Below, piece by piece: positions 1 to 64,000 of a stretch of DNA of 64,000 nucleotides. Each line of letters opens with the position of its first letter. The first letter of the stretch is position 1. A program made the translations under genes and the position numbers. The DNA is taken from contig SDUX01000006.1 in NCBI GenBank assembly GCA_008729055.1, forward strand, positions 1,001,501-1,065,500. The letters are read 5' to 3'. The stretch is from Pyropia haitanensis. Lineage: Eukaryota; Rhodophyta; Bangiophyceae; Bangiales; Bangiaceae. The notes under the pieces are model-generated. The model worked only from the letters and a program-made list of their open reading frames with translations, was not told the DNA's origin and made no database searches.

Positions 1-2
1 GG

Positions 3-620
3 GAGCGGGAGCGGGAGCGGGAGCGGGAGCGGGAGCGGGAGCGGGACGGGCGTGACCGTGACGGCCGCGACCGTGACGGGCGGGACGGGCGGGATGGGGG
101 TGGGCGCGACGGGCGGGACCACCCACGGGACCGGGACGGGCGCGACCGCGACGGCCGCGACCGCGACGGCCGCGACCGGGACGGGCGGGACCGGGACGGG
201 CGGGACCGGGACGGCCGCGACCGCGACGGGCGTGACCGTGACGGCCGCGACCGCGACGGGCGGGTGGTGCGGGACGGCCGGGACCGGGACCGCGACGGCC
301 ACAGCGGCGGGCATGGCGGGCACGGCGGGCACGGCGGGCGCGACGGCCGCGACGGCCGCGACGGGCGGGACGGGCGGGACCGCTCCCGCGACGGGCGGGA
401 CGGGCGGGACCGCTCCCGCGACGCGCGCGACGTGCGCGACGGCCGCGATGGCCGCGACGGCCGCGATGGCCGTGAAGGCCGCGACGGCCGCGACAGCCGC
501 GACGTGCGCGACGGCCGCGACGGCCGCGACGGCCGGGATGGGCGTGACAGCCGCGACGGCCGGGGCGCGCCGTCCTTGTCGCGCGGCGGGCCACCCCCGC
601 GGGGCGGCGTCCACGCGCCG

Positions 621-667
<47 letters not shown>

Positions 668-1388
668 CCCACCGCCACCGCCGCCGCCGCCACCACCCCC
701 ACCGCCGCCGTCGTCGGTGCCGCCGCCGCCGCCATCGTCGTCGTCGAGCGGCCGCGCGGCGGGGTCGTCCCGCACGGGGGGGTCAACCAAGGGCGGGTCG
801 ACGGGCGGGGCGGCGGCGGCCACGGCGGCCAAGCTGCCCGAGGCGGCAGCCGCCACGGCTGCTCCGCCGCCTCCTCCCCCCCCTCCGCCGCCGCCGCCTC
901 CCCCACCCCCGCCGCCCCCTCCACCGGCGTCCCCGCCCCCTCCCTCGGCGTCTACCAAGCGGGCGGCGTCCCCTCCCCCTCCCCCCCCCTCCCCCCCCCT
1001 CCCAACGGTCGTCCCCCCCATTGGCGAACACACCTCCCTCCTCGCCGCCAAGCGCGTCCGCCGCGTCACCGAGATCAGCACGACGGCAATCACCAAGCAC
1101 CGCCGCGGCCGCCGCCGCGCCTTCAAGGCGCTCAAGGCGCTGCTCGCGTCCCAAAACTACGGCCGCCTCCCCGTCAGCGCGGCGACGTACACCAATATCG
1201 CCGCGCCGCCGTCGACGGCGCCGCCAAAGAAGTACTGCGACATTACGGGCCTGCCGGCGGCGTACACGGACCCGCGCACGCGGATGCGGTACTGGGGGGT
1301 GGGCGGGTTCGCGGCGGCGCGCGCGATGCCCGAGTGGCGGGTGGATGAGTTTCTGGCGCTGCGGGGGGCCAACACGCAGCTCAAGTGA
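3..1388 (+). CDS. INO80C: INO80 complex subunit C (Ies6) homologue, 5' end outside window
   Basis: Subunit of the INO80 nucleosome remodeller, which moves or evicts H2A.Z nucleosomes in the nucleus. The last ~120 residues hold the family signature: a basic stretch with FKALKALLASQNYGRLP, then a YL1-type C-terminal domain with KKYCDITGLPAAYTDPRT and a final FLALRGAN. The long N-terminal part is low complexity, first Asp-Gly-Arg/Asp-Arg repeats, then two polyproline blocks separated by an Ala/Gly/Ser-rich segment. The frame is open to the left edge with no stop, and the first in-frame start-like codon inside (264) is GTG, so the true start lies upstream. Yeast and animal homologues are about 170-190 residues, so most of this N-terminus is an extension. 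The gene converges on the J-domain gene. The domain call is firm; the low-complexity part could contain an unrecognised splice. Confidence 0.85.
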
Positions 1389-1960
1389 GCGGCGCGAGCA
1401 AAGGGGGGGGGTTCGGGGGGAGGAGGGGCGGCTGCGGGAGCGGGGTGCGCCTGTGGCGAGTGGTGTCCCGAGTTCCTTGTGGCTTGGCGTGGCTGGCATG
1501 TGCGTCAACCGCCAGGCTTTGGCAGGCTCCCTTGGCTGCTGCGAACCCAGTCTTGCTGGCTCTACCGCGCTGTCCAAGGCGCCTGCTCTCGGCCGCGGCG
1601 CATCGTTGAGTGCTTTTTTCTGTTTCTCCTTGTGCCTCTCTTCTTGTGGTGAGGGCCTGCCAGCCTCGCCGGCGTGGTTCCGTTACGGTCCCTCAGTGCT
1701 TTGTCGTTCGGCCGACGGTGCTCCGCGGCGTGCGCCCGCAGTCGGGACCGCGCCGCACGCCCTGGGAATACGGTGGGCAGAACAGCGGGATTCGGGTCGG
1801 GAGTCTGGCTCTCCAGGCGCCACCGCCCAGCCGTCAGCGGCCAGTTCCGTCCCGGTTGCTACCGACTCCCGCCCCTCATGCTTTGGCTGCCCGCCACCGG
1901 CGCCACAGAGACAGGAAAGGAAAAAAAAAAAATGACGGCACCGCCACGCGGGCGCCGCGC
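1389..1960. other. Intergenic, tail to tail
   Basis: 3' flanks of two convergent genes. I see a 12-base A run at about 1921-1932 and no other recognisable element. Confidence 0.5.
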
Positions 1961-2104
1961 CTACCCACGCCGGTTCCCCGCGCCGTAGCCGCGGCCGGCC
2001 ATGCCGCCGCGGCCGTAGCCCATGCCACTGCCCATGCCGCCGTAGCCCATGCCGCCGCGGCCGGCCATGCCGCCACGGCCCATGCCGCCGCCATAGCCGC
2101 CGCC

Positions 2105-2135
<31 letters not shown>

Positions 2136-4946
2136 CCACCCATGCCACCCATGCCACCCATACCGCCCATACCGCCTCCCATGCCGCCGCCCATGCCGCC
2201 CATGCCACCGCCCATGCCGCCACCCATGCCGCCCATGCCGCCGCCCATGCCGCCGCCCATGCCGCCGCCGCGGCCAAACATGCCACCGCCGCCGCCGCCC
2301 GACGGGACGGCCCCCTTGGGCCCCACCGACCCCGGTGGTGGGGGCTTGCCCTCCAACTCCGCCGCCCACACCTCCTGCGCGTTCTTCAGCTCGTCAAAGA
2401 TGAGCTCGGCAAGCACCACATCCTCCGTGGACAGCCCCTTTTGCGTGATCTTGTCCGGGTGCACCTGCAGGATGGCCTTGTGGTAGTTGACCTTGACCTT
2501 GGACGCCACTGCCAGCGTCTCCATCGTCACGGGCTTCCACGTCGACGACGCGTACAGCACCGAGTCGAGCGTCGCGAGCAGCGCACGCAGGTTGCCCCGC
2601 CGCTGGCCCGCTGCCGTCCACCGGTTGATCTTGACCTCGCACGAGCTCCGCACACCGTCCTTTGCGGCCTGGTGCGCCGCCTCCCCCTCCTCCCGTTCCC
2701 TGACCGCCGCGAGCTTCTCGTCCGCCCGCGCCTTGACCTCCGCCGCGTGCTTCTTCTTCAGCGCATCGCGCGAGAGTGTCGCGTCGCCGCCAGACCCGCC
2801 GCTGCCGCCAGCGCCGGTGCTACCGCTGCCGCCGCTGCTGCCCGCCTCGGACGCCCGAGAGCGGTTGGATGCAGACGCCCGTGAAGATGGAGGGCGCTTG
2901 CTGCCGTCCGCCCCCCCCCCTCCGCGCGGACCGGCAGCCGCCCCCCCCCCACCCGCGGCACCGCCCATCCGTGGTGCGGAGCGGGACTGCGAAAAGGAGC
3001 CGAGCAGGTCCCCATCGGCGCCGCCGTGCGCCGCCGCCGCCGCCGCCGCCTTGGACGCCGACGCCGACGCCCCAAACGCCCAGTCATCCAGCGGACTGTG
3101 GCCATTGCCCGTCGTGCTCGCCCGCCGCAGGGCCGCCCCGCCCGCCGCGGGCGCCTTGCCACCACCACCGCCGCCGCCGCCCATCAGATCCGCCAGCAGG
3201 TCGCCCTCACTGCCCGACGCCCGCACCGACGGTGACTCCTCAGACGATCGCGCGTCGGCGCGGCGGGAGCGCGACCGCGGGCGGGAGGGGGTAGTGTCTG
3301 CGGGGGCCGCCGCGCCACCGGTGCCGCCGCTGCTGAGGTCGTCGAAGAACGAGCCGCCCGCCGCCGCCGCCGCCGCCGCCGCCGCGGACGGCGCCGGGTC
3401 ACTGCCAAAGATGCGCTCCCCGTAGGATGACCCGGTGGTGGTGCGGTCCGGATGCGGCGGCCGCGACCGCGACGCGCGCTGCGTCGACTCGCGCTTGCCC
3501 ACCCCTGCCGACGGGTAGCTACCACCGCGGGCCGGCGGCACCAGCGCCTCGTCCTCAGACACACCAGGCGAGGCCGCCACAGAGCCGGACCGGCGGCGGC
3601 CGCCCGCACCCGCCCCACCGCCCGTCGGGCCGTCCATGCTGTTGCGCGCGCTGCGGCGCACGCCGCCGGCAGCCTTAAAGGAGCGGAAGGAGCCGTCATC
3701 GCCCCCATTAACAGACCCGGCGCGCCCGTCCTTTTCCGACCCGTACCCGCCGCCGCCGCCGCCGCCCACCCCACTGCCGCCATCCGTGCCGCCCCCACCA
3801 CCGCCATACATGCCATCCTCGTCGTCTGACGACGGCCCGTCACCGCCATCCTCGTCCCAGAGGCTCTCCCCAAAGTTGTTGGCCGCCGAAGCGGGCGCCG
3901 CCGCCGCCGCCCGCCGAGGCGGCGCCGCCGCCGCGGCGCCACCCCCGCTCAGCCCAAACACGTCGTCATCCGCGGGGGACACGTTGGCCGAGCTCCCGTA
4001 CCGCCCGCCGCCATCGCCATAGCTCGAGCGCCCACCACCCCCCAGCGGCGCGTCCTCCCCGAGGCTGCCGCTCCCCCCCCTCTCCCCACTCGCGGGGGCA
4101 CCAGGCGAGCGCATCGTCGCGAGCGCCTCCCCGCCCACCACCTCCACCACCTGGTCAAACGCGCGGGCGGCGTCGGCGTAAAAGCGGCGGCGCATCTCGA
4201 CCGTCTCGGAGAGGGCGGCGCTAAACAGCGCCGCGCGCAGTGGCAGCGCCCCCTCCATCGCGTCCAGCAGCGCCGGCGCGGCCGCGTCCAGCTCATCCCG
4301 CTTGGCCTCGGCCTTGGCACGATCCGCGTCGGCGGCGGCGCCGCCCGCCAGCGGGGAGCCGCCCACGCCCGGCGGCCCAAACGGGTTGACGCCCCCCCCT
4401 CCCCCCGCGGACCGCGCCTCGGCCAGCCGGCTGCGGTAACGATCCAGGTCCGCCGCCGCCCGGCGGCGCGCGTCGAGGCGGGACGCAACGTCCCGCCCGC
4501 GCGCCACCTCCTCGTCCAGCGGCGCCAGCACCCGCCGCCGCAGCCGCCGCTCCGCCCGCCGCAGCGCGTCGTCCGCCACGTGCGCGTCGGCCGTCGCAAG
4601 CGCGTCCGCAGCCGGCGCCAGCGGCGGCGACGCGGGCGGCGCCGCCGCGTCGGCCGCGGCGGCCGCGTCGACGAGCGTCAGCGACACGGCCTGCGACGCG
4701 GCGGCGGCCTTGGCCAGCGCCTCAAACGCGTCCGCCGCGTCCGCCTTGAGCCGCCGCAGCGCCGCCGTCTGCCGCACGTACGCGGCGGCGGCACGGTCCA
4801 GGTCGGGGGGGCCCCCGTACGAGCCGCCGCCGCCGCCACCCGTGGCGGGGGTGTCGCTCAGGCCGACCGACGCGAGGACGGTGTGGCGGGTGCGCTCGGC
4901 GGCGCGCTTGGCCTCCACCCCAAAGCTCTTGAGCTTGGACGTCCAC

Positions 4947-4984
<38 letters not shown>

Positions 4985-5020
4985 GGCGGGGCCAAACGCG
5001 GGGTCAAACGCCGGGTCCAT
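1961..5020 (-). CDS. BAR-domain plus auxilin-like J-domain protein
   Basis: Probable clathrin-uncoating co-chaperone. The start chosen is the ATG at 5020 (MDPAFDPAFG), giving 1019 residues; an in-frame extension upstream reads through a Phe-rich, UTR-like stretch. Residues ~25-300 are Ala/Arg/Asp-rich amphipathic helices with the layout of a BAR domain (KLKSFGVEAKRAAERTR at the start, LDRYRSRLAEARS in the middle, MRRRFYADAARAFDQV at the end). A long disordered Gly/Ser/Pro linker follows. Residues ~800-890 form an auxilin-type J domain, with INRW, then VNYHKAILQVHPDK; the HPD triad that stimulates Hsc70 is at about 854-856. The tail (~925-1019) is GGM/GMGG repeats. Auxilins normally lack a BAR domain, and in plants a separate BAR protein partners auxilin. 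It lies divergently from nothing close by and has no visible intron. Confidence 0.78.
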
Positions 5021-6456
5021 GGCGCAAAACAAAAAAAAAAACAGGAGCGGGCGTCTCTCCGTCGCTCCAGGTCTCACAGACACGCCTCCAGTCCCCACCA
5101 ACCCGCCGACCGGGGGGGGAAAATCAACGTAATAGGGAGAGGACGCGTCACCAACGGACGGGCGGCGGGGGGGAGTCTGATGGCAGCACCGCACCGGGAA
5201 TAGAGTGTCGTGAGCGGAGCGCGCCAGTGGACGACGGGGGGAGGGGGGGCACCGCCCGCCGGGGCGCCGCCCGGCAGCCGTCTACACGCACGCCTGCTGC
5301 CTCCCCCCCCCACCCCCCCCCCTGGTCCCCCCCCCCCTCCACTACCGCGCCGCCGCCGCCTCGTCACCCGCCCGCCGGCACGACCGAGACCGCGACACCC
5401 GTCCGCGGCCCCGCGACGGACGACGGACGACACCCAACCTCCTCCACCCGTGCGTCCGCAGTGGGCGCGGCGCCACCCCCCCCCCCGCCGCCCGGCGGCA
5501 GCGACTGCCACGGCGGCGGCAGCCGGCGGAGCTGCACCTGCCCACACCGGGAGCACCACGCCCGCGGGCGCAAGCCACAGCCGCAGGCGGTGCGCGCGGT
5601 AGCCGACGCGGCCGGCCGTCGCGTCGCGGGTCGCGGCCGCCGCCGGGGGCCACAGCGCGAGGCCCGCAGCCGCCGCCGCTGTCGGCTGCCACTGCCCGAC
5701 GACGCACTACGCTGGGGGGGCCTCGGGCGGTGGCGGGCACGCTCGGGCACCCCCCGTCTGGGCACGCAATCGCAGGGCGGTGACAGCGCACCAGAAGATG
5801 AGGGCGGGTGCGCCCGCGTGGGGTTGTGGGCGGGCGGTTGCAAGCCGCAAGCTGCCGCCCCGCGGCCGGAAAACCCGATGGGGTTTTGTGACAGCGGGCG
5901 GTGGCCGTCCCGTGCTTGCGAAATCTGTTGCTTACTGTGAGGCGGCATCCGTCGGCTGCGATGAGTTGCGCTCGACGCCAGCCAATGGGATTTGTGATCG
6001 GATGTGACGACCTATCAAAGACGCCCCAACTGGGGGGACGTCTATTGGAAGGTGACGACCTATCGAGGACGCGCATCGCTGCGGGACACGGCGATCAGCC
6101 GTCGCGCGGACGCGCCTCTGCCGGCAGCCCGCTCTCGCACAGCCATCCCCCCGGCGGCGTTCAGGCGCAAGCCACACGGCGGGCAGCGCCGTCAGCACCA
6201 CTGCGGCACGGCCGCCTGGGGTATCCATAGGATAGGGTGACCGAGCAGGGCTCATGCACGAGCGGCCGCTGCAGACGTACAGAACACAACGAGAGAAGAA
6301 AGGGCGGCCGCCGCTCCACCACGCTTGCCCGTCCAGACGACAGCCAGCCTCTGTCGCTGCCAGCCGTTCCTTCCCACGCCCCTCCCACGCGCTCCCCCCC
6401 CCCCTCCCCCCCCCCCCCGCCCATCCACCGACCCACCCGACCCCGCGCCACGGCCC
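5021..6456. other. Intergenic, nothing recognised
   Basis: Upstream flank of the BAR-J gene and downstream flank of the lumenal-protein gene. It is C-rich, especially 5300-5350 and 6400-6440. All open frames here look like GC-driven shadows. Confidence 0.5.
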
Positions 6457-7032
6457 TCACTTGTGCTCCGCGAGCCACCCCGCGGTGGCCTTGGCCATCT
6501 CCTCGGCGCTCTCGACCATCTCCTCCAGCTCGCGGGCGACCCCCCCCCGGCGCCCCCCCCGGATCTCGGTCACCAGCTCCAGGTCGTGCCCCCGCATCTT
6601 GGCCACCACCGTCGACGCGGCGTCGCCGCCAACGCCCGCCGCGGCCTTGGCCATCGCCCCCAGCAGCGGGGTGACGACCGCCGCGCGCGCACGGTGGAGG
6701 TAGTTGGTGTCATCCACCGACAGGGGCTCCTTCATCTTGCGCACCGTGTCGAGGAGGGGGCCCAGCTTGGCCGCCCCGGCCGCCACCGCCGCGATGGCGC
6801 CGGCGGTGGCGCCGTCCTTGAGCGACAGGGACGACGCCGCGGCGGGCGCGGGGGGGGGCACCCCCGCCGCGGTGACGGCAGCAGCAAGGGAGAGGGCGGT
6901 TGCCAGGACCGCACGGCGGGAGAGGGGGGCGGCGGCCATGACCAGCCCGGCGGGGGGGGGGGGGCGGCGGCCGGCGGCGGCGAGGCGGGCGGGCGGGGCG
7001 GCCAGGGCGGCGGGGGTCCCGACAAAAGCCAT
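6457..7032 (-). CDS. Thylakoid-lumen protein precursor, PsbQ-like candidate
   Basis: 191 residues from the ATG at 7032 (MAFVGTPAALAAPP). The first ~30 residues are Ala/Pro/Arg-rich like a plastid transit peptide. LSRRAVLATALSLAAA follows: twin arginines plus a hydrophobic stretch ending in an Ala-rich cleavage region, the layout of a Tat-type lumen-targeting signal. The mature part of ~135 residues is helical and without cysteine, with LLDTVRKMKEPLSVDDTNYL, LHRARAAVVTPLLGAMAKA and a C-terminal acidic/basic helix ending in AEHK. Size and helix pattern suit a PsbQ/PsbQ'-type extrinsic photosystem II protein or another small lumenal helical bundle; I cannot decide between them. Targeting is fairly clear, family is not. 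Single exon. Confidence 0.55.
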   Translation of the reverse strand: MAFVGTPAALAAPPARLAAAGRRPPPPAGLVMAAAPLSRRAVLATALSLAAAVTAAGVPPPAPAAASSLSLKDGATAGAIAAVAAGAAKLGPLLDTVRKMKEPLSVDDTNYLHRARAAVVTPLLGAMAKAAAGVGGDAASTVVAKMRGHDLELVTEIRGGRRGGVARELEEMVESAEEMAKATAGWLAEHK

Positions 7033-7438
7033 GGCGGTCGGCAGCAAGGAAAAGGAAGGGGTGAGGGAGGGGTGGGGGTGGGGGGGGAGAAGAACGCCGA
7101 CTGGTCAGGAGCGTGGGCGGCACGTGCACGGGTCGGGGCGTTGCCGTAGGGTCCCACGAGGGCGGATGGGGCGGCGATGCCCCGACGCGGAGCACGAGCG
7201 CGTGTCCGCCGCCTCGGCGATGCCACAGCCTCCACGCCCCCCCCCGCCCCCCCCGGCCAGAATTGGGTCGCGACTTGTTTTCCATTTCCTCGATCAACAC
7301 CACCTTCAAACCACACCCAGTGGCCTCCCCCAGGCGATGTCGTGTCACGCCGCGACCGGCGGCGGCGGGCCACGCACGGCCAGGGTGGCGGCGCCCCCCC
7401 CCCCCCCCCCACTAGGGGTGTGCAATGTCACGATCTGT

Positions 7439-7452
7439 CATGAAATTTCATG
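7439..7452. repeat. 14-bp perfect palindrome CATGAAATTTCATG
   Basis: Perfect dyad just inside the left end of the putative hAT-like element, in an AT-richer pocket. It could be a subterminal transposase site or a promoter element. Confidence 0.6.
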
Positions 7453-7553
7453 GAAATGTCCGACCCCTCTCACTGTCGCCTTCCTACGCGATGTCGTGAC
7501 AGGAAATTTCTTTCCGTTTCTTTCCGACACGTGGCTTGCACACGGGAATGGAG

Positions 7554-7560
7554 TATATAT
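7554..7560 (+). promoter_or_regulatory. TATA-like box
   Basis: TATATAT in an otherwise GC-rich region, about 155 bases before the first plausible ATG (7715, context ACCATGG). It may serve that open frame or be fortuitous inside the element. Confidence 0.3.
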
Positions 7561-7714
7561 CCCCACCACGTGTCCACAACTCCGCACTGCCGCTCGCTCT
7601 CCTTCCTTGCGGAACGACTGCTCGTCGTCGCCATCACTGTCCCTGCTTCCGTCTTCGTCCGCCTCGGATACTGAGTCTCACCTCCCACACCACACCCCAC
7701 CTCAACCAAACACC

Positions 7715-8314
7715 ATGGTTCTTCATCCCCTACGCCCCCCGCGGAGCCAGCGGGCTGTTAACAACACCTGGGTGGGGCGGTGGCTGGGGCGACGGCGGGG
7801 GCGATACCCGCCGGGGCGGCGGCGGCGGCAGCGGCAGCGGCAGCGGCGGCAGCGGCGGCGGCGGCAACCCATATGCGGTGTCGGGTGGTGGCGGCGGTGG
7901 CGCCGGCGGTGGTTCCATTCGGCTGGGCGCGGCGCCCGCGGCGCCCGCGGCGGCGGCCACGTCGGCGAGCGCCTTCTACCCCCTTTCTTCCTCCTCCTCC
8001 TTTTCCCCCTCCTCCTCCTCTTACCCCCCGGTGGGCCGCACGTGGAGCGACAACCGCCGGCGGTGGGGGGACCCCCCCGCGGCGGCGGTGGGGGTCTCTT
8101 TCAGGGACCTTCCCGGCCGCTCCCTTCGTGGCCGCCGTGCAACCACGGCGCCCGCGTCGTGGCGGGCGGCCGCGTCCCGGTGCGGGCTGCCCGTCAGGGC
8201 GGGGGGGTGCTGCGGCTGGGGAACGACCGTCGCGTGCCAGGGGGCGGGGGGGGGGGGCGGGGGATTTTTTTTTTTTTTTTTGTAAGGAGGGGGGCAGTGG
8301 CGGTGAGGCGGTGA
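7715..8314 (+). CDS. Hypothetical Arg/Gly-rich open frame, doubtful
   Basis: An ATG in good context (ACCATGG) follows a TATA-like box and opens 199 codons. The translation is mostly Arg, Gly and Pro low complexity and ends after a T17 run at about 8266-8282. A competing frame over the same DNA gives a more natural Gly/Ser/Ala-rich peptide (PYAVSGGGGG, ASAFYPLSSSSSFS). I recognise no domain. It could be a 5' exon of the Popeye-like gene, cargo of the putative hAT-like element, or not coding at all. Confidence 0.2.
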   Translation: MVLHPLRPPRSQRAVNNTWVGRWLGRRRGRYPPGRRRRQRQRQRRQRRRRQPICGVGWWRRWRRRWFHSAGRGARGARGGGHVGERLLPPFFLLLLFPLLLLLPPGGPHVERQPPAVGGPPRGGGGGLFQGPSRPLPSWPPCNHGARVVAGGRVPVRAARQGGGVLRLGNDRRVPGGGGGGRGIFFFFFVRRGAVAVRR

Positions 8315-8858
8315 CAAGGGAGCGGGTGCTGTGGAGCTGTTGTGCGTCAGACTGTGCTGAGCCAATCAGGGATGGAATTGGGAACGCTCCTGGCTCAGAA
8401 GTCCTTTTTGGCTTCAGGAAGGGACGTCCCTCTGTCGAGCGATGTCCCCCTCTTTCCGACAGCGGGCAGAGAAAGACAGCAGCAAATCTGTCCCGGGCCT
8501 TTCTGCACATCCCTAGCGGCCACGCCGCCGCGCCGCGCGTCCGCCGCCGCCCACCGCCCGCGCCCGCCCCGCCGTGCGTGCGCTCTGTCCCCACCGCCGG
8601 CGCTGCCGCCCGTCCGCAGCGGCGGCGGCCGCCCGCTCCGCCCCGCTCCTCACTGGCGGCGGGTCGGTCCCCCCCCCGCGTCCTCCCTGCCGCCGGCGCA
8701 TCCTCCCGCTGTGGGGTCCCCCCACTGGCGTCTCCCCCCCCGCTGCCGGCGGCGGTGCGGCGGCGTCCCCCCCCCCGCCCCCCCCCCCCCCCCGGCGCAT
8801 GCTGCGGTCAGCAGCAGCCGCCGCCGCGGCGGCGGCGGCGACGGCGACGGCGGCAGCG

Positions 8859-8899
<41 letters not shown>

Positions 8900-9247
8900 G
8901 GGCAGCCGCCGCCCCCCCCCCGCCGCCGGCGGCGCCACCGCCGCACGGCGGCTGGCCGCGGCGGCCGCCACGCGGCGCCGCGCCACGGCGGGCTGGTCGG
9001 CCGCCGCCGTGGGGGGGGGGGGGGGGGGGCGCCGCCGTTGCCGCCGCCGCCGCCGCCGCGGGTGGGCGCGGCTGGTGGCGGCGGCGGGGGGGGGGGGCGC
9101 CGCCGGGGCTGGCGCGGTTGGGGGGGGAGGGGGGGGGGGGCGCCCCGGGGGGTATGGCTCCGGGGGGGGGGGGGGGGGGGGGGGGCGGCAGCGGCGGTGG
9201 TGGTGATGGTGGCGGTGGTCGCGGCGGTGGTGCTGGCATTCATGGTA

Positions 9248-9400
9248 GAGGTGGTGGGGGTGGGGGTGGGGGTGGGGGTTGGGGTGGGGGTGGGGGTGGG
9301 GGTGGGGGTGGGGGTTGGGGTGGGGGTGGGGGTGGGGGTGGGGTTGGGGGTGGGGGTGGGGGTGGGGGTTGGGGTGGGGGTGGGGGTGGGCGGTGGGGGG
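9248..9400 (+). repeat. GGGGGT minisatellite, G-quadruplex-prone
   Basis: About 25 copies of GGGGGT/GGGGTT units, with G-runs of four or five on one strand throughout. It lies upstream of the Popeye-like coding block. It should fold into G-quadruplexes and is likely length-variable. Confidence 0.85.
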
Positions 9401-9590
9401 GGGTGGCTGGCTGGCGGGGCGCCACCACGACTAGTGGGACGGGCGGGGCGGGCGCGGCGGGCGGTGGCGGCGTCGTTGGTGGCGGTGGCGTCTGGCGCGG
9501 GGTGGTGGGCGGCTGGCGGGGCGTGGCCACCGGCACGACGGCGACGGCGACGACCGGGACGGGCGCCGCCGCCGCCGCGCGCCGGCGTGT

Positions 9591-9686
9591 GTGGGCGGCG
9601 CCCGCGGGTGCCGCCGCCACCCCCGCCGCCGGCGGTGGCGCCGCCGTCGCGGCCGGCGGCAGCGGCGCCACCGCCGCCGCCGGTGG

Positions 9687-9722
<36 letters not shown>

Positions 9723-10722
9723 TCCCCCCCCCCCACCTGGCGTGCCGCGGCGGCGGCGTGGCGCTCCCGCACGCTCGGCGCCGGCCGCGTGGCGCCGGTC
9801 CTCCCCCCCCGAGCGGCGTCGCTGCTCGGCAACGCCAGCTTTGTGCTCGTCGCGCTCTCCTTCCTCTCGGCGGACATGCTCACCCTGCGGTTGCTCAACG
9901 TTACGGCGTCGGTGATGATGCTCGCCTTCAACGCGTTTGCGCTGCACCGGCCGGTGTGGCTCGCCCTCCGCTGGGGCGCCCTCTTTGTCGCCATCAACGC
10001 CGCGCACATTGGGGTGCTGCTGCGGGAGCGCGCGGGCGGCCTGGCCATGCCCGCCACCGCCCGTGACGCGTACGACCGGTGGTTCCGTGGCGGCGGCATG
10101 AGTGAGCGCGCGTTTGTGCGGCTCGTCGACGCGGGGGCGGTGGTGCAGCTGCGGCGGGGGGACCGGCTGACCGCCGAGGGCGAGCCCAACGGCAGCCTGT
10201 GGCTGGTCACGGACGGGGCGGTGCGGGTGGCGGTGGGGGGGGTCGTCGTCGCGCGGGCGCTCACCGCGGGCAGCTGGGTGGGGGAGCGGGGGTTTTTGAG
10301 GGGGCAGACCCTCAAGAGCCTCAACGCGGCGTGTGGGCGGCCGTCCCCGGCAGCGGCGGTACGTTGGGGGATGGGGGGGGGGGGGGGTGCGGCGGGGGTG
10401 GGCCGGTCGCGGTGGCGGCGCGCGGCGGGGTGGCGCGCCACACCGGCAGGGTGGGACGGCGCGCGCACTGGCGGGCTGGCGTGCGATGAGGCGGCAGCCA
10501 GGGGTGCGCCGCGAACGCCAGCGGCGCGCCGCCGTTGCCCTTGAGCGGACGGTGAGGGGGTCGTGCCGGCGTCGGCACCACCCCGCCAGCCGTCCTCCCC
10601 TAGTAAGTAGTCTTGACACTAACTGGCTGTTGGGCACGGCGTCGGCCGGCGTCTCCCCGTGTGCCGTGCCTCGTGTCTCGTCTGCCGGTGTGCGGTCTTT
10701 CCCCCTCACGCACACCCCCCCC

Positions 10723-10758
<36 letters not shown>

Positions 10759-11426
10759 AGACGGTCCAAGTCGAGAGCGACCGCGCCACCGCCATCCGCT
10801 GGTCCCGCTCCGCCCTCCTCACCCTCTTCACCCGCCACCCGTCCACCCGCGCGGCGGTGACGCTCGCCATCACCGAGGACCTCCTCCGCAAGTCCACCGC
10901 CGGCGGCGCGGCGGTCGCCGCCGCCGAGGCCCGCGCCGCGCGGTGGGCGGAGCACGAGCGCCGCGCCGCGGCGGCGCGCCTCCGCTGGCGGGATGGCGCG
11001 CGGAACCGGGCGCTCGCCGACGCGTGGGCGGTGGACGCGGAAGCGTACGCGGCGGCCGCGGGGGGGGGTTGCTGCGTGCCGTCGACGCCAGGGGGGGGGG
11101 GGGGAGGGGGGGAGCCGCCGCCACCGCCGCCGCCACCGCCGCCGCCGTCGCCGTCGCTGCCGTCGCCGCCCCTGGCGTCACCGCCGTCCATGGCGGCGCC
11201 GCCGTCGTCGCCGCCGCCGGTGCCGTTGCCGCGGGTGCCGGCGGCGGCGGTGGCGGCGGCGTCTGTGGCGGCGCCGCCGCCCCCACCACCGGCGGCACCA
11301 CTGGCGGCGGCGGCGGCGGCGGCGGCGCTGCCGCCGTCGACGCCGTCGCCATCGTCGGCGGCACGGGCGGCGGCGGCCGCCACGGCGGGCGCGCCGCCGC
11401 CGCGGTCGGCGCTGTGGGGGACGTAA
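9591..11426 (+). CDS. Popeye-like cyclic-nucleotide-binding membrane protein (5' end unresolved)
   Basis: Two exons are clear: up to 10358, then 10761-11426. The intron, 10359-10760, starts GTACGT and ends in a long C tract plus AG; both junctions are phase 0. Exon A gives an N-glycosylation site (LLGNAS), then about three hydrophobic helices (FVLVALSFLSADML, VTASVMMLAFNAFAL, LALRWGALFVAINAAHIGVL). A beta-roll like a cNMP-binding domain follows (VVQLRRGDRLTAEGEPNG, LWLVTDGAVRVAVGGVVVA, SWVGERGFLRG). Exon B completes it (TVQVESDRATAIRWSRSALL) and adds an Ala/Arg-rich helix and a Pro/Ala tail. Three helices plus a C-terminal cNMP fold is the POPDC architecture, a cAMP-effector family; a generic cNBD protein is the alternative. 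No ATG is visible in the open frame, so one or more 5' exons are missing. Confidence 0.6.
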
Positions 11427-11964
11427 CGGAGCCAGCCCCCCCCCGTCTTCAGGGGGTCGCGACGCTTGGCCCGAGGGGCGGCGACGCCGCCGCGGCCGCC
11501 GCGGCGGGCTGCCCGCCGCGTGGAGGGGGGGCCCCGGCCACGCCGCCGCACGGGATGACGGCTGGGGTGGGGGCGGCGTGCCGATGGACGGTCGCGGCGT
11601 CGGCCGCGACGCGCGCGGCGCCCGCCCCGCGCCGGCCGCCGCCCCCGCGTCGGTCTGGCGGCGTGCCACCAACGCGACGGCGACGGCGGCGCCTCGTTTG
11701 GGTGTTGCCGTCGGCGCGCGCGTTTTTTTTTTTTTTTTTGTTTTTTTTTTACCGCGCGGGGGAACGGGGGGGGCGGACACGGCGCGCCGCCGCCGCCCGC
11801 GCCGCGCGGCACCCCGTTCGCGCCGCGCGGCACCCAGCCCGCGCCGCGCGGCACCCCGCCCGCGCCGCTGCCGACCCGCCAGCGTCTACGGTCGGGCCGG
11901 TACGCGCTCCCCGCCCGTGGCGTTGGCCTTCCCCCCACAACCACCCCCCCCCCCCTCCCCTTAC
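11427..11964. other. Intergenic, tail to tail
   Basis: Separates the convergent Popeye-like and GT61 genes. It contains two adjacent T runs split by a G (about 11716-11750) and a short GC-rich tandem repeat around 11800-11875 (GCGCCGCGCGGCACCC-type units). No gene is seen. Confidence 0.5.
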
Positions 11965-13372
11965 TCACTCCCCCCCCTCCCCCCCCGCCTCCCCCTCCGC
12001 GGCGGTTCCCCCCCGCCGCGTCCGCGCCGCCGCGGCAGCCGCGCGCGCCGCGGCCGCGACGATCGCGTCCTCCATGCGCGTCAGGTCACCCGGCGTTACC
12101 GACAGCGCCCGCCCGTCGGCGCGGTACCACAGCTTGCACGCCGGCTCCGCCGCCATGCACGCGCTCACCGCGGCGGCGGGTACGCCCCCGTCCGCGGCCT
12201 TGCCCTTGACCGTCTCTCCCCCCGCCGCCGTGGCTGCCGCCGCCGCCGCCGCCGCGGCTGCCGCCTCTGCCGCCGCCGTATACGCCGGCAGCCCCGGGTA
12301 CTCGACGCGCACCGTCGACGCCTCGACCAGCTCCAGCGGCGTGTACCCCAGCCCCGCCCCCCCCCCCCCCGCGTACATGGTGTGGCGGAAGCGGCGTGGG
12401 AAGAGCTCGACCAGCTCCGACCCCGTCGGCGCCCACGCGGCGTTGACCAGGTTGGCCCCGTGGATGCCGACGAGCACCGACGAGGTGGCAACCGCGCGGA
12501 CCTGCTCGGGGTACGGGCGGCCGGTGACGTCGACCACCTCGACGGTCAGGTTGGCACGCGCCGCGGCGCGGCCGAGCGCGCCGCGGACGGCCGCCTCGGA
12601 CGGCGCGTCAAAGGCGCGGCGGCGGCCGCGGCGGCAGAGGTACGACAGCACCGGCCGCATCGTCGGCAGCGGCACGCCCGCCGCGGCGCCCGCCGTGCCG
12701 CCGCGCAGCAGCCCACACGCGGCCAGCACCGCCCCCTTGAACGGCTCCGCGTCGGCCGGGACGCCCGCCTCGGCAGCGACCGCCGCGTCGCGCGCCGCCG
12801 TCGCGGCGGCGGCCGCCGCGGTGACCGCCCACGCCGGCGCGCCACGCGGGAGGTCCCACCCGGCGGGCACGGGCCGCTCCGCGGCGGGGAGGAACCAGCG
12901 GCCGCGCGGGAAGTTGGGCACCGCCGCCCGCGCCATGCACAGCGCCCCGCCGGGCGCGGCCGAGACGAGGCCCGCCACCGCCGCCGCCGGCTGGCGGCCG
13001 CCGAGGAGGACCGTCACGTCTGGGGGGTCCCCGCGCCGCCGCCGCGGGGGGTGCGTGCCGGGCCGGAGGGGGAAGGCGGGCCGCCCCGACCGTGGCAGCA
13101 CCGCGATGTGGCCGCCGGGCACCGCGGCGGCGAGGAGGATGGACTGGAAGGTGGACGCGTTGCGGAAGCCGGCGGCCGCCTCGGCGGCGGCGGCAATGAC
13201 CACCGCCGACACTGGGGCGCCGAGGCCGTACGCGTCTGGGTGGCGGAGCAGGTGCGCGAGGTGCGTCATCGTGCCGGTATAGTGGGCCAGGTTGGACGCC
13301 GACGGCGCGAGCGTGAGAAACGCCGTCACGCCGGGCAGCGTCGGCCGCCGGCGGCTGCCGGCAGACGGGTCT

Positions 13373-13404
<32 letters not shown>

Positions 13405-14387
13405 CGCGGCGTGCGCGGCGGCCGCCACCCGCCCAAGCACCCCCCCCCCCACCGCGGCGGTGCCGGACGGGCCGTCGCCGCCGCCGCCGCGAGCGCGCTG
13501 CCATTCGCGACCAGCGGCGGCGGCACCAGCCGCATGTACCGGAACGCCTCGTCCCACTTGTGCGCGCACGTTGCCGGCGGTGGCCGCGACAGCCGGCCCG
13601 CCGCCGACCACGTCCACCCACAGTGGAGGGGCTGCGCGGGGGCCGTCGCGCCGCCGTCGGCAGCGACGCACAGGCCGTCGACGACGGTGAGTGACTCGCC
13701 GACGGTGGTGAGGTAGATGGCCGCGCCGGGGGGGGGGGGGCGCCGGCGCCGGCGGGGGGGGGGGGACCCGTTGCCTGGGGGGGAGGGGGGAGGGGGGAGG
13801 GGGAAGGGGGCGCCGCCGACGTGGCGTTGGCTGTCGCCATTGTGTTTGCCGCCGCTGCCACTGCCGCTGGTGTGGGCGCGACCACTGCGGGGAGCTGGCT
13901 GGCTCGCGGGGGGGCGGAAGGGGGGGCGGCGGCGCCGGCCATGTCCGTGGCAAACGCGGGGCGCGCCGCCGACGCCCCCACACCCCCCCCCCCCCGCCGC
14001 CGCCGCCACCGCCGCCACCGCCGGCAGCAACGGCCACGGGCCGGACGATGGGCGAGGGCAGGCGCACGACCCCCCCCCCCCCCCACCCCCCCCCGCGGCG
14101 GCCCCCACCGGCGGCGCGGCGGCCGTGCCGCCGCCGCCGCCGCCGCCGCCGCCGCGCCCCCCCCCCCCCCCACCGCCGGCGGGCCTACCAAAGCCGCCGC
14201 CGCCGCCGCCGCCGCTGCCGCCGCCGCGCGCGGCGGCCGCCGCCGACGCGGCCGCGGCGGCAATGGCGAGCGCCGCCGCCACCGCCGCGGCGGCGGCGAC
14301 CGACGCGACGACGACCGCCGCGGCGGTGCGGCGGCGGCCGGGCGCCGCCGCGGCCGCCGTGGCAGCGGCGGCGTACCAGCCGCCGCT

Positions 14388-14420
<33 letters not shown>

Positions 14421-14837
14421 GCCGCCGCCGCCACCACCACCGCCGCCGCCACTGCCGCCGCCGCCGCCGCCACTGCCGCCGCCACCCAGCCAGCTGCCGC
14501 CGCCACTGCCGCCGTCTGCGGTGGTGCCATCGTCACTGCCGCCGCGGCCGCGGCGGCTGCTCGTCGACCGCAGCAGCCGCAGCGTGGCAAACGACGCGGC
14601 CGACGATGGCGGCGGCCAGCCGCCGCCGCCCCTTACGCCCGCGCTGGTCGACGGCGGCGGCGTGGGCGTCGGCGGCGCGGCGTGCGCGCGCCGCGGGGGG
14701 AGGGGGGTGGGGGTGGGGGGGATGGCCACCGCCGCCGCGGCGGCGGTGGCGGCCCGCTGGGGCGTCGCGGCAGCAGAGGGGGGGGGGGGGGGGGGGGGGG
14801 GAAGCAACGGCGTGCCGTCGCCGGGCTGGTCGCCCAT
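11965..14837 (-). CDS. GT61-family glycosyltransferase, type II membrane protein, with apparent frameshifts
   Basis: Probable Golgi glycosyltransferase (GT61/DUF563). Start ATG at 14837 (MGDQPGDGTPLL). A Pro-rich cytosolic tail leads to a basic residue cluster and a single hydrophobic anchor (AAAVVVASVAAAAAVAAAL), then a Gly-rich stem. The lumenal part has AAIYLTTVGESLTVVDGLCV, CAHKWDEAFRYMRLVPPPLV and an N-glycosylation site. The catalytic C-terminal part carries TMTHLAHLL, FPRGRWFLP and the family hallmark VGIHGANLVNAAW followed by SELVELFP. These pieces are in three frames. The switches fall at C/G homopolymers near 13983-13995 (or 14071-14083), 13728-13740 (or 13754-13765) and 13440-13450. 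I read this as one gene with indel errors. A real pseudogene is possible, but no internal stop interrupts any conserved block. Confidence 0.8.
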
Positions 14838-15430
14838 GGCGGCACCGCAGTGGTGGTGGTAGCGGCGGCGGCGGCGACAACGACGACGGCGGCGGCGGCA
14901 ACGACGACGGCGGCGGCGGCAACGACGACGGCGGCGGCGGCAACGACGACGGCGGCGGCAGCTGTCGACGGCAACGGCGTCGGCAGCTGGCGACGGCAAC
15001 GGCGTCGGCAGCTGTCAACGACAATGGCGGCGTCGGCGGCGAGTACGGGCGGGCACGTCCCCTCCCCAGGGCCACCCCTACCAGGGCGGGCCGAGCGCGC
15101 CACGCCGCGGCGCGACGGCCGCCACGGTTGCGGGCCGACGCCGGGCGGCCGACACTTGCAAGCCGGGGAGGGTGTGCGCCCGGCAGACCGCCCGCCGACG
15201 GCGGGTGCGCTGGGTGGCAGGCGCAGGCGCCGGCACCGCGGCCGGCGGCGGCGGCGCGGCGGCGGCGCCGCCGACGGGTCGGCGGTGGCGGCGGCCGCCC
15301 CGTCGGGACCGCCGCGGCGGCTGCCGCCGCGGAGCGGCCGCCGCGGGTGGTGGCCGCCGCGCCGTGGCGCCGCTGGCCACCCCGCCGCCGTCCCAGCGCG
15401 TGGCCGCGTCGTGGCAGCGACGGCGGTGAC
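14838..15430. other. Upstream flank of the GT61 gene, nothing recognised apart from a minisatellite
   Basis: GC-rich DNA upstream of the GT61 start, containing the 14878-15045 minisatellite. No promoter motif stands out. Confidence 0.4.
14878..15045 (+). repeat. Two adjoining minisatellites (21-bp and ~27-bp units)
   Basis: Four copies of a 21-bp unit (CAACGACGACGGCGGCGGCG plus G) at 14878-14959. They run into about 2.5 copies of a ~27-bp unit beginning CAGCTG and containing CGACGGCAACGGCGTCGG. This lies just upstream of the GT61 start. Confidence 0.75.
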
Positions 15431-18400
15431 GAGTGCCCCACCCGTCCCCCCCCCCCCTCCCCCCCCCGCCCACGCTCCATGCCGCACTCCCCGCCAGCCG
15501 ACCCTTGTCGCCGCCTTGCCGCGCTACGCGATGCCACCCCCACCCAGCCAACGTCCGCCGCGGCAGCCGCGGACGCCGCACCCCCCGCCCTCATCGCCGC
15601 CGCTCAGCGCCACGCTACGTCCCGCCCCCCCCCCCCCCCCCCCCCTCCCCTTCCCCAGCCCGGATTCCACCCCCCACCCCACCTTCCAATCCCGCCCACG
15701 CCGCCACCCGCGTCGCACCATGCCTGCCCGCCCGCGGTGGCCCATCCCCGTCGGCGGCCGCCCCATGCCACTCCCGCCATCGTCGTCGTTGCCGCCGCCG
15801 CTGCCGCCGCCGCCGCGGCGGCCACCCACCCGCCCCCCGCCGCCGGCGCCACCGCCGCCGCCGCCGCGCGCGTTGGTTCCCCAACGTCCCGCACACGCCG
15901 CGGCGCCACGCCGACGGCGCAGCGCCACCCCGACGGCGCAGCACCACCCCGACGGCGCAGCGCCACGCCGACGCATCGCCCACGCCACGCCGACGCATCG
16001 CCCACGCCCCGCCGCGTCGCGCAAGCCGCCGCACACCATCCGCCCGACGACCAATTCCAACCCGCCGCCACTACCCGCCGGCGGCCGCCGCCGCCGCCAC
16101 GCCCGCGCGGCCGCCGACGTGGCCGCGGCGCGTCCTTGACGGCGGCGGCGGCCGCGTCGGCCCACCCTCCCGATGGAGGTTGGCGCGGGGGCGCGCCCCC
16201 CCACCCCCCCCCACCCCCCCCCCCATTTGGAATTCCCGCCGCACGTGCGGTGGTCCCATGCCCGCCGCGTGCGCCGGCGGGTCGCGACCCGCCGTCACGC
16301 ACGCCGCCCGTGCGGCGCAGGGGCGGTGGCGGCAGCGGGATGCTTCCGCCACCCCCCCACCCTCTCCCCCCCCCCCCCACCCCCCGCCGCCGCCGCCCCT
16401 TTGCAGGCAATGGATCAGCGGTGGCTGGCTGCAGCGGCCACGCGGCGGCGCCCGCCGGCGTGGGCGCCCAGCGGCACTGGGGCGGCGCCCGCCGCGTGGC
16501 CGCGCGTGGCAGCGGCGTTGGCGGCGGACCCAGTGGGGTGCGCACGACCAAGGGGCGGCAGACAGGGGGCGCACCCGTCCTCCGCCACCCCCCCCTCCCA
16601 CAGCCGCTGGCAGCGCGTGTCTGCCGCTCCGGGCCACAGACGGACGGCGCGGCCGCCCCCCCCCCCCCCCACCCGAAAAAAACACGGGCGGCCATGTATT
16701 TTCGGTTCCGACGAGGACCAGCCACTGCTGACGATGCACGCGCTGCGGGCGGACCGGGCGGGGGGGAGCGGGGCCGGCAACCCCGTCACGAGCCGTCGTT
16801 GGCCACGCCGCGGGCCGCGGCGCGCCCACGTTGCTCTGCCAGTCCGCCGTGCAAGGCCGGCCGGGCGACACCCCACTCGTGCGGCCGTCTTGCCGTCGCG
16901 GCAGCGTCGGCCGGCGGCGCCAGCCGCTCCCCGTCCCCCACCCAAGCCCAATCCACCCCCACGCCGCGCTCAGCGTTCATGGAGGGTAGAACTGCGGGTG
17001 GGTGTAAGGGACCCTCAGTAACAACCGCCCCCCACCCCCCCCCCCCCCCCCCTGCCCCTCCCATCCGCCGCCGACATGATCAAATGCAGCACCCAGCCGG
17101 GGGTCATATGTACTGTACGGGAAGCCGGCTCGGTACGGTTCCCCAGCGACCGGCGGTAACCGGTCAGTCAGGTCCGAGGTTCTGTGACTCGCTGGCGGAA
17201 AAGAACGCACCGCGGCCGAGAAGAACCGTGGCCGAGTCCGGTGGAAGACGAGGCGCTGAGGCCAGACGAGGGAAAGTCAGGGTAGCTCGGTGAAAAAAGA
17301 GTTTGACGAGGGCCATTTCCACACAAAAGTGGGGGGTGTGCATGGAAGGTCAACCTCTTCCCCTTGCCAACGGCCCTCACCCCCGCAGTTACCGGGACTT
17401 CACAACAGTGGCGGCGTCTGCGGAAGCGTCATCGGCAGCAGCAGCCTCGGCCTCCATGGAAAGTACCGCCGCCGCTGTTCGGCGACCTCCCCTTCGTCAC
17501 GGAGAAGCTCCTCTCTTCCGTGACACCGGCTCATCCCAGCCCGCTCTCCGCCGCCGCCGACCCGACCTTCCGCGCCGCTACCTTCGACACCATCGGTGGC
17601 TGCTGTGGTCATCAAGACGGGGGTGCTAGCAGCGACGGTGGCAGCGACGGCTTGTTCCCCTTCGTTGGCTCCTCGACTACGTCGGCATGGCTACACTCAA
17701 TGTGGACGGTTCTCTCCGAGATGGATCGTGCTGCACCGTGGCGTAATCGTCCAGCAGCGGTGGTTGGCGACGGTTGCCACCCGCCACCGCCGCTACCGCA
17801 CAGTCAGGGCGGCCCCGCCCACAGCGCGCCCAGCAGTGTCCGTGGCGGACAAACGCCAACTGACCCAATCTGTTCGTCTCACAATTGTGAAATATACCAA
17901 TCAAAGGTCAATTATGTTCGCGCACCCACAGGAACCGGTACCGAATCTCAATGCAAAGGTACGAGCCGTGTACAAAAGACAGCCTACTCTCGATGCGCTC
18001 TCCGCTGGCGGCACGCGACGAGCCGGTCGGGACTGTGGAGTCTGGATCGCGATGCGCTTGAGCGTGAGGTTATGACACGATCGCTCGCGGAAGAGCCGTC
18101 CGCCAGGAGAGGGACGGAGGACACCTCGTCGGGAGTGATCCCGTACTGTCAACGGGTCGAAAAATGTTTCATGCGGAAAGGCCATGCGCTGTTCCGCCCG
18201 TGGGCGCTGCCACGCCCATCAGAGTCTACCCCCTCCTCCTGATGCTGGGAAAAGTGAGTCCACATGAAAGAGGAATCCAAGGTACACTGTAAGATGGTCG
18301 AGCCGGTTGACTGGCAACGTCCACCAAGCATGGCCGGGACCTTGGGCGCCGGGGTTCGGCCAAAGACTGAAGATGACTCGGGCCCGTCGGCGTGCGCGAG

Positions 18401-19603
18401 CGACTAGCGAGCAGCAGGAGCAGCAGGTTGATCCTCTGGTGAGCGGGTGAGGCGAGTGACGAGAGGATGCGAAGGCATTCGCGAGAGTCTGCGAGCCACT
18501 GCTGTTTCCGCACTTTGCACGAAGGTGTTCTTCGCCTCGGAAGCCCCCATCTGCCACGGCCCGTGTTGGTCGCATCGTGGCCCGCCGACAGGGAGCGAGC
18601 ACCCAGATGCAGCTCGCGCCTGGGGTCCCCGTTTTTTGTGCGCCGCCACCCCACGACTACGGCAGCCGCCTACTCACGCCTCCCACCCTAAGCCTGCAGA
18701 GCAGCGTGTGTGCCACACGCGCGGCCGCCCCGCCACGCAGTCTGAATCCCTAGCGCCCGCGTGGTGGCCGATCCGCCGCCCTCCCCTGCCCACATGCCCC
18801 CAAGAAGCTGGCACGACCTGCCTGTGGGCCCCCAGCTGGTTGGGGAGGCGAGGGTTTTGAGGGGGGGGGGACAGGGGGGTCGCCGGGGGGTTGGCGCACA
18901 AGCGCGGAGCACAACCCAAGCCGCTGCTGCCATCCCTCGTTTATGCCCCCCCCCCCCCCCCCCTATCCTCTTCTGAGAGGGGGGGCCAGCTTCCGCCGCA
19001 TCACACTTCCCGTGGTGGCAGGGGGTTGAACTCGCCCCGGGAGCGGCTCACTGGTGCCTCTGAGGGGGGGGGGAGTGTCTAGAGGGGGAGGGCGGGGGGG
19101 GTTGACAGGGTTCAACCCGACTCGCGATGCTGGGGGGTGCGGTAGCGGAGGGGTGTGCGTGGGGGAAGCTGGGCGGGAGGTTGCTTGGAGGGGTGGCCGG
19201 AGGCCCGGGGAAGGGAGGCGGGTTCGAGCGAAGGACCCTCGTCGCACCTCGTGGCGGCAGGGTGCGGGGGGAGGGGGGCCGAAGGGGCGGGCCATCTGGG
19301 CGGGCCCGCCCCCCAGCCAGGGTCGGGAAAAGTAGAAAACGGGGCCGGCGCGGCCGCCACTGTGTCGGCGCCCCAGCCGGACCCTGCGCAGACACAGCCG
19401 CCGCCGACGCCGCCGCACCCACCCCCACCTTCATCCGCCACCCTGACGTTGCCGCCGGTGTCACCACCACCCCCGCGTGCCCCCACTCCCACCGTAGCAC
19501 GAGTGTGCTCGACCCTTCTCCCTGCTCACCCCCCAACCGCACCTAACGACCGCTTGTCCCTCCTCAACCCCCTCTACCCCCTCCCTCCCTTCCCCCCTAC
19601 ACC
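15431..19603. other. Gene-poor 4.2-kb stretch
   Basis: The first half is GC-rich low complexity with a minisatellite. A possible exon starts at a CCCTTTGCAG acceptor (ends 16407), reading MDQRWLAAAATRRR and, further on, GSDEDQPLLTMHALRADR in the same frame, but no complete gene can be built. From 17.1 to 18.7 kb the base composition is noticeably less GC-rich with no recognisable product. A 47-codon ATG frame at 18264 starts MKEESKVHCKMVEPVDWQ. 18.9-19.5 kb is G-rich. Confidence 0.4.
15904..16010 (+). repeat. 19-bp tandem repeat
   Basis: Four diverged copies of a 19-bp unit (CGCCACGCCGACGGCGCAG and variants), then two copies of a related unit with CGACGCATCGCC. Not associated with a recognisable gene. 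Confidence 0.7.
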
Positions 19604-20281
19604 ATGGGCCGCTTTTCCTTGTTGGCGGTTGCCGCCGCGTTGGCTGCCGCCGCCACGGTTGTGGTCGCGACGACCCCCTCCCCTAGCCCCAAAGTCATGA
19701 AGATTACCAAGGACTCTGGCGAGCAGTGCATCAGCCGGTGGTTTGTGACGGGCCGCGATGAAGCGACGGGCAAGTGGATCTGGAAGGACGTGACGACGTG
19801 CTGCCCCCCCCGCATGCCAACCAAGACGATGATTGTCTTCCAAAATGGCAAGCGCTGCGTGTCGACGTGGACTCAGTGTGGCATCAAGCTCAATGACGAC
19901 AAGAACTGCGTGCGCACCTGGTGCGACAAGACCGAGTGCGCAGAGCCGGTGTGCCCACCACAGCCGCCCGTGATGAAGACGCGGTACGTCAAGAAGGATG
20001 GGCAGCGGTGTGTCAAGACATGGAAGGTGTGCGGCAAGACGGTGTCGGGGGGCAAGTGCACGTGGAAGGGCTGCGACATTGTCACGTGCAAGCCGCCGTG
20101 CCCCAAGCCCATGGCCAAGACGATGAAGCGGTCGACGGCGACCAAGACGTGTGTCTCGCACTGGTGGCCCGAGACGCTGCAGGTGGACAACTCCAACGAT
20201 GGGCAGGCGTGCAAGTGGGTGTGGAAGGACGTCGAGGAGTGCTACTGCGATACGGGCGCACCCAAGTGGACCAAGTGCTAA
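19604..20281 (+). CDS. Secreted Cys/Trp-rich protein with four internal repeats
   Basis: 225 residues, ATG at 19604 in context CACCATGG, preceded by a C/T-rich leader. Residues 1-23 are a clear signal peptide (RFSLLAVAAALAAAATVVV, then an Ala-Thr cleavage region). The mature part is about four degenerate ~45-50-residue repeats, each with a CxxxW core (CISRW, CVSTW, CVKTW, CVSHW), then a K-C/W-x-W-K motif and a C-rich end (CCPP, CPPQPP, CKPPC, CYC). The many Cys and Trp, with Lys-rich and Thr-rich spacers, suggest a disulfide-stabilised extracellular, wall- or matrix-associated protein, but I recognise no named domain. Codon use is clean and less biased than its surroundings, so the call as a real gene is strong. 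The function is unknown. Confidence 0.9.
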   Translation: MGRFSLLAVAAALAAAATVVVATTPSPSPKVMKITKDSGEQCISRWFVTGRDEATGKWIWKDVTTCCPPRMPTKTMIVFQNGKRCVSTWTQCGIKLNDDKNCVRTWCDKTECAEPVCPPQPPVMKTRYVKKDGQRCVKTWKVCGKTVSGGKCTWKGCDIVTCKPPCPKPMAKTMKRSTATKTCVSHWWPETLQVDNSNDGQACKWVWKDVEECYCDTGAPKWTKC

Positions 20282-21391
20282 TGACGCAATCAACGCTGCG
20301 GGCCGGGGCGGGAGGGGGGGGACAGGGGAGTATGGCGGTAGAGATGGTAGTGGACAGGGGAGCATGAGCAGGGTGGATGGGGGGAGGATGGCGCAACGGG
20401 CGGTGTCGTCCGTGGGCCCGCCAGTGTAACTCTAGCGTGCTATTTACTCTCGTACTCGTTGACGGGGGGGGGGGGCGGAGCAGAGGCGAGGCGTCCGCCA
20501 TGGTCCGCCAACTATCCTGTATCCTGACGGGGGCGACAGCAGCGGCGGCTGCCGCCGCCGCAGCCGCAGCAGCCCCCGAGTGGTCGACGGGTCTGCCGTC
20601 GCCACTGCTGCCACCAAGCTCGAATGACGACGGGGAGGTGAGGTGAAAGACATCGGGAAGCGCGGTGGCCAGTCCTCGCAAGCCAGCTGGTGTGTCAGGC
20701 GAGACAACACCGGCGGCGGCAGCGCTTCCTGCTGCCAAAGCACACCCTCCTCCCTGTCAAGAGCCGCCGTGACAAACTCTTGTCCAGCGCTCTCCCCCGT
20801 CATCAACTGCCTCTCCCCCTCTCCCCCGCACGCCGCCCGCCACGCCGATAATGTCTGGGATGCGATCAGACCGCCTCCCTGCTGCTCTGGTGACAAGGCA
20901 GGGGGAACCAGGATGTGTCTCTTCTCGATAGAGACAAAACGGGCGTCCACAGACGGGCGGATGCGACCACGTCAACGATGCGGGGAGTTGCCAGTGGATT
21001 CAGCCGTCACAGCCCGCGGTTTGGGGTAGTTTGTCGCGCGCTTTTTTCGTGCGCCGCGGTGTCACACGACGCTGTCAACAGGCAGGATCCAGGTGGACAG
21101 CCTGGGCCAATTGCGTGCACGCACGTGGAACGCCAGCGACCCAGGTTACACAGTGTTGTCCTGGGCACCATCAAGCTGGATGGTGCCCCTCTTGCAAGAG
21201 GCACGACGATGGGGCAAAACCATCGGCGAGCAAGTAGAGCTGATGCGCATTTTTCAACCACACCGCGGCGGGCAACGGGCCGTGCATGCGCTCACGCCGC
21301 CGCGTGATGCCGCGCGTCGAAAGGAGCCGACGGCTGCCGCCTTGTCTCGGCCGCGTCGTCCCCCCGCCGCACCCGTTGGTTTCCCCCACAG
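20282..21391. other. Intergenic, nothing firm
   Basis: Mixed composition. Short open frames on both strands have no coherent product or splice context. A G-run lies at about 20463-20475. Confidence 0.4.
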
Positions 21392-22400
21392 CCGCGGCGG
21401 TGGCGGTGGCGGTGGCCGTAGAGGCCGTGTCGTTGACGCTGGCAGATGCCGTCGCGGCGGGGACGCCCGTGCCCGGCGACGACAGCGGTGACGGCAACGG
21501 GTCGGACCCACCGCCGCTGGACCAGCAGCGGGCGCGCGTCGCGTTTGGCTCTCTTTTTTTTACACCCCCAGCCTGGACACGCTCGGCCCGCCCCCCGCGG
21601 GCGGCAGCCACGCGTCCGTTGCGGCGGCGGTGGCGCGGCAGCCGGCGGCGTCCGCTATCGATCGTCCTCTCCGCCCGAGCGACGGGGACGGGCGGGGAGG
21701 GCGGCGGGGGACCCGCCTCCCCGCGCTCGTTGCCAAAGTCATCACCGTCGTGTGGCTGGGGGTGGTGCTGGCGCTGCCGGCAGCTGCCGACGTGACCGCC
21801 GACCTCCGCGCCAGCTACGCGGGGTGTCACACCGCGCTCTCCGCCTCCCTCTACGGCACCGCCGCGCTACGCGGGGTGTTTTTCTTTTTTTTTTTGAAGG
21901 GAACGTGCCGTAGCGCGGGAGGGGGGAAGGACGCCGCGGCGGGCGCCGGCGCGGGCACGGGGGGGTGAGGGGTGTGCGGCGGCGCCGCTCCCCCGCGCCG
22001 CGTGGTCCGAAACGCCTCCGTCGTGTCCCTTCCCGCCACGGTGGCGCTCGACGCCGCCGCTGGCCTGGGCGTGTTGCCCTTCTGGCTGGTGCCCAACGCG
22101 CTCGCCGGCGCGGCCAGTGGCCACGCCCGAGCGGGCCGACCGCCAGCCCGCCGCCGCGCACACGCTTGTCACTGTCACCGGCAAACCCAACGCGGTGGTC
22201 GTGGCGGCGGCGGGCGCGGCGGCGGCGGCGGCGGGGAGCGGCGTGCCGCCGCCGGCGGCCGTCCCGATGCGGAGGGGGCAAACGGGAAAGCAGCAGACGG
22301 CGGCGGCCGACGCGCACACGGCGGGCGCCGCGGCCGCCGGCGGCTGCCGACGCCCGCGGGAGCAGGCGCGAGCGCCGTGGCAAGGCGGAGGCTGCCGCAC
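21392..22400 (+). CDS. Unidentified multi-exon membrane protein, partial model
   Basis: Exon-like segments in series. Segment 1 follows the acceptor TTTCCCCCACAG ending at 21391 and reads SLTLADAVAAGTPVPGDD. Segment 2, 21572-21875, follows a T8/ACACCCCCAG tract and reads LPALVAKVITVVWLGVVLAL, then ADVTADLRASYAGCHTAL. After a T-rich intron, segment 3 (~21970 on) reads RVVRNASVVSLPATVALD and LGVLPFWLVPNALAGAA. A later block reads HTLVTVTGKPNAVVVAAAG. At least two hydrophobic helices and one N-glycosylation site are present. I do not recognise the family, and the exon borders, start and stop are not settled. Confidence 0.35.
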
Positions 22401-23102
22401 CCGACGCGGGCGGCGCCCCCCCCCCGCCCCCCCCCCCCCCCCCCCCGCCCCCCCGCGCCCCCCCACGCGGCGGGTCATCCGGCACCCCGCCTCTGCCAAT
22501 GGCGTGTGCTGCTGGCGCGCGCGGCGGCGGCGCCGCGGCGGGCTGCGGGTGGCACCCCGCCCCCGCGGCGCCGTCACGGCCGGCAGCGTCCCGCGGCCGC
22601 CGGGGGGCGCCCGCGCGGCCCCGCGCGGTCGCGCCGCCGCGGTGGGCGACCGCGGCGGCGGCCCCGTGCGGCCCCGTGCGGCACCCCCGCACCGAGCCAG
22701 CATTGCTCGTGGCGGCGCCGCTCGACCGAGCGGCAGCGGGGTTGCGGGGACCCAGCCGGTGGCGGTGGCACGAGCGCAGAGCCAGACGGAAACACCCGCG
22801 CGGCGGGATGCGGCACCGCCGCCCACACGCCCCGGACCGACGGGCGCCGCGCACCGCCGGCACGCAGCGCACGCCGAGATCCGCCCGCGCACCGTCCCGA
22901 CGGCGCGCGCCATCTGCGCGCCACCGGCGCCACGCCGTCTGCACCGCCGCTGCCGCCGTCAGTCACCAGTCGCCGCCTCTGGCGGCGCGTGCTGTGGCCG
23001 GCACTCGCCTCCTCCCCCCGACCCCCCCCCCCCCCCACCCCTCCGCACGCCGCCCACTGCCTGCTCCCCGCACCCCGCGTTCCGCCCCGGCGGTGGCGCG
23101 CC

Positions 23103-23276
23103 ATGCGCGCCCGACCCGCCGCGGGCGGCGGCCCGCCCCTGCCGTCGCCCCGCCGCCCCCCGCCGCCCCCGCGGGCGGCGTTCCTCCCGGCCGCCCCCAC
23201 CGTCGGCGGTGGTGGCGGCGGCGGCGTGGCGGCGTGGCCGCCCCGCCGCCATGCGTGGCCCCGCGGTGGCGGCGGC

Positions 23277-23327
<51 letters not shown>

Positions 23328-23620
23328 CGCCCGACCCGGCCGGCGGTCCCGCCCCGGCGGCCGCCACGGGCTGTCCCGTCAGGGGCGGCGGCAGCAGCGG
23401 CAGCAGCGGCAGCAGCGGCTGCAGCGGCGGGCGGGGTGCGCGCGGCGGCGGCGGCGGGGCCGCCGCCCCCCCCCCACGTCCGCCGCGCGGGGGGCGGCGG
23501 CGGCCCAGCCGGGGCCCCCGCCAAGGCAAGGACATGCGGCGGTGCGTCGTGACGCGCACCCTCGCGCCGCGGTCCACCCTCCTCCGCGTCACACGGGTGC
23601 CCACCGCGATTGCAACGGCA

Positions 23621-23656
<36 letters not shown>

Positions 23657-24289
23657 TCGCGGCCGGCCGCGGGTGCGGCGGCAGCACCACCGTCCGACGC
23701 GGCGGTAGAGGCGGCGACGATGGCGGCGGCGGTGGCGGCGACGCCGGCAGGGCCGTACGTGGTCGTCGTCGCGGGACCGCCCGGGAGTGGCACCGCCCAG
23801 GGGCGGTCGGCGTACATCACGCCCGAGCCGGCGGTGGTGGCGGCGGCGCGGCGGCGGCGGGTGCTCGACCGGGCCGTCCGCGCGCCGGTCACCGACGCGG
23901 TGTGGGCGACGCTGGAACGCCTTGCCGCAGAGGCGGTGGCGGCGGCCGAGGCGGCCCGTGTCGGGAGGGAAGGGGAGGCGGAGGGGGAGGGGGAGGCGGT
24001 GGGTGGCGGGGAGGGGGAAGGAGGGGGGAGGGGGGGGGGAACGGCTGCCGCGACGCGGGCTGACGGACCACGGGGATGGCCTGGGGGGGGGGGGGGAGGT
24101 GGGCACCCGCCCCACCCGCCAGCCCCGCCGCGGACACCCGGACGGCGGCGGTCGCGGCTGCCGCTGCTGCTCGGCAATACCCACTCCCACGGCGGGGCTG
24201 GACGGGACAAGACTCAGGAGGGCGGGCTCGCCCCCACCCTATGTGCTTGCCTATTTCGTGCGCGGTGGCCGGTGGGGTTGGGGGGGTAG
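23103..24289 (+). CDS. ylxR: YlxR (DUF448) family RNA-binding protein, probably organellar
   Basis: YlxR proteins are small RNA-binding proteins, in bacteria encoded near nusA/infB; nuclear plastid-type copies occur in algae and plants. The conserved block starts at the ATG at 23534: MRRCVVTRTLAPRSTLLRVT, matching the family's RRCVV..R......LLRVV opening. After an Ala-rich insert comes GTAQGRSAYITPEPAVVAAA, the GRGAY element, and RRRRVLDRAVRAPVTDAV, the basic helix. Upstream, an ATG at 23103 opens an Arg/Ala/Pro-rich leader that could be a transit peptide, but it is in another frame; a C11 run at 23465-23475 is the likely place of a missing base. The C-terminus after ~24000 is Gly/Glu-rich and the stop at 24289 is uncertain. 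Family call good, ends poor. Confidence 0.68.
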
Positions 24290-25016
24290 GAACGCGAGCG
24301 CGCGGCACCCCTCTCCCCCCCCCCCCCCCCCTCTCCCCCTCCCGCCCCCCCCCCTCTCCCCCTCCCCCTCTCTGGTGCGCCGCCCGTCACCCCAGCCGGA
24401 CCCGCGGCACGCCGCGGGCACGTCGCCACCCGCCGCCCCACACGGTGCAGCGGCACGAGCGGTGCGGCCGTCGCGGGCGAGACGCCGCTGACGCCCCGGC
24501 TTGGCCGCCGTGCCCACCCCTCGGGCGTGGCCGTCCAACGGCCCACGGAGGAGGGCCTCCCCCGCGGGGACTCTACGCGGACGCCCCACGCGGAGGCGCT
24601 CTCCCCCTCGCCGTCGCACGCTCCCTGCCCCCCCCCGCTTTGCAGACGGGGGGTGTGTGGCGGCCCCGTCCCCGTGACCCGCTCCCCCTGGCGCCCCCCC
24701 CGCAGCCCCCCCTCGCAAACGAATCAAGCCGGCTGGCCGGCCGGCCACGGACGCCGCCGCCCGCCCATCGGTGTCGACGGCGCACCACACGGCGCCGCCG
24801 TGCCGCAGACACCGCTCACAGCCGCCGCCAGACGGCGGCAAAGTTTCAAGCCCCGCCGCCAGCGGTGCGACATGCCGGCGCGTCTTCCCACACCTCCAGC
24901 AGGCGTCGCGGAAGCACCACCGCCGTCACCGCCCGCGCCGCCGCCGCCGCAGCCGATGCCGCCGCCGCCAAACCAGCACCATAGCCCACAGCCGCCGCCC
25001 AGTGAGTAGTGAGGCC
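24290..25016. other. Intergenic, nothing recognised
   Basis: C/T-rich block at 24310-24370, otherwise GC-rich DNA between the YlxR and cyclin C genes, which converge here. Confidence 0.4.
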
Positions 25017-26222
25017 CTACAGCCCCCGCCGCCAGCCGCAAGACGGCGCCACCGTTACCGCCTCTGCCGCCACCGCCGCGCCGCTGTCGCCGCCTACAGC
25101 CGCCGCCAGTGGCCAGTAAAACGTTAGCCCCCGCCCCCGGTTGCGCGACGTGGTGCCGCCGCCGCCGCCGCCGCCGCCGCGCCACCGACGCCCCCCCCAG
25201 CCGCGGCTGCCGCGCCGGCCGGCGGCGGCGGCGGCGCGACGCCCGGCGGCGGCGGGGCGGTGGTCGCGGCGGCGGCGGCGGCGGGTGCCCCCCCCCCACC
25301 CCCCCCCGCCCCCCCCCACAAAAGTGGGCATGAAGCTTGCCATTGATGGTCGGGAGGGCTCCCGCCCCCCCTGCGTCCCCCCCCCCCCCGCTCCCCCCGC
25401 GTAGACCGCGGCGAGGCGCTCGGCGGCCTCGGCCACCTCCCCCCCCTCGCTGTCGGCGAGGCCGAGGCCGCCCACCCAGCCGCTCATGTCGCGGCCGGCA
25501 AAGCAGCCCGCCACCACCACCGCCGCCGCGGCCAGCACAAACGGCGGGAAGAGGAGCAGCACGTCCGCGCCGCCGCCCGCGTCGTTGAGCACCGCCCACG
25601 CGACGGGGAGGAGGTCCGCCGTCACGCTGTGCCCGCCGCCCCCACCCCCGCCGCCGCCGCCGCCGCCACCCCCACCCCCACCGCCACCCCCGCCGCCGGC
25701 ACCACCACCGCCGCTGCCGCCCGACGCGGCCAGCGCCGGCAGGTCCCGGTGCGGCGACCAGACGATGAGGTCAAAGTGGAGCCCCGCGGCGAGCGTAAAC
25801 TCCGCGCGCACCACGTCGGCGACCGTGTACGGGTACTTTTCCCCGCCCGGCGACGGCGTGTAGTGGGCGGCGGCGGCGGCGACGACCGCCTTGGCCGGCA
25901 CCGTGTGCTCCTCCGCCTTGGCGGCGAGGTAGAGGGCCACCGGCGCGAGCAGCCGCGGGTCCGCCGCCACGTACGGGGAGCGGGTGTAGAAGCGCGCAAA
26001 GTAGACGGCGGCGGTCGACGCGACGCGGGCGCGGAGGCCGGCCTTGCGCGCGGCGGCGACGAGGAAGGCGGCGGCGGCGCGGGGGATGGCGGCCAGCTCG
26101 GCGGGCGTCGCGCCGAGGGTGGCCGCGTCGGTCGCGCGCGCGGCGGTGCGGGTGTGGGAGAGGGCCGCGGCGGGGTGCAGCCAGTGGCGGTAGTGGGTGG
26201 ACGTCCAAAAGTTGGCCGCCAT
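25017..26222 (-). CDS. CCNC: Cyclin C, Mediator kinase-module subunit
   Basis: Partner of CDK8 in the Mediator kinase module, regulating RNA polymerase II transcription in the nucleus. ATG at 26222 gives the diagnostic cyclin C N-terminus MAANFWTSTHYRHWL. The first cyclin box has ARVASTAAVYFARFYTRSPY and LAPVALYLAAKAEEHTVPA. The second region has YTVADVVRAEFTLAAGLHFD, LIVWSPHRDLPAL, then LLPVAWAVLNDAGGGADVLL and FPPFVLAAAAVVVAGCF. A poly-Gly insert of ~30 residues sits between the two boxes at about 25640-25700. Cyclin C usually ends around 280 residues; here the frame runs to 401 with a Gly/Arg-rich tail, perhaps from a missed stop or a homopolymer error. No intron is needed. Confidence 0.88.
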   Translation of the reverse strand: MAANFWTSTHYRHWLHPAAALSHTRTAARATDAATLGATPAELAAIPRAAAAFLVAAARKAGLRARVASTAAVYFARFYTRSPYVAADPRLLAPVALYLAAKAEEHTVPAKAVVAAAAAHYTPSPGGEKYPYTVADVVRAEFTLAAGLHFDLIVWSPHRDLPALAASGGSGGGGAGGGGGGGGGGGGGGGGGGGGGGHSVTADLLPVAWAVLNDAGGGADVLLLFPPFVLAAAAVVVAGCFAGRDMSGWVGGLGLADSEGGEVAEAAERLAAVYAGGAGGGGTQGGREPSRPSMASFMPTFVGGGGGGWGGGTRRRRRRDHRPAAAGRRAAAAAGRRGSRGWGGRRWRGGGGGGGGTTSRNRGRGLTFYWPLAAAVGGDSGAAVAAEAVTVAPSCGWRRGL

Positions 26223-27552
26223 CGTTGCCGGGCGCAGAGACGGCGGGAGGGGGAGCGGGAGGCAGGTCGGCGAGGGAGGAAGGAATGGACAAGGGGATAG
26301 AGTGCAACAGCAGAGGAACGAACAGGAAAGCGGACGGGGAGCTGGCAAAGGGGGAGGACGGAGCGGAAAAAGGAGACGGGGAGGGGGGGGTTGGGCGCAA
26401 AGGAGATGGACGGAACGTAGCGGCAGAGGGATGAACAGGAAGACGGATGGGGAGCCCGAGTGGGAGTGGGAACGGGGGGTGCAAATGGTAAACAAGGCAC
26501 GGGGAGGGGCGGAAGCCGACGCAAGAGGAACACAAGTGTTGGGGAGGCGGCGACGGGGAGCGGGAAACGGAAGGGTATACGACTCGGCGCGTACGATGTC
26601 GTACATGCCTTGGTCTGTGCCCGGCCTTCCTTGGCTGCCACTCCTGAATTCAGCGGTTGGCGACCCGGTTTCAGAAAATCACCTCCTGAATTCTCTGCTA
26701 AAAACAGTCCTTTTGAGAGGGCTGGGTCGCCGGTCGCGCCCGTGCCGCCGCGGCGCCGTCACCATTGATGCGCGCCGTGACGGCCGACCTCCGGCGGTCG
26801 GTCGCCACCACCGCCCCCTGCTCTGTTTCCACCACCCCCTCGCCGCAGCGGGACCGACCGTCGTTGCCGTGACTACTGCTGACCGCCGAGGGCGGTGGGC
26901 CCGGCGCGGCGGCGTGTCGGTGCCACCACCGCCGCCGCCGCCGCCACTTCCACCGCCGCTGCTGCCGCTGCCGCCGCCGCCGCCGCCGCCGTCCACGCCC
27001 GCGCCCTGACGACGACGCGGGCAGCCGCGGTCGCGTCCGTGGCGGCCGCCCAGCAGGCTGCCAGCGCCACCGCCGCCGCTGCAGCTGCCGCGGCAGCGTA
27101 CGCTTTGTTGGCGCCGGCTGGACGTTGCCCGCGACCGCCGCCTGGCCGTGGGCTCACGGCCACCGCCGCCGGTCCCGTACCTGGCGGCAGCGGCGACGGC
27201 GGCGGCAGCCGCGGCAGCCGCGGCGGGGGGCGGCGTCCACGTGGCCAGGACCAACACCAACTGGGTTCGCGTCGATACGGGCGCGTGCCCCGCTGCTGAC
27301 GGTGTGGGCCGCCCGTGCTGGGCGTCACCCCAGTGTCCTCCCCCCCCCTCTCGTATGGATGCGAGCATTCAAGGACGCACGAAAAAGTAACACATGGCCG
27401 TGTCTTGGCCGGCTGGGTCCCCTCTTCCCCGCAGCGGACGGCGCGCGGGGAGCCCATGACGCCGCCCCGCGGTGCCCCATCCCCTGACGTAACCGCCCGT
27501 CCGCCGTCCCCACTCGACCCCCCCATCGTGGCCGCCCGTCTGGCTCCTCCCC
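26223..27552. other. Intergenic, possible small fold-back near 26.65 kb
   Basis: Leader region of cyclin C, purine-rich on the plus strand, then a small AT-richer patch at 26640-26740 with two CCTGAATTC copies and inverted GGCGACCC/GGGTCGCC, then GC-rich trinucleotide runs. No gene recognised. Confidence 0.4.
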
Positions 27553-29088
27553 TCACCCCAGCTGTACCCTCGCTTGGGACGGCACCCCCCCCACTGGGCC
27601 CAGTGAAAAGACCGACAGCGCCGCGACAGCGGCGGACCGCGCGGCGTCGACCCACCCCCTCCCCCCCCCGTGGAGCCACCCCACCGACCGCCCCGTCGCG
27701 CGGTAGAGCGCGGCGGCAGGGGCGAGCGCGGCGCGCGCGGCCGCCACCGGCACCGCCGTCGTCCACGTGCTGACCACGTACCCGTCGACGAGGAGGTCCC
27801 CGTGGAGGGTGTGCGGGTGGTACAGCCCGGCCTCGACCACCCGCTCCACCGCCACGACGCGCGCGGGCGTTACGGAGCCGTCGGCGGCGACGGCGGGGAG
27901 GGTGTCGCCGACCGCCACCGCCGACGCGGGCGTCCGCTCGCCATTGGCGTAGACGAGGTGCCCGGGCGACGCGGTCAGCGCGCCGCCGTCGGCGGTGCGG
28001 AGGCGCACAAACGGGTGGCGGCCGGCGGGCAGCCGGTGCGACCACATGTACACGTCCGAGACGGCGCCGCCGCCGCCGACGCGGAGCGCGTCGCCGACGG
28101 CCACGTCGGCCAGCCGCACGGCGGTGCCGTCGGCGCGGCGCACCATCGCCGACGCCGGGAAGCACGCGGCGCCGCCGTCGTCGGCCGCGGCGGGCGTCGG
28201 GCTCGGCGTCGTCCGGTTGGCCGCCGCCGCCGCCGCTGCCTCCGCGGCGAGCTCCTGCACCGGCCCGTAGCACACCACCGCCCGGCCGTTGGTGTCTTGC
28301 AGCGGCCGCGCGTTGCCCGCGGCGGGCCCCTCCCCGCGGATGGCCACGAACTCGGACACCTGCACCCGCGACACGGAGAGGACGTCGGTCTGGAGGAACC
28401 AGTTGAGGCCCTCGGTGCACGGCGGGGTGGTGAGGCTGCCCTCGAGGTGACAAAAGCCGCTCTCGGGCCGCAGCGCGTTGTCCCACTCGCCCGCCGCGAC
28501 GGTCACGTTGGTCGCCGCCTTTTTCGCGTCGAGCAGCCGCTGCAGCAGCGGGTGCGGCGCGCCGAGGTAGTCAAAGAGCATGCCGACGACCGCAATCTCC
28601 TGCGTGTCGGCCGACACGTGGACGGCGTGGAGCTCGAGCGGAAACGACCGCCCGTTGAGCTTGTGCTCGGCCGGCACGTGCGCGTGCACGTCGAGCAGCG
28701 CGTAGGTGGTGTTGGCCCACTGCAGGCGGCCGCACGTGGAGTTGGAGTCGCACTGCATCGGGGCGTTGTTGGCGTTGACTTCCACGTGGAAGAGGCCGCC
28801 CTCGGGGCGCGCCAGGTCGTGCACGACCGTCTCGGTCGCCCGCGGCGGCGTCACGACCACGTCGATGGGGCTCTGCGTGTCGCCGGCGCCGCACGCGGCG
28901 AAGCGGTTGTCCAGCGCGTGCCAGTGCTCGGGCCCCGAGGGGCCGTCGTAAAACCAGGGCGGGGTGACCCCGCCGCCGGGCGCGGGCGCCGCCGCCGCGC
29001 CGGGGGGGAGGCGCAGCCCCGCGGTCGCCACCGCCGCCGCGACAGTGGCGGCGGCGGCCAGCCGCCGCGCCATGGACGACCGCGTCAT
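27553..29088 (-). CDS. Secreted alpha-carbonic anhydrase fused to a Hedgehog-type Hint domain
   Basis: Start ATG at 29088 (MTRSSMARRL; a second ATG at 29073), 511 residues. Residues ~1-36 are a signal peptide. Residues ~43-275 are an alpha-carbonic anhydrase: GPEHWHAL, CGAGDTQSPIDV, the zinc ligands in LLDVHAHVPAEHKLNG and LELHAVHVS (His ~135, 137, 154), then FCHLEGSLTTPPCTEGLNWF. It would hydrate CO2 to bicarbonate outside the cell or in the secretory pathway. After an Ala-rich, N-glycosylated linker, a Hint domain starts with the nucleophilic Cys in AACFPASAMVRRADGT (~309), followed by VRLADVAVGDALRV, the block-B-like LTASPGHLVYANGE (His ~377), VVAVERVVEAGLYHPHT and a Hog-like LLVDGYVVSTWTTAV. 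The final part (LAPAAALYRATG) resembles the Hedgehog C-terminus. One uninterrupted frame. Self-cleavage is inferred only. Confidence 0.88.
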   Translation of the reverse strand: MTRSSMARRLAAAATVAAAVATAGLRLPPGAAAAPAPGGGVTPPWFYDGPSGPEHWHALDNRFAACGAGDTQSPIDVVVTPPRATETVVHDLARPEGGLFHVEVNANNAPMQCDSNSTCGRLQWANTTYALLDVHAHVPAEHKLNGRSFPLELHAVHVSADTQEIAVVGMLFDYLGAPHPLLQRLLDAKKAATNVTVAAGEWDNALRPESGFCHLEGSLTTPPCTEGLNWFLQTDVLSVSRVQVSEFVAIRGEGPAAGNARPLQDTNGRAVVCYGPVQELAAEAAAAAAANRTTPSPTPAAADDGGAACFPASAMVRRADGTAVRLADVAVGDALRVGGGGAVSDVYMWSHRLPAGRHPFVRLRTADGGALTASPGHLVYANGERTPASAVAVGDTLPAVAADGSVTPARVVAVERVVEAGLYHPHTLHGDLLVDGYVVSTWTTAVPVAAARAALAPAAALYRATGRSVGWLHGGGRGWVDAARSAAVAALSVFSLGPVGGVPSQARVQLG

Positions 29089-29825
29089 ATCGGCCAACGC
29101 GTCGTCGCGATGAGCAAGGTGAACACGGCGGGGGGGGCAAACGGAGAGGAGCGAGAGCACAAAGGGGCGTGTGCGAGGGCGGGCACAGGGGGCATGCGCG
29201 CGGAAGCGGACATGCGAGCGCGTGCGTCAACTCTTTGCAGTCCCGACGCGGACACGGTCGGCGGGCGCGCAGCGGCGGTTACGGCAGCGACCAGCGCCAG
29301 CGCCACGCCCCGCTTTTGTACACTCCCCCCCAGCACGGCGCACCCCGCCAGGGGCGACCACCCAGCGCACCCACTGTGTATGGGGAAAGGTGGGGGTTGC
29401 TGGCCAGCAAACGGCTGCCCCAGCGCCGCCCGCCCCACCCCTGCTGCCACTGTGGGGTCTTTGGGCGTGGTGTGAGGAGACGGCGGCGGGTGTCCCGCCC
29501 CCCCCCCCTCCTGTCCATCTCCGCTGCGCCTGGCACGCGGCGGCCGCTCGCAACGGCGGCCGGCACCCCCTCCCCGCACCCCCCCAGGCGCCAAGCAAAC
29601 ACCAGCGACACCCCCTCGTGGCGACCGCCGCCGTCCCCCCCCCCCCCCCCCGCCGCCTTGACGGGGACTCCCCGCGCGGGGGGCGGGGCGGGTCCCACCA
29701 CACCGGCCGGCCGACGCCGGCGGATCACCCCCCCCCCCCCCGCCCGGATTCACCAGCCGGCCGCCACTCGCGCGACGCCGCCGCGGCTAGTAGTAGCCTA
29801 TCTGACACCCCCGCGCGGCGGTGGC

Positions 29826-29861
<36 letters not shown>

Positions 29862-31287
29862 TCGCGGGCGGGCGGCACCCGCCCCGCCGGCCGCGGCACG
29901 AGCGCTCGACACGCGCCAGCGCTCGCGGCAGACACAGCGGCGGGGCGATCCGACCGCGATTTTTTTTTTTTTTTTTGTTGCCGCGCTCGCTGGCACAAGG
30001 CGAGAGGGGGGGGGGGCGGGTGAGGGTGGCGGCACGTGCCCTGCTGGGCGGGGCGTGGGTCGGGGCTCGCCTAAACGCTGCGGTGGAGTGCGTGCCAAGG
30101 GCGGGACGAAGCCACCCCCGGCGGCGGACACAGCCGCCATGGCACAGTTGTTGGCACAGTGTGTGGGTCCCGCCACCCCCCAGTGGGCCGTAGACGGTTC
30201 CATCAAGGCTGTCCGTGGAGCACGTGGAGGCGGCGCCACCGCCGGCCCTCTCGCAGGAGGTGCAGACGGTGGTGTCTTCACTGTCGGGCCTCCTCATCAT
30301 CATCGTCAGCATCAGCACGCAATGGGAGACGATGAAGATCCACGAGGCCGCCCGATCCACTCGAGGCCGCGCGACCCACCCACCAGCGTGCGCTGGTCTG
30401 CAGGGGGCCTGCCGTCTGTCGGGAGAAGAGGCGTGGCACGACGGGCCGCCGCCACGCCTCTGCGCCCCTGTGCGCGGCGCGGCGTGTGCAGGGCGCGACA
30501 GCAAGAAACGTACTGGGCTGATGCACCCACCACCGCACGGATCACCCTCTGTGCAACAGAATACCCTTCGAAAAGGAGCACTCTGCGGGTGCGCGACGCA
30601 GTGCATCTCATATTTGCATAATGTGCGCTCTGTTCTATTGCTGTCGACTCGTGTGGATTCCCCACCGCGCAGCCCTTACCCATATGTTCAGCGATGGCCT
30701 CCTTCCCCGCCCCCCTGCGCTGTGCGTCCCATTGAGCATGGCGGAAATCCACCGCCCCCCCTGACGCCAGTGACGCTGCAACGCCGCCGTCGCTGCATCA
30801 TTGTCAGACTGGCGGCCGACCTGTCGGTGCCCAGCACGAGCGGCCGCGCCGACCCACCGCCCGGTGCCGTGACGTGGGCGGTGCGGGGATGAAAGGGGGG
30901 GGCGGCCGGCTGGGCGTGACGGCCACGTTGGCAGCCGCCCTGCCCAGACAGCGCATCGGCACGGGTCGCCGCGTTAGAGAGTGGGGGGCGGCTGGTGCGC
31001 TGGTCGTCCGGCCACTCGGACAAATGCCTACCGGCGGCGGGACGGGGGGAACCCGTGACGGGGCACAACGTTGGGGCGGTCGCGCGGTTGGCCGGAAGGG
31101 GCGGCGGCGGCTGCGCGGCGGGCCCCACCGGTATGAATCTTGCTACGAGCGGGGCCCACCAGCCTGCCATGGCATCACAATCACTGAAGCCGTTGCTGTC
31201 GACGATGAATCAGGATCAAGATGCAAAATATCGTGTCTCCCGCCTGTGTCGAGGTCGCGAGCCCACCGCGCGTGCAATATCGCGGCC
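29089..31287. other. Intergenic 2.2 kb, nothing firm
   Basis: Upstream flank of the carbonic anhydrase gene. It contains a GGC trinucleotide run at about 29820-29862, a T16 run near 29960 and a slightly AT-richer patch at 30560-30720. A plus-strand frame around 30220 gives EVQTVVSSLSGLLIIIVS, a lone hydrophobic segment without gene context. Confidence 0.4.
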
Positions 31288-32202
31288 TCATGGCAGACAC
31301 CGAGTCCTGGTCACGCCCCAGTATGGGCACGGCGGGCCGCCCGACCCGGCGGGGACGCGGAGCCTCCCTTCGCCCTGCCGTCCCGTCCTGCGCAGCACTG
31401 GCTCCTCGCCTACCCCCTCAGGTCCCCCCAAAGCCCAGCGGGCACCCCCCCCCCCCCCCTCTGCCGCCACCAGCGGGGTGGAGAGGTCAAACGCCCCCCC
31501 CCGCTTGCCCGCCAGCTGGTGCAGCAGCACCGTCGGGTCGTAAAAGATCTCGACCGACGCGATGCGGAGCGCCGCCCCGTCCGCGCCCCCCCCCACCGTG
31601 TGCGCCACGCCCGAGCCGTACAGGTGGAGCATCCGCCCGCTCGGCGGCGCCCCCCCGTACGCCCCCTTCATCGCCCCAAAGTGGTGCCACGAGAACGCCA
31701 CCGTCGGCGGCGGGGACCACACGTCGAGGACCTCCCACGCAAAGCCGTCGGGGAAGGCGCCGCGGAACGCGTCGTGCGACGACGCGAACGAGTGCGCGGC
31801 CGGGTCGTACCCGTCCTCGGGCCCCATCAGGCTGTTGTAGCTGCCGCGTTCCAGGAACGCCTCGAGCGTCACCGCCGGCCCGCCGTTGGTGGTAATGGTC
31901 CAGCCGGGCGCGACCGACTGCACGTCGGCGGCACGGGGCTTGTGCGACACCTCCGCCTCCCACGTCTTGACGAGCCACTCGAGGACGTCGGGCAGGCTGT
32001 CCCGGTCGTGCCGCCGCGACCGGTGCGCCGCGTAGGTGGCGTTGACGGCGTCGTAGGTGGGGCGGCCGGCGCGGAAGACCTCGGCGGGCACGTCGGCAAT
32101 GTACGAGCGGCGGTCGACAAACGGCGCCGCGGCGGCGGCGGCCGCCGATACGTCAGCGCCGGCGGGGGGGGGCGGGGGGGGGGGAGGAGGCGGCGGCGCC
32201 AT
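31288..32202 (-). CDS. Pathogen-related protein family (NTF2/SnoaL-like fold)
   Basis: 304 residues from the ATG at 32202 (MAPPPPP...). After a polyproline/Ala leader the protein matches the plant and algal 'pathogen-related protein' pattern: YIADVPAEVFRAGRPTYDAV, LEWLVKTWEAEVSHKPRAAD, ITTNGGPAVTLEAFLERGSY, SSHDAFRGAFPDGFAWEVLD, VAFSWHHFGAMKGAY, and VEIFYDPTVLLHQLAGKRGG at the end of the conserved part. These proteins have an NTF2-like cone fold; their biochemical role is not established. The last ~50 residues are Gly/Arg-rich and may not be conserved. Single exon, no signal peptide. Confidence 0.83.
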   Translation of the reverse strand: MAPPPPPPPPPPPAGADVSAAAAAAAPFVDRRSYIADVPAEVFRAGRPTYDAVNATYAAHRSRRHDRDSLPDVLEWLVKTWEAEVSHKPRAADVQSVAPGWTITTNGGPAVTLEAFLERGSYNSLMGPEDGYDPAAHSFASSHDAFRGAFPDGFAWEVLDVWSPPPTVAFSWHHFGAMKGAYGGAPPSGRMLHLYGSGVAHTVGGGADGAALRIASVEIFYDPTVLLHQLAGKRGGAFDLSTPLVAAEGGGGGARWALGGPEGVGEEPVLRRTGRQGEGRLRVPAGSGGPPCPYWGVTRTRCLP

Positions 32203-33242
32203 CGTGATGTCCGAGGCTATTGGGTGCACGGGAGCAAAAGGGAGGAAGAAGGGGAAGGTGAAGGGCGGCGGAACTGTGCGGGGAAGCAGGGATGAGACAG
32301 CGGAAGCAGACGCAAGTCCAGGAGCACGACGTAGGGGGGGAGAGGAGGGGGCAGACAACGGCACCCGTCCGCCGCCACGTGGACCGGGACTCGGCGTGGC
32401 ACCCTCTGCACTTATCGCGTGTCGTTGCAGAGGCGGCAGAAAGACGTTGCGCAGCACGGTGCAGGCGGCTCGTCACGGGCTGCCGCCGCCACCGTCTGGG
32501 CGCCAGCTCGACACCGAGGGAAGGGGGAGGGTAGCTCGAGCAGACGGGCCCCAGCGTCGTGCTGCGAGAGCGCGGCGTCGCCACCCCCGTCCGCCCGCAC
32601 CGCGACCACCCCTCCGCCCTTTACCACGGCCGCTCGTCCTCTCACCCCACCCCACGCCCTCCCCGCAGCGAGCCGCGCGCGGCAGCAGCACGGCCGGGCG
32701 GCGGCGCCAACACTACCACCCCCCCCCCCCCCCGCCCATATCCGCGCGCACAGGCACGGTCCGCGCGCGTCGCGGCCGCCAATTGGCAAGAGCTGTCGCG
32801 GGTGGCGCCACCGCCAGCGCACAGGCGCGTCGGCGGCGCCAAGCGCAGCCAGTGCGCGGCCAGGGGGCACCTGTCGGGGCTGCGCGACACCCCGTGCGCC
32901 GCGGGAGAGGGGTAGGGGAGGGCATGCCGCCACCGGCAACGCTCGTGGCCGCCGCGCCCGCGGCGCCCGCAGACGTGGCGTCGACGGCGCTCGCCCGGTC
33001 GGACGAGCGTCCTCGTCACGCCGCCGGCAGCAACGGAACGATATCTACCGCTCATTAGACCGGTGAAAATCTCGACGGCTCCTTACAGTATCGATTTTGA
33101 CCTTTGTTGAGGCAGGACTCTGCGACGGATGCCATGTTCTGAATGTTGGTCGGATCCATGTACAGTCTTTCTCCATTGCTGAGACATCCTTTCTTGGGCA
33201 CGGAGTCTAGTAACCAATGTAGGTCGACCGACGTTTCTGATA
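32203..33242. other. Upstream flank of the pathogen-related-protein gene; ends in a coding-like relic
   Basis: 32203-33050 is GC-rich with no recognisable gene or promoter motif. From about 33050 the composition drops sharply and an open frame on the minus strand begins (see the interrupted ORF entry). Confidence 0.4.
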
Positions 33243-34146
33243 CGATCATCTAGGCTTGTACTTCACGCCCTTTACGTGATTGGGAAGTCACGTTTTACGT
33301 GATCACATGCACGTTTTTTGCGTGATCACTAATCACGCCCCAGCAGAAAAGGGCGTGACGTGGGGCGTGATCTCACGAAATAATTACTGCGCAGGCGAAC
33401 TTAGCACGGTACAATCCAGGGCACTGTCGGCGGGGCCGCGGGTGCCCAATTGCGACCCGGGTCAGTCAGCCCGCCTGCCCTCGCACGCCGCCCCAAACGC
33501 CACAGGGTAGGCCCACTCCCGGACTGGTTCCCCCTCCTCTACGTCTGCGTCGGTGGCGGCGGCTGCAACGACAGTTGCTGTGTCTGCGGCTGTTGCGGTT
33601 GTACACCGGCGGTTGCGCCGAGACTGGCTGGCCGCCATCCAGTTTCTCATTCCCCCCCCCTCCGCCTGTAGCACGCATTCTATTTCTTTGTTGCAGAAGC
33701 CAGGTTGGTGCCGCGCGCGTCAGCGCGTGGGGGGGGCCGGTGGTCCGGCAGACGTGGCGCCGGACGGGGCTGCGGCAGCCGCCGGTGGGGCTGAGCCACG
33801 CGTCCTCCTCTCCAACCTGTTTGACACAGAGTGGTACTTGAAGGATGTCAAGGCCATCGACGGTGTGTGATTCATTCCTCTCTTAAAATCCTAGTGCAGA
33901 TCATAGTGACCGCCAAACATAGAAGAGGGGTGCTACATAAACACGGATCAAGTAGATACGTTCTTTAGTGGGTGCTACCTTTGTGTGATCACGCCACGAA
34001 AAGGGCGTGATCAGGGCGTGATTGGACGTGATCGAGCGTGTCACGCCCTCACGCCCCACGTTTGGGGGCGTGAAGTACAAGCCTACGATCATATTATGTG
34101 TCAGCATTCGATCGTCTTCACCGATCAATGAGAACGCGAAATTGTG
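33055..34146 (-). pseudogene. Open reading frame interrupted by the hAT-like element; weak dynein-heavy-chain resemblance
   Basis: On the minus strand a frame runs from a possible splice acceptor (CAG, 34149-34147) through HNFAFSLIGEDDRMLTHNMI to the right target duplication. Counting one copy of that duplication, it continues in the same frame on the far side of the element: VSETSVDLHWLLDSVPKKG, then CLSNGERLYMDPTNIQNMAS and VAESCLNKGQ, to a stop at 33055. That is about 83 codons of ordinary, non-low-complexity protein. VDxxW, then LDSV, then LSNGERL resembles a segment of dynein heavy chain AAA modules, but the match is short. It may be a relic exon or part of another transposon. Confidence 0.35.
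33251..34085. mobile_element. Non-autonomous hAT-like element, 835 bp
   Basis: The left end TAGGCTTGTACTTCACGCCC (33251-33270) is an exact inverted match to the right end (34085-34066). The flanking 8-mers CGATCATC and CGATCATA (33243-33250; 34086-34093) match at seven of eight positions, as expected for a hAT target duplication. Both subterminal regions are packed with CGTGAT/ATCACG and GGGCGTGA motifs, like the transposase-binding repeats of hAT elements. The GC-rich middle has an intron-like acceptor (TTCTTTGTTGCAG) followed by an open frame ending LLSNLFDTEWYLKDVKAIDG, possibly captured host sequence. No transposase. Confidence 0.85.
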
Positions 34147-34802
34147 CTGCGGTCGGCGGGCTCACTGTCGCCTCAAAGGGTGCCCAACAATGGAGAAAAG
34201 ACTGTACAACAGGCCCGCGCATGAAGAGCGGTGCTGCTATGTGTTGTATGTTTATTTGTTGTTTGTGTGTGTTCAGCTGTTATGTCTGCGCCCAGCGGGT
34301 GAGCTTTCTGATCTTTCTTCTCTCTCTCTCTCTATTAGGGGGTGGCCGACTGGCCAGCTGTCCCCACCCTCCCGGGTGGGAGATCTCTTTCCTTCCAACC
34401 AGGGGCGGGGGGATATCAGCTAGCTAGCTAGGGGTGCGGAGGGGACCCACGCCCGCATGTGTTGCCGAAGGCCGCACAAGGAGCGGCGCTGGGCAAGCGC
34501 TTCTCTTCTCGTCGGACCTCGGGGAGACGACGCTACAAAAGGGAACACCCAACAGAAGAGCTCCCGGTACGGCGTGCGGTGGGTGCTGCGTCCGTGGGCG
34601 ATCCAATTTTCCCCGCATCAACCGACACGCGGGCGAGCGGCGTGCAGCGCGGGCTTCCCCGTTTTTCGTCTCTGCTTGTCCTTTGTTCGTTTGTTTCCTT
34701 CCCGCCAACGGTACGGGCGGCCCGCGGTGCACGTACGGGGTACAGAGGTGGCGCGTCCCGCCGGACGGGCAGCGCGTCCCACCGCCCCAGCCGCGGGGGC
34801 CA
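34094..34802. other. Intergenic, with a (TC)n microsatellite
   Basis: Right flank of the hAT-like element, less GC-rich to about 34430. A short (TC)n run lies near 34318-34335 and a TAGC repeat near 34420-34430. Downstream flank of the PLP-enzyme gene follows. Confidence 0.5.
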
Positions 34803-36624
34803 TCACGCCGCGGGTGCCCCCGTCCCCGCCCCGCCGCCGCCGCCACGCAGCGCCATCCCCGCCCGCCGGTAGCGGGCGGCCATGCTCGGCACCCCCCCCA
34901 GGCCGCCCGAGTGGTAGTAGACGAGCCGCGCCGCGGCGGGCGTCCCCCCCCCCCCCCCGCCGCCCGCGGCAGCGCCCGCCACGTCCGTGGCGCGTAGACA
35001 AGGTCCACGGCTAGGCCCGCCGCGGCGAGGCGGGACCACATCGCGCCGTCCTCGGCCGACGGGGTGCCAAACGGGGCGGCCGGCTCGGCGGGCGGCACGA
35101 TGGTTGGCAGCCAGGGGGGGGGGAGGGGGGGGGGCGGGCGCGCCGACCGCGGCGGCGGCCCCCGCCGGCGGCGACGACTGCCGGTGGAGGGCGGCCATCT
35201 GGGCGGCCGCGGCGGCAACGCCGCCCACCGCCGGCACGACCGCGACGGTGACGGGCGCGCCCGCGGCGGCGACGCAGTCGGCGGCGGCCAGCCCGCGGGC
35301 GAGGTAGTAGGCCGTCGCGCACGTGCCGCCCGGCACGACCACCACCGTCGGCACCGGCCCGGCGCGGCGGCGGGCGTTCAACTCGCCCAGCTGGGCGGCC
35401 AGCTCCGCCGCCAAGCCCGCCACCCCCGCCGCCGCCGCCGCCGACGCGCCGCCGCGGGGCACCGCCACGGCGGCGGCGTCGGCGGCAGCGTCGGCGGCGG
35501 CGGCCGCCGCGGCGGCGTCGTGGTCGGCACCGCCACGCCCGGCACCGGCAGCGGCACTGCCGCCCCGGGGGGGCGCCCCGTCGACGACCGCCAGCTCCAT
35601 CCCCGCCGCGAGCGCGGCGGCGAGGTTGCCCGTCGGCGCCGCGGCGAGCCACGCCGGCAGCGGCCGCGTGTGGTAGGTAAACCGCCAGCCGCGGGCGGCG
35701 GCGATGGCCGCCACCGCGGCCATGGCGTTGGACTGGGCGCCGCCGCTGCTGACCAGCCGCGGCCGCGGGAGGGGGGGGGGGTGCCGGGGGGGGGGGCCGC
35801 CCCCGCCGCCGCCGCCCCCACCGCCAACCGTGGCACCGCCGCCGCGTCGGGGGGGGTACCGCCGCCGGCAGGGGTGGCGGCGGCGGCCACCGCAGCGGCG
35901 GCGGCAGCGTCGCCGGGTGCGACGGCGGCGGCGGCGGCCGGGACGGCCGCCGCCATTGGCGTGGCTGCCGTGCCGGCAGGGGGTGGCAGGGTGAGGAGGT
36001 AGCCGAGCTTGCGCGCCTTGCCGCCCGCCACCACCCCCCCCCCACCGTGTGCGCATCGTCCCGCTTCACATAGACCGTCACGCCGTCCAACACAAACGGC
36101 TCGAGCGGCGACGGGGCGGGGGGGGAGGCCGCCCCCGCCGGCGCGCCTGCCGCCGCCCCCGCCGACGCGCCTGCCGCCGCCCCCGCCGACGCGCCTGCCG
36201 CCGCTGCCGCCGCCGCCGCCGCCGCCGCTGCCGCCGCCGCCGCCGCTGCCGCCGCCGTCGTCGCCGACGCCGACGCCGCTGGCCTTGGCGGGGCGGCCGC
36301 CGCGGGCGCGGGTGCGCCCGCCCCCCCGCCCCGAGTCGGGGCGCCCCCACCCGCCGTGGCCACCGCCGCCGCCGCGCGCGGTGCGGCACGGCGGCGGCGG
36401 ACGGCGGCGGCGTGCCGCCAGCGCGGGCGGCAGGGGGGGGGCGGCGCCCACGCGGCGGCCGCGGCGGCGGCGGCGGCCGCGGCAGTGGCGGGCGGGTGGG
36501 CGGCGGCGGCGGCGGCGGCGGCGGGCGGGTGGGCGGCGGCGGCGGCGGCGGCGGGCGGGTGGGCGGTGGCGGCGGCTGACAAGCGGCGCCAACGGCGGGT
36601 GCCGCCGCCGTTATACCGCGGCAT
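34803..36624 (-). CDS. ACC deaminase / D-cysteine desulfhydrase-like PLP enzyme, with apparent frameshifts
   Basis: Fold-type II PLP-dependent enzyme. Start ATG at 36624 (MPRYNGGG), followed by a long Ala/Pro-rich leader. The conserved pieces in order are PLEPFVLDGVTVYVKRDDAH, then GGKARKLGYLLTLPP (the K of this motif is the expected PLP lysine), then LVSSGGAQSNAMAAVAAIAA with FTYHTRPLPAWLAAAPTGNL, then VVVVPGGTCATAYYLARGL, then PFGTPSAEDGAMWSRLAAAG with AVDLVYAPRTWRALPRA, and finally LVYYHSGGLGGVPSMAARYR. They fall in alternating frames, with switches at homopolymers: C10 36034-36043; G11 at 35771-35781 or 35786-35796; G10 runs at 35114-35134; C15 34944-34958. All family blocks are present in order, so a functional gene with base-count errors is more likely than a decayed one. 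Substrate is not predictable. Confidence 0.75.
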
Positions 36625-36851
36625 GGCAGATGGCGCGGGTGACAGGGGGGACGTGGGCGGAGAGGAAAGGGGAGGGAGGGAGGGGGGGGGGGGGGGGGGA
36701 GGGGGGGGGGGGGGTGCTGGTGCTGCGCGGTGCGCGCTCGCGCCGTCGCCGCCACGGGCGGCGGGCGCGCGGCGGCGGGATCACGGCGGGAGCGGGCCCG
36801 CGGCGGCGGCGCGCCGCGGCGGCCGCGGCGCGGCCGCGCAGTGGTGTCTAA

Positions 36852-37496
36852 CGGCCGGTCCGGGACACATCTGAGTTCGCGGCAGCGAGTTCGCGGCACT
36901 TCGTGGCGCTCTGAGATTGGCTGTTGCTCTTCACGTGTCCTGCGTTGTGTGCCGCGAACTCAAGCTGCCGCAGGATGCGGCAAGAAGTGGCTTTTGCAAA
37001 AGCCACTTCTTGCCGCATCCTGCGGCAGTCTGAGTTCGCGGCAGCCCCCTTGCGGCAGCATTTGCGCCATCAAATTCATGGGAAGTTCGGGACTGCGTGC
37101 CCCACAACAGCTGCTCCTGTCGATGGATCTCGCTCAGGCAGTTTGAACCCAGCGGCGGCGCAAGCGCGCGGGGTCGAGGCCACCAGGGTGGCACACTTGC
37201 CGCGCCGTGCACAGCGGGTCGGCCTCGGGAGAGGCGAGCACGGCGTTGGCATGAACGTGGAGACCAGCGTGGGGCAGCAACCATGGTCTCCAGATTGGTT
37301 GCAAAACAGATTGGCAACAGGTCGATACGAAGTTTTTCCCATTACATAGACCCAACTGCTATGTATTTCTCTTCGTCCACGACCCCAACGCCACGACCAC
37401 ATGCGATGTCCAAAAAGACGCATCAGATGTGGCAACCAGTTCGTGGCGCAGCAAACTCGATATGCCGCGAACTCGATCGTGTCCCGGACCGGCCGT
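36852..37496. mobile_element. PIF/Harbinger-like MITE, 645 bp, nested
   Basis: 17-bp perfect terminal inverted repeats CGGCCGGTCCGGGACAC (36852-36868 and 37496-37480), flanked by a TAA duplication (36849-36851 and 37497-37499). A 3-bp TWA duplication is the PIF/Harbinger pattern. Subterminal GAGTTCGCGGCA motifs are repeated in both orientations. It contains a long palindrome and no transposase. It lies inside the left terminal repeat of the surrounding hAT-like element, so it is the younger insertion. Confidence 0.85.
36951..37042. repeat. Long palindrome, 64-bp perfect core
   Basis: 36965-37028 is a perfect inverted repeat with 32-bp arms and no spacer (outer end CTGCCGCAGGATGCGG, centre TTTTGCAAAA). 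After two unpaired bases each side the symmetry continues for 12 bp (GCCGCGAACTCA / TGAGTTCGCGGC). It would extrude as a cruciform or give a hairpin transcript. Confidence 0.95.
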
Positions 37497-39085
37497 AACC
37501 CGTGAACGTCCTGAATGTTGCAGGGGCGTCCTAGAGGCCTTTGGAGGGGGGGGGGCGGCGTGCATGAGCGCACGCCGTTTGCAGTCTTCGCACGCTTTCG
37601 TGCGCTCGTCGTACGCTTGCGCACGCGCACGTGCGCGTGCGAAACGACGTCGAGTGCCACCTGGCGGACCGTCCCCCCTCGAAGTGAGATTATTTACCTC
37701 TCGACTCAACACAATTCGAGCAATGCCAAGTGCGCTGGGCCGTGCATTTGTCCGCACGAGACCCAGGAGAACGTACCTATGTGCGAAAGTTGCAAGGCAC
37801 CAATATCTGTCAATGAGCGACAAGACCCACCGTCCGTGCGGATGCGTCGGGGTCCTCTGGTTTCCTGGGCTCGGTCACAAGGCGTCCATTTGGGCGCAGT
37901 GTACGAGGGCATCGAGAGTGTCAAACGGAAGCTGGACGAGTTACGTGAAGCTCTTCCGGGAGCCCACGTGTCCACACTTCGACCTGATGGCTATTGACAA
38001 GCGCATCGACAGCTGCGGTGCCTGTTCCGTACTGCTTCTGAGATGGTTTGAGTGTACACTGATGGTTGCTCAGCGTGTGCCCACTCGGCTTGGCCCATTT
38101 GAGCGCACCCTTGTTCCTAATGGCACACGAAGGAGGCTCCGCAGGAAGGCGGCGGAGACTGCGGCTTCGCCCGTCGACTGACAATGCGAGAACCTCCACC
38201 TGCCCCTACGTTCACCCTTCTTGAGTCCACATACGCTACCTGCCTCGGGGGATGTCGCTGGTCGAAGTGGGCCAGCCACTGCTTCTCAGGAAGAGCAGTC
38301 GAAAACAGGTTAGAAGTTCATTGCTGTCAGAACCGCTGCGCTTTTTCGGTCCCTCGCCAGGCTGCACCACGGGACACAACGAACGGCACGGAATGCCTAG
38401 CAATTTTTCGGGATCAGTCGTTGCGCAAAGGACAGCACTCATGAGGCTCATTCCAGCGTCCGAAGACTTAAGTTCGCCGTTTGAATGACGCGACCGTCCG
38501 AGAAGCCGTGCTCGGTCGTGCGTGGCGACTACGCAGCCGTGCCATGTTTGCACGACGATGCACAAATCCGTGCGTGCATTGCGCCTTATAGCGTCGTGTG
38601 CTCCTCCGCTCGACTTCCGACCATATGCAAAGAGAGAGAACGAACGGGACGTAGAGGACCTCCACCACGTCGCCAAGGTCGAGTTCCGGAAGTGGAGCGA
38701 AGTCTGCTTACAAGGCGTGCGCCGTGAAGTGCGAAAAAAACGCCCCTCACGGTACCTGACAGGGCGATTTTTTCCAGTCGCACGCGGTCGCACGCGCCGA
38801 GCACGCCCCAAATTTGGTGTCCCGACGTTTACGGGTTAGACACCACAGCGCCGCGCGCCGCCCCCCCCGCCGCGAGTGGCCGCCGCCCGCGGCCCGCCGG
38901 CGCGCCGCCGCGCCGCCGCGGCCGTCCCCCGCCCGCGCCGTCCCGGTGCGCGCCGCGGTGCGTGGCCGTCGCCGCCCCCCCCCCCCCCCCCCCAGCCCTG
39001 CGCCACCGTTTGGTGCGCCGCCACCCTCCCCTCCCCCCCTCCCTCCCTCCCCCCTGCTCGTCCGCTCCCTCTCGCCGCACACACA

Positions 39086-39135
39086 ATGCCGCGGCCGTTT
39101 CCCCTTGGCGGCGGCAGCGGTGACAGCGCCGGTCA

Positions 39136-39185
<50 letters not shown>

Positions 39186-39763
39186 GCGGCGGTGCGGGTG
39201 GCGGCGGCGGCGGCGGCGGTGCGGGTGGCGGCGGAGGTGGCGGCGGCGGCGGCCGTGCCGTGCGTGGTACGCTCTTCATCGCCCGCCACGGGGAGCGGGT
39301 GGACCACGTGGACCCGTTGTGGCCCGCCACCGCCGCGTGGCCCGCCGACCCGGAGCTGACGCCCGCGGGGCTGGTGCAGGCGCGCGAGCTGGGCGGTGCG
39401 TTGGCCGGGAGGGAAGGGGGGGGGGGGGGGGGGGTGTGGTGGTGCTGCTGCCGTGGGGGGGGGGGGGGGTGTGTGGGGAGGCGGCGATGGCGGAGGAGGG
39501 AGAGGGGGGGGGGGGGGGGGGGGCGGACGCTGGATACCGTGGGGGGTGGGGGGGGGGGGGGGGGGGGGGGGCTGCTCGCCGCGGCTGGCCCCGCCCCGTG
39601 GGCGCGCCACCCACCGGCGGCGGCGGCGGCGGCGTTGCGGGCGGCGCGGGCGGCAGCTGACGCGCTTGGGAGCCCGCGCTCGATGGCCGGCGCTGGCGAC
39701 GCGCACGCGCGGCTCGACACCCGCCGCCGGCCTTTCCCCCCCTGCGACCGCTGTGCGTGTCTC

Positions 39764-39809
<46 letters not shown>

Positions 39810-39960
39810 CTCCTGCTGTTGGCTGTGGCGCGCTGTGTGGCGTGCGCTGGCTGTGGCGGCTGTGGGTGCGTCCGCCGGTCATTCCCGGCGGCGGCGGTCG
39901 GCGGCTGGGCGGTCACCCAAACCGTGGCCCGTGCGGCTTGTTTGCGACGCTGGCGGCGGT

Positions 39961-40011
<51 letters not shown>

Positions 40012-42158
40012 TCGGGGTGGCGGCGGCACCCGGGACGAGCGCAGAGCGCTTGCGGGGGGAGGGCGTGTCGGCGGTGTTTACGTCCCCCTTCCTCCGCACC
40101 ATCCAGACGGTACGGCAGCGGGCGGGGTGGCGGCGGGGGGGAGGGGGGTGGGGGGGGGGGGGGGGGGGGGATCCGCGCGGCCGCCGCCCCCAAGGGGAGG
40201 GGGAGCAGCGGCCGCCCGCCGCCGCCGTCGCGCGACGCGCGGCCGGCTGGCGGCCGCGGCGAGCAGCGGCGCTGACATGCCCGGGTCGTCTCCGTCCCGC
40301 GTCGCCCCCCCCCTTTTCCCACCTCTGCTGCGGTGCTCGTGGTCGCCGTCGCGCCCCGCTTTCCCCCCCCCCCCACCCCCCCGTGCCTGCTTCCCGCCGC
40401 CGCCGGCCGGCCGTCGCGCGTCGCGCTGCTGCGTGCGCGCGGCGGGCGCGTCGTGGCCGGCGGGCGGGCCACCCCGTCGCCGCCGCCCGCCCCCCGTGCC
40501 GCCCGCCCGCGCCGCCCGCCCGTCGGCGGTCCCGTGCGGGCTGTGGGGGTGCCCGCGCCGCAGGCGCACGCGGTAGCAGAGGTGCTGGACGTGCCGCTCA
40601 TTGTGGAGGATGGCCTCGGCGAGTGGCTCAACGCGAGCTGGTTTGGTACGTCCGCCGTGGGCATGGCCCGGGTAGGGGAAGAAGGGATGGGGGGGGGGGG
40701 GGGGGGGTGGAGGTCGTCGCGGAGTAGGTGCGTGCGGCGGCGCCACGGCGGCTGCGGCGGGTCGGCGTCGGCGGGTGTCGCCTGCCGTGCAGGCGCGCGT
40801 CACCTCTGCCTGTGGGGAGTAGTGTCCGCGGCGGGCAGTCTGCTCACTGCGCTCGTCTGCTGCGTGGTGTCTGTCTGCCGCCCGTGGCTCACCCCCGAGC
40901 CGTCGCGCGCGGGCACGTGGCGTGCGCCCTCCCGCCGCGGGCCATCCGCCGGGGCCGGCGGTTCCCCCCCCCCCCCCCCCTCCTGCCCCTGCGTGACGAC
41001 GCCCCACAGGCGACAAGACCCCCCGCTGGCGGCCGCTGCGGTTGCTGCTCGCCGATTACCCCCGGCTGGGCCTCCCCCCCCCCGCGCCCTACACGGCCGC
41101 CCACGCGGCGGCCTTCCCCGAAACCCGCGCCGCCCTCTACCGCCGCGCCGGCGCGACGGCGCGGCACATTGCGGGGTGGGCGGCGGCGGCGGCGGGCGTC
41201 GGGGCGGTCGTTGCGGTCGGCCACGGGATTAGCTGCGAGGCGGCGATTTTCGGCCTCGACCCGGCCGCGCGGATGAAGATGATTACGTGTACGTTGGGCG
41301 GGCGTGTGTTGGAGTTGGGGGGGGGGGGGGGAAGGGCGAGGCGGGGGTGCGAAAGGCTCGGCTGGCGCGGGTCGAGGCGGAGGACAGAGGGTGGAGGGGG
41401 GGCGGAAAGCGAGGTGGCGGACGGGTGCGGGGGGGGGGGGGGGGGGGGGGGGGGAGGGGGCGGAGGGCGGCCGTGTTCCACGCCCAAGCCAATGGGTGCC
41501 GCGGCGCGCGCGCCCGTGGTGCCGTTGCTGACTGGCACGGCCGCGCTGGCCGCGCGGTCGCGGCCGACGCGGCGGTCGCCCGCTTTTTTTTTTTTTTTTC
41601 TCGCCCCTGCGCTCGTGCTGCCCCGCTGGCGCCGCAGACTGCTCCCTCTCCACGCTGACGCCCGGCGGCGGGCCCGCGGCGGCGGGGACCCCCCGGTACA
41701 CCGCGTCGACGATTGCCGACGCGTCCTTCCTCTCCCACCCGGAAGCGCACGCCGCCACCCGCTACGCGCCGCCGCCGCTGCCGGGCGCCGCCGCCGCGCC
41801 GGTGCCGCCGCCGTCGACGGGCGAGGCGGACTACGTGGTCGTGGCGGCGGCGGATATCGCGGCCGCGGCGGGGCGGGAGGCGCAGGGGGAGGGGGAGGGG
41901 GAGGGGAGGGGGAGGGGGGGGGGGGGGGTGGGGGGGGGGGGGTGCCGCCGCGTGAGGAACACCGCCGGGTGGGCCGGCGGGGCGGGGGGTGGCGCCAGGC
42001 CGCTACGGACGGCGGTTTTTTTTTGGGGGGGGGGGGGGGGGAAGGGGGGGAGGTTGAGGGGAAGCGAGGAAGGAGGGTGGGGGGGGGGTGCCGCGGAGTG
42101 GGCACCTCTGTGGAGAGCCGGCCCGCTTGGGTCTGTGGCGACGGGTCTGGCGCGGTGA
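39086..42158 (+). CDS. Histidine phosphatase (phosphoglycerate-mutase-like, UBASH3/Sts-type), five exons
   Basis: Exons 39086-39395, 40045-40109, 40564-40645, 41010-41288, 41638-42158, all GT-AG with consistent phases, joining into 418 residues. ATG at 39086 is followed by a poly-Gly stretch. The catalytic TLFIARHGERVDHVD has the phospho-acceptor His at about residue 68. ELTPAGLVQARELG runs across intron 1 into ERLRGEGVSAVFTSPFLRTI. Across intron 2, QT joins AHAVAEVLDVPLIVEDGLGE and WLNASWFG. After intron 3 comes DKTPRWRPLRLLLADYPRLG, then VVAVGHGISCEAAIF with the second catalytic His. Exon 5 gives CSLSTLTPGGGPAAAGTPRY and a variable Gly-rich tail. The exon-exon joins recreate the family motif order exactly. 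Substrate unknown. Intron 1 holds a T41 run and long G runs. It converges on the ATP synthase delta gene. Confidence 0.88.
39769..39809 (+). repeat. T41 homopolymer in intron 1
   Basis: An uninterrupted run of about 41 T in a very GC-rich intron, well upstream of the acceptor at 40044. It could be a polypyrimidine tract, a decayed poly(A) insert on the other strand, or a length-unstable site. Confidence 0.85.
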
Positions 42159-42372
42159 CCCTGGTGGCGTGCGTCTCTTCTTGTCCCGTCTCGCTGTGGC
42201 CGCGTGCGCGCACGCGCCCATACGGGGTAGAGCCACCCAACCCATCGCGCAACGTCATGGGCCCGTCTGGACAAGAGAGAAAACCGAGAGGGTGGAGATG
42301 GACGGGAAGAAAAAAAGACAACAAAAAAAACACAGCCACTACGACCACCCTCACCGCCACCACCCCCCGCCC

Positions 42373-43774
42373 TCACGCCATGGCCAGCGCCGACCGCATG
42401 GCGGTGTACGTGTCCAGCCCAATCTGCGCCTCCGCCTTGTCCATGTCCGTCGTGGCACTCGCCATCGCCGCCTGCGCGTCGGTGACGCCCTTGGCCACGG
42501 CCGTGGCGTCCAGGTCCGCCAGCTACACACCCACACACCCGCCGCACCGACCCGCCAATGGCCACCCACGCAACGTCGCCGCCGCACGTGGTGGCAGCAA
42601 GCCACCAGCCCGACCGCCACAAAACAGGCGGGCACGTCGAACAACACACCAGCCACCACCGCGACACGCACGCCCACTCACCCGTGTCAGTGCACCATCC
42701 AGGACAGCCGCCGCCACGGACCTCAGAGGGCACAGCCACGCTCTTTCCGTTCCGAGCCAACCCCCCACCCCCCGCCCCCTCCGCCCCCCCAACCAAAGCA
42801 CACAGGCACAGAACAACACTACGTACCGGAGCCGCCGCCACCACACACACGTCCGTCCGCTCCTTGTGCACAAACGCAAACCCAGACGACACAAAGTACT
42901 TCTCCTTGGTCCCGTCCGTGTGCACCTCCACCACCCCCGGCCGCAGCTGCGCCACCGTCGGCGCGTGCCGCGGCAGGATGCCCATCACGCCGCTCGACGC
43001 GGGCACCAGCACCATGTCCTGCACGCCCACGTCGCCCCCAGCAGTCGTGGCCACAACAGCCGCAGAAGCGAGCGGCAGTCCACCAAGAACAAAAACGAGG
43101 TAGACGAGGAAAGCAGACCATCACGCCTCCGATGATCGTCAGTACAAACCCACTGTGGGCCCATCCCTGATACCAACCCCGCCCCCCGTACACCTGTCAA
43201 GGTCCACCACTTCGCAGGTGCAGCGCAATGGCCAACGCCGCCAACCACGGTCGTCTACCGCCACCACCGCCCCATACCGCCCGTCCTCCGCGAGGTCCCC
43301 CACATCTCCCTGCCGGGCGCACCCACGCGTATCGTAACGCGCAGCCTGCGTGACGCCCGCCTCGCCCAACGGGCACCCACTAAGCGGGCCCAGCGCGCTG
43401 CACCTCATCAGCTAGAGCAAGGTCGATTGACCAGCTTCCGCTGCACCCTCCTCCACAGCCGCTCTCCCACCCACCCCCCCACCCCCCGGCCGCCCCACAA
43501 ATCCCCAAGCAGAACGCTACAAACGCCCCGACACGCTCGCGGCTGCCGCCCGAGCAAGAACCAACCACACACCATCGCCCTAGCAGGTTCACCCTCCCCG
43601 TCAACGCACCACAGCCGCGTCCTTCTGAATGGCCCCTCCAGGCAGCAAAAAGTTAAAGTGCAGCTTGTCCGCCGCCACTGCTGCCTCGGCCATGTGCCGC
43701 CGCTGCGCCGGCGCTGCCAGCCCGGCCGTCGCCCGCGCCACGGCCGAGGCCCGGATCGCCGCCTGGCGCAGCAT
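42373..43774 (-). CDS. ATP5F1D: Mitochondrial F1-ATP synthase subunit delta (bacterial epsilon homologue)
   Basis: Rotor-stalk subunit of F1 in the mitochondrial matrix. Three exons on the minus strand: 43774-43610, 43018-42827, 42522-42373. All junctions are phase 0 with GT donors (GTGCGT, GTACGT) and AG acceptors (GTGCAG, GTGTAG). The total is 168 residues, the usual length. Exon 1: MLRQAAIRASAVARATAGL presequence, then KLHFNFLLPGGAIQKDAAV. Exon 2: DMVLVPASSGVMGILPRHAP, VAQLRPGVVEVHTDGTKEKY and FVSSGFAFVHKERTDVCVV, the beta-sandwich. Exon 3: LADLDATAVAKGVTDAQAAM and the C-terminal helix, ending SALAMA. Mature N-terminus probably near residue 27. Converges on the phosphatase gene with 214 bp between stops. 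Confidence 0.93.
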
Positions 43775-45302
43775 GACGAACAGGTCACAAACGACGAGAA
43801 CGACGACGATGAAAAAAGGACGAGAGTATGGGTGGAAGCAGAGTCGCGGGTGCGTCGCGTCGGAGGTGGCGACCGCAGCGGGGGACGATCGCGGACAGGG
43901 GGGCGGTGGGGGGTCGGCGACGCGATGCGAGCGATGCTGGGGAGGTGGGGATGGCGGCAGACAAGACCGAGAGAGACGGGTGGCTCCGACCGCATCGACA
44001 CAGGGGCCAACCGTGGACCTCCGCGAGAAGTACACGACGAATTCAATTGAATACACCTCTGCTACGAGTCATGCCCAGAAGTGGGACAGGATTTGCCACG
44101 AATGCTCTGAGTGTCAGACGAACCGGCGGTCACTCATTGGACCGGCTGCATAGGACTGGTCCTGTTGGACCTGGACCGCGTAAGGATGACATGACACCGC
44201 TCTCTGCTTTTTGCCCCGATACCTCCATTGCAGGATACAGTGCCTGCATGGCAGCTTCTGTTAGACGCGGAGGGCGTCGCGTCTTTCACAACAGCCAGTC
44301 CACGAGACGGACGCCCGCCCTGTTCGTTGTACTTCTCGCGTGCCACCCCAGCGTTGGGACGCGCACCCTGTCAGTGTTAGGGAAGGTTGGGGGTCAAAAA
44401 AGGAGAACAAGAGGCTCCTGGACGGGGAGACACGCTCACCCGCCAGCCGACCGCAAGCTGGGGTGTGTGATTGGTAGGGGAGACAGCGCCCTGCGCGGCG
44501 CCCGGCGCTCACGTTGCCGTGCCCCGTGCGTCGACGGCGTCCCCCCGCCGGTTTCCCGCCGCTGATTGGCCAGCCCCTGCAGTCGCGGATGGCGAGTGGG
44601 TGGCACCCCGATGCGCCGACCGCAGCGCAGACCCCCCCCCGCGCCGGCCCAGGCGGCGCGCGCCGGCCGCCGCCGACGGCCGCCCGCCGTGGTGGCTGCG
44701 GAAAAAGAGAAAGCGACGCACCAGCCTCGTTGCGCCCACACACCAGCCAGACCGGCCGGGCAGCCCCTCCCGCACCTCATCACTCGCCACCCCGCCGCCG
44801 CCGCGCAACGTAGGAACGACCGTCGGTCTCGGGGGAGACCCACCGTGTCGGGGACGCGCGCCATCATCGGCAGTCCCGCTCTCCCCCCCCGCACCCCTCC
44901 GCCCCGGTGGGTGCGCTTGGAAAACGGCCGCGTCGCTGGTCGTTTGTGGGCACGCGCGTCCCCCACGCACACACGCCTCCCCCATCGTGAGGCTGCGCAC
45001 GATTACCTGCTCCCCGGTATCTTTTGTTGCGTTGTGCTTTTGTGTGTGTGCGTGTGTTCCCCGTTCCGTACCGCCTCACGTGTCAGGCGGAGCCCACGCG
45101 GAGGCGTCCACCCGCGGCTCCTCTTCCTGCTGACGCCCGGGCGGCCGCGGATCGCGGTGGCGCCGCCGGTGGTACGCGGGTGGCGGGTCCTCCCTCTGCA
45201 CCTCTGCCCCCCCCCTCCCCTCACCTCCCCACAACCGCCTCCCCTTCCCCCTCCCCGGCGGGCACGTTCCCCAACCGCCCAAGGCGCTCCCGCGCCTGGG
45301 CC
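43775..45302. other. Intergenic, with a possible retroelement integrase scrap
   Basis: Divergent upstream regions of the ATP synthase delta gene and the Ser/Gly-rich protein gene. Around 44040-44150 an AT-richer plus-strand frame reads KWDRICHECSECQTNRRS, reminiscent of the CxxCQ half of a retroelement integrase zinc-binding motif. Too short to call. 44450-45300 is GC-rich, ending in a C/T-rich leader. Confidence 0.35.
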
Positions 45303-47423
45303 ATGATGGCCGGCCGGCGGTCGAGCTCGGTGAGCGGCGCGTCCATCTTGTCGCGCCTCGCGGCGGTGGAGCAGCGGCAGGCGGCGCTGCTGGCGGGCCG
45401 CCAGGAGCGCGTCGCGGCGATTACCGCCGCCCGCGCGGCGGTCGCGGCGGCGGTCGCCGAGGCGGCCGGCGGCGGCGGCGCGCGGCCGAGTGCGGCGGGC
45501 AGCGCGGCGTCCTCGTCGGCGGGCTCGTCGGCCGTCACGCCCGTGTCAGCGTCGGAAATGTCGCTGATCACGGCCGGCGGCGGCGGCGGCGGCGGCGACG
45601 GCGGTGCGTTGACCACCACCATCACCGCCGACAGCGGCACCGGCGGCGGCGGCGCCCCCGCGCCAACGCTCCTACGCATGGACGTGGCGGCGGTGGAGGC
45701 GGCGGCGTCGTCGGCGGCCATGGCCGCCGAGGTGTCCGCGCGCCTCCGCCGCCGCGCGGACGCGCTCGCCAAGCAGGCGCTGATCCTCGCCGACGCCATG
45801 CGCGGCGGCCGCGGCGGCGCCGCCGCCGCCGCGGCGGCCGCGGTCGGCGCCGCCGCTGCCGGTGGGGGCGGCTCCACGCCGAGGGCCGTCATGATTGGCA
45901 ACGGCACGCCGGCGGCGTCGGGGGGGCGGCCGCCACGGGCGCCAGAGGTGGCCGCCGCCGAGCCGGTCATGGCGATTGAGCAGGGGGCGGCGGCGGCGGG
46001 GGCGTCGGCCGACGCGGCGGGGGGGGTGATGGTGTTGCGGTCGCCGGCATCGGCAGAGGGCGGGGGGGGGGCGAGGGGGGAGCTGCCGGCGGCCGCCGCC
46101 GCGGCGGGTGCGGCGGCAGCGGCTGCGGCGGGTGCGGCGGCGGGCGCAGCGGCGGCGGCGGCGGTGGGTGGTGGGTATGGGCGGCAGGGGAGCTCCTCGT
46201 CGCTGGGCAGCGAGGAGGACGACCGCAGCTGGCGTAGCGGCCTGAGCGCCCGCAGTGGCGGCAGCGGCGTCAGCAGCCGCAGCGGCACGAGCGGGCGCAG
46301 CGGGCGCAGCGGCAGCAGCGGCTGGAGCGGCCGGTCGGGCGACAGCGGCCGCACGGGTGACAGTGGGCGCACCGGCGACAGTGGGCGGAGCGGCACGAGT
46401 GGTCGCAGTGGCAGCAGCGGCCGCAGCGGCCGCAGCGACGTGACCGGCAGCAGCGGGCGCAGCGGCAGCAGCCGCGGCTCGTCCTACGTGAGTGGCCACT
46501 ACCAGCCGTCTGGGGAGAGCCACGACGGGGGTGGCGGTGGCGGCGGCGGCGACCTCGGGGGGGTGGACCACGAGGACGGCTCGTCGGTGGCGTCGTCGGC
46601 CGCGTCGTCCCGCTCCCGCGGGTCGGGGTGGAGCACGGGCAGCCGGTCCGACGGCTCTGCGCGCCGGCCGTCGCGGACGCAGTCGGGCCGCTCGGCGGGC
46701 ACCGACGGCACCTACGCGACGGGCAGCAGCGGCATGGATGGCGGTGGCAGCGCGGACGGCAGGGAGCGGCGGGCCGAAGAGGAGGGGGAGGAGGATGAGG
46801 AGGTGTCGGAAGATGACGCGTCCATCATCAGCGGCAGCACGTACGACGCCACCTCGTACGCGACATCCACCTTTTCGTCGGTCGCGGCCATGCCCGCCGG
46901 CTGGGATGTCCGCGCGTCGGACGAGGGCCGCGCCAACGGCCAGGCGGCGGCGGCCGCGGCCGCAGCCGCCGCCCCCCCCCCCCCCGCGGCGGCGGTCCCC
47001 CCCCCCGCGGCGACCAAGATGGGGGTGGCGCTGGACCAGGTGCAGCGGTGCCTCTCGTCCGTCCCGTCGGTGGCGCGGGCGGTCGCGTTCTCCTCCCCCG
47101 GCGCTGTGTATGGCGACGACGTGTACTGCGTCGTGACGCCCGTGCGGCTGGCGCCAGCGGCGGGGGCCGGCGCCAACGGCGGCGTCGGCCGCGTCGCGGT
47201 GATTGCCGAGGAGGACCTCAAGCAGACGGCGCAGGCGTCGCTGCCGCCGCCCATCCTGCCCGTCCGGTTTTACATTGTGGAGGACCTGCCGCCGGACGTG
47301 ACGCGGGAGGAGCTCGCCGCGGCGTTGCTCGAGGGGGGGGAGGGGGACGACTCGGAGGAGGGCGAGACGGACCGAGAGAGCAGCGTCGCGAGCGACCGGT
47401 ACGCGCACGTGCATACCGCGTGA
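45303..47423 (+). CDS. Low-complexity Ser/Gly/Ala protein with acyl-adenylate-synthetase-like C-terminal domain
   Basis: 706 residues, start MMAGRRSSSVSGASILSRLA at 45303. The N-terminal ~200 residues have an Ala/Arg-rich helix likely to coil (LAAVEQRQAALLAGRQERVA). The middle is Gly/Ala-rich, followed by SGRSG/SGDSGRTG repeats at ~46230-46480 and an acidic patch (EEEGEEDEEVSEDD). The last ~120 residues are folded-looking: ALDQVQRCLSSVPSVARAVA, GAVYGDDVYCVVTPVRL, AVIAEEDLKQTAQASLPPPI, PVRFYIVEDLPPDVTREELA. The order helix, strand, LKQ helix, strand, EDLPP resembles the AMP-binding C-terminal lid of acyl-CoA synthetases, but without the N-terminal catalytic domain. Single exon. Function unknown. 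Confidence 0.7.
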   Translation: MMAGRRSSSVSGASILSRLAAVEQRQAALLAGRQERVAAITAARAAVAAAVAEAAGGGGARPSAAGSAASSSAGSSAVTPVSASEMSLITAGGGGGGGDGGALTTTITADSGTGGGGAPAPTLLRMDVAAVEAAASSAAMAAEVSARLRRRADALAKQALILADAMRGGRGGAAAAAAAAVGAAAAGGGGSTPRAVMIGNGTPAASGGRPPRAPEVAAAEPVMAIEQGAAAAGASADAAGGVMVLRSPASAEGGGGARGELPAAAAAAGAAAAAAAGAAAGAAAAAAVGGGYGRQGSSSSLGSEEDDRSWRSGLSARSGGSGVSSRSGTSGRSGRSGSSGWSGRSGDSGRTGDSGRTGDSGRSGTSGRSGSSGRSGRSDVTGSSGRSGSSRGSSYVSGHYQPSGESHDGGGGGGGGDLGGVDHEDGSSVASSAASSRSRGSGWSTGSRSDGSARRPSRTQSGRSAGTDGTYATGSSGMDGGGSADGRERRAEEEGEEDEEVSEDDASIISGSTYDATSYATSTFSSVAAMPAGWDVRASDEGRANGQAAAAAAAAAAPPPPAAAVPPPAATKMGVALDQVQRCLSSVPSVARAVAFSSPGAVYGDDVYCVVTPVRLAPAAGAGANGGVGRVAVIAEEDLKQTAQASLPPPILPVRFYIVEDLPPDVTREELAAALLEGGEGDDSEEGETDRESSVASDRYAHVHTA

Positions 47424-48260
47424 TTGGGGTGGGAGGGGCGGGGAGGGGAGAGATGACGGGGCGGGGGGGGGGGGGGGGGGGCGAAGGAAGCTGTGTGCGG
47501 GAGGGCGGAAAAGGGATTTGGAGGACAGACAAGCCGGGGAAGAAGAGAGGAAGCGTAGGAGGACGGAGGCGGAGGAAGCAAAGAGGACGGGAGGGAGGAC
47601 AGAGACGCGGAAGAAAAGAAAACAACATGTGTGGGAGAGACCACAACCACGTCCAGGGGGGGTTGAAGCCCGCCGTCAACAGGCGTCGCGCCGCACCTCA
47701 TGCAACATCTCCCTTGACGGTCGCCGCCGCGAGCGCAGCCCTCCCCACAGCAGACTGGCGGCGTGCCCGACGGCCTTGCCTCCACTACCAACGGCCGGTG
47801 CGCGGCGCGGCGGCATGCCGCCGCCGTGCGGCCGGCCGGGGGCGGCCTCCGCGCCCGCGGCGGACAGGAGCGCGTCTGCGGCGGCCGGTAGGACGAGCGC
47901 CGCCCCCCCCCCCTCCTCTACCGGGAAGGCACCGCAGCGCCGTTGCCACCCCTCCCACCCCCCCCCCCCCGCCCACTTCACCCCGGTCGTCGAGCACCAG
48001 CCGCCGCCGCTCCGCGACACGCGACGCCGGCCAGACGCGCAGACGGCGGCGGCCGCCGCGGCCGCCGCACGCGCCGCCAATGGCCGCGGCGGCGGCGGCC
48101 ATCCCCCCGCGCGGCGCCCCGCGGCGGCGACTCCGCCCAGGTCGAGTCGGCCGCCGCCGTTGCCTGCACCGCGGCAGCGGCGGGCGGGGGTCGGCGGCGG
48201 CAAGTGTCTCCCACTCTCCCCCCCCCGCGTCAACCGCATGGGGAGCGCGGACGCTCCCCC
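47424..48260. other. Intergenic, tail to tail
   Basis: Purine-rich to about 47640, then GC-rich. Nothing recognised between the convergent Ser/Gly-rich protein gene and XRCC3. Confidence 0.5.
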
Positions 48261-49341
48261 TCAGCCCGCCCCCTCCGACTCATCAACGCCGCGGAGACCC
48301 GCGGCGGTCACTACAATCGGCACCTCGCCCGCCCCCCCCCACCCCCCCCCCCACTCGACCGCCGCGGTCCGCCGACCGCCCGCCCTGCGGCGGAGAAACA
48401 GGCGGCCGTTAACGCAGCTCGCCCACGCGAGGCCCAGCGCCGCGACCTTGACGTCCCCGTCACCCCCCACCGCGGCGCCCTCCTCCCCCCCACCGGCATC
48501 GACGGCGGGCACGCCACCCCCGCCCCCCCCGCCCCCCCGCACCTCGTTGGACACCTGGTTGACCACCACCGCCGCCCCCCCCGCGGCGGCCACCGCCGCG
48601 CGCAGGCCGGCGGCCATCCCAAACAGCGCCCGCGACCGCGACCGCGCCGCCGCGGCGGCGGCGTCGCGGTACGGCGCGCCGACCGAGTCGACGATGACCA
48701 GCCGCGCGCCGAGGCGGCGGAGGAGCCACGGCAGGCGGGTGGCGACAAACGCGGCGAGCGCGTCGGCGGTGCGGAGGGTCTCGACGACCACCCGCGACGC
48801 GGCGGCGGGCGGCGGTGGCGGCGGCGGGGCTGGCGCCCCCACAGCCGCCGCGGCCGCCGCGGTACCAGCGAGGCGGTCGCCGCCACTCCCGCGGCGGGTG
48901 GTGGCGGCCACCACCGCGGCGGCCATGGACGCGAGGCGCTCGGACGGAAACGGCCCCTCGGTCGACACGTACACCACGTACGGCGACGGCGGGTGCCCCC
49001 CCTCGGCGGGGGGCGTCACGGCCGACAGGGCCAGCTGCAGCGCCAGCTGCGTCTTGCCCACCCCCGCCTCGCCCACCACCTCCCACACGCCGCCACCGCC
49101 GAGCGGGATGCCGCCGCCAACGCCGTCGGCGGCGGGCGACAGCAGCGCGTCGAGTGCGGCGCTGCCCGTCGAGACGGCCGCCGGCGGGGGGGGGGGTCCC
49201 GGTCGGGCGCGCAGCCCGCCGCGGTGACGCGCGTCGGGACCATGACGTCGGGGTGGAGGGCGACCGCCACGGCTGCCCGCCAGCCGTCGGGGAGGGCGGG
49301 CGGGCCGCAAGCTCGGCCAGTCGCCCCTCGTGGGGTGGTGC

Positions 49342-49389
<48 letters not shown>

Positions 49390-49834
49390 TGCCACCGCCG
49401 CCACGGTCACCGCCGTGGGCAGGCCCCCCTTCACCCGCCCGCCCCCCCGGCAGCCGGCCATACGGCGCCAGCGTCCGCCACAGCGACGCCGCGAGGTCCG
49501 CATCCCCCAGCGGCGACCAGAGGATGGCGGCGGCGGCCCACGCGGCGCCGCGGTCGGCGAGGAGGGCGGTGGCCCAGGCGGCGGCGGCAGGGGAGACCAG
49601 GGGGGGCGGGGGGGCGGCCGCCGCCGCGCGGCCCGCCGCCGCTGCAGCCGCCTCTGCCTCCGCCATCGGCGCCGCCGTCGGTGCCGCCGCTGGCGCCACC
49701 GCCGTCGCCGCGGCCGCGGCCGCCGCCGTCGCGGGAGGGGGGGGCGCGGTCGGCGGGGGGGACGGCGGCCGCGGCGGCTGGCGGCCGGGCGGGGGGTGCG
49801 GGGGAGGGCACGGGGGGGGCGCCGCGCGGGTCAT
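48261..49834 (-). CDS. XRCC3: RAD51 paralogue XRCC3, one apparent frameshift
   Basis: Homologous-recombination RecA/RAD51-family ATPase. The core follows XRCC3 closely: STGSAALDALL, Walker A in VWEVVGEAGVGKTQLALQLA, VYVSTEGPFPSERLASMAA, the Walker B strand LGARLVIVDSVGAPYRD, LFGMAAGLRAAVAAA, VVVNQVSNEVRG, LGLAWASCVNGRLFLRR and a final VVTAAGLRGVDESEG. The STEGPFP and DSVGAPYR elements favour XRCC3 over other paralogues. The N-terminal part lies in another frame: WATALLADRGAAWAAAAILW, LASLWRTLAPYGRLPGG, AVALHPDVMVPTRVTAAG. The switch is at a G11 run (49186-49196), best explained as a missing base. The start is taken as the ATG at 49834 (MTRAAPPP); 49663 is an alternative. Confidence 0.82.
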
Positions 49835-52176
49835 GCCGTCATGCGGCCGACCACGTCGACGGGATGGGGAATGGGGGGGGGGGGGCGGGGTGGTGGGCGC
49901 TGACGCACGCGCAGAGGGGTGGGCGATGGCGGTGAGGATGGGGGCGCCCACAACGATACCACGGTGCATCCTACACGAGGTAGACATGTGAACAACATGC
50001 GGAAAATTCCTTCGCTCAGGCGCCTGTTCTGCACGACTTTTCGACATCAGTAGCGTCGGCTTATGGGTCGCACTATCGGTGCTTCGGCGAGCTGCGAAAA
50101 TATTTTGTGGTCTCACCTGCGTTCAGTCCTGACGACACCTTGGCCGATCAGGTATGGGGGGGGGACTACTGCACGTGTCCAGACCTTCATAGGAAGAGTA
50201 GCACGGGATGGTTACGAGGCGTGCCAACTGGTTCGAAGCGATCTTGGCGGCGGCGGGAGAGGCGGATCGCGACGCGGCGCCGCCGCCGCGCCGCGTGCAA
50301 CGGCCGCGCTCCGCGGGAGCGGGCGCGACGGCCGCGTGAAGCGTCTGCCTACGGTCGCAGGGGGTGCGGCGGGGCCGCGTTCGCACACGGTGGGGGCGGC
50401 CGCCGCCCAGCCGCCGCTCCCGCCTCCGCTGCCACCTCCCCCGCCCCACACCCTCCCTCGCCCAGCATTCTCCCGCCGATGCGGCTGCCGGCCGGCCGCT
50501 CGGTCGTCGCCCACGCCCCCGACAGTCCCGCGGCCGTCGCGGTGGCGCCGTCGCACGCCCCCCCCAGGTGGGGACGGGGGTAGCCGCGGGGGGTCGCGCC
50601 AATAGACGGCGACCGGCTGCGGGGCGGCCGCGGCCGCCGCGCCGACTACCCGTCTTTGCCCCCGCCCGCGTGGTCGCCCGCCAGCGACGCGGTGGCGGCG
50701 CCATGAAAGATCTTTTCTTTTTTTTGGCTGCCCCAGGCTGGGCCACCCGCCCGCCGCTCGCGTCGGCGAGATATTGTGATGGCCACCGCGACGGCGGGTG
50801 GATGGTGTGGCGGCCGCTGGCGCGACCGCGACCGCCGATGGCGGCACGCGCAGCCGCGACACGGTTATACGATAGGCGGATCGGGAGGGTGTTGGCAGGC
50901 TTCTCCCCGCTGTCCACCCCGCTCCGCTAGTCCCCTAACCCGTGCTGATAGGTGAAGAGGGAGGGGCGGGAGAGCTGCCAGGCGGGTGCGGAGGAGCCCT
51001 CCCCTGCTGGATCGTTGTATAGGAGGCGCGCTCCCAAAAGCGCTACCCGGCGCACCGGCGGCTCGGCAGCCACAGATGGCGATAGTGTCTACTCTGACCC
51101 CCCCCCTATCTCCTCGCGGCCAGCAATGGACGAGGAAGGAGGGCACTGCTAGCCGGCGTGAGGAAGGGGGGGGGGTCGACTGTCTAGCCACAAACCACCG
51201 GCAGTCCGTCGCCCAACGGCTTGGGCGGAGGGCGCGCGCTACGCCTGGGTGGCACAGCCACGGGCGCCACCACGCGCGCGCAGAGTGCGGGGGGGTTACC
51301 CCGCCCTCCAGGGCCAGCCCCTGGACAGGGGCGCCGACTGGCGCACGCCATGGCGTGCGGAAAAGCCGGTGGGCGAGCCGTCACTGTGGAGGGACTGCAG
51401 CGGCGGGGGGGGGCGAGCGGCTCCGCCGAGGGGAGGCAGTGGTGGAGGGGCGGGCGTCGCAGCACGCTCACCGCGTCCCCGTGTTTGAGGCGCCGCGTGC
51501 CAGAGCGCAGGCAGCTGTCTGCGCTGCCGCGCTTTCCAGGGTGAGAGCGCGCGCTGCCGCAGGACTTGCCACGCTGCTGGCCGCTGCCATATTCAGAGCG
51601 AGCAGCACCCGCGAGGCAGCGCAGTCTCGAGCTACCAGTCCCGCTGCCACCGCCGTCACCATCGCCGCTGTCTTCTCCTCCGCCACCGCCACCACCCCCT
51701 CCACTGCCACCGCTACTACGACCCCAACCGCTGCCGCCACCACCACCGTGCCATTGCTGAAACACACCCGTTCATACACCCCCATCCGTGTTGACGACCA
51801 CCGCCACCGATCTTGGCCCGCAGGGAGTCGCGTCGCTGCGCGGCCGCCACGACGGCGGTCGCCCCCGCCGCCGCCTCTGCTGCTGCGTCTTCCGATATCG
51901 TTCTCGCCGAAGCCACCGCCGCCGTCGGTCACATCGTGAACGTCGCTGCTTTTCTCGGCCGCCCGCTGCCTCGCTCCCCTCCCCCACCGCCCGTCACCCT
52001 CGCCCACGTGTTGCTGCAGCGCGGGTCAGCGGCGCCATCGGCGGCGACTCGCGAGGTCACGGCGCCGGCCTGAACAACTGTGACGTCCCGCTGCGGTGAC
52101 CTTCTGCCATCCACTCTCATGACCAGCAACCAGGCGCCCACCTTCCCAACGTCTTTGTGAGCAAGGATCACCAAAC
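49835..52176. other. Intergenic 2.3 kb
   Basis: AT-richer at about 49950-50230, then GC-rich. An exon-like frame after an acceptor (CTTGGCCCGCAG, near 51822) reads SSDIVLAEATAAVGHIVNVA and AAFLGRPLPR, unassigned. 52080-52176 is probably leader of the zinc-finger gene. Confidence 0.35.
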
Positions 52177-52424
52177 ATGTGGCCACGTTACGGCGGCAGT
52201 GATGGCAGCGACGGCGACCGGCCGCCACTGTCGCCGCTGCCTGGCACGACGGGCTCTGGGCAGCAGCCGCAGCCGCAGCAGCCGCAGTCGCAGCCGCAGC
52301 CGCAGCAGTCGCAGCCGCAGCCGCAGCAGCCGCAGTCGCAGCCGCAGCCGCAGCCGCAGCCGCAGCCGCAGCCGCAGTACCAGCAGTCGCAGCCGCAGTC
52401 GCAGCCGCCGCTTCAGCTCCAGCA

Positions 52425-52456
<32 letters not shown>

Positions 52457-52480
52457 CGCAGCCGCAGCCACAGCTCCAGC

Positions 52481-52523
<43 letters not shown>

Positions 52524-55500
52524 GCAGCCGCAGCCGCAGCCGCAGCTCCAGCAACTGCAGCTGCAGCAGCTGCAGCAGCAGCAGCCGCAGCCACAACTGC
52601 AGCCACAGCTGCAGCCGTACCAGCTGCAGCACCTACAGCAGCACCCGCAGCTGCAGCTGCACCAGCTGCACCAGCAACAACTGCTACAGCAACAGCAACT
52701 GCAGCTGCAGCTGCAGCTGCAGCTGCAGCAGCAGCAGCAGCCGTGGCCGATTGGCGAGCAGGCGCCGCACCCCTGGCTGATAAACCAAGGGGTCGCCCCC
52801 CCCCCCCACCCTCTGGCCTGGACACGCTGGGTGCCGCCGCCGCAGTTATTTTTCCCGTTGCCGGCGACACGCATCTTCTCGCCCGTTACTCCCGAGTCTG
52901 TAGTAGCGGGAGGAGGGCAGGCGACGATACCGGGGCCTGGCCACGCCCCCGCGTTGCCGGCATTGGCGCCCGCTCAAGTGATGGCACCGGCGACGCAGGG
53001 GCCACCCGTAGGCGACGACGCTGCTGGCCCCCCCCCTTGCAGGTTGGCGGCGCCGACGGGCCCGTCAACGAAGATGGCATCATGCTCAACTACCGGTACG
53101 ACCAACCGACGGGACAACCGCAAGGCGGCCTGGCCTTGCACAACGGCCGCTACGGTCCAGAAACCCAAGGCGGTCTCATCGGCGGCCCTGTCATGGGCAA
53201 TGACAACGGTGTCATCCTCGGTGCTGGCGGTGGCGCCACTCTGGGCGGCAACAACCTCGCCGGGTACAACCACGCACCCCTCCCCCTCGAAGGAGGCCAC
53301 TTGCTCAACAATGGCGCCAGACCTGAGCAGCACGGGGGCGTAAGCAGGACCAAGATTGGCAATCCCAACACAGGCACCAAGATCGAGCCGTACGGAGACG
53401 ACTCCCACCGAGGCAGAGACGACCATGGCAATGACTCTGACCCGGACAACGAGATCTGTGTTGACGACCGCCGCAGCCGCCCGCGACACGACAATGTCAT
53501 TGTGGGCGGCCGCAACAACCGGGAGGACGTCCACGGCACTGGCCGCACGCGCGACACGGTTGACGGCCTCCCCGAGCCTCACCACCCGTATTTCGGCCCC
53601 GCGTACGGGGGCGTGGACTGTACGCAGCCCCCGCGTGGGGGACTTGGAGGGTACGGTGCCCCCGCTACCGCACCGGCCCCTACCGGTGGCGCCGGGCACG
53701 GCGGGTCTCCCGCCGCGGTGGCGCCACTCCCCCCGCCGTACGCCGCATCACCACCGCCGGGCGGCCACGACTGTGGGACAACCGACGGGTACCCGCCCAT
53801 GGCTGCTGGGGAGAACGCGGGGAACTTGTTGCCCTCGCGGCCTGAAGCGGCCGCCGGTGCCGCCTGTCACCCCGCGCTGCAGCCCCTGGCGGGGGCTACC
53901 GCCGGTGTCCGTATCACCCCTCGCCTGTGCGACGACACCACGGTGGCGGCCGTGCCGTCACCCCCCCCGTGGCTCGCCACCACGACACCTCTGGGCGGCC
54001 ACGACGACGGGACAGCCGGCGGGTACCCGCCCGTGGCAGCCGTTGGGGACACTGGTGGCGAGTTTCCTTTGCAGCCAGAGGCAACCGCAGGCGGCCGTGT
54101 CGCCCCCCACCAGCACGACGACACCGCGGCGGCGGCGGCGGCGCCACCCCCCCTGTGGCAGGCCACCGCGGCACCCCTGGGCGGCAACGACGACGGGACA
54201 GCCGGCGGGTACTCGCCCGCGGCAGCTGTCGCTGACGGCGTGTTTCCTTGGCGGCCAGAGGCGGCGGCCGGCGCCACCCTTCCCCCTTTGCAGCAGTCGC
54301 CGGCGGGGGCGACCGTTGACGGCCGCTTCGCCCTCCGCCAGCACGACGACACCACGGTGGCGGCCGCGGCGCCATCCCCGCCGTGGCTCACTACCACGAC
54401 ACCTCTTGGCGGCCACGACGACGGGACAGCCGATGGGTACACGCCCGTGGCAGCCGTCGGGGACACTGGCGGCGAGTTTCCTTCGCAGCCTGATGCGACA
54501 GGCGCCACCTCCGCCCTTCCGATTTGGCCACAGCTTGTGGGTGCAACCGCAGGCGGCCGCGTCGCCCCCCACCAGCACGACGACACCGCGGCGGCGGCCG
54601 CGGCGCCACCCCCCCTGTGGCAGGCCACCGCGACACCCCTGGGCGGCCACGACGACGGGACAGCCGGCGGGTACTCGCCCGCGGCAGCTGTCGCTGACGG
54701 CGTGTTTCCTTGGCGGCCAGAGGCGGCGGCCGGCGCTACCCTTCCCCCTTTGCGGCAGCCGCCGGCGGGGGCAACCGCCGACGGCCGCGTCGCCCTCTAC
54801 CGTCACGACGACGCCGCAGCGGCCGCCGCACCAGCGCGCCACGACATGGTGCTGGACATCCGCCTACCCGTCGCGCACGACGCGGCGGCGGTCGGCGCGA
54901 CAGTCCCGCTGGGCCCACTGATGGCGCCGCCGTCTGGGCGTACCGCCGCCGCGATTGCCGCCGCCACCGCCGCCACCACCGCCGCCATTGCCATGCTGCG
55001 CGCACAGCCGGGGTACGCTGCCGGCGGCGTGCCGGCACGGCCGCCGCTCGCCGCGACGGCGACCAGACCGCCGGCGCCATGGGCGGGCGGTGCCGGCGGC
55101 GGGGGCGGTGGCGTCGTGGGGGCCGGCGCCGCCGGGGGGGCCACTTCGCCCCTGCCCGACGTGCTCCGCGCGGGCCCCTACGGCACGCTGATCGGGCGCC
55201 GCCCCGATCAGCCGCTGCCGCCGCCGCTGGATGCACACCTGGTGGGGGCGGCGGGTGCGCACGGCGGCGACAGCGCGAGCGCCCGTCGTGGCAGCGGCCT
55301 CAGCCGCCACGGCAACACCCTCAGCGGCCACAGCCGCAACGGTGGGAGCGACCGCGGCGGCCGCCCCTACTTTTCGACAAGCCCCCGGGGGGGGAGGTTC
55401 ACCCCGCCCCGCGGGATTGAGAAGCCGCCCGACCGGTGGGGGCCCGCCGGCCACGCCACCTTCCCCCCGCACCCCGACGGCAGCGGCTACGGCAGCGGCG

Positions 55501-56333
55501 GCGGCGGCCGCGGAGGCGGGGGCGGCGGCCGTGGTGGCGGCTGCGGCCGCCGCGGCGGCAGGCCCAAGAAGGATGCGAGCGTCACGTGCGAGCAGTGCGG
55601 CAACCGCTTCTTCAAAAAGTTCAACCTCGACCGCCACACCCGCACCGTCCACGACAAGCAGCGGCCGTTTGCGTGCGGCGCGCCCGGCTGCGTCAAGGAC
55701 TTTATGCACAAGAGCCACGAGCGGCGCCACCGGCTGACCCACTTTCGCGCGGCCTTCCCATGCACCGCGCTGGGCTGCCCCGACGGCTTTGACACGCACG
55801 CCGAGCTGCTCGCGCACCGCCGCGTCGCCCACCCAACGGCGGTGGTCCGCGCAAGCCGGACGCGGCAGCCGCTGAGCCTAGAGTCCTCGGCGGCCGTGAC
55901 TATGGCGGTGGCCGCGGCGGCGGCGCAGCTGCGGGCGGCTGAGGACGCGCGTGCGCGGCGGGCGGCAGGCGGCGTGGCGGTGGTGCTGGCGCCGCGCGCG
56001 CACGGCACGCCCGCCGGCACGGGGGACTCGCCGGGGGGGGTCGCTCCCCATGGTACCCCCGCCGGCGGACACGGTAGCAACGGCCGCGGCAACAGCCGCG
56101 GCGGCGACGGCGGTGACGGCGGCGGTGGCGCCGACGCCGGCGCCGGCCGTGACAATGACAATGACGAAGATGACGGCGGCAATGGCGGTGGCAGCGGCTG
56201 GCAGCCGTCGCCGCGTGGCCCACACGGCGGCGGCGGCGGCGGCGGCGGCGGCAGCGGTGGCGGCGCATTCCCCCGCAACAGCGGCGGCGACGGCGGCGCC
56301 AGCGGCGCGCCGCACTGGACGGGGCCGCGCTAG
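52177..56333 (+). CDS. PolyQ-rich C2H2 zinc-finger protein, putative transcription factor
   Basis: Exon 1 starts at ATG 52177 (MWPRYGGSDGSDGD) and runs through ~190 residues of Gln/Pro/Leu repeats. A phase-0 intron ends at the acceptor CCCCCCCCTTGCAG (53042); candidate donors are GTAGTA near 52904, GTGATG near 52979 or GTAGGC near 53008. Exon 2 (53043-56333) begins VGGADGPVNEDGIMLNYRYD, has Gly/Asn/Asp-rich sequence, five related Ala/Pro/Asp repeats (~53740-54830), then an AT-hook-like RRGGRPKKD. Three C2H2 fingers follow: CEQCGNRFFKKFNLDRHTRT (first), CGAPGCVKDFMHKSHERRH (second) and CTALGCPDGFDTHAELLAHR (third). The tail is Gly/Asp-rich. The linker KQRPFAC between fingers 1 and 2 is a canonical TGEKPF-like position. 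It should bind DNA in the nucleus; targets unknown. Confidence 0.82.
53960..54830 (+). repeat. Higher-order tandem repeat inside the zinc-finger gene
   Basis: Two copies of a two-part unit (about 53960-54370 and 54380-54800). Each has a half with TTTPLGGHDDGTAxGYxPVAA and a half with LGGxDDGTAGGYSPAAAVAD then GVFPWRPEAAAGATLPPL. The second halves are nearly identical, so the duplication is recent. Confidence 0.85.
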
Positions 56334-57407
56334 TGCGGCATCGGCGGGGCAAAGCAGGGGCGGACGGAGGGAGGGAGCGGCGGAAAGGCAGCAACGCCGC
56401 CTCTGGGGACACGGGAAAGGGGGCGACCGCGTGGACCGCCGCGCGGCCAGAGACCCGCCGCGACGGGTCGGCGTCCGGCTTCCGCCGCGGATCTTCTCCC
56501 GGCGCGGGTGGCGACGCGGCCAGCATGACCGCAGGGTGGAAGCAGATCAAGGGGGAAGAGGAGGGGGGGGTGGGATGAAGCGCAGCGCCGAGCCGCCTGC
56601 GTCTCCACACCGCGCGCGGGGGCGACAACATGCATTGGGTGGGATGGCAAGCGGGCGGGGGTGGCAAGGGGTGAACAAAAAAAAGCGAGAAAAAAAACCA
56701 AGCCAAGGGCGCTCGCGCTGCTTGCCCGCGACGGGGGGGGTGCTGACAACCGCGCCGGCGGGGAAAAGCCGGCCGCGAGCACCCCCGCCAGCGCCCGAGT
56801 CGATCGCGGTGGGCGGGCGAGATGACCTGACTGTAGTTGGCTGTTGGCACGAATGGAGATTTGTCAGGGGCTTGGTTTTCTTTCTAGGCACTCTCGAGCT
56901 CCAGCCACACAAGGCAGCGCTGCCCATTGTCATCCCGAGGCCTTACTGCCACGTCGGCTGACACACATCTACGCCACGTGTTCTGGCCGGGAGGCCGACA
57001 CTTACGTTGCACGACGGCCCGCCCACACCCGACGGATAAAATAGATTTGAGCAACGATATAGACAACACACTTCTCCAGCTTGACGTCCGTGACTGCCAA
57101 AATGGTTGATGGCTGACGGTGGGAGTTGCAGCTCGGTGCACCAACCGCGACCGGTTGACCCGCGGTGAGCTCGCCCTCACCATGGCCCAAACCGTCCTCC
57201 CCTGTAGCCATCCGGTAGTACTGTGGTCTTTGTCTTCCGCCGTATCGCTCTCGCACTGTCCTCTCTGTGTGTATCGTACTCAGCCTGATGGAGGCGTTTT
57301 GCACCCCCTTTCTTCCCTCCCTGTCCGTCCTCCCTCGCACCCACTGTGACCGGCGTGGCGGGCTCACCAGGAGCCGCCGCTCCCCCCCCCGGCACGTCTT
57401 GGCTACT
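56334..57407. other. Intergenic between the zinc-finger and GST genes
   Basis: GC-rich to about 56800, then clearly less GC-rich to 57300. The patch holds no gene I recognise. 57290-57407 reads as GST leader; an in-frame upstream ATG at 57291 could add 39 residues. Confidence 0.4.
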
Positions 57408-58211
57408 ATGGCGACGCCCCCCCCACCCCCCCCCCCCTCGGGTGCGCCCCCCCCCACCCCCGACGTCACCCTCTACTCTGTCCCCGTCTCCAATTACGCG
57501 GCGCGCGTGCGGTTTGTGGCGTACGCCAAGGGCCTGGTGACCGCAGGCACTGTCGCGATTGACCGGCCTGCCGCGCTGGGCGGCCTCTCGTCCGCGTCCT
57601 ACCGCGCGCTGCACCCGTTTGCCAAGATGCCCGCCGCGGTGGTGCACGCCGGTGGCGCCGGCAAGGACGACAATCTGGCGCTGTACGAGAGCGCCGTCCT
57701 TGTCGAGTACCTCGCCGACGCGTACGCGGACGTCAGGCCGTCCTTTGTGCCGCCAACCCCGGCTGCGCGAGCACGCGCGCGGCTGATCGTGGCGGCGCTC
57801 GATGAGTACGTGGGGCCCCACCACCCGGCCATGTACAAGGCGCTCGACGGCATTGACGCGGCGGGCCGCGCCGCGGCGGTCGGCCGCCTTGGCGCGGGCC
57901 TCGACGCGGTCGAGGCGGCGCTCGACGCGGCCGGGCCGTACGCGGCGGGCGACTGCCTGTCGGTGGCCGACGCGGCGCTGCTGGGTAACTGGCCATTCTA
58001 TGCGTACATGCTGCCCACCTTTTTCGGCGTCGCCCCGACGGACGGGCGCCCGCGGCTTGCCGCGTGGGCGGACCACCTGCTGGGTAGCTCTGTGGCCGCG
58101 CGGGAGGTGTACGCTGAGGTGCACACCGCGCTGGTTGGGTGGTGGGAGGGGGGGCGCTGGGAAAAGCTGGGGATGGACGCGGTGGCGCCGCCACCGGGCT
58201 TGCCGTTTTGA
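57408..58211 (+). CDS. Glutathione S-transferase
   Basis: 267 residues from ATG 57408 (context CTATGG). After a Pro-rich leader, the thioredoxin-fold N-terminal domain has VTLYSVPVSNYAARVRFVAY, the cis-Pro region HPFAKMPAAVVHAG and the glutathione-binding LALYESAVLVEYLADAYAD. The all-helical C-terminal domain has ARARLIVAALDEYVGPHHPA, LDAVEAALDAAGPYAAGDCL, SVADAALLGNWPFYAYML and a WADHLL helix. The N-capping SVAD is the usual GST folding motif. The catalytic residue is probably the Ser/Asn near VSNYAAR (zeta/tau/omega-type rather than Tyr-type). It would conjugate glutathione to electrophiles or act in redox metabolism. Class is undecided. The upstream in-frame ATG at 57291 might add an organellar leader. 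Confidence 0.88.
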   Translation: MATPPPPPPPSGAPPPTPDVTLYSVPVSNYAARVRFVAYAKGLVTAGTVAIDRPAALGGLSSASYRALHPFAKMPAAVVHAGGAGKDDNLALYESAVLVEYLADAYADVRPSFVPPTPAARARARLIVAALDEYVGPHHPAMYKALDGIDAAGRAAAVGRLGAGLDAVEAALDAAGPYAAGDCLSVADAALLGNWPFYAYMLPTFFGVAPTDGRPRLAAWADHLLGSSVAAREVYAEVHTALVGWWEGGRWEKLGMDAVAPPPGLPF

Positions 58212-58662
58212 CGCGCGTGCGCGCCGCCCGGGGAGGGGGGGGAAGGAGGCCGGGGTGGGGGGGGAGAGACGGTGGCCGGCCAACAACCCCCCGGTCGCGG
58301 CTCCCCCAGTGGCGGGGGCGTACACAGGATGGAGAGAAACGTGGAGGAGCGGGACACGCGGCGGCGTGCCCGGGCGGCCCACCCTCTCTCCCACACGCCC
58401 TACCCCTCGACAGCGGATGCGGCCGACGGCCGCTCCGCTCGTACCCCCTCTGCGCGTCGGCGCACCCCTGCCCTTTGTGTGCTTTGGCGCCCCTCCCCTC
58501 TTGTCTCGCCCACCCCCCCATCCCCCCTCCCCCCCGGGCTTCCCTCCTCTCTGCGACGCGCCATCGACGCCCACACCCGCCGCGCCGTCGCCCCTGCACG
58601 GGACCGCCGGCACCCGCGCGCGCGTCGTCTGCCCGCGACGGCCACCAGCTCGGTCGGCTCGT
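58212..58662. other. Intergenic, tail to tail
   Basis: GC-rich. A block at about 58410-58480 resembles one at 61846-61910 (GCGGCC, then CCGCTCG, then CACCCCCT), possibly a dispersed repeat. No gene. Confidence 0.4.
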
Positions 58663-59322
58663 TTAGGTGGGCACGGGCGTCGCCGTGGGCGTCGCCGCCG
58701 GCGGGGGGGTGCCGCCTGCGACGGCCAGCACGCACTGGCGGGCCGGCGCGGCCGAGTCAAAGTACACCAACACGGGTACGCTCTCCGCCACCGCAAACAC
58801 AAACGCTTGGTTCTCCCCCGCCCACGTGGTGCCGCCACACGTCAGCGGCCCGCCGTCGCCAACGGCGACCGCCGCCTTTGGGTCCCCCTCGACCAGCGCG
58901 GTGGCGTTGATCGTCGCCAGCAGCTCCGCGAGCGGCGGCCCAAAGACGCCCGCCAGGGCCACGTCCCCGCTGCACGCGGTGCCGCTAATCGACACCCGCG
59001 GGGCGGGCACGCGGAACTCATTGTTGGCCGCGCCGAGCTCGCCGTCAATCGCAAACGCGGTCGGGCACCCCGCCGCGGGCGGCGCGGTCGGCACGGGCCC
59101 GTACGTGCCGTCGGTAAAGACCGACACGGAGGGCGAGAGGGGGCGCGTCACCGCCGACAGGTGGGCGGGGATAGCCGCCACCGCCTGCGCCCAGCCGGTG
59201 GGGGGGGGGGGGGGTACGGCCGCCACCACCGCCGCGGCTGTGGCGACGGCGACCGCCACCATCGCGGCGGTAGCCATGCCGCGCCGGCGCACGTGCGTCG
59301 TCGCTTCGAACGTAGCCGCCAT
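58663..59322 (-). CDS. Secreted or membrane-anchored protein of unknown family
   Basis: 219 residues from ATG 59322 (MAATFEATTHVRRRGMATAA). A hydrophobic stretch MVAVAVATAAAVVAAV follows the Arg cluster, so the N-terminus is a signal peptide or type II anchor. The rest is beta-rich-looking with four cysteines (GCPTAFAIDGELGAANNEF, VSISGTACSGDVALAGVFG, DGGPLTCGGTTWAGENQAFV, ARQCVLAVAGGTPPP), an N-glycosylation site (NATALVEG) and a Pro/Thr tail. A TATAAA box lies about 175 bases upstream. Codon pattern and a coherent frame support a real gene. Function unknown. Confidence 0.7.
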   Translation of the reverse strand: MAATFEATTHVRRRGMATAAMVAVAVATAAAVVAAVPPPPPTGWAQAVAAIPAHLSAVTRPLSPSVSVFTDGTYGPVPTAPPAAGCPTAFAIDGELGAANNEFRVPAPRVSISGTACSGDVALAGVFGPPLAELLATINATALVEGDPKAAVAVGDGGPLTCGGTTWAGENQAFVFAVAESVPVLVYFDSAAPARQCVLAVAGGTPPPAATPTATPVPT

Positions 59323-59494
59323 AGTCCCTCAGCGGGGGAGGGGAGGGAGGGGGGCGGGGGGGGAGGAGGATGCACCGCAGTGAACCGCCGGACTCTGGGG
59401 TGGGCGAGGGGAATGGGGGCGGGTGAGGGGGGCGGTACGAGCGCTTGCGGGTGTGTTCTGCGCGGCGACGACCACCGCGGGCACATGGAAGCCG
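59323..59494. other. 5' leader of the unknown secreted-protein gene
   Basis: G-rich on the plus strand (C-rich on the transcript strand). No other feature between the start codon and the TATA box. Confidence 0.45.
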
Positions 59495-59504
59495 CCTTTA
59501 TATG
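59495..59504 (-). promoter_or_regulatory. TATA box
   Basis: CATATAAAGG on the minus strand, about 175 bases upstream of the 59322 start, in an otherwise GC-rich flank. Confidence 0.6.
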
Positions 59505-59737
59505 CGCGTCGCGCCCTTCCCCACCCCCCCCTTTCCTCCCCTTTCCAAGCACGCCGCTGGACCATGCCGGCAGCCCCTCCCCCACCGCCACCACCACTTC
59601 CGCTGTGTTCGGTGGGGGAGCGCACGTCCGCAGGGCGCGGTGCTCGCGAGGAGTGGCGGCGTTGTGCCAGGCTGGGGGCGATAGCGGTGGCCCGGCGGAC
59701 ACCCGCGGCCAAATTAGCGCCACCGTGGCAAGGCTGA

Positions 59738-60574
59738 GGCCCGTTCGCAGAAGCGCTTCGCAGAAGCCGAACAGTGCATCCCCGGGGCCCGAAGCTGCGA
59801 AAGCACAAGGCGCGCGCAGCGGCGCACGAGAAGCAGTTATGACGCCAAAGATACAAGTATATACTGATGTTGGAATATTTAGCGTCGAAATAGGGTGTCA
59901 CTTAGCACTGCCGTTCTACGACGAAGGCTGCTCGTCTGCTTCGCTGCAGACAAGCCGCCATGTACCCCCCTGTCTGGCAGACTGCCGCTGCGGCGCATGT
60001 CATCTCTGCAGCTGCCATCATGTACGGTAGACGTGGGGTGCTTGCTTCTCCTTCCCCTCAAGTAAACATCCCTGTTACTGTCGAGGATGTGCAGTCCCGG
60101 TACGGTGTCAACTTCGACCGCGCGATGCGGATGCCGGCAGACGCCGTCCAGAACTTGGTTGCTATTTTGCGCCCTTGCCTCCCGCGCCGGGGACTATCAC
60201 CGCTGTGTCGCACTGCGATCACGCTCAGGTACCTGGGCGGTGCGAAGGAACGGATGTGGCTCTTAGCAGGAGGCGCTGAGTGCTCGTTGGACTGGAAAGA
60301 GCTGACCGCGACGTCGCGCGATGCGAAGAAAAAAAAAAAAGACGACTGATTGAGAACTAATTGAGTGACGCTGCAAGAATTTCAACAGTACAAATATTGC
60401 TCGCTCGCTCCAACTCTCATGCGACGCGGCGCGGCGCAGCCCGTCAACGTACGCGGAATCGCCGCGTATGTTGAGGTGCTGCGCCGCACCGCGGGGCCCC
60501 GCCGCGAGCCGCCAGCCAATAGGAACGTCGATTTGCGGGGTGCGCCTCCTGCGAACGCGGTCTGCGAACGGGCC
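59738..60574 (+). mobile_element. Truncated PIF/Harbinger-type element, 837 bp
   Basis: Terminal inverted repeats GGCCCGTTCGCAG (59738-59750 and 60574-60562), with similarity continuing through a further TTCGCAG. The flanking trinucleotide TGA occurs on both sides (59735-59737; 60575-60577), matching the 3-bp duplication of this superfamily. It encloses a transposase N-terminal fragment. Confidence 0.78.
59960..60349 (+). pseudogene. PIF/Harbinger transposase, N-terminal fragment
   Basis: 129 codons from ATG 59960. The core reads DVQSRYGVNFDRAMRMP, then ADAVQNLVAILRPCLPRRGL and SPLCRTAITLRYLGGAKERM. A helix, an LRP segment, then 'xAITLRYLxGG' is the typical region before the DDE domain in Harbinger-type transposases. 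The frame then leaves the family and ends in a poly-Lys stretch, so the catalytic domain is missing. It is not able to transpose by itself. Confidence 0.7.
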
Positions 60575-60577
60575 TGA

Positions 60578-62142
60578 GGCCGTGTGCGCCACGGGCGTCG
60601 GTTACCGTCCGAGAGGGGCCCTCGTGGGCAAGAGCGGTGATGGTGGGGGGGGGCTCTATGTTGGCGGCCAGGGTTCCTCTTTGACCCCGATGCCCCGCAC
60701 CGCCCCAGCCGCTGGTCCTGACACTCAGGGACTGTGGGGTGGGGAAGGCGGAGGGCGGGCGTGGCCGCCCAGCACCACCCAGGTGCTGGCAACGGATGGG
60801 ACGTTCCGCCTTTCCCTCCTTCGCCCTCCCCCTGCGGTGCTGAGCCAATGCATTCGGCCAAGGAATACAGTCAGCGCGGGGCCGCAGAGCCGCACGGGGT
60901 GACGCGCCACATGAGGGTCTCTGTATGTCTCGAAGATATGTCTTCGAACTCGTCGCCGTCTCTTTCTTTGGTGCTTGGCACCAACCTATCTATCAAAGAG
61001 ACCAGCTGTACAAAATACCTCCCAATCGGGTTGTGGAGGCCGCCCGTTGGCGCTCATGCAAAGAGAGCCGCGGGGGTGGCGGAAAGGCAGAACAAGAAAA
61101 CACGCACAGGGGTGGACCCGCCCGCGCCTCCGCCAAACCAAACAACAACGATGGGCGCACGCGCGGCGTGGGCTGAGCGGGTCTGTGTCGCCCCGTTGTG
61201 GGGCAGACACGGCGGCGGGCGTTTGCGGTGGCGCGGGCGTGCGCCACGCGGGTCGTGCGCCGCGGCGCGCGACGAGGCGGCGGCCAGGCAGGCCGCAGCG
61301 GCACCGCAGACGGGTGTGAGGCCGTACGGGGCTCCACGACCGGCGTGGGGTGTGGGCGTCGGCGGCAGCCGCATCCGTCGCACCGGCCTTGGCAATGGCC
61401 GCGCGGCCGGACCGATCTTTGGCGCTTCCGAGCATCACCCTGTTGGGTGGGGGGGGCCCGTTTGGCCGTGCCCAAAACCGTGGCCGCTCCGTGCTGGGAA
61501 CGCGACGCACGCTGTTTTCAGCCCGGTTTTGAATTCCGTTTAGCAGCGGACGAGCCACCCGCGCAGCCGTCGAGCGGCTGTCCAGCCGGCCTGCGTGTCT
61601 GGCCTGGCACCACGGTGCGCTGGTGCCGCGGGGCCAGCGCATCGTGCCCGTCTGGAGACGCGGCGGCTGAGGCATGGCGGGCGGTCGCTGGCGCCGCCTC
61701 CGCTCAAGTCTCGCCGGCCAGCCGCCGCCCCTCTCGACCGCCGGTGCCCGTGGCGGGGGCGTTTACACCGTCCAAACGGACCCACACACACGGTGCGCAC
61801 GGCGGCGCGGCTAGACGCCCGCCCTCAGCCTGGCACGCCACACCTGTCGACGGCGGGTGCGGCCAGCGGCCGCCCCGCTCGCACCCCCTGTGCACGCGGC
61901 GCAGCGCCCCACAGCAGGGGCTCCCCAGGACGGCGCATTCCGGTGCGTCCGTCCCCCCCGTCTCCGCGTTTGTACCCACCACGCACCCCCTCCCCCGCGT
62001 CGCCCTCAATACACCCGCCTGTGACTCTCGCACTCACCCGCCGTCGCCCGTGCACGACGTTGTCGACACTGCGCGTGCCGACGTCTGCACGCGATGGCGC
62101 CGGCGCGTTCCTGGCGTCTCTGTCCCTCTACCTCTGTTTGTG
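60578..62142. other. Intergenic 1.6 kb
   Basis: Mixed composition. A plus-strand frame (60734-61543) has a stretch SSNSSPSLSLVLGTNLSIKE without known domain. 61.15-62.1 kb is GC-rich with no coherent product. Confidence 0.35.
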
Positions 62143-62715
62143 TCATGGCTGAATGAGTGAGCCGCTCTGTCTTGTCCACCTGGCCGTGTTTGCAGCAGAC
62201 TTGGGGAGCGCGTCTGCTGCGCCCTCGTCAGTGTCAAACTGTCCCTCTCCGTCGGTGTCCTCCGTCGGTAGCAAGAGCTTTCCCGTGGCTGTGGCGGGCG
62301 GCGGCGGCGTGGCGGCCCGCCACAGCGTGGGCACTGCACCCGCCGGCCGGGGCGGCGGCGGCGTGGCCGCCGCCCCACCCACCGCCGCCGCCGCCGCACT
62401 CGCCGCACCCGCCGCCGCCGCCGCCGCCACCGCCGCACCCGCCGCCGCCGCACCCGCCGCCGCTACCACCGCCCCTACCGCACCCGCCGCACCCGCCACC
62501 ACCTCGACCGCACCACCCACCGGCGGCGCAGCCGGCTCCGCCACAGCCGGGCAGCCCCATCCGACCAGGGGAAAAGCAACGCCACAGAACAAAGAAAGCC
62601 ACCCCACGCAGGGTGCGGAGGGGGGAGGAGCCAGGCACACCCGGCGATCGCGGCGGCCGCGGCCACCGACCGCCCACCAGCGGAGGGAGTGCACCGAGGG
62701 GCGAACAGGGAGCAT
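62143..62715 (-). CDS. Hypothetical Ala/Pro-rich protein, uncertain
   Basis: 190 codons from ATG 62715 (MLPVRPSVHSLRWW). One hydrophobic segment (GWLSLFCGVAFPLVGWG), a long Ala/Gly/Val run, and a natural-looking C-terminus (TGKLLLPTEDTDGEGQFDTD, then EGAADALPKSAANTARW). The opposite strand also has an open frame (MSEPLCLVHLAVFAADLG) across the same region, so strand assignment is insecure. Confidence 0.3.
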   Translation of the reverse strand: MLPVRPSVHSLRWWAVGGRGRRDRRVCLAPPPSAPCVGWLSLFCGVAFPLVGWGCPAVAEPAAPPVGGAVEVVAGAAGAVGAVVAAAGAAAAGAAVAAAAAAGAASAAAAAVGGAAATPPPPRPAGAVPTLWRAATPPPPATATGKLLLPTEDTDGEGQFDTDEGAADALPKSAANTARWTRQSGSLIQP

Positions 62716-63280
62716 AGGGAGCGAGAAAGGGGGAAGAGGGGGTGGGGGACAAGGCGGGCACAACAGAGTCAGGAGGGGCTGCCGCTCGCGTGGGCAGCGG
62801 CGGGGGGGAGGAGGTGAGGGGTGCAGGGACTCATCTGAGGGAAGGGGACGCGGGCGCGCCTCGGCCGGGACGCACCGCCACTGCGTGGCGCGGCGGCCGT
62901 TCCGGTGGGAGTGGGTAGCGCACCAATCCAGACACACGCTCGCAGCCAAAACTATTTCTAAACTTTCGCAATGTGCGTCCAGACAGGTATCGAGGTTGTC
63001 ATTGTTCGAGCACGGTGCGAAAGTACTGACTTGGCTTGACATTGTCTGCTTGACAAAGATTAATTACAGACTGGGTCTAGGGCTTTGCCGTCTGGCGGAT
63101 GGGGGGTCCCCCCTCTCCCGCGCGGCCCACTCACGGATCGGCGGTCGCGGTCCTCACGCCCCCCGACCCCCCCCCCTCTAGCAGCACGCCGTCAACCCAC
63201 CCCCCGCGCTGCGTAGAGTTGTCCCCTTTTCCTCGTTGCCCTATCCGTTTTTTCGACGCCGCCCGCCCGTCTTGCTCACC
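62716..63280. other. Intergenic upstream of ATP synthase epsilon
   Basis: Less GC-rich at 62930-63090. C/T-rich leader at 63160-63280. No clear TATA box. Confidence 0.4.
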
Positions 63281-63793
63281 ATGCCGCAGTACTGGCGCGC
63301 CGCGGGGGTCTCGTACCTCCGCTACTCCAACCTGTGCGCCGACGCGCTGCGGTCGGCGCTCAAGCCGGACGCGGCCAAGAAGGGGGCCGCCAAGACCCCG
63401 TTTAGCATGACAAAGTCCACATGGGAGGCTGGAAAGCCCGTTGCTCGCGGTATGTGCTGTCTTTCTTGGGCGAGGGGGGGGGGGGGGGTCGGAGTGTCTG
63501 AGGTCCGCCCGTTGAGAGGGGGTGGTGGTAGGGGGGCGTGAGGGCAGGGAGAGTCACGCGCGGAGAGGGGGGGGCGGGGGTGACGCGGCCCATTGTTCGA
63601 GGGGGTGGGCGGCGCGCCGTGATTCTGTGTCTCTTGGAGGGCGGTCGGGCGGGTGTGGCGGCACGTTGTGGACAGGGCGCTTACCTGGTTGCGGCTGCGG
63701 TTGTCATTTTTTGTCCTCGTGTTGTGCGCGTCTTTGGGTGGCGCAGTGCAACTGGAGCCGGCTGCGGTGGAGACTGCTGCAGTGGGCAAGTAG
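63281..63793 (+). CDS. ATP5F1E: Mitochondrial F1-ATP synthase subunit epsilon
   Basis: Small central-stalk subunit specific to mitochondrial F1. Exons 63281-63449 and 63747-63793; the intron starts GTATGT and ends GCGCAG, phase 1. The product is 71 residues: MPQYWRAAGVSYLRYSNLCA is the family N-terminus (xYWRxAGxxYxxYSxxCA), followed by LRSALKPDAAKKG, FSMTKSTWEAGKPVAR and an Ala/Val/Glu tail. Length matches plant homologues (~70). No cleavable presequence, as expected. It would assemble with the delta subunit encoded about 20 kb upstream on the other strand. Confidence 0.93.
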
Positions 63794-64000
63794 AGCGCGG
63801 TGGGCGCTGCCGGCCCTTGTGGCTGCGTACGCCGCTGGCGCGGCGCGTCGGGATACTCCTGGTTGCCATTGGTGTCTGTCCCTGTTGCCAAGGATCCCGT
63901 AGCGCTGGTGGTGAAGGCTGCTCGTGTGCGTGCGGCGTGTGTAGGTTTTGTGTTTTCCACCCGTTTGTTTGTTTGCGTGTGTGCGTGTGTGCGTGTGTGT
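63794..64000 (+). other. 3' flank ending in a GT-rich microsatellite
   Basis: The window ends in a (GTGTGTGC)n/(GT)n tract from about 63966, preceded by TTTG repeats. The tract probably continues past the edge. Confidence 0.7.

Follow-up and report, generated by a model that had tools for sequence, protein, structure and literature searches.

Why would an alpha-carbonic anhydrase (CA) be joined to the autoprocessing tail of a Hedgehog protein, and what would such a tail do to the enzyme? The question is raised by a gene, here called CA-Hog, in a 64,000-nucleotide stretch of the genome of the red alga Pyropia haitanensis (the window). Red-algal Hog domains outside the Hedgehog family have been known as such since 2008, when two Hog ORFs each were reported from Porphyra haitanensis and P. 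yezoensis (Burglin 2008, PMC2362128). That paper puts forward an ancestral Hog which might attach a sterol or a moiety of like kind and, in what it says of domain partners, names only GmGIN1 and Hoglet as having distinct other N-terminal domains. The function of red-algal Hog domains has been described as unknown (PMC13353863). Published work thus covers Hog proteins of red algae, fusions of kelch to Hint and a large Hint expansion in a diatom. A CA-Hint fusion was undescribed according to the original prediction, and our search of the open-access literature, which found none, agrees.

A single frame encodes an alpha-CA followed by a Hog tail

The original prediction placed both domains in one minus-strand frame. 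Translation bears out its exact coordinates: the frame runs without interruption through 511 codons to its stop, with no stop between the domains (Table 1). The true start of the protein may be Met6 (MARRLA), as the relatives P0002-P0004 start at the place of this second Met. In the Pfam search (hmmscan), both domains scored well above their curated cut-offs: PF00194 at residues 52-272 (E 4.3e-26, 92.5 bits against a cut-off of 27) and PF01079 at residues 307-458 (E 1.1e-19, 71.3 bits against 29.7). The features from which the domains had been predicted are likewise in place, namely three zinc His (H135, H137, H154) and SLTTPPC (from residue 218) for the alpha-CA, and an N-terminal Cys (C309) and SPGH (S374-P-G-H377) for the Hint/Hog tail; detection of PF01079 in the C-terminal part rules out the profile failure that would have spoken against a Hint domain. 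The N-terminal part is PF00194, and no Hedge domain is among the three Pfam families listed for the protein. The Pfam scan showed no carbohydrate-binding family, and an NCBIfam search returned no family.

Table 1. Features of the CA-Hog locus (window positions).
Feature	Position	Strand	Basis or remark
CA-Hog gene, one open frame	27553..29088	-	frame translation, 511 aa
Signal-peptide-like N-terminus, residues 1-34	28987..29088	-	hydrophobic stretch, crude Kyte-Doolittle rule
Alpha-carbonic anhydrase domain, residues 45-272	28273..28956	-	PF00194, PDB matches, residues
Ala/Pro/Asp-rich linker, residues 273-308	28165..28272	-	sequence, alignment of fusions
Hint core, residues 309-445	27754..28164	-	PF01079, profile vs PDB Hedgehog, model superposed on 1at0
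C-terminal region, residues 446-511, where Hedgehog has its sterol/adduct-recognition region	27556..27753	-	model, motif comparison
Cys309 codon	28162..28164	-	predicted nucleophile and cleavage site A308|C309
His351 codon	28036..28038	-	opposite Drosophila Hedgehog D303 (D46)
Ser374-His377 codons	27958..27969	-	block B TxxH position

The best PDB match of the protein is the alpha-CA 6eki (E 3.3e-27, Phmmer). By profile and zinc His the enzyme part is an alpha-CA, for which CO2 hydration is predicted. E141 and T220 occupy what are presumably the places of the gate-keeper pair. A proton shuttle of the His64 type, common in alpha-CAs and not universal, is absent; the region reads VNANNAPMQ. Six Cys of the protein belong to the CA or stand at its end; C309 is the sole Cys of the tail. 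Four N-glycosylation sequons lie upstream of the predicted cleavage site. The linker ends DDGGAA, followed directly by Cys309, the first of the marked Hint positions; the others are His351 at the general-base position, Ser374-Pro-Gly-His377, and Ser440-Thr441 at motif J.

Downstream of the gene, at 25017-26606 on the minus strand, is a frame in which Pfam recognises the N-terminal domain of cyclin (E 4e-9). Apart from this, comparison of 10 + 10 chosen window frames with Pfam gave a sub-threshold SnoaL-like match and a sub-threshold zinc finger, and nothing bearing on CA-Hog.

The fusion is conserved in relatives and paralogues

A long open frame alone is weak evidence for a gene here, since the GC-rich window is full of such frames (45 of at least 300 aa). 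Chance could in this way have joined two adjacent genes into one apparent reading frame. However, a search with the whole protein, in which 8000 candidates were scored and 26 proteins listed, found both PF00194 and PF01079 in nine of the 26 relatives among the matches listed. P0002 is identical (100%), P0003 is 88% identical, P0004 (Pyropia vietnamensis MMPV_000425) 84%, and six further fusions, P. yezoensis I4F81_005321 among them, are 36-68% identical. Within the organism's own genome (52.9 Mb, 136 contigs) there are three CA-Hint loci: that of the window, C4:2445797-2447521 and C7:3325721-3327331. With two profile matches, 84 and 88% identical relatives with the same domain order and two paralogues, the frame is beyond chance. 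A pair of genes fused by a frame artefact is rejected on account of this conservation of domain order, in relatives from other sources as in the paralogues, and by the grouping of the fusions in the trees of both domains; we give it next to no credence.

In the CA-domain tree (20 domains) a branch separates the nine fusion rows from the others (support 75/68; 78% of 200 bootstrap trees), and a branch of the Hog-domain tree (52 domains) does so for its own nine (86/88; 85%). Because each tree groups the fusions, a single fusion followed by duplication is likely, with the reservation that supports are moderate and the CA tree is long-branched (warning for L058 and P0018). P0002, P0010 and further distant hits were left out of both trees, P0005 out of the CA tree and P0008 out of the Hog tree. 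A plasmid-borne copy of the fusion was also sought and rejected: in a tblastn search of 72,556 plasmid records, 177 matched, none covered 80% of the query, and the five listed match the CA part only.

The zinc-ligand positions and the places of E141 and T220 are filled in the window locus, its close relatives and a second paralogue (L002, P0006). The third paralogue (L003, P0007-P0010) has A, H and Q at the zinc places; CA activity is therefore doubtful, and the L003 enzyme is probably inactive. Despite this, the Hog residues of L003 and P0007-P0009 are intact. P. yezoensis I4F81_005321 (P0010) lacks 61 junction residues, including Cys1. P0009, which matches it elsewhere, has them and so, by alignment, does L003; either the gene model is wrong here or P0010 is a splice form that omits the cleavage site.

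The genome also contains sister CAs (L004, L005, L009, L011) that stop a few residues past the conserved CY(G/S) and have neither linker nor tail. By reading, no GPI or membrane tail that the Hog could have replaced as an anchor is evident in these four. One frame, C11:7030593-7032455 (L061, L062, L066, L067), has at least two tandem CA domains and resembles the multi-domain alphaCA15 reported in P. yezoensis (PMC7423979).

The tail has a predicted Hedgehog fold

The model of the tail (pLDDT 88.6) superimposes on the Hint domain of Drosophila Hedgehog (1at0) at 1.3 A over 135 residues. Two helices are modelled after the Hint core, at 448-465 (pLDDT >90) and 478-494 (about 64). When the tail alone was searched against PDB, the sole three matches at E up to 5 were Hedgehog structures: 6tyy (1e-6), 6td6 (1.2e-5) and 1at0 (2.1e-5). 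A profile of 33 algal Hog tails matched the same structures and Sonic hedgehog (6td6, 2.1e-25; 6tyy, 4.5e-24; 1at0, 4.2e-22; 7e2i, 1.3e-21). The best match of the tail, by single sequence and by Foldseek, is 6tyy, the D46H form of Drosophila Hedgehog; this mutant, D303H, is said to come from Zhao et al. 2019. In the full-length model, built on an alignment of 11 rows, the CA part is poor (mean pLDDT 48). Foldseek placed alpha-CAs and Hedgehog Hint together on top for this model, with a CA rmsd of >10 A, and we left it unused for the enzyme.

An intein was considered and rejected. Inteins have a His-Asn as C-terminal splice motif; CA-Hog has no C-extein domain and no recognisable C-terminal His-Asn, and about 66 residues with the two modelled helices follow its Hint core. 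Compared with inteins and BIL domains, the Hedgehog fold is closer to the CA-Hog tail.

A His occupies the general-base position in all copies read

We aligned 33 non-redundant Hog tails from the organism's own genome (37 candidate loci less copies of the same place). All carry the patterns C[FL][PS] for Cys1 and [ST]..H for block B, a filter that dropped no locus. None of them varies in Cys1-Phe-Pro, in the block-B His or in the general-base His. Cys1 was found in 33/33 of these loci and in 18/20 further Hint loci; in the other two (L080, L085) it is not recognisable, and these are perhaps decayed or have an intron at that place. Without the pattern filter, the block-B His was present in 44/45 rows of database proteins; the remaining row is a piece of P0037, whose row is split. 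In all three CA-Hogs, including the paralogue without full zinc ligands, both Cys1 and the block-B His are present.

His351 of CA-Hog aligns with the catalytic Asp of animal Hedgehog (fly D303/D46) and with the mutated His of 6tyy. The residue is His in 33/33 and 20/20 genome loci. It is His also in 44/44 database proteins, the window's own included, which were collected by a profile search not asking for His and make up 45 rows, one of them (the P0037 piece) gapped here. The Hogs of P0040-P0051, one of them from the green alga Monoraphidium minutum, have the general-base His as well; the junction is reached in 10 of these 12 and reads Gly-Cys in 10/10, with TxxH where the junction is reached.

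Other positions are less constant. The Thr of TxxH is Ser374 in the window protein, and across the 33 loci is Ser in 16 and Thr in 17. The place of the motif-J Cys (C400) is Thr441 in the window protein and Cys in 1/33 loci. The original prediction drew attention to an Ala-Cys junction that may alter cleavage. That claim is weakened, as the residue before Cys1 takes nine different forms across the 33 loci (A 9, V 7, S 6, T 3, E 3, D 2, L 1, N 1, G 1); with so variable a position, a special meaning of Ala-Cys is rejected, and the change of Asp to His at the general base (H351) is the more telling one. In hSHH the first sterol helix has a His-Pro-Arg motif that is important in cells. At these places the 33 algal Hogs have Pro in 30, Arg in 27 and His in five, and CA-Hog reads R-P-A; the Arg is Ala in all three CA-Hogs of the genome.

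Hint tails are found on many apparently secreted proteins

Genome-wide, PF01079 matched 80 times; merging these matches leaves 76 places. We scanned 30 Hint-bearing frames besides that of the window for Pfam partners (L025 and L044 of the 33 were left out), and four had an N-terminal partner above cut-off: CA (L002, L003), imelysin/peptidase M75 (L036) and DOMON (L047). FG-GAP (L027) and extensin-like repeats (L037) fell below cut-off. A crude hydrophobicity rule found a signal-like start in 21/33 Hint frames, a count in which L047 is judged false and several stretches fall short of the protein start. Among database proteins, PF03712 precedes Hint in P0037 and PF02469 in P0039; we take these to be the copper monooxygenase C domain and fasciclin, respectively. 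Given these varied N-terminal partners and signal-like starts, Hint in these algae is a tail on many proteins that are apparently secreted.

By eye, L049 has DOMON-type repeats before its Hog tail. Contig C3 has three near-alike Hog proteins (L023, L025, L026) in a span of about 45 kb; by eye, two of them have Asp-rich repeats resembling thrombospondin type 3.

Discussion

CA-Hog has a conserved domain order, a predicted Hint fold, the catalytic residues of the first step and a His at the general base. Release or attachment of the CA by autocleavage is the best reading, because the conserved protein keeps the residues for self-cleavage, and that CA-Hog cleaves itself is very probable. The residue anatomy supports cleavage, and leaves the adduct uncertain. 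Our tentative preference, held with a little less than even confidence, is that the precursor cleaves itself before Cys309 and transfers the CA to a sterol-like alcohol. The events that we infer for CA-Hog, from secretion and disulphides through cleavage and sterol transfer to final location, would run as follows. The CA of the secreted precursor would fold and form its disulphides in the secretory pathway. Cys309, aided by Ser374 and His377, would carry out an N-S acyl shift on Ala308 to yield a thioester, and His351 would act as general base, activating the alcohol that resolves it. The likeliest alcohol would be a membrane sterol bound at the two C-terminal helices; the enzyme would then be tethered at the cell surface through a sterol ester at the end of its C-terminal peptide, TTPSPTPAAADDGGAA. 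From there it would catalyse HCO3-/CO2 interconversion, either along the membrane or inside shell boreholes.

Hedgehog autoprocessing begins with an N-S acyl shift at Cys1 (PMC9163320). In the fly, Asp303 deprotonates cholesterol, and D303A cleaves with DTT and does not complete cholesteroylation (PMC9163320). The D303H (D46H) form keeps activity, structure and cholesterol transfer, and its use of coprostanol and epicoprostanol goes up (PMC9163320, PMC8529194). The constant His of the algal tails thus speaks for conservation of a second step that uses an alcohol. As to the sterol, cholesterol was the major one in 37 red-algal species and made up 59.8-96.2% of sterols in ten red algae, Bangia included, whereas work on Porphyra and Palmaria put it at just 1.3-8.6% (all cited in PMC8234223). 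Several residues count against our preferred reading: the motif-J Cys is Thr, the Thr of TxxH is Ser, and Cys1 is unrecognisable in 2/20 further loci. Moreover, with Ala for the Arg of the His-Pro-Arg motif in the three CA-Hogs, sterol recruitment like that of SHH is doubtful.

The thioester might instead be resolved by simple hydrolysis, with water or a small thiol, the tail serving as an aid to maturation or secretion and the CA ending up soluble. The kept first-step residues and the lost Arg would suit this, as would the DTT cleavage in the fly, which is independent of the general base (PMC9163320). Yet the general-base place, which in Drosophila serves the sterol step and not the thioester step, is always His in the copies read, the two-helix region is kept, and the genome already has CAs without a tail; we hold hydrolysis to be unlikely, if still a serious competitor. 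A different acceptor, such as wall polysaccharide, glycerolipid or another hydroxyl, would give an enzyme anchored in wall or matrix. Such an acceptor would accord with the variety of apparently secreted proteins that bear the tail (Pro/Thr-rich linkers by eye, imelysin, DOMON), with the departure of the C-terminal region from SHH at the Arg, and with the broader substrate choice that a His general base brings to the Drosophila Hint, as reported for the fly protein. But Pfam finds no carbohydrate-binding family in CA-Hog, and the post-Hint helices appear to resemble a lipid-facing region, so that this outcome strikes us as rather improbable. Still less probable is a tail that no longer autoprocesses and stays attached as a binding or structural module. 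The differing motif-J Cys and TxxH Thr, and the two loci with unrecognisable Cys1, speak for it; retention of Cys1 and the block-B His in all three CA-Hogs, even the one deficient in zinc ligands, and of Cys1 in 33/33 and 18/20 loci, speaks against it.

CA-Hog may be compared with the Hedgehog Hog domains of Drosophila Hh and Sonic hedgehog (1at0, 6td6, 7e2i), with which it shares the Hint fold (1.3 A), Cys1, the block-B His and, in the model, two post-core helices, the second of low confidence. It differs in that the cargo is an enzyme and not a Hedge signalling domain, in having His for the Asp general base, Ser for Thr in TxxH and Ala-Cys for Gly-Cys, in lacking the motif-J Cys and, in the three CA-Hogs of the genome, in lacking the Arg of the HPR motif. 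Fly D303H (D46H; 6tyy) has the same general-base His; the fly protein is a laboratory mutant, whereas the algal His is natural in all copies read. The red-algal Hogs of Burglin are the same domain from the same algal group, with the motif-J Cys likewise replaced, but their upstream regions are described as matching nothing in other organisms, and the main text never uses the word 'carbonic' (PMC2362128). The kelch-Hint proteins of Cyanidiales also join another domain, through a Thr/Pro/Ala-rich linker, to Hint in red algae; they have kelch instead of CA and lie in subtelomeric arrays (PMC9812998, PMC13353863). Large Hint families are not unique to the genome studied here: the diatom Pleurosigma pacificum likewise has many, with IPR001767 in over 290 genes, and the account of that expansion, as far as it bears on partners, names no CA (PMC12803021). 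The extracellular alpha-CAs of P. yezoensis, which are implicated in carbon uptake and in dissolution and use of shell CaCO3, are likewise an expanded family with secreted members; the majority are described as having a single typical CA domain, and in the main text 'hedgehog' is absent and the sole 'hint' is a verb (PMC7423979).

The locus points to a possible Hedgehog-like way of anchoring enzymes in seaweeds. In its widest form, the proposal is that red and probably also green algae perform a natural, His-based Hedgehog reaction on dozens of secreted proteins, here anchoring a CA by a sterol; this we regard as possible and somewhat doubtful. If true, an enzyme would be sterol-linked in organisms other than animals, the 'engineered' D46H general base would be an ordinary natural state, and the Bangiales would have a general protein-anchoring system with about 76 Hint places per genome. 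From the constant His, natural Hogs are predicted to rely on the swap that worked in the laboratory, and they may accept other sterols or alcohols. As the CA cargo can be assayed quickly and its fold is well known, both cleavage and location are open to direct read-out, with three paralogues (one without zinc ligands) and tail-less sister CAs as built-in controls in one genome. Tethering would hold extracellular CA at the cell, and CA-Hog may thus explain how Pyropia retains external CA at its surface, the shell-boring stage included.
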